Positions 1-21,156 of a stretch of DNA of 21,156 bases are shown here, piece by piece. The notes beneath the pieces were generated by a model, which was not told where the DNA came from, searched no databases, and saw only the letters and a list, made by a program, of their open reading frames with translations. Within the stretch, counting starts at the first letter, position 1, and every line of letters begins with the position of its first letter. A program made the position numbers and the translations under genes. The DNA comes from Actinomycetales bacterium. GTDB taxonomy: Bacteria > Actinomycetota > Actinomycetes > Actinomycetales > Microbacteriaceae. Location: the NCBI GenBank assembly GCA_015655255.1, contig JAATFJ010000097.1, forward strand, positions 1-21,156, in the 5' to 3' direction.

Positions 1-2
1 CC

Positions 3-989
3 CGTCGCGACGGCGTCACCTTCTGCATGGACGCGGGAGCGGGCGGCGCCGTCGGAAGCCTCAATCCGCTCGACATCAGCACCTATCTGCGCCTGCAGGA
101 GCGCGGACCCCTTCCCGTGCGGATGCAGCTCATGCCCACGTGGGACACCGTCCGCCCCGTCACGGGAGGCGCGCACGACGGCTTCTCCCGCGCGCTCGAC
201 CTCGGCCTGCGCACGGGCTTCGGTAGCGATCTGCTCCACATCGGCCCCATGAAGTTCGTCCTCGACGGCGGCATGATGGTGCGCACCGCCTTCCTCACCG
301 AGCCCTACGAGGGCACGGAGCAGCGCGGCGGATTCCGCGAGGACCCCAAGGGGCTCCGTGCGCAGATCATCGACGCCCACCTCGCCGGCTGGCAGCTCGC
401 CGTGCACGCCATCGGCGACGCCGCGCTCGACCTCGCGATCGAGGCCCTGCAGGCCGCAGCGGACGCGGACCCCCGCCCCACCCGCCACCGCATCGAGCAC
501 GCCGGCTATCTGCGCGGGGACCAGCTCGCTCCGCTCGCGGAGCTGGGGACGACGATCGTCAGCCAGCCGTGCTTCCTCTACGACCAGGGCGACGACTTCG
601 TCGCCCAGCTCGGGCACCGCCGCGAGGAGGGGCTCTACCGCGGACGCTCCCTCCTCCACGCCGGCATCCGCGTCGTCGGCAGCACCGACCGCCCGCTCCA
701 CGGCACGCCGCTGCGCATCGTGCAGTCGTTCGCCGACCGGCGCAGCAGCCGCGGAACCGTCATCTCGCCCGGCGAGGAGCTCACCGTCCGCGAGGCGGTC
801 GAGAGCATCACAACGCAGGCTGCCTGGGCCGCCGGCATGGAGGACCGGCTGGGCAGGATCCGGACGGGGTACCTCGCTGACCTCACCATCCTCGCCGACG
901 ACCCCCTGGCATCCGCCGTCGAGGGCATCGCAGCGATCCCCGTCCTCGCCACCGTCGTCGACGGGACCCTCGCGGAGGTGTCCGGGTGA
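3..989 (+). CDS. YtcJ-like amidohydrolase family 3 protein, 5'-truncated by the window edge
   Basis: The frame is open from base 3 with no stop, and the first visible ATG (base 27) lies inside the conserved fold, so the real start is upstream. About 328 of roughly 540 residues usual for this family are visible. Family landmarks in order are GPMKF..DGG (the lysine region of YtcJ-like enzymes), HAIGDAALDLAIEA (metal-ligand histidine), RHRIEH (second ligand) and STDRPLHG (the late aspartate). Members are metal-dependent hydrolases of amide or related C-N bonds; the substrate is unknown. The N-terminal HxH metal site is outside the window. The TGA stop overlaps the next gene's GTG. Being first in an operon with a peptide-type importer suggests it processes the imported compound (inference). 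Confidence 0.88.
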   Translation, partial: RRDGVTFCMDAGAGGAVGSLNPLDISTYLRLQERGPLPVRMQLMPTWDTVRPVTGGAHDGFSRALDLGLRTGFGSDLLHIGPMKFVLDGGMMVRTAFLTEPYEGTEQRGGFREDPKGLRAQIIDAHLAGWQLAVHAIGDAALDLAIEALQAAADADPRPTRHRIEHAGYLRGDQLAPLAELGTTIVSQPCFLYDQGDDFVAQLGHRREEGLYRGRSLLHAGIRVVGSTDRPLHGTPLRIVQSFADRRSSRGTVISPGEELTVREAVESITTQAAWAAGMEDRLGRIRTGYLADLTILADDPLASAVEGIAAIPVLATVVDGTLAEVSG

Positions 990-1960
990 CGGTCGTCTCG
1001 CTCCCCTCCCGGTACTTCGACGCAGAACGGGTCTCCGCCCTCCTCCCCGACGACGTCCCCGCGCGCCTCGTCTCCTGGGACCTCCACGGCGAGCCCGACG
1101 GCGCCGCCCCCGCCGAGCTGGACATCGTCGTCACCCCTTTCCACACGACGAGCCCCACACCCAACCCCGGCTACGCCGGCATCGCCGACCTCGCCGCGGC
1201 GCTCCCGCGCGCGACGTCGGCCCGTCTCGTGCAGCTCCCCTCCGTCGGTGCGGAGGGAGTGGCGGAGCTCGTCCCGCCCCGCGCCGTGCTCGCGAACGCG
1301 GCGGGCGCCATGGAGGGGCAGACGGCGGAGCTCGCGGTGACTCTCCTCCTCTCCTCGCTCCGCGACCTCCCCGGTTTCGCGGCGAGCGCGCCGGAATGGC
1401 GCAACCGCACGACGCCGGGCCTCCTCGGCCAGCACGTCGTCCTCCTCGGCTACGGCGGCATCGGACGGCGCATCGCGAGTCGCCTCGACGGTTTCGAGGC
1501 CCGGGTCACGCGCGTCGCCCGCACGGCGCGGCGCGCAGACGACGGCGAGGAGGTCATCGGGACGGACGCGCTCATCCGGCATCTCGCGGACGCCGCGGCC
1601 CTCGTCTGCAGCCTGCCCCTGTCCCCGGACACCCGCGGACTCATCGACGCCGAGGTGCTCTCCGCCCTCCCCGACGGGGCGGTCGTCGTCAACGTGGGCC
1701 GCGGCCCCGTCGTCGACACCGCGGCGCTCCTCGCCGAGCTCGAGTCCGGACGGCTGCGCGCCGCCCTCGACGTGACGGACCCCGAGCCCCTGCCCGCCGA
1801 TCATCCGCTGTGGCGGGCGCCGCACACGATCATCACGCCACACGTCGGCGGGAACAGCGCGGCGATGCCCGTGCTCCTGCACCGCCTCGTCGCGGATCAG
1901 ATCGCCCGCGTCGCACGAGGAGAGCGCCCACACAACATCATCCGGGAGGCCGGCGCATGA
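986..1960 (+). CDS. D-isomer-specific 2-hydroxyacid dehydrogenase, NAD-binding
   Basis: The 324-residue protein is close to the usual family length. The Rossmann glycine loop is GYGGIG at residues 155-160. The family's catalytic triad is visible as Arg239 (NVGRG), Glu267 (DPEPLP) and His286 (TPHVGG). Such enzymes reversibly reduce 2-oxoacids to D-2-hydroxyacids in the cytoplasm. The N-terminal catalytic half is divergent, so the substrate cannot be named. The start is GTG at 986, in a GTGA overlap with the amidohydrolase stop. The end forms an ATGA overlap with the permease gene. Such coupling suggests it works on the same imported compound as the amidohydrolase (inference). Confidence 0.88.
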   Translation: MTVVSLPSRYFDAERVSALLPDDVPARLVSWDLHGEPDGAAPAELDIVVTPFHTTSPTPNPGYAGIADLAAALPRATSARLVQLPSVGAEGVAELVPPRAVLANAAGAMEGQTAELAVTLLLSSLRDLPGFAASAPEWRNRTTPGLLGQHVVLLGYGGIGRRIASRLDGFEARVTRVARTARRADDGEEVIGTDALIRHLADAAALVCSLPLSPDTRGLIDAEVLSALPDGAVVVNVGRGPVVDTAALLAELESGRLRAALDVTDPEPLPADHPLWRAPHTIITPHVGGNSAAMPVLLHRLVADQIARVARGERPHNIIREAGA

Positions 1961-2907
1961 TCCGCTACATCGCCGGACGCGTCCTGTCCTCCCTCTTCGT
2001 CCTCTTCGTGCTGTCCATCCTCGTCTTCTCCATGGTCCGGCTCATCCCCGGCGACCCCGTCGCGGCCTTCGCCGACCCCACGAACCCGGATCCCGTTGCC
2101 CTCGCCGAGCTGCGCACCGAGCTCGGCCTCGACCGGCCGTGGCACGTGCAGTACTTCGCCTGGCTCTGGGACGTGCTGCACGGCGACTTCGGGCACGCCA
2201 TCACCCAGCCGTACGAGGTGTCGGAACTCATCGGCACGCGCCTGCCGGTGAGCCTGCAGCTCGCGACGATGGCGACGATCTGGGGCGTGCTCATCGGGAT
2301 CCCCGTCGGCGTCCTCGCGGCCGTCCGCGTGAAGCGCCCCACCGACCTCGTGATCCGCTGGTCCTCGTTCGTCTTCCTCGCCTCGCCGCCGTTCGTCCTC
2401 GGCACGGTGCTCATCCTGCTGAACTCTGTGACGCTCAAGCTCCCGCTCATCGGCACGGCCTCGTCGTCCGGCGACCCGCTCAAGAGCATGGGGGTCATGC
2501 TGCTGCCGTCGCTCCTCCTCGGCCTCGCCCTCGCCGCGCTCGTCGCCCGGTACACGCGGGGGGCGCTCCTCGACACCCTCGGACAGGACTTCGTCCGCAC
2601 GGCGAGGGCGAAGGGTGCATCGCCGGGACGCCTCGTGGGACGGCACGCCCTGAGGAACGCACTCATCCCGGTCACGACCATCGTCGGCATCGAACTCGCC
2701 TCCCTCGTGGGCGGCACCGTCGTCACCGAGGCGGTCTTCGCCCTCCCGGGCATGGGCACGGTGCTCATCAACGGCATCCGCTCCTCCGACTACCCCGTCA
2801 TACAGGCCGCCGTGCTCGTCCTCGGCGCCGTCTACGTCGTCATCAATTTCGTCGTCGACATGCTCTACCCCGTCATCGATCCGAGAGTGAGAGTGCACAG
2901 CAGATGA
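1957..2907 (+). CDS. ABC transporter permease, DppB/OppB type
   Basis: This is a 316-residue integral membrane subunit of a peptide/nickel-class importer. The N-terminus MIRYIAGR followed by a long hydrophobic helix and the segment VRLIPGDPV is the classic DppB/OppB opening. Several further hydrophobic helices follow. Near residues 205-225 the segment FVRTARAKGASPGRLVGRHALRNA is the EAA loop that contacts the ATPases. The late segment VVTEAVFALPGMGTVLINGI is also typical. The reading frame stays open far upstream, but homology begins at ATG 1957, in an ATGA overlap with the dehydrogenase stop. It should pair with the next permease to form the channel. Confidence 0.94.
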   Translation: MIRYIAGRVLSSLFVLFVLSILVFSMVRLIPGDPVAAFADPTNPDPVALAELRTELGLDRPWHVQYFAWLWDVLHGDFGHAITQPYEVSELIGTRLPVSLQLATMATIWGVLIGIPVGVLAAVRVKRPTDLVIRWSSFVFLASPPFVLGTVLILLNSVTLKLPLIGTASSSGDPLKSMGVMLLPSLLLGLALAALVARYTRGALLDTLGQDFVRTARAKGASPGRLVGRHALRNALIPVTTIVGIELASLVGGTVVTEAVFALPGMGTVLINGIRSSDYPVIQAAVLVLGAVYVVINFVVDMLYPVIDPRVRVHSR

Positions 2908-3848
2908 GCATCACCCGCGGGTTCACGACCCGATCCCCCGCCGCGCCGCGCGCCGCCCGTCGCCGTCACCCCGGCCCCGCACTGTGGGGCGGGGCGACGA
3001 TCCTCCTGGCGATCGTCCTCCTCGCCACCGGGATGACGCTCTGGCCGCCCTACGACCCGCTCACGACCGTGGCCGCCAATCTCGAGGGCCCGTCCGCCGC
3101 GCACATCCTGGGGACGGACAACGTCGGCAGGGACACGTTCGTCCGACTCGCCCTCGCGGGGAGGACGAGCCTCGTCATCTCCGGGGTCTCCGCGCTCCTC
3201 GCGGCCGTGATCGGCAGCACGGTCGGGCTCATCGCCGGCTATGCGGGAGGGTGGGCGGACGCCGTGCTCATGCGTATCGTCGACGCACTGCTCGCGCTCC
3301 CGGCGATCCTCGTCGCCCTCGTCGTCGGCGTCATCATCGGCAACGGACCGGGCCCGCTCATCCTCGCGCTCGGCCTCGTGTTCGCGCCGTCGTTCGCCCG
3401 CGTCATGCGGGCCCCCGTGATCGCCCTCCGGGAGCGGGACTTCGTCCTCGCCGCGCAGCTCAACGGGGTGCGGCCACCGCGGATCATCGTGCAGCACCTC
3501 CTCCCCAACGCCCTCACACCGCTCCTCGTGCAGTTCGCGTCGGTCGCATCGACCGTCGTCCTCCTCGAGGCGGCGCTGAGCTACCTGGGTCAGGGTGTAC
3601 AGGCCCCCGAGCCGTCCGCGGGCCGCATGATCAGCGAGCTCACCCGATTCATGCAGGTGCAGCCGCTCGTCATCATTCTCCCGGCCCTGCTCATCATCCT
3701 GCTGTCCGCGGGGTGGAACCTCCTCGCAGACGGCATCCAAGACCTCCTCCAGCCCCGCAGAGAGACCGCTCTCCCCGGATCCGGAGGACGAAAGAAGAAA
3801 GCAGCAGCACCCACCCCCACCCCTTCCCTCCAGGAGGCACACGCATGA
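2904..3848 (+). CDS. ABC transporter permease, DppC/OppC type
   Basis: This 314-residue membrane protein is the second channel subunit. A positively charged N-terminal tail of about 30 residues precedes the first helix (GGATILLAIVLLATG). Then come HILGTDNVGRDTFVRLALAG, a hallmark of DppC/OppC proteins, and several hydrophobic helices. The EAA loop region is RERDFVLAAQLNGVRPPRIIVQHLLPNA, followed by LEAALSYLGQGVQ, also a family hallmark. The C-terminus is a charged tail rich in lysine, alanine and proline. The ATG at 2904 overlaps the DppB stop (ATGA), and the stop overlaps the binding-protein start (ATGA). Confidence 0.94.
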   Translation: MSITRGFTTRSPAAPRAARRRHPGPALWGGATILLAIVLLATGMTLWPPYDPLTTVAANLEGPSAAHILGTDNVGRDTFVRLALAGRTSLVISGVSALLAAVIGSTVGLIAGYAGGWADAVLMRIVDALLALPAILVALVVGVIIGNGPGPLILALGLVFAPSFARVMRAPVIALRERDFVLAAQLNGVRPPRIIVQHLLPNALTPLLVQFASVASTVVLLEAALSYLGQGVQAPEPSAGRMISELTRFMQVQPLVIILPALLIILLSAGWNLLADGIQDLLQPRRETALPGSGGRKKKAAAPTPTPSLQEAHA

Positions 3849-5431
3849 AAACGCGCAGAAGGCCCGTTCTCGCGGCAGTAATCATCGCCACCGCCGTCGC
3901 CCTCACCGGATGCTCCGGCGGGAGCTCCGAGCCCTCGGGCACAACGGGATCCTCCGATCCCGTCGCCGGGGGCACCCTCACCTGGGCCATCGGGTCCCAG
4001 CCCACCGCCGGAGGCGTCGATCCCATGATCGCCACCGCACTCGCGGCGCAGACCATCATGGACCAGGCGTACGAGACGCTGCTGACGAAGGACGACGACG
4101 GCGAGATCCAGCCCGGCCTCGCCCTCTCCTACGAGCAGCCGGACGACACGACCTACGTGTTCACGCTGCGGGAGGGCGTGAAGTTCGCCGACGGCAGCGA
4201 CTTCACCGCCGATGACGTCGTCTACACGTTCGAGACGTACCTGCAGGCAACGACGTCGAAGAAGGCATACCTCTCCAAGCTCAGCGGGGTCGAGGCGACG
4301 GGTGACTACGAGGTGACCTTCCACTTCTCCAGCCCCGACGGCACGTTCCTCAACGCCGTCGCCCACCGCGAGACGTTCATGATCGTCGGACGAGAGGGCT
4401 ACGGCAACGCTACGGAGGACGAGCGATCGACGACGACCTACGGCACCGGCCCCTTCCAGGTGACCGATTGGCAGGACGGCGTGAGCCTCACGCTCACGAA
4501 GAACGAGAACTACTGGGGTGAGGACACCCCGTACATCGACGAGATCGTCCTCAGCGTGATCCCCGACGAATCGACGAGGCTCGCCGCTCTCCAGGGCGGC
4601 ACCGTCCAGGCTGCCTACCTCGGGGACGGCACGCTCGCCGACCAGGCGGTGCAGGCCGGGTACACGCTCGGAGACCCCTCCTACACGCAGGGCCTCCCCA
4701 TCTTCATCAATCCGGAGTCCGGTCCACTGTCGGACGTCCGCGTCCGCCAGGCGGTGTCCCTCGCCCTCGACCGGCAGGCGCTCATCGACACGGCCATGTT
4801 CGGCTACGGGGAGGTCTCCACGGTGATCCCCGCGGGCGACCCCGCAGCTCCCGAGGCAACCGACGACACCCCGTACTACACGCGGGACGTGGAGGCGGCC
4901 AAGGCGCTGCTGGAGGAGGCGGGTCAGCCCAACCCCACCATCACGCTGTCCTACTTCGGCGACGCCCTCACCTCGCAACACCCGATCTACGAGCTCATGC
5001 AGCAGCAGCTCGCCGAGGCGGGCATCACGCTGGAGCTCAAGTCCACGCCGACGGCGGAGCTCGCCCCCATCTTCACCGCGGGCGAGACCTTCACCGACCT
5101 CGTCTCGCTCCCGTGGAGCTACCGCGCCGATCCGACGTTCTACTTCGATCCGTTCCTCTCCGATGCCGGGGCCATGAACCACTGGGACGGCAACACCGAT
5201 GCGGATGCGGCCAAGCAGCTGCTCGCGGAGGCGAAGGCGGCGACCGATCCGGACGAGAAGGCCGACCTCATCGCCCAGCTCAACGAGGAGGTCGCCGAGC
5301 AGGTCCTCGTCCTCGTCCCGATGACCGTGCCGTCGAACTTCGAGGTCTGGGACGCGAACACGCTGCAGGGGTACACGAACGACCCGTACAGCTCGCGGTA
5401 CCGGCTGACCGACAGCTGGCTGGCGCAGTGA
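3845..5431 (+). CDS. Peptide-type ABC transporter substrate-binding lipoprotein (SBP_bac_5 family)
   Basis: The 528-residue protein has a lipoprotein signal peptide: basic MKTRRR, hydrophobic core, then lipobox ALTGC with the lipidated cysteine at residue 23. A short Gly/Ser linker follows. Family features are GGTLTWAIGSQP, YETLLTKDDDGEIQPGLALSYE, FTLREGVKFADGSDFTADDVVYTFE, YGTGPFQVTDW and VRVRQAVSLALDRQALID. These mark the cluster C binding proteins that capture oligopeptides, nickel chelates, opines or glycosides outside the membrane. The ligand cannot be inferred from sequence. It sits between the permease and ATPase genes, with ATGA and GTGA overlaps on either side. Confidence 0.94.
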   Translation: MKTRRRPVLAAVIIATAVALTGCSGGSSEPSGTTGSSDPVAGGTLTWAIGSQPTAGGVDPMIATALAAQTIMDQAYETLLTKDDDGEIQPGLALSYEQPDDTTYVFTLREGVKFADGSDFTADDVVYTFETYLQATTSKKAYLSKLSGVEATGDYEVTFHFSSPDGTFLNAVAHRETFMIVGREGYGNATEDERSTTTYGTGPFQVTDWQDGVSLTLTKNENYWGEDTPYIDEIVLSVIPDESTRLAALQGGTVQAAYLGDGTLADQAVQAGYTLGDPSYTQGLPIFINPESGPLSDVRVRQAVSLALDRQALIDTAMFGYGEVSTVIPAGDPAAPEATDDTPYYTRDVEAAKALLEEAGQPNPTITLSYFGDALTSQHPIYELMQQQLAEAGITLELKSTPTAELAPIFTAGETFTDLVSLPWSYRADPTFYFDPFLSDAGAMNHWDGNTDADAAKQLLAEAKAATDPDEKADLIAQLNEEVAEQVLVLVPMTVPSNFEVWDANTLQGYTNDPYSSRYRLTDSWLAQ

Positions 5432-6291
5432 CCGCGGACGCCCTCGTCATCGACGGGCTCACCATCGCCTACGGCGGTGGTGAGCCCGCGGTGAAGGACA
5501 TGTCCCTCCGGGTGCGCCGCGGCGAGATCGTCGGCGTGATCGGGGAATCCGGCAGCGGGAAGTCGACCGTGGCGTTCGCCGCGCTCGGGCTGCTGCCCGG
5601 CTCCGCGCGGATCGATGCGGCGCGGATGGAGATCGGCGGCACCGACGTCCAGGGCTTCGGCGAGAAGCAGTGGGACGCGATCCGCGGCGCCACCGCCTCG
5701 ATGGTGTTCCAGGAGCCGATGTCCGCCCTTAACCCCTGCATGCGAATCGGGGCGCAGATCGCGGAGGTCCTCCTCATCCACCGCATCGCCGATCGGAGGA
5801 CGGCCATGGAGCCCGCGCTGGAGATCCTCCGGCTCGTGCGGATGCCCGAACCGGAGAAGCGCATGCGCTACTACCCGCATCAGCTCTCCGGCGGGCAGCG
5901 GCAGCGCGTCGTGATCGCCATCGCCGTCGCCGCACGGCCGGGGCTCCTCGTCGCGGATGAGCCGACGACGGCCCTAGACGTCACGGTGCAGGCGCAGATC
6001 CTCGACCCCATCCGCTCGCTCCGTGACGAGACCGGGATGGGAGTGCTCTTCATCAGCCACGACCTGGGCGTGATCGGGCAGCTCTGCGACCGCGTCTCGG
6101 TGATGTATCGCGGCGTCGTCGTAGAGAGCGGAACAACGGCGGAGGTGCTCGCCGATCCGCAGCATCCCTATACGCGCGCGCTGCTGGAGAGCATCCCGCG
6201 CCCGTCGGTTCCCTCCCGCTCTCCGCTAGCGGTCATCGCTTCAGACAACGATTTCGCTACCGCGCCTCCGGCGCTTCGGGAGGCATCATGA
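5428..6291 (+). CDS. ABC transporter ATPase, DppD/OppD type
   Basis: This 287-residue nucleotide-binding subunit energises the importer from the cytoplasmic side. Walker A is GESGSGKST at residues 39-47, the Q-loop is VFQEP, the signature is LSGGQ at 153-157, Walker B is LLVADE followed by PTTALDVT, and the H-loop is FISHD. DPQHPYTRALLESIP marks the start of the oligopeptide-transporter C-terminal region, which is shorter than in the typical 320-330 residue OppD; the cysteine motif seen in some members is absent. The GTG start at 5428 overlaps the binding-protein stop. It should form a heterodimer with the next gene product. Confidence 0.93.
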   Translation: MTADALVIDGLTIAYGGGEPAVKDMSLRVRRGEIVGVIGESGSGKSTVAFAALGLLPGSARIDAARMEIGGTDVQGFGEKQWDAIRGATASMVFQEPMSALNPCMRIGAQIAEVLLIHRIADRRTAMEPALEILRLVRMPEPEKRMRYYPHQLSGGQRQRVVIAIAVAARPGLLVADEPTTALDVTVQAQILDPIRSLRDETGMGVLFISHDLGVIGQLCDRVSVMYRGVVVESGTTAEVLADPQHPYTRALLESIPRPSVPSRSPLAVIASDNDFATAPPALREAS

Positions 6292-7061
6292 GCGACAACA
6301 TCCTGCGGGTGCGCGGCCTCACCCAGCGCTTCGGACACGGTGCGCAAACGATGACCGCGGTGGACGATGTCAGTCTCGAGGTGCGTCGCGGAGAGACACT
6401 CGGGCTCGTCGGCGAATCCGGCTCGGGAAAGAGCACACTCGCGCGGGCGGTCCTGCTCATGCGTCGACCGACAGAGGGCACGATCGCATTCGACGGAATC
6501 GACGTCACAACCGTCCGCGGTCGCGCGCGGCGGAAGCACCGGCGGCACGTGCAGATGGTCTTCCAAGACCCCAACGACTCCCTCGACCCCCGGTTCTCCG
6601 TCGCCCGTTCAATCGCGGAGCCCCTCGCTGCCGCGGGCGTCTGGGGCGCGGAGCAGCGCACGCGCGTCCTGGAGGTCCTCGACCAGGTCGGCCTGCCCGC
6701 GGACGCCGCGACGCGTCTGCCGCACGAGTTCTCGGGAGGGCAGCGTCAGCGGATCGCGATCGCCCGTGCGATGGCGGCACGGCCGGAGTTCATCGTGCTC
6801 GATGAGCCGACGTCGGCCCTCGACGTGTCCGTGCAGGCGCAGGTACTCAATCTCCTCGTGCAACTACAGGAGGAGACCGGGGTGAGCTACCTCTTCATCA
6901 CGCACAACCTCGCCGTCGTCCACCACATCGCCCACCGCGTCGCGGTCATGCACGACGGCCGCATCGTCGAGGAGGGTCCCGCGGAGCAGGTTATGACGGA
7001 ACCGCACGACGCGTACACCCGGACGCTCATCGATGCGATGCCGGTGCTGTATCGGAGTTGA
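6288..7061 (+). CDS. ABC transporter ATPase, DppF/OppF type
   Basis: This 257-residue second ATPase has Walker A GESGSGKST at residues 42-50, Q-loop VFQDPNDSLDPR (SLDPR is typical of DppF/NikE proteins), signature FSGGQ at 148-152, Walker B FIVLDE followed by PTSALDVS, and H-loop FITHN. DAYTRTLIDAMP lies at the C-terminus, and the longer tail of many OppF proteins is missing, giving a NikE-like size. ATG at 6288 overlaps the preceding stop (ATGA). It is the last gene of the + strand operon and ends in TGA. About 190 bases without a gene follow. Confidence 0.93.
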   Translation: MSDNILRVRGLTQRFGHGAQTMTAVDDVSLEVRRGETLGLVGESGSGKSTLARAVLLMRRPTEGTIAFDGIDVTTVRGRARRKHRRHVQMVFQDPNDSLDPRFSVARSIAEPLAAAGVWGAEQRTRVLEVLDQVGLPADAATRLPHEFSGGQRQRIAIARAMAARPEFIVLDEPTSALDVSVQAQVLNLLVQLQEETGVSYLFITHNLAVVHHIAHRVAVMHDGRIVEEGPAEQVMTEPHDAYTRTLIDAMPVLYRS

Positions 7062-7101
7062 CGACCCGGCGACCACTTCCGGATTAGCTGGCGCACCTTT
7101 G

Positions 7102-7117
7102 AGCCCACGTTTGGGCT
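7102..7117 (+). terminator. Short hairpin downstream of the peptide-transporter operon, possible weak terminator
   Basis: AGCCCA and TGGGCT form a perfect 6-bp stem around the 4-base loop CGTT, about 40 bases after the last stop of the operon. There is only TT and no U-tract after it, so intrinsic termination is doubtful. It may simply mark the operon's 3' end or stabilise the mRNA. Confidence 0.3.
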
Positions 7118-7157
7118 TGCCCTCGTATACCTGGCCCCCTGCGTCGAGATCCCTGGG

Positions 7158-7171
7158 TTATCAACGATAAT
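7158..7171 (+). promoter_or_regulatory. Candidate -10 GATAAT inside a small palindrome, upstream of the tiny lipoprotein gene
   Basis: TTATC-AAC-GATAA is a perfect 5-bp inverted repeat at 7158-7170. Its right arm begins GATAAT (7166-7171), which matches TATAAT in 5 of 6 positions. There is no convincing -35 about 17 bases upstream. If it is used, the leader before the ATG at 7256 would be about 78 bases. The palindrome could also be a regulator site. The rest of the gap from 7062 to 7255 shows no gene. Confidence 0.25.
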
Positions 7172-7255
7172 GCCCCTCACCGGCGCAAAGCCGCGCTGCT
7201 GGCCTCAGTCGCAACTGTGCGACATAGGCAGATCACGGACAACCCGAAGGCAACG

Positions 7256-7525
7256 ATGCATACTCGATTCCCGGCTCTCCTCATCGGAACCCTCGCTGCG
7301 CTTCTCCTCACCGGCTGCGCAAATGCCGCTCCAGATACGACACCATCCTCCCTATCGCCAACGTCCTCGGCGGACCCCGCCGATCCCGCTGCCTTCGACA
7401 CCGCAGCAGCCAAGAAGCACTGGCACTGGCACTGCACTGACACTGGCGACACGGTACGCGGAAAGGATCTGACCGAGGTGTTCCTGTTCGATCAGACGCA
7501 GCTCCCGGCGATCGCGTTCCAGTAG
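7256..7525 (+). CDS. Small lipoprotein of unknown function with an HWHWHC motif
   Basis: The protein has 89 residues. The signal peptide MHTRFPALLIGTLAALLL leads to lipobox LTGC with cysteine 21 as the lipid anchor. A Ser/Thr/Pro/Ala-rich linker follows, then a short domain starting KKHWHWHC and ending LFDQTQLPAIAFQ. I do not recognise the family. An in-frame GTG lies at 7217, but the ATG at 7256 is chosen because GAAGG sits 5 bases upstream and the signal peptide then starts correctly. It is the only gene in the window that ends in TAG. Three His, two Trp and one Cys within six residues could bind metal, and the next gene opens an iron importer, but a link is speculative. Reading on past the TAG adds only 14 Arg-rich residues before a TGA. 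Confidence 0.65.
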   Translation: MHTRFPALLIGTLAALLLTGCANAAPDTTPSSLSPTSSADPADPAAFDTAAAKKHWHWHCTDTGDTVRGKDLTEVFLFDQTQLPAIAFQ

Positions 7526-7622
7526 CGCCGCAGCAGGCAAAGGGCACCGCTGCGCGGACTCTGCCGCTGAACCGCACCGCTCTCTTTCCGCGATAATTGC
7601 GTCCACAAAAGTTTCATATTTT

Positions 7623-7652
7623 TTGAAAGTTAGTATTAGGCGAGGCTACACT
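7623..7652 (+). promoter_or_regulatory. Promoter of the siderophore transporter operon
   Basis: TTGAAA (7623-7628, 5 of 6 to TTGACA) and TACACT (7647-7652, fits TANNNT) are separated by 18 bases. An unusually AT-rich stretch for this genome (about 7593-7640) lies over and upstream of it. Predicted transcription starts near 7659, leaving a leader of about 35 bases with an AAGGA ribosome-binding site (7681-7685) ahead of the ATG at 7694. The iron box overlaps the -10. Confidence 0.6.
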
Positions 7653-7654
7653 TA
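7636..7654 (+). promoter_or_regulatory. DtxR/IdeR-type iron box
   Basis: TTAGGCGAGGCTACACTTA matches the 19-base actinobacterial iron-box consensus (TTAGGTTAGGCTAACCTAA) at 14 of 19 positions, including TTAGG and the AGGCTA core. It covers the predicted -10 of the siderophore importer operon, the normal place for repression by a Fe(II)-bound DtxR/IdeR regulator. The regulator gene itself is not in this window. Position and downstream function support the call; binding is inferred. Confidence 0.7.
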
Positions 7655-7693
7655 CCCAGGGCGACCCGACCTGCGCCCGAAAGGACCCCTCGC

Positions 7694-8728
7694 ATGCACA
7701 AGAAGAATCGCACGGGATACGGCGCGCTCACCGTACTCGCCGCGGGCGCGATCGCCCTCACCGGTTGCGCGAGCACAGCAGATCCCGCCGACGAAACAGC
7801 GGCGGCCGCAGGAAGCGATTTCGAAACCGTCACGATCGAGCACGCCCTCGGTGAAGCCGTTATCACCTCGAAGCCGGAGCGCATCGTCACGCTCGGCCAG
7901 GGATCCGCCGAGACTGCTATCGCACTGGGCACCGTTCCCGTCGGCATCGAGGAATATGCCTGGGGCGCAGACGACACCGGCTACCTCCCCTGGATCTACG
8001 ACGCGGTGGAGGAACGCGGCGAAGAGCTTCCCACCCAGTTCACCGGCAGCACCGAGCTCGACATCGAGGCCATCGTCGAGCTCGAGCCCGACCTCATCCT
8101 CGCTCCGTGGTCCGGCGTGACGCAGGAACAATATGATCTGCTCGCCGAGATCGCGCCGACCGTCGCCTACCCGGAACTGCCCTGGACGATCACGTGGGAG
8201 GAGCAGATCGAGACGATCGGCGCCGCCCTGGGCCAGTCCGAGGATGCCGAGAAGCTCATCGACGACATTGACGAGCAGCTGGCGTCAGCGGCACGCGAGG
8301 AGTACGAGGGCATTACCTTCTCGTATATCTACAACTCCGGTGCGGGAACGCTCGGCGTCTTCTTCGAGACCGAGCAGCGCGTCGCGATGGTGTCCGCGCT
8401 GGGACTCACCGTGGATCCCGTGATCGAGAGCCTCCGCGAGTACGAGGTGGAGGGAACGGATTCGGCATCGATCGGCCTGGAGAATGCGGACAAGCTGAGC
8501 GATTCCGACCTCATCTTCACCTTCTACTCCGATGAGGAGACCCGTACCGAGATCGAGGCCCAGGCGCTCTACCAGCAGATCCCCGCGATCGCTCGCGGAT
8601 CCGTCGTCGCACCGACAGACCAGTCGTTCGTCACCGGTTCCTCGATCATCAACCCGCTGACCGTTCCGTGGGCACTCGAGCGCTTCATCCCGCTCATCGA
8701 CGAGGCCGTCGCGAAGCTCGATCAGTGA
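7694..8728 (+). CDS. Iron-siderophore ABC transporter substrate-binding lipoprotein (FecB/FepB type)
   Basis: The 344-residue protein starts with a lipoprotein signal peptide ending ALTGC, with the lipidated cysteine at residue 25. The FecB/BtuF-like (cluster A) fold follows: ITSKPERIVTLGQGSAETAIALGTVPVGI early, DIEAIVELEPDLILAP in the middle, and a paired lobe with AEIAPTVAYPELPWTITWEEQIETIGAALGQ. Such proteins bind ferric siderophores outside the membrane and deliver them to FecCD permeases. The siderophore type cannot be predicted. The ATG at 7694 has AAGGA 8 bases upstream. The gene follows an iron-box promoter and its stop overlaps the next gene (GTGA). Confidence 0.94.
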   Translation: MHKKNRTGYGALTVLAAGAIALTGCASTADPADETAAAAGSDFETVTIEHALGEAVITSKPERIVTLGQGSAETAIALGTVPVGIEEYAWGADDTGYLPWIYDAVEERGEELPTQFTGSTELDIEAIVELEPDLILAPWSGVTQEQYDLLAEIAPTVAYPELPWTITWEEQIETIGAALGQSEDAEKLIDDIDEQLASAAREEYEGITFSYIYNSGAGTLGVFFETEQRVAMVSALGLTVDPVIESLREYEVEGTDSASIGLENADKLSDSDLIFTFYSDEETRTEIEAQALYQQIPAIARGSVVAPTDQSFVTGSSIINPLTVPWALERFIPLIDEAVAKLDQ

Positions 8729-9723
8729 CGCGGAGCACGGGCCTCACGAGAGCGGCCGTCGCCTGCGCCGCGCTCGCGGGGCTCGTGCTCGCCGTCGCCG
8801 CGAGTCTTTTCCTCGGCGGCAAGGAGACCGATCCCGGGGAAGTACTCGGCGTGCTGATGGGAGCGGAGAACCCCTACCTCGAGGCGGTGCTGCAAACGCG
8901 CATCGATCGCACCGTTATGGGGGTGCTCTGCGGTGCCGCCCTCGCGGTCTCCGGCGTCGTCATCCAGGGCATCACCCGCAACCCCCTCGGCGATCCCGGG
9001 CTCCTCGGGGTGACCGTCGGAGCCTCGGCCGCCATTGTCACGGCCGCCGCGATCACGGGGGTCGGCATGGGGAGCAGGTCCGTGTGGATCGCGTTCGCCG
9101 GGGCGCTCGTCACCGTTGTCATCGTCTTCGTCGTCGGGGCACGCTCCGCGTCCGGCAGCGTCGTTGCCCTGCTCCTGACGGGAGCCGTCGTCTCCGCCGT
9201 CCTCAGCGCCTACATCCAGGCGATGACCATCGCGAACCCAGCCATCTTCGACTCGTTCCGGTTCTGGGTCATCGGCTCGCTCGGTGGGCGCGGACTCGAT
9301 ATCGCCGCGACGATCGCTCCTGCTCTCGTCGTCGGCTTCGTCCTTGCCGTCCTTCTGGGGCCCTCCCTAAACAACCTCGCGTTGGGCGAAGACATCGCAA
9401 CCTCGCTGGGAACCCCCGTTGCCCTCGTGCGCGGCGGGGGCGTCCTCGCCGCAGCGCTTCTCGCCGCGGCCGCCACGGCAGCGGTCGGCCCCATCGCCTT
9501 CGTGGGACTCGTCGTGCCGCATCTCACCCGCTCGGTCGTGGGCATAGATCACCGCTGGCAGGTCCCGCTCGCCGCGCTTCTCGGTGCGGGGCTTCTCGTG
9601 GTCGCGGACATCGTCGGGCGCGTCATCGCCCGGCCGGAGGAGATCATGGTCGGCATCGTCACGGCCTTCGTTGGTGCTCCCTTCCTGCTGTTCGCGGTGC
9701 GCAGGGGGTGGGCGGCACGATGA
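8725..9723 (+). CDS. FecCD-family iron-siderophore permease, first subunit
   Basis: This 332-residue polytopic membrane protein begins with a helix (AAVACAALAGLVLAVAASLFL). It carries the family landmarks RTVMGVLCGAALAVSGVVIQGITRNPLGDPGLLGVTVGASAA, then FWVIGSLGGRGLDIA and, near the C-terminus, AVGPIAFVGLVVPHLTRSVVGIDHR, the FecCD loop that contacts the ATPase. The GTG start at 8725 lies in a GTGA overlap with the binding-protein stop; later starts would cut into the first helix. The stop overlaps the second permease (ATGA). The pair should form the translocation path for the ferric siderophore. Confidence 0.94.
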   Translation: MTRSTGLTRAAVACAALAGLVLAVAASLFLGGKETDPGEVLGVLMGAENPYLEAVLQTRIDRTVMGVLCGAALAVSGVVIQGITRNPLGDPGLLGVTVGASAAIVTAAAITGVGMGSRSVWIAFAGALVTVVIVFVVGARSASGSVVALLLTGAVVSAVLSAYIQAMTIANPAIFDSFRFWVIGSLGGRGLDIAATIAPALVVGFVLAVLLGPSLNNLALGEDIATSLGTPVALVRGGGVLAAALLAAAATAAVGPIAFVGLVVPHLTRSVVGIDHRWQVPLAALLGAGLLVVADIVGRVIARPEEIMVGIVTAFVGAPFLLFAVRRGWAAR

Positions 9724-10742
9724 CACGACTCCTCAGGCTCGGGAGCTTCAAGATCGCAGTTCCCCTGCGCGCATTCGTCTACAGCGCCGCAACGGCCGCG
9801 GCGATCACGATCATCGCGGTGCTCACTCTGACGATCGGCACCCTGGGCATCCCGATCTCGGAACTGGGAACCGCTCTCCTGGGTGGCGCGGAGGGATCCG
9901 CCGCATTCGTGCTGGAGAAGCTTCGCGGACCTCGGCTTGCGACCGCGCTCCTCACGGGTGCCCTCCTCGGCGTCTCCGGCGCCCTCTTCCAGACCGTCAC
10001 CCGTAATCCGCTCGGTAGCCCGGACGTCATCGGCCTCGGCGCGGGAGCCGGCGCGGGAGCCGCCGTCATCACCCTCCTCTTCCCCCTCGCCCCCGTCGCG
10101 GTCGGCGCCGTCGCCGGAGCTGCGGCCGCGACACTTCTTGTCTACGTCTGCACGGGACGCGGCTTCGCCTCCCCCACGCGGACAATCATCGCGGGGATCG
10201 CGGTGGCCGCCCTCGCGTCCGCCGTCACCCAGTACGTCGTCAGCGTGCACCTGCGCGATGCCGCTTCCCAGCTCGCCGCCCACCTCGTCGGCTCGATCAA
10301 TGCGGCAAACATGCAGGACGTCCTCGTCACCGCGATCGCCGTGGCGATCATCATCCCCGCTTCCCTCGCCATCGCGGGCAATGTCTCCCTCTTGCAGATG
10401 GGCGATGACACGGCGGCCGGTGTCGGCGTTCCTCCCGACCGCACCCGCACCGTGGCGGTCATCCTCTCCGTGCTCGCGGCAGGAGCGGCAGCGGCCGCAG
10501 CGGGGCCGGTGTCTTTCGTCGCACTCACGGCCCCGCAGATCGCCCAGCGCATCGTGCGGACCTCCGATATCGGCATCCTCCCGTCCGCCCTCACCGGAGC
10601 GCTCATCCTCGCCGTCGCCGACTTCGCGGCGCAGCATGCGCCGTTCGTCTCCGGACTCCACGTCGGCGTGCTGACGCTCGGCGTCGGCGGCATCTATCTC
10701 GGATACGTGCTCGTCCGCGAGCACAGGAAAGGCCTGCTGTGA
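9720..10742 (+). CDS. FecCD-family iron-siderophore permease, second subunit
   Basis: This 340-residue polytopic membrane protein is paralogous to its upstream neighbour. Landmarks are RGPRLATALLTGALLGVSGALFQTVTRNPLGSPDVIGLGAGAGAGA, LVGSINAANMQDV (the usual WLxGSLxxxxW site, here altered), and AAGPVSFVALTAPQIAQRIVRTSD, the ATPase-contact region. ATG at 9720 is chosen because it overlaps the upstream TGA as ATGA. The stop overlaps the ATPase gene (GTGA). It should form a heterodimeric channel with the preceding product. Confidence 0.94.
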   Translation: MTRLLRLGSFKIAVPLRAFVYSAATAAAITIIAVLTLTIGTLGIPISELGTALLGGAEGSAAFVLEKLRGPRLATALLTGALLGVSGALFQTVTRNPLGSPDVIGLGAGAGAGAAVITLLFPLAPVAVGAVAGAAAATLLVYVCTGRGFASPTRTIIAGIAVAALASAVTQYVVSVHLRDAASQLAAHLVGSINAANMQDVLVTAIAVAIIIPASLAIAGNVSLLQMGDDTAAGVGVPPDRTRTVAVILSVLAAGAAAAAAGPVSFVALTAPQIAQRIVRTSDIGILPSALTGALILAVADFAAQHAPFVSGLHVGVLTLGVGGIYLGYVLVREHRKGLL

Positions 10743-11557
10743 ACGCCTCCGCACCCCGTACCGGCATGGCCCCCGGTTTGCAACTGAGGAACGCCCGCCT
10801 CGGCTACCACGGACAGGTCGTCAGCGAGTCCCTGAACCTCCCCATTCCCGAACACGAGTTCACCGCCGTCATAGGACCCAACGGCTGCGGGAAGTCAACG
10901 GTGGTGAAGGCCCTCGCCCGCACCCTGCAACCGATGGGCGGCGAAGTGCTGCTCGACGGTGCACCGGTGGACTCGCTCCGCCACAAGGCCTTCGCGCGGC
11001 GGGTCGCCTCTCTCCCCCAGCATCCCGTCGCTCCGGAATCTCTGCGCGTACGCGACCTCGTATCGCGCGGTCGGCACCCCTACCATTCGCTGCTCCGTCA
11101 GTGGCTGCCCGAGGACGGTCCGATCGTCGATACGGCAATGGCGTCGACGGGCGTTGCCGAGCACGCCGACCGTCTGCTGACGGACCTCTCCGGCGGGCAG
11201 CGTCAGCGCGTGTGGATCGCTATGGTGCTCGCCCAGCAGACCGACTACATCCTCCTCGACGAACCCACGTCCTTCCTCGACCTCGCGCATCAGATCGAGC
11301 TCCTGCACCTGTGCCAGGACATGCGCGCCCAGGGACGCACCGTCGTCGCTGTCCTCCACGACATCAACCAGGCGGCGCGCTACGCATCCCACCTCGTCGT
11401 GATGAACGAAGGCCGCATCGTGCGCACCGGCAAGCCGGAGGAGGTTATCGATGCCGCGCTGATCGCCGAGGTCTTCGGCATCGACGGCGTCGTGGAGCAG
11501 GACTCCCAGACGGGGTCACCGATGGTCACGGTGCGGGCGCGTCGCGCTCCCGTTTGA
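10739..11557 (+). CDS. Iron-siderophore ABC transporter ATPase (FecE/FepC type)
   Basis: This 272-residue ATPase has Walker A GPNGCGKST at residues 46-54, the Q-loop as LPQHP, RDLVSRGRHPY (the FecE-type region), signature LSGGQ at 150-154, Walker B YILLDE followed by PTSFLDLAHQ, and H-loop VLHDINQA. This is the typical set for ferric siderophore, heme or B12 importers; the iron-box promoter favours a siderophore. The GTG start at 10739 overlaps the permease stop. Its last 32 bases overlap the 3' end of the convergent GbsR-type gene, so transcripts of the two operons are antisense there. Confidence 0.94.
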   Translation: MNASAPRTGMAPGLQLRNARLGYHGQVVSESLNLPIPEHEFTAVIGPNGCGKSTVVKALARTLQPMGGEVLLDGAPVDSLRHKAFARRVASLPQHPVAPESLRVRDLVSRGRHPYHSLLRQWLPEDGPIVDTAMASTGVAEHADRLLTDLSGGQRQRVWIAMVLAQQTDYILLDEPTSFLDLAHQIELLHLCQDMRAQGRTVVAVLHDINQAARYASHLVVMNEGRIVRTGKPEEVIDAALIAEVFGIDGVVEQDSQTGSPMVTVRARRAPV

Positions 11558-12005
11558 ACGTCTCCCAGCCACCGGGCAAGCGCGCTTCGATGAGCCAGCC
11601 CATGTAGTCGCGCATGTTCCGCACGCGCTGCCAGGATCGTCCACCCTCGGGAACCAACGGGAGCGTCTCCTCCGCCAGTTGCCACTGGCTCGTGAGGTAT
11701 CTCTGCTCCGCCGCGATGAATCCCGCCCACACGTCGATGTCCATGACAAAGTAATGGGAACGGTCGCCGTCGCGACGCACGCGTCGCGCGAATCCCTGAT
11801 CGACAAGCGCATGGGTATAGATCGATACGGAGCCGCGGCTGATGCCCAGCACCGCGGAGAGCTCCTCCGCGCTCACTCCGTCCGACTCGTCGAGGAGCAG
11901 ATACCCCGCGATGAGGCCACCGATGCGCGTGCCGCCGCCCGCGATCCAGTGCTGTGCGAACTGCTCGGCGAACGCCATCCTGTGGGCTGAAACTTCCGAC
12001 GGCAT
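11526..12005 (-). CDS. GbsR/MarR-type transcriptional regulator
   Basis: The 159-residue protein carries one winged helix-turn-helix. FAEQFAQHWIAGGGTRIGGLIAGYLLLDE is the N-terminal GbsR-like signature, followed by the recognition region SAEELSAVLGISRGSVSIYTHALVDQGFARRV. A C-terminal helical part (FIAAEQRYLTSQWQLAEETL) probably dimerises. GbsR-type proteins in other bacteria sense small ligands such as choline; the ligand here is unknown. The start at 12005 has GAGGG only 1 base upstream. TCTAAT at -12 to -7 would allow a leaderless transcript, but it lacks the key A at its second base. A second Met (codon 10) is possible. Its target is not shown by the sequence; the convergent iron operon or its own promoter are candidates. 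Confidence 0.85.
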   Translation of the reverse strand: MPSEVSAHRMAFAEQFAQHWIAGGGTRIGGLIAGYLLLDESDGVSAEELSAVLGISRGSVSIYTHALVDQGFARRVRRDGDRSHYFVMDIDVWAGFIAAEQRYLTSQWQLAEETLPLVPEGGRSWQRVRNMRDYMGWLIEARLPGGWETFKRERDAPAP

Positions 12006-12061
12006 GCCCTCATTAGATCACCTCGGCGGGGAGGCAGATGAGCCGACGCCGCCGGGACTCG

Positions 12062-12088
12062 AAAAATTTCCAGAGAGCGCGTGCGCTC
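12062..12088 (-). terminator. Probable intrinsic terminator of the MoxR/VWA operon
   Basis: On the minus strand a 5-bp stem GAGCG/CGCTC with loop CACG (12075-12088) starts inside the stop codon of the last VWA gene. TCTCTGGAAA follows, then TTTTT (12062-12066). The gap between stem and T-tract is longer than ideal, so efficiency is uncertain. It is the only T-tract hairpin I see on this strand near the operon end. It would isolate the GbsR-type gene from the operon upstream of it. Confidence 0.45.
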
Positions 12089-13142
12089 AAGATCGGCGTG
12101 CGTCGATGCGGGATCGTCGCGGGCGCGACCACCACAGGGACAGCCCGACGGCGCCCGCGACGAACAGTCCGCCGACCACAGCGAACCACGAGGCCACGTC
12201 GAGGTCCTCGAAGACGACGGTTATGGTCGACGGCAGGCCAGACAGCGCCGAGTTCAGCTGGTCGGCGTTCTCGGCACGGTAGTACTCACCACCCGTCACA
12301 TCGGCGACGTCGGTGAGCGTCGCCTCGTCGATGGACTGGTTCTGCCCTCCCCCACCGCCGAAACCGCCTCCACCACCGGTGCCGCCGGAGACCTGAGAGC
12401 TGTCGCACACCGATGCCGCAGCAGTGTCTGTTCCGAACCCGATCGTGTAGACCCGGACCCCGCGCGCCGCGGCCTCTTCCGCCGCCGTCGCTGGCTCAAC
12501 TCCCTGCGAGTTCGCCCCATCGGTGAGCACAACGACCGCCGCGGCCGCGTACCCGGCATCCTCTTCCTGTTCGACCTCAACGCCGGTCGCGGCGACGGAG
12601 GAGTCGATCTCGGCGATTGCGTCGATCGAGGCGAGGATCGCCTGGCCGATCGCCGTGCCGCGGGAGGTCGTCAGCGCGTCGATCGCGTCGACAAGCGCGT
12701 CCGTATCGTCGGTGGGCGGGACGACGAGACCCGCCGTGCCGGAGAAGGCGACGAGACCGATCTGGGATCCGCCCGCCTGCTCCTGCACGAATGCCGTCGC
12801 CGCCTCCTTCGCCACAGTGAGGCGGTTCGGATCCACATCGGTCGCGCACATCGAGCTGGAGACGTCGAAGGCGAGGATGATCGTCGTGCCATCCGATGCG
12901 ACGGGAACCGACACCTGGGGACGAGCGGCCCCCACCGACAGCACCACGAGCCCGAGAACCAGAAGGGCGGCAGGCACGCGACGCGTCCATCGACCTCGCG
13001 CGGGCAACGCCGTGCGGACGAGCGCAATCGACGTGACCCGCACTGCGGAGCGCCGACGGCGGTGCAACAGCAGCCAGGCTGCGGCAAGAACGAGAGGAGC
13101 CACCAGCAGAGCGATCAGGGCGATGGGCCACGCGAACGACAT
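12087..13142 (-). CDS. BatA-like von Willebrand factor A membrane protein (second VWA gene)
   Basis: This 351-residue protein has two N-terminal membrane helices (about residues 5-26 and 57-73), a VWA domain, and a C-terminal helix (about 319-338). The metal-ion site (MIDAS) is complete: DVSSS at 93-97, the Thr in RGTAIG near 163, and the Asp in VVVLTDGA. The VWA domain should face the cell exterior, as in BatA/BatB proteins of MoxR operons. Unusually, CDSSQVSGG followed by a glycine-rich run (residues 252-266) is inserted just before the conserved IDEATL segment. The start at 13142 shares one base with the stop of the first VWA gene (TGATG), so translation is probably coupled. It is the last gene of the operon. 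Confidence 0.87.
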   Translation of the reverse strand: MSFAWPIALIALLVAPLVLAAAWLLLHRRRRSAVRVTSIALVRTALPARGRWTRRVPAALLVLGLVVLSVGAARPQVSVPVASDGTTIILAFDVSSSMCATDVDPNRLTVAKEAATAFVQEQAGGSQIGLVAFSGTAGLVVPPTDDTDALVDAIDALTTSRGTAIGQAILASIDAIAEIDSSVAATGVEVEQEEDAGYAAAAVVVLTDGANSQGVEPATAAEEAAARGVRVYTIGFGTDTAAASVCDSSQVSGGTGGGGGFGGGGGQNQSIDEATLTDVADVTGGEYYRAENADQLNSALSGLPSTITVVFEDLDVASWFAVVGGLFVAGAVGLSLWWSRPRRSRIDARRS

Positions 13143-14086
13143 CAGACGATCCTTCCCGTGCGCATCACCGTGAGCACCGCGCCGACCGCGATGAGCAGGA
13201 GGGCAAGAGCGGAGAACGGTCCTGCGAGCGGCAGCGCCTCGTCCGCCACCTCCAGACGCAGATCGATGGATCCCGCGATGTCGTTGAGCTCAGACACGTC
13301 GGTGAGCGCGTGGTAGGAGCCGTCCGTGGTCTGCGCGATGGACTGCAGCGCTTCCTAATCCAGCGCTGTGTGCAGGGTGTAGCCGTCGACCTCCACGGTC
13401 GTGCCCGCCGTCGTGCCCACACCCACGGTCTCGATGTGCACACCGGCGGTCTGCGCGAGGGCCGCGGCGGCGTCTGTGGACGCCCCGGACTCCTCCCCAT
13501 CGGAGAAGAGCACGATCGTCGCCGACCCCCAATAGCCGAGATCGGGTGTCGTTCCGTCCTCTGCGATCGTCACCGTCGACCCTGTGATGGCAGAGAGCGA
13601 GGTGAGAATCGCCTCCCCGAGGGAGGTGCCGCCCGAGACCGTCAGACGTTCGACCGCCGCAGCGGCGGCAGCGTGGTCAGCGCTGGGCTGAGCGGTGGTG
13701 AGCGCGCCTTCCTGGAACACCACGAGACCGATGTCGACGGTGTCCGGCTGCGCCGCGATGAACTCCAGAGCTGCCTCCTGCGCCGCGGCCAGCCGTGTGG
13801 GGTCCAGATCGTCCGCCCCCATGCTGTTGGACGTGTCGATCGCGAGGATGACGGTCCCGGCGGCACGCGGAACGGGGATCTGAGCGGTGGGGCCGGCCGC
13901 AGCGAGCGTCAGCACGGCCAGTCCCGCGAGGGAAAGCCAGAGCCCGGCGGGCCAGCCCCGGGAGGCGACGACTCCCGCTGCGGCGAGCGCGGCAGACCGG
14001 CGGCGAGCGAAGAGAACGGCCACGCAGGCCAGCGCGGCGACGACGAGGATCCCGACAACGAGAAGAAGGGGGGTATCGAGGGTCAT
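13142..14086 (-). pseudogene. BatA-like VWA membrane protein interrupted by one in-frame TAG (first VWA gene)
   Basis: From ATG 14086 the frame encodes 243 residues, meets TAG (13355-13357), then continues in the same frame for 70 more residues to TGA at 13142-13144, giving 314 codons, the usual size. The N-terminal part has two membrane helices (about 5-26 and 48-64) and a VWA domain with MIDAS residues DTSNS at 84-88, GGTSLG, and FSDGEES. The part after the TAG reads EALQSIAQTTDGSYHALTDVSEL, then the C-terminal membrane helix and MRTGRIV. Aligned with the neighbouring VWA protein, LD-TAG-EALQSIA faces IDEATLTDVA, so the TAG replaces Glu273 of that paralogue. The ATGA overlap with DUF58 and TGATG overlap with the next gene are kept. 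It is either a recent nonsense mutation, a sequencing error or amber readthrough. Otherwise this is a well-formed gene. Confidence 0.85.
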
Positions 14087-15027
14087 CCGCGGCGGCCCGT
14101 CGTTCTCGCGATGATCTCGATGAGCGTCTCCGCGAGGTCACGGTCGGTGTCCACACGGTGCACGGGGACTCCGGCCCGGCGCATTCCGTCCGCAATCTCG
14201 GTCTCGCGCGCGGCGGCGGCAGCACGAAGCCCCTCACGGAACACGGGATCTGCGGAGTCCACGACGAGCTGCTCACCGGTCTCCGCATCCTCGACGACGA
14301 CGAGGCCGACCTCCGGCAGGCTGCCGTCGGCGGAGTCCGCGATGCGCAGCGCGACCACGTCGTGTCGCTGCGCCAGTTGGAGGAGTGGGCGACTCCAGTC
14401 GCCCACTCCGATGAAGTCGGAGAGCACCAGCACAAGCGAACGGCGCCGGGCGAGCGAGGTCACCGAGGAGAGCATCGCGGCGAGGTCCGTCGTGCTCCCC
14501 ATGACATCGGTGCCCCGTCCGCGTCGGCGGCGTCGGCGTCGCGCTGTCTTCTGCCCGGAGGGACGCGAAGCGGTGCGAGCGAGCTCCGCGCCGATGAGCA
14601 GTGCCTGGCCCCTCCCCGTACGGGGAGGGACGACGTGCACCATGTCGCTGTCGTAGAGCACAGCACCCACCCGGTTCCCGCCGCGACCGAGCAGGCGGGC
14701 AAGCACGAGGGCAAGCTCGGTGAGGGTGCCGTCTTTGCCGCGCTCCGACGCGCCCGCACTCATCGATGCGGATCTGTCGAGCACGAGCCAGGCCGTGACC
14801 TCGCGGTCCTCGGTGAACTCGCGCAGGTACGGTTCGTCCATGCGTGCGGTGACGTTCCAGTCGATGTGCCGGGCGTCGTCACCCTCCCCGTAAGCGCGCA
14901 GCCCCGCGAAGTCCATGCCCACGCCGCGCTGCGCGGTCCGGTATGCCCCCTGCAGCCGCCCGTCGAGTCGACGGAGCACCCGCCACTCCAGGCGGAGCAG
15001 CAACCGGTCGGGGGCAGAGGCGGCCAT
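14083..15027 (-). CDS. DUF58 domain protein of the MoxR operon
   Basis: The 314-residue protein carries the DUF58 core GMDFAGLRAYGEGDDARHIDWNVTARMDEPYLREFTEDRE, followed by AWLVLDRSASM, a VWA-like strand with a DxSxS metal-site pattern. A basic low-complexity run of Arg residues near 155-165 (KTARRRRRRRGRGTD) is probably a surface loop. No membrane helix is evident, so it is likely cytoplasmic or peripheral. In many bacteria DUF58 genes lie between a MoxR ATPase and BatA-like VWA genes, and that order holds here. ATG at 15027 lies 5 bases after the MoxR stop, and its stop overlaps the first VWA start (ATGA). Confidence 0.9.
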   Translation of the reverse strand: MAASAPDRLLLRLEWRVLRRLDGRLQGAYRTAQRGVGMDFAGLRAYGEGDDARHIDWNVTARMDEPYLREFTEDREVTAWLVLDRSASMSAGASERGKDGTLTELALVLARLLGRGGNRVGAVLYDSDMVHVVPPRTGRGQALLIGAELARTASRPSGQKTARRRRRRRGRGTDVMGSTTDLAAMLSSVTSLARRRSLVLVLSDFIGVGDWSRPLLQLAQRHDVVALRIADSADGSLPEVGLVVVEDAETGEQLVVDSADPVFREGLRAAAAARETEIADGMRRAGVPVHRVDTDRDLAETLIEIIARTTGRRG

Positions 15028-15032
15028 GAGGG

Positions 15033-16019
15033 TCAGCGATCCTGCAGGACGACCGTCGGCGCGAGGACGGCAGCAGCAACGCGAGACACGATCGCATCGG
15101 CGTCCACCCCGTCGGCGAGCGCCTCGTAGGAGAGCACGACGCGATGCCGGAGCACGTCGAGCGCGAGCTCGTCGATGTCCTGAGGCAGCACCCAGGCGCG
15201 TCCACGCAGGTAGGCGAGCGCCCGCGCACCGAGCACGAGCGCGATCGACGCACGCGGGCTCGCGCCGAAGGTGACGTAGCGGTCGAGGTCGGCCAGCCCC
15301 GCCGCTACTGGCTTACGGGTGGCCGTGACGAGTCGCACGGCGTAATCGACGATCGCCGGGTCGACGTAGACCTCGGCGGCAGCGGCCTGCATTCGGATCA
15401 GATCCTCCGGGGACAGGATCGCCTGGACGACTTCCGCGGGGCGGAGAGACCGACCAACGATGGCGTGCTCCTCGGAGATGGAGGGATAGCCGACGACGAC
15501 CTTCATCATGAAGCGGTCCACCTGCGCCTCTGGCAGTGGATACGTTCCCTCCGACTCGATGGGGTTCTGCGTCGCCATCACGAGGAAGGGACGCGGCATG
15601 GGGAACGTCTCCCGCGCGATCGTCACCTGCCGCTCCTGCATGACCTCCAGCAGCGCGCTCTGCACCTTGGCGGGCGCACGGTTGATCTCGTCGGCGAGGA
15701 GAAGGTTGGCGAAGACCGGCCCGAGGACGGTCTGGAACTCACCGGAACTCTGGTGGAAGATGCGCGTTCCCACGAGGTCGGCGGGCACGAGGTCCGGCGT
15801 GAACTGGATGCGCTGGAACTGGCCGCCGATCGCATCGGCGAGGGAACGGACGGCAAGGGTCTTGGCGAGGCCGGGAACGCCCTCGACGAGGAGGTGGCCA
15901 CCGGAGAGGAGAGCGACGGCCATCCGCTCCAGCAGCATGTCCTGGCCGACGATCGTTCGCTTGACCTCGAACAGCACCTGCTCGAGCGGGTTCGCGGCAT
16001 CCGCGGGGTTCGTGCTCAT
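15033..16019 (-). CDS. MoxR-family AAA+ ATPase
   Basis: The 328-residue protein has Walker A EGVPGLAKT at residues 46-54, FTPDLVPADLVGTRIF (the MoxR signature just after it), Walker B LLLADE (Asp110, Glu111) followed by INRAPAKVQSALLEVMQERQVT, and sensor-1 MATQNPIESEGTYPLPEAQVDRF. The C-terminal lid includes FGASPRASIAL. MoxR ATPases are chaperone-like and help mature or activate protein complexes, usually together with VWA proteins. The frame runs open to 16187, but the start is the ATG at 16019 because AGGAG lies about 5 bases upstream and homology begins there. The protease gene ends 28 bases upstream; DUF58 follows after 5 bases. Confidence 0.94.
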   Translation of the reverse strand: MSTNPADAANPLEQVLFEVKRTIVGQDMLLERMAVALLSGGHLLVEGVPGLAKTLAVRSLADAIGGQFQRIQFTPDLVPADLVGTRIFHQSSGEFQTVLGPVFANLLLADEINRAPAKVQSALLEVMQERQVTIARETFPMPRPFLVMATQNPIESEGTYPLPEAQVDRFMMKVVVGYPSISEEHAIVGRSLRPAEVVQAILSPEDLIRMQAAAAEVYVDPAIVDYAVRLVTATRKPVAAGLADLDRYVTFGASPRASIALVLGARALAYLRGRAWVLPQDIDELALDVLRHRVVLSYEALADGVDADAIVSRVAAAVLAPTVVLQDR

Positions 16020-16047
16020 CGTGCTCCTATCGTGGGTGTGAAGGTGA

Positions 16048-16863
16048 TCACAGCTGCGGCCCGTCGCCGCCGGCACCGCCAGCGACGGCCGCCGCGATCG
16101 GCACCGCAAGACCGATTCCGGCGAATGCGTCGTCCCCGCCGGGGTCGGCGATTGCGACGACGATGCCGATGACGGTGCCCGTCGCATCGAGAAGGGGACC
16201 GCCGGAACTTCCGGGGTTCACGGCCGCGTCGAACTGGATGAGCCCATCTATCTCGCCCGCCTCGGTCTGTCCGGTGCGCTCCAGACCGGAGACAACGCCG
16301 GAGGAGACGCTGTAGGCGAGTCCGAGGGGATTGCCGATGGCGATGACGTCCGCGCCGATCTCGACACCCCCGCCGACCGTCGCAGGAACGAGGACCTCAG
16401 GAAAGGTCGAGGGCAGGAGGCTCGCGATGTCCGTGGTGGTATCGGCTGCGGAAATCGTTGCTGCCGACTCGGTGCCGTCCGCAAACGTCACGGTGATGGC
16501 GCTGCCGTCATCGACTACATGGTTCGCGGTGAGGATCGTGCCGTCATCCGCGGCGATCACGCCAGAACCGAGCGTGCCGCCCGCGGTGCGGACGATGACG
16601 ACGGATGCGGCGACGGCGGAGTAGACATCGCTCGCCGTGGGGTCCGTGGTGGCTGTGGGGGTCGGCGTGGGAGACGCCTCGGCATCTGCCACCGTGCGCG
16701 CGGATCCGAGCTGGAACGCCAGCACACCGATGATCGCGGCGAGGACCACCACCACGGCCCCGGCAACAACCGCCAGCGCGGAAGGCCTGCGCCGCGATAC
16801 CGGGGGCAGCTGCTCGGCATGCTCCGAGGGCTCCCCCGTCGAAATGCGCGGAGACGGCGTCAT
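16048..16863 (-). CDS. Membrane-anchored trypsin-like (HtrA/S1C-type) serine protease without PDZ domain
   Basis: The 271-residue protein has a short cytoplasmic tail rich in Ser, Pro and Arg, one membrane helix (about 29-50), a Thr/Pro/Ala linker (63-77), then a protease domain outside the membrane. The catalytic triad is visible as His115 (TANHVV), Asp145 (TDIASL) and Ser220 (NPGSSGGPLL). IGNPLGLAYSVSSGVVSGLER is typical of HtrA-like enzymes. The protein ends just after the protease fold, so the PDZ domain of DegP/HtrA is absent. The start at 16863 has no Shine-Dalgarno sequence and may be leaderless. It is first in the operon, upstream of MoxR by 28 bases, suggesting it is part of the MoxR/VWA envelope system. 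Confidence 0.88.
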   Translation of the reverse strand: MTPSPRISTGEPSEHAEQLPPVSRRRPSALAVVAGAVVVVLAAIIGVLAFQLGSARTVADAEASPTPTPTATTDPTASDVYSAVAASVVIVRTAGGTLGSGVIAADDGTILTANHVVDDGSAITVTFADGTESAATISAADTTTDIASLLPSTFPEVLVPATVGGGVEIGADVIAIGNPLGLAYSVSSGVVSGLERTGQTEAGEIDGLIQFDAAVNPGSSGGPLLDATGTVIGIVVAIADPGGDDAFAGIGLAVPIAAAVAGGAGGDGPQL

Positions 16864-16869
16864 ATCCGA

Positions 16870-16875
16870 AAGATA
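16870..16875 (-). promoter_or_regulatory. Candidate -10 for leaderless transcription of the protease gene
   Basis: On the minus strand TATCTT occupies -12 to -7 relative to the A of the start ATG. This fits TANNNT, and no Shine-Dalgarno sequence lies between them. This arrangement is common for leaderless actinobacterial mRNAs. The -35 region is poor. A perfect inverted repeat ATAAGC-GGCGG-GCTTAT (16873-16889) overlaps the site and could be an operator or part of a terminator for the upstream dehydrogenase gene. Confidence 0.35.
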
Positions 16876-16908
16876 AGCCCGCCGCTTATGCGGAGCCTAT
16901 GGGCTTTT
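16873..16908 (-). repeat. Nested inverted repeats between the alcohol dehydrogenase and protease genes
   Basis: Two alternative hairpins share this spot on the minus strand. One is ATAAGC/GCTTAT with a 5-base loop (16873-16889), followed by CTTT. The other is AAGCCC/GGGCTT with a 20-base interval (16875-16906). They follow the dehydrogenase stop by about 30-50 bases, so a weak terminator is possible. They also overlap the putative protease promoter, so an operator is the alternative. The remainder of the 16864-16937 gap shows nothing clear. Confidence 0.35.
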
Positions 16909-16937
16909 GCGGAGTATGCGCGCTCGCTGGCTCCCTC

Positions 16938-18056
16938 TCACACCTCCGAAATCCGCACGATGGGTTTGATGACCTCACCGGAGAGGCTGTCGGCGATGGC
17001 TTGCTCGATATCGGCGAGCTCGTACATCTTCGTCAGCTCGTCGAACGGGAAGCGGCCCTGCGCGTGCAGCGTGATGAGGGCGGGGATGAATTCGGCGCTC
17101 GATGAGCTCCCGCCCAGCGTCCCGATGATGCGCTTTCCCCACAGCGCGGGCTGATGCTCCACGCTGAAGGACGAGCCGGCGGGCGCGCCGCCGACGAGGA
17201 TCACGGTCCCCAGCATGCCGATGAGTCCCACCGCCTGCTCCACGACCCTGATCGCCCCCGTGCACTCGATGACGTAGTCGACACGTCCGCCGCAGGCAGC
17301 GAGGATGGCCGCGTTCGCATCCGGATCCTTCCCGTTCACTGTCGCCGTCGCGCCGTACTTCGCGGCAAGCTCGAGGCGAGAGTCATGCAGGTCCACGGCG
17401 ACGATCGCGGTGGCGGGTGTATTGCGCGCCGCCATGATTGCGGCAAGGCCCACGGCGCCTGCTCCGAAGACGACGATCGTTTCACCGGGGCGAGGCTGTG
17501 CGGTGTTGAGCACGGCACCGGCACCCGTGCTGATACCGCAGGCGAGCGGGCCGAGCAGTTCCAGCGGGGCGGAGGGGTCAACCTTCACAAGAGAAGTGGC
17601 GAGCGTGATCGAGTAGGTGGCGAAAGAGGACTGGCCGAAGAAATGTCCGGAAATGGCCGTCCCGTCCGTGCGGTGGTACGCGCTCTGCCACGCCTTCGGT
17701 CCTAAGAAGCGCACACCGGCGGCGACGGCGGGACCCGTCTGGTCACAGTACTTGGGCTCGCCGCGTCGGCAGTTCCGGCACACACCGCAGAAGGCCCAGC
17801 CGAGAACAACGTGGTCGCCGACAGCGACCTCCGTCACTCCTTCGCCGATCTGTTCGACGACCCCCGCACCCTCATGACCCAGCACACCGGGAAGCGGCAA
17901 CGGCAGATCGCCGTCCCTCGTGATCGTGTCGGTGTGGCAGACGCCCGTCGCAACGAGCCGCACGAGCACCTCTCCGGGTCCTGGCTCGTCGAGCAGCAGC
18001 TGCTCTAGCTCGATGCGGGCACCGGTGTGGTCGGCGACGGCGGCGGTAATCTCCAT
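16938..18056 (-). CDS. Zinc-dependent NAD(P)-linked alcohol dehydrogenase, aryl-alcohol (XylB/AreB-like) type
   Basis: The 372-residue protein is a medium-chain dehydrogenase. The catalytic zinc site is GVCHTD (Cys40) and GHEGAG (His61, Glu62), with a later Cys in LACGISTGAG. The structural zinc site is Cys90, Cys93, Cys96 and Cys104 (CGVCRNCRRGEPKYC). The cofactor loop GAGAVGLAA is followed by VDLHDSRL, whose Asp suggests NAD. GISTGAGAVLN and the overall spacing resemble benzyl/aryl-alcohol dehydrogenases. A GTG at 18080 is in frame, but the ATG at 18056 is chosen because AGAGGAA lies just upstream and the family homology begins there. It lies 39 bases after the HtaA-domain gene, in line with a P450 further upstream. 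Confidence 0.9.
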   Translation of the reverse strand: MEITAAVADHTGARIELEQLLLDEPGPGEVLVRLVATGVCHTDTITRDGDLPLPLPGVLGHEGAGVVEQIGEGVTEVAVGDHVVLGWAFCGVCRNCRRGEPKYCDQTGPAVAAGVRFLGPKAWQSAYHRTDGTAISGHFFGQSSFATYSITLATSLVKVDPSAPLELLGPLACGISTGAGAVLNTAQPRPGETIVVFGAGAVGLAAIMAARNTPATAIVAVDLHDSRLELAAKYGATATVNGKDPDANAAILAACGGRVDYVIECTGAIRVVEQAVGLIGMLGTVILVGGAPAGSSFSVEHQPALWGKRIIGTLGGSSSSAEFIPALITLHAQGRFPFDELTKMYELADIEQAIADSLSGEVIKPIVRISEV

Positions 18057-18095
18057 GGGGTTCCTCTTCTCTGAGCACACTTAGGTGGGGGCCGG

Positions 18096-18560
18096 TCAGT
18101 GATTTTCTGCGACGGAGGGCGGCGACTCGCCCCTCACGAGCGTGAGGTCGTCGAGGAGATCGCCCTCAGAATATACGCCGCCGAACAGGTCGGCACCGGT
18201 CTCGGTGAGCCGGACCTCGCGCACCGCCAGAACGACACCCTCTTTCGACGTCACGATGCCACTCGCGATCCGCGCACGCGGCATCGGCTCTGCGGCGAAC
18301 CAGGGATAGTCGATGGTGATCGCTGCGGTTGTGTCGTCACGAATCTCGACCCCCGGACGTGCGATCGCCACGAGGAGGAGCCCGTGATGTCCTCCGAAGC
18401 GCACCTCACCGTCGAAAAAATGCTGCGTCGCGCTCTCCGGACCGTGAGAGGCAGGGAACCAGAACCCCTCCGACTCGGCGATGGCTCCGTATGCGGCTTC
18501 GGCGGCCCCGTCGGGAAGAGCGAGCACGTAAGCGCGAAAGGACGCTTTGACCGGCCACAT
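18096..18560 (-). CDS. Single HtaA-domain (heme-binding family) protein lacking a signal peptide
   Basis: The 154-residue protein spans one HtaA domain and little else. SFRAY (Tyr11) opens it, VRFGGHHG (His58, His59) lies mid-domain, and LTETGADLFGGVYSEGDLLDDLTL closes it, all typical of HtaA repeats. In Corynebacterium HtaA such a Tyr and His bind heme. HtaA proteins are normally secreted and anchored; this one begins MWPVKASFRAYV with no signal peptide or membrane helix, so it should stay in the cytoplasm. The frame runs upstream to 18965, but that part is antisense-like, opposite codon use of the regulator gene. The ATG at 18560 lies 10 bases after the regulator stop. Heme handling for the nearby P450 is possible but unproven. 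Confidence 0.75.
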   Translation of the reverse strand: MWPVKASFRAYVLALPDGAAEAAYGAIAESEGFWFPASHGPESATQHFFDGEVRFGGHHGLLLVAIARPGVEIRDDTTAAITIDYPWFAAEPMPRARIASGIVTSKEGVVLAVREVRLTETGADLFGGVYSEGDLLDDLTLVRGESPPSVAENH

Positions 18561-18570
18561 CAGCCCACCC

Positions 18571-20916
18571 TCACGACGCACGTCGGCCGCCCTCCGACTC
18601 GGCGCCCTCGCTGCTGTGGCGCAGAGCCCAGGCGGTGATCTGACCGCGCGATTCGAGCTGCAGCTTCGCGAGGATGCGCGAGATATGCCCTTCGACGGTG
18701 CGGGGAGAGAGAACGAGTCGTGTCGCGATCTGACGGTTACTGAGACCTTCCCCCAGCAGTTCGCCGATCTCGCGTTCACGCGGAGTGAGCGGATCGTCAC
18801 CGCTGTCGTCCACGCCCGGCACCTCCCCTCCCGTGGCGAGCCGAACGAGCGCATCGTAATCGAGCGCGGCCCCCGCGGCGAGCAGAGAGCGCAGCCGGGG
18901 TTCCGCGATATGCAAGCGGAGGTTCGCTTCCGCGGCCTCCGCCTGCTGGGCGAGCGTCGATCCAAAGGCGGATATCGAGGTGCCGAGGTTGGACCAGATC
19001 GACGCCGCTGCGCCGCTCAGCATCGCTGCCCGCACATACTCGCCCCGCGAGACCGCCAGCCACGACCGCACATCAACTTTCAGTGCCGTTCCCACGCGAT
19101 CGAACGCGCTATTGCTCTCGAAGGCGCGGCGAAACCGCCAATCCGCCTCGTCCAGTCGACCGCTCCGCCAGGCCGCCAGCGCGAAGGCCCATTCCAGCTG
19201 CGATCCACCCCACCGGTCGAGTCCCGGCCTCTCGTCGTCGGCGTGCAGATCCTCGAGCTCTTGCAGTCTCACGTGCTCGCCGAGGTCAACGAGGGCAAGC
19301 GCCGTGAGCATGCCGACGAAGCGCGGGCCCGGCACGGAGTCCTCCACGGTTCTCGCCCGCTCATGACCGCGCTGCAGCACAGGCCAGGCCGCCTCTGGCA
19401 GCCCCCGCCACAGCATCGTCGTTCCCAGCAGCGCTTCGATATGCCCGAGCACCGACTCATCCGCGAGGCCGACGGCCCACCGCTCGGCGTCGGCGAGATG
19501 CACTTCCGCAACGGCGAGATCGCCGTGCAGGATCTCGAGCCAGGCGAGCACCCAGAGCGCATCGCATCGGTCGCGAGGATCGTCGGGTTCCAGCTCGAGA
19601 ACGCGCCCCAGCCACCGCCTGCCGTCGCTCAGGTACCCGTCGATCGCCCAATGGATGCGCAGATCGACGGCAAGCCGACAGGCCTCTGCACGGCGGCCCG
19701 GATTCGTCAGACCCCATTCCAGAGCGCGGGCGAAGTTGGAACGCTCCCGACGCATCATCCACACGGCAGACTGTTGATCCGCCTCCGGCCAGACGGCGAC
19801 CACCTCGTGGGCAATCTGGGCGAAGCAGCGGAAGTGACGCTCGGCGACGGCATCTGCCTCTCCCGACATACGCAGTTGCTCCCTGCCGAACTCCGAGATC
19901 ATCTCCAGCTGCCGAAACCGCATGGACTCACTGTCCGCAACCGCGACGACGAGGGACTTCGCGACGAGATGATCGAGGATCTGCCAGACCGCTTCTCGGG
20001 GCACGTCCGCATCACTGCACACGATCTCCGAGGCCGAGAGGTCGAACCCGCCGGAGAACACCGCGCACCGACGCCACACCGCGCGTTCAGAGTCCGTGCA
20101 GGTGTTCCAGCTCCACGCGATCATGTCCCGGATCGACCGATGCCGCTCCGGGACGGACCGGTCGTTCGAGGCGAGCGAAAGGCGGTCGTCGAGACCGGAG
20201 ACGAGTTGCTCGAGCGTGAGCGATCGTAGCCGCGGCGCAACGAGCTCGATCGCGAGCGGATTGCCCTCCAACCGACGGCACACCTCCGCGACGATGCGCC
20301 AGTTCGTCTCGTCGAGTCGGAAGTCAGGACGGACAGGGACGACGCGATCGACGAGAAGCCGCATCGACTCCGTCTGGGTCGCCATGCGCAGATCGGCGCT
20401 ACCGCTCATCGCCGGAAGTGAGAGCGGCCCCACCTCGACGACGCGCTCGCGGAGGCTGTCGAAGGCTTCGCGGCTCGTGGCGAGAATGCGGACATCGGGC
20501 GCGTTGGACAGGATCCCCGTGATGAGCCGGATCGCGTCGCCGAGCATAGATTCGCAGTTGTCAATGATGATGAGCGAGCGGCGGGGACGGAGGAACTCGG
20601 CGAGCTAGCGCTGCGGATCGCGTCCGCCGTGACGGCGCCCCGTGACGATGCCGAGGGCGAATTCCTCGAGGGAGAGCTCCGCGGGCAGCGCCGTGAGGTC
20701 GAGGAACCACACCCCGTCCTCAAAGCCGTCCCCGAGTTCCTCCGCAACCGAGATCGCGAGGCGTGACTTGCCTATTCCTCCCGGCCCCGCGAGCGTGACG
20801 AGCGGCGACGCTGCGAGCGCTCTGCGCACGTCCGCTCGCAGCGCTCTCCGCCCGACCAGTGCCGTCGCGGGCACCGGCACCATGCCGGGGCGGCGAGAAG
20901 GCGATGTCCTGTACAC
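18571..20916 (-). pseudogene. Large ATP-binding LuxR-type transcriptional regulator interrupted by one in-frame TAG
   Basis: From GTG 20916 (GAGGA 4 bases upstream) the frame runs 103 codons, meets TAG (20605-20607), and continues in frame to TGA at 18571, 781 codons in all. Domains in order are a P-loop (GPGGIGKS, 44-51), Walker B (SLIIIDN, 114-120), a STAND-type ATPase region with LATSREAFDSLRE and RLEGNPLAIELVAPRLRSL, a helical repeat region (about 330-690), and a C-terminal LuxR helix-turn-helix (LTPREREIGELLGEGLSNRQIATRL, then SPRTVEGHISRI). The TAG falls between Walker A and Walker B, just before LAEFLRPRRSLIIIDN. Restart at codon 124 would give a protein lacking both ATP motifs. It would be a nonfunctional ATPase unless the TAG is read through or is a sequencing error. 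It lies between the P450 and HtaA-domain genes and may control the cluster. Confidence 0.85.
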
Positions 20917-20920
20917 CAGT

Positions 20921-20925
20921 TCCTC
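20921..20925 (-). promoter_or_regulatory. Shine-Dalgarno sequence that fixes the regulator's GTG start
   Basis: GAGGA on the minus strand ends 4 bases before the GTG at 20916. The next in-frame start, ATG at 20883, has no such site. An in-frame TGA at 20938-20940 (also the P450 stop) rules out anything further upstream. Confidence 0.6.
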
Positions 20926-20937
20926 GTTATCGGGGGC

Positions 20938-21156
20938 TCACCGGATGCGAACGGGCAGGGTCTTGAGGCCGCGCGTCGAGTTGTTCACATCGCGCGTGGG
21001 GGTGCCGACGAGTTCGATCGTGGTGACTCGTTGGGCGAGCGCCGTGAACAGCGCCTGCCCCTCCATGATCGCGAGCGTGCGCCCCGGGCACGAGTGAGTG
21101 CCGAAATCCCAGGCGAGATTGTCTCGGGGATTCCGGCGTACGTCGAAGCGTTCCGG
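20938..21156 (-). CDS. Cytochrome P450, C-terminal end only (5' part outside the window)
   Basis: The minus frame is open to the window edge and reads PERFDVRRNPRDNLAWDFGTHSCPGR, then a helix (TLAIMEGQALFTALAQRV), and ends GLKTLPVRIR followed by TGA. This is the P450 meander (PERFD), the heme-binding loop with the Cys ligand, the L-helix, and the terminal TRGLKTLPVRI strand. The heme loop is WDFGTHSCPG; its WD replaces the more usual FG/FS, an accepted but less common form. Only about 72 residues are visible, so the P450 family and substrate cannot be assigned. Redox partners are not in the window. The regulator gene starts 21 bases after the stop. Confidence 0.9.
   Translation of the reverse strand, partial: PERFDVRRNPRDNLAWDFGTHSCPGRTLAIMEGQALFTALAQRVTTIELVGTPTRDVNNSTRGLKTLPVRIR

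Follow-up and report, generated by a model that had tools for sequence, protein, structure and literature searches.

Does translation of an otherwise intact VWA-domain gene of an Actinomycetales bacterium end at a single TAG within its frame, is this TAG a wrong base in the assembled sequence, or is it read as an amino acid? The window analysed here is the whole stretch of 21,156 nucleotides of contig JAATFJ010000097.1. The gene in question, VWA1, is located on the minus strand (13142-14086) and comprises 314 codons and a distal TGA (13144-13142), interrupted at codon 244 by the TAG (13355-13357). It encodes a membrane protein that matched the Pfam families VWA_2 (66.5 bits, cut-off 27) and VWA (44 bits, cut-off 23.8). 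VWA1 is part of a tight gene cluster on the minus strand in the order MoxR-type ATPase (15033-16019), DUF58 (14083-15027), VWA1 and its paralogue VWA2 (12087-13142). The start of the MoxR-type ATPase gene was chosen by us; scanned as 15033-16187, the gene matched AAA_3 with 213.7 bits. The TGA of the DUF58 gene overlaps the ATG of VWA1 (ATGA), and the distal TGA of VWA1 overlaps the ATG of VWA2 (TGATG).

A preliminary description of this DNA had claimed that a conserved and otherwise intact VWA gene contains one in-frame TAG, and reading of the frame from 14086 to 13142 bore this out: the 70 codons past the TAG (13145-13354) are homologous to the tails of relatives. The codons before and after the TAG share one frame, which rules out a frameshift at this site, as had been stated before. 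The TAG was also said to stand opposite Glu273 of the neighbouring VWA protein; BLASTP with VWA2 gave the same pairing, and Glu is found at this position in 78 of 119 listed relatives as well. The interruption of VWA1 is, therefore, confirmed as an observation.

The interrupted codon and the tail in relatives of VWA1

A run of 70 open codons alone has a chance of about 23% at this composition, but the tail goes beyond chance since it is identical to the two nearest listed relatives at 52 and 54 of its 70 positions and is collinear with them to the terminal RTGRIV. Before the TAG, identity to these two relatives amounts to 194/243 and 193/243. The protein search with VWA1 gave 1814 matches, 120 of which were listed; one was the window's own 243-residue fragment, and the other 119 were aligned. 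Codon 244 is a sense position in every one of these 119 relatives (E78, A15, T10, Q8, K4, S3, P1), and a sense codon was found in all four relatives that were read as DNA (G001, G352, G002 and G086). Relatives that all end at the TAG had been named beforehand as the outcome that would speak against an interrupted gene; none of the 119 listed ones ends there. VWA1 was also searched for in genomes of the order (297) and the family (221) of one relative; the matches (3 at E ≤ 1e-60, 2 at E ≤ 1e-80) had no internal stop either. A plasmid search returned 41 records with pieces of the window, none of which covered it; the best place had 76% identity over 9%.

These data bear on the idea that programmed readthrough, or a recoding like that for pyrrolysine or selenocysteine, acts at codon 244 and yields VWA1 with and without its C-terminal helix. 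Readthrough would fit with the conserved tail and with a stop that lies ahead of the last helices of the domain, but absence of the stop from all 119 listed relatives rules out a conserved programmed readthrough. Lys is found at the site in only four of the 119 and Cys in none. Folding of the 83 nt from the stop on revealed no stable structure (z +1.46 for VWA1 and -0.60 for the second interrupted gene, see below), and a recoding hairpin at the VWA1 stop is ruled out within these 83 nt. We consider programmed readthrough or recoding highly improbable.

Identity between the window and its relatives is lower past the VWA1 TAG in all 17 aligned relatives (mean 0.704 before, 0.598 after). Among those 17 relatives themselves, the tail is less conserved in 100 of 136 pairs, with a smaller mean fall (0.675 to 0.638). 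Since P0002 (0.666 to 0.593) and P0005 (0.683 to 0.595) drop almost as far as the window, the larger fall in the window would be at most a hint of relaxation.

A second in-frame TAG and the use of stop codons

A second TAG, absent from the preliminary description, was found at codon 104 (20605-20607) of a LuxR-type ATPase/regulator gene of 781 codons and a TGA on the minus strand (18571-20916). It is followed by 677 open, homologous codons, a run with a chance of about 7e-7 at this composition. The nearest relative among the matches listed has 62% identity across 99% of the query. For the alignment of the site, 108 relatives were used, since 11 of 119 listed ones were dropped by a length filter, and the site proved to be variable (R33, A26, T9, V8, Q6, S6, L5, K4, D4, E2 and others). 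Glu is present at the TAG site in the nearest listed relative of the LuxR-type protein as well as in the nearest listed relative of VWA1. It is this second TAG that bears most on the question of whether we are dealing with one accident or with a shared cause.

The 21 frames drawn in the window (6755 codons) contain only these two TAGs as internal stops. All 21 assigned gene ends are TGA, with neither TAG nor TAA among them; for the two interrupted genes, the distal TGA was taken as the end, and a small ORF ending in TAG (7523-7525) was left out. This ORF (7256-7525, plus strand) encodes a lipoprotein-like sequence of 89 residues and is the sole assigned-looking ORF that ends in TAG. A protein search with it gave only the window's own copy and, without relatives, the ORF is no test of TAG termination.

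The uniform TGA ends together with the second TAG mean that decoding of UAG has to be considered, that is, a suppressor tRNA or a reassignment that turns UAG into a sense codon, so that both VWA1 and the LuxR-type protein are made at full length. Two in-frame TAGs in 6755 codons set against none among 21 assigned terminators would fit, as would the conserved tails after both TAGs and the Glu in the nearest listed relatives of both proteins. However, 11 of the 21 terminal TGAs overlap the start of the next gene, and since such an overlap favours TGA, only 10 gene ends are informative. In stretches of relatives, TAG accounted for 12.4% of the stops of 121 genes (G001), 17.0% of 53 (G002) and 10.6% of 47 (G166), and for 3 of 8 in G086, as counted with a simple composition-based gene picker. 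At a TAG share of 10.6-17%, the chance of finding no TAG in 10 ends is 0.16-0.33. Terminal stop usage is thus ruled out as proof of a reassignment, given the 11 overlapping TGAs and the little use of TAG in relatives.

Nor is the LuxR site a Glu/Gln column, with E in 2 and Q in 6 of 108 relatives. TAG makes up 63-65% of the single-base nonsense changes expected from these codons and, therefore, two TAGs and no other internal stop are unremarkable. A tRNA gene was not found in the window. A literature search, in which the sources were available in part, gave no recognised case of a reassigned UAG or of natural amber suppression among actinobacteria, and, in the part of PMC8629427 at hand, UGA alone is named among the stop reassignments then known in bacteria. 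Decoding of UAG in VWA1 and the LuxR-type gene is unlikely and is retained on account of the second TAG; that a high-GC actinobacterium translates UAG as an amino acid, with a suppressor tRNA or an ongoing reassignment behind it, seems more unlikely still. A blind scan of the window for stops flanked on either side by coding signal picked up the TAG in VWA1 and missed that in the LuxR-type gene; in 372 kb of relatives it gave nine matches, in which gene ends and internal stops are unsorted, and the scan decides nothing.

Age of the lesions and predicted effect of the VWA1 stop

An error in the assembled consensus at the TAG in VWA1, arising from low coverage, damage or mixed strains, is a serious possibility; VWA1 would then be intact in the organism, and the LuxR-type gene may be as well. 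The window may stem from a metagenome or from another record of a single contig, which would fit with this. The relatives carry sense codons at the site, and one altered base per gene, with no decay, fits such an error. Against this, nonsense changes would make up about 2.2% of random substitutions here, so that two nonsense errors imply, with a wide margin, some 90 wrong coding bases. Wrong bases on this scale were looked for as departures at conserved columns of seven genes, with a conservation of at least 95% for VWA1 and the LuxR-type gene and of at least 93% for the MoxR-type ATPase, permease, FecE, ADH and ATPase genes. The window departs at 15 of 505 columns, compared to about 11.8 for the summed peer means. 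Three of 108 columns depart in VWA1 (peer mean 2.06) and one of 50 in the LuxR-type gene (peer mean 0.95), much as in the peers, which speaks for a recent allele; the MoxR-type ATPase (0, peer mean 1.17) and ADH (1, peer mean 1.87) lie below their peers. About five extra departures would be expected at that error rate, and judged from these columns the test cannot separate an allele from an error.

The outlier in this test is FecE, in which 6 of 88 conserved columns depart (peer mean 2.47). The six departures of this FecE-like ATPase gene (10739-11557, plus strand) exceed those of most of 30 peers, of which five reach six. A siderophore-type ABC system is located at 7694-11557, and the same contig has a short gene (18096-18560, minus strand) that matches the HtaA domain (58.7 bits, cut-off 24), which we take to be a haem-related family name.

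The age of the lesions was addressed by relative-rate trios. For the trio with P0002 and P0004, 4 changes in the VWA1 tail are unique to the window, compared to 10 and 8; other trios gave 6 versus 5 and 4 versus 4 (both with P0002) and 8 versus 4 and 8 versus 2 (both with P0004). After the TAG in the LuxR-type gene, the window has 51 unique changes and P0124 has 59. No consistent acceleration past either TAG was seen in these trios. An old pseudogene is ruled out, as there is neither decay nor consistent acceleration, although the fall in identity past the VWA1 stop is somewhat larger than among relatives. On these sequence comparisons, the lesions in VWA1 and the LuxR-type gene would be recent, wrong or bypassed.

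The likeliest single reading is that VWA1 carries a recent, lineage-specific nonsense allele and the LuxR-type gene an independent one of the same kind, to which we assign a probability of a little under one half; a consensus error comes close behind. What the analysis shows is the stop itself, an intact frame, a conserved tail and a sense codon in relatives, with no further decay seen. The homologous tail past the stop and the intact copies in relatives both support a nonsense allele. We infer that the organism itself carries this base, that its ribosomes stop at the TAG and that the product is inactive. Two single-base nonsense lesions in 21 frames on one contig, where no other frame was seen to be broken, are, in our judgement, more than expected from independent accidents and argue against this reading, as do the 21 ends in TGA, and the conservation of both tails is equally expected from readthrough.

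With a nonsense allele, ribosomes would stop at codon 244 of VWA1 and release a protein of 243 residues. What such a protein would keep and lose was deduced from the structure that AlphaFold predicts for the intact relative P0002 (mean pLDDT 81.6, pTM 0.66), in which a helix begins at residue 244. A pair of long helices at the N-terminus (6-36 and 47-63) precedes the stop and would be retained, and the invariant residues D84, S86, S88, T154 and D196, presumably the usual metal-site pattern of VWA domains, are located upstream of it as well. The part beyond the stop comprises a helix (244-253), a strand (258-261), a second helix (264-273), a second strand (277-286) and the C-terminal helix (288-310), so that the VWA fold would lose its last strands and helices in addition to the C-terminal helix. 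The truncated product would thus keep both N-terminal helices along with the conserved metal-site residues but, with an incomplete fold, would probably be unstable or non-functional. The earlier claim that truncation would remove the membrane anchor does not agree with this model, since of the terminal helices only the C-terminal one is lost. The LuxR-type gene would have been hit independently by the same kind of nonsense change.

For the effect of the VWA1 stop on the next gene, we can only infer from the junction. A GGAAGGA sequence is located just upstream of the ATG of VWA2; with this sequence of its own, VWA2 could start independently, and a loss of translational coupling need not silence it.

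Comparison with known systems

VWA1 resembles BatA/BatB-type VWA proteins of MoxR-DUF58-VWA clusters, such as the Leptospira Bat proteins (PMC3557215, in the part available), in its VWA domain, terminal membrane helices and adjoining MoxR and DUF58 genes. VWA1 scored far below the cut-offs of the NCBIfam models of Leptospira BatA (43.2 bits, cut-off 380) and BatB (27.2 bits, cut-off 350); these models are Leptospira-specific. PF07584 did not match VWA1, and VWA2 reached 25.6 compared to 25.9.

Bacterial stop reassignments, as described in the part of PMC8629427 at hand, likewise involve in-frame stops at aligned positions of conserved genes. They concern UGA and mostly low-GC lineages, whereas the window has UAG, at two sites, on a contig of 69% GC. 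If UAG were indeed decoded, this would be a change of the genetic code at UAG in a high-GC bacterium, a kind of reassignment absent from that survey, as far as this part of it goes.

The VWA1 stop seems to reflect recent inactivation or an error in the sequence and not a new reading rule, although a stop of the same kind interrupts a second gene of the contig. With a nonsense allele or a wrong base, the matter is one of annotation: VWA1 and the LuxR-type gene should both be annotated as interrupted genes with a conserved tail. Stops of this short-lived, in-frame kind are, according to the part of PMC7918605 available to us, widespread in bacteria. The stops described there are shared by orthologues of at least two species, whereas that in VWA1 was seen in one sequence only; common to both are a single in-frame stop, a conserved downstream frame and an apparently short life.
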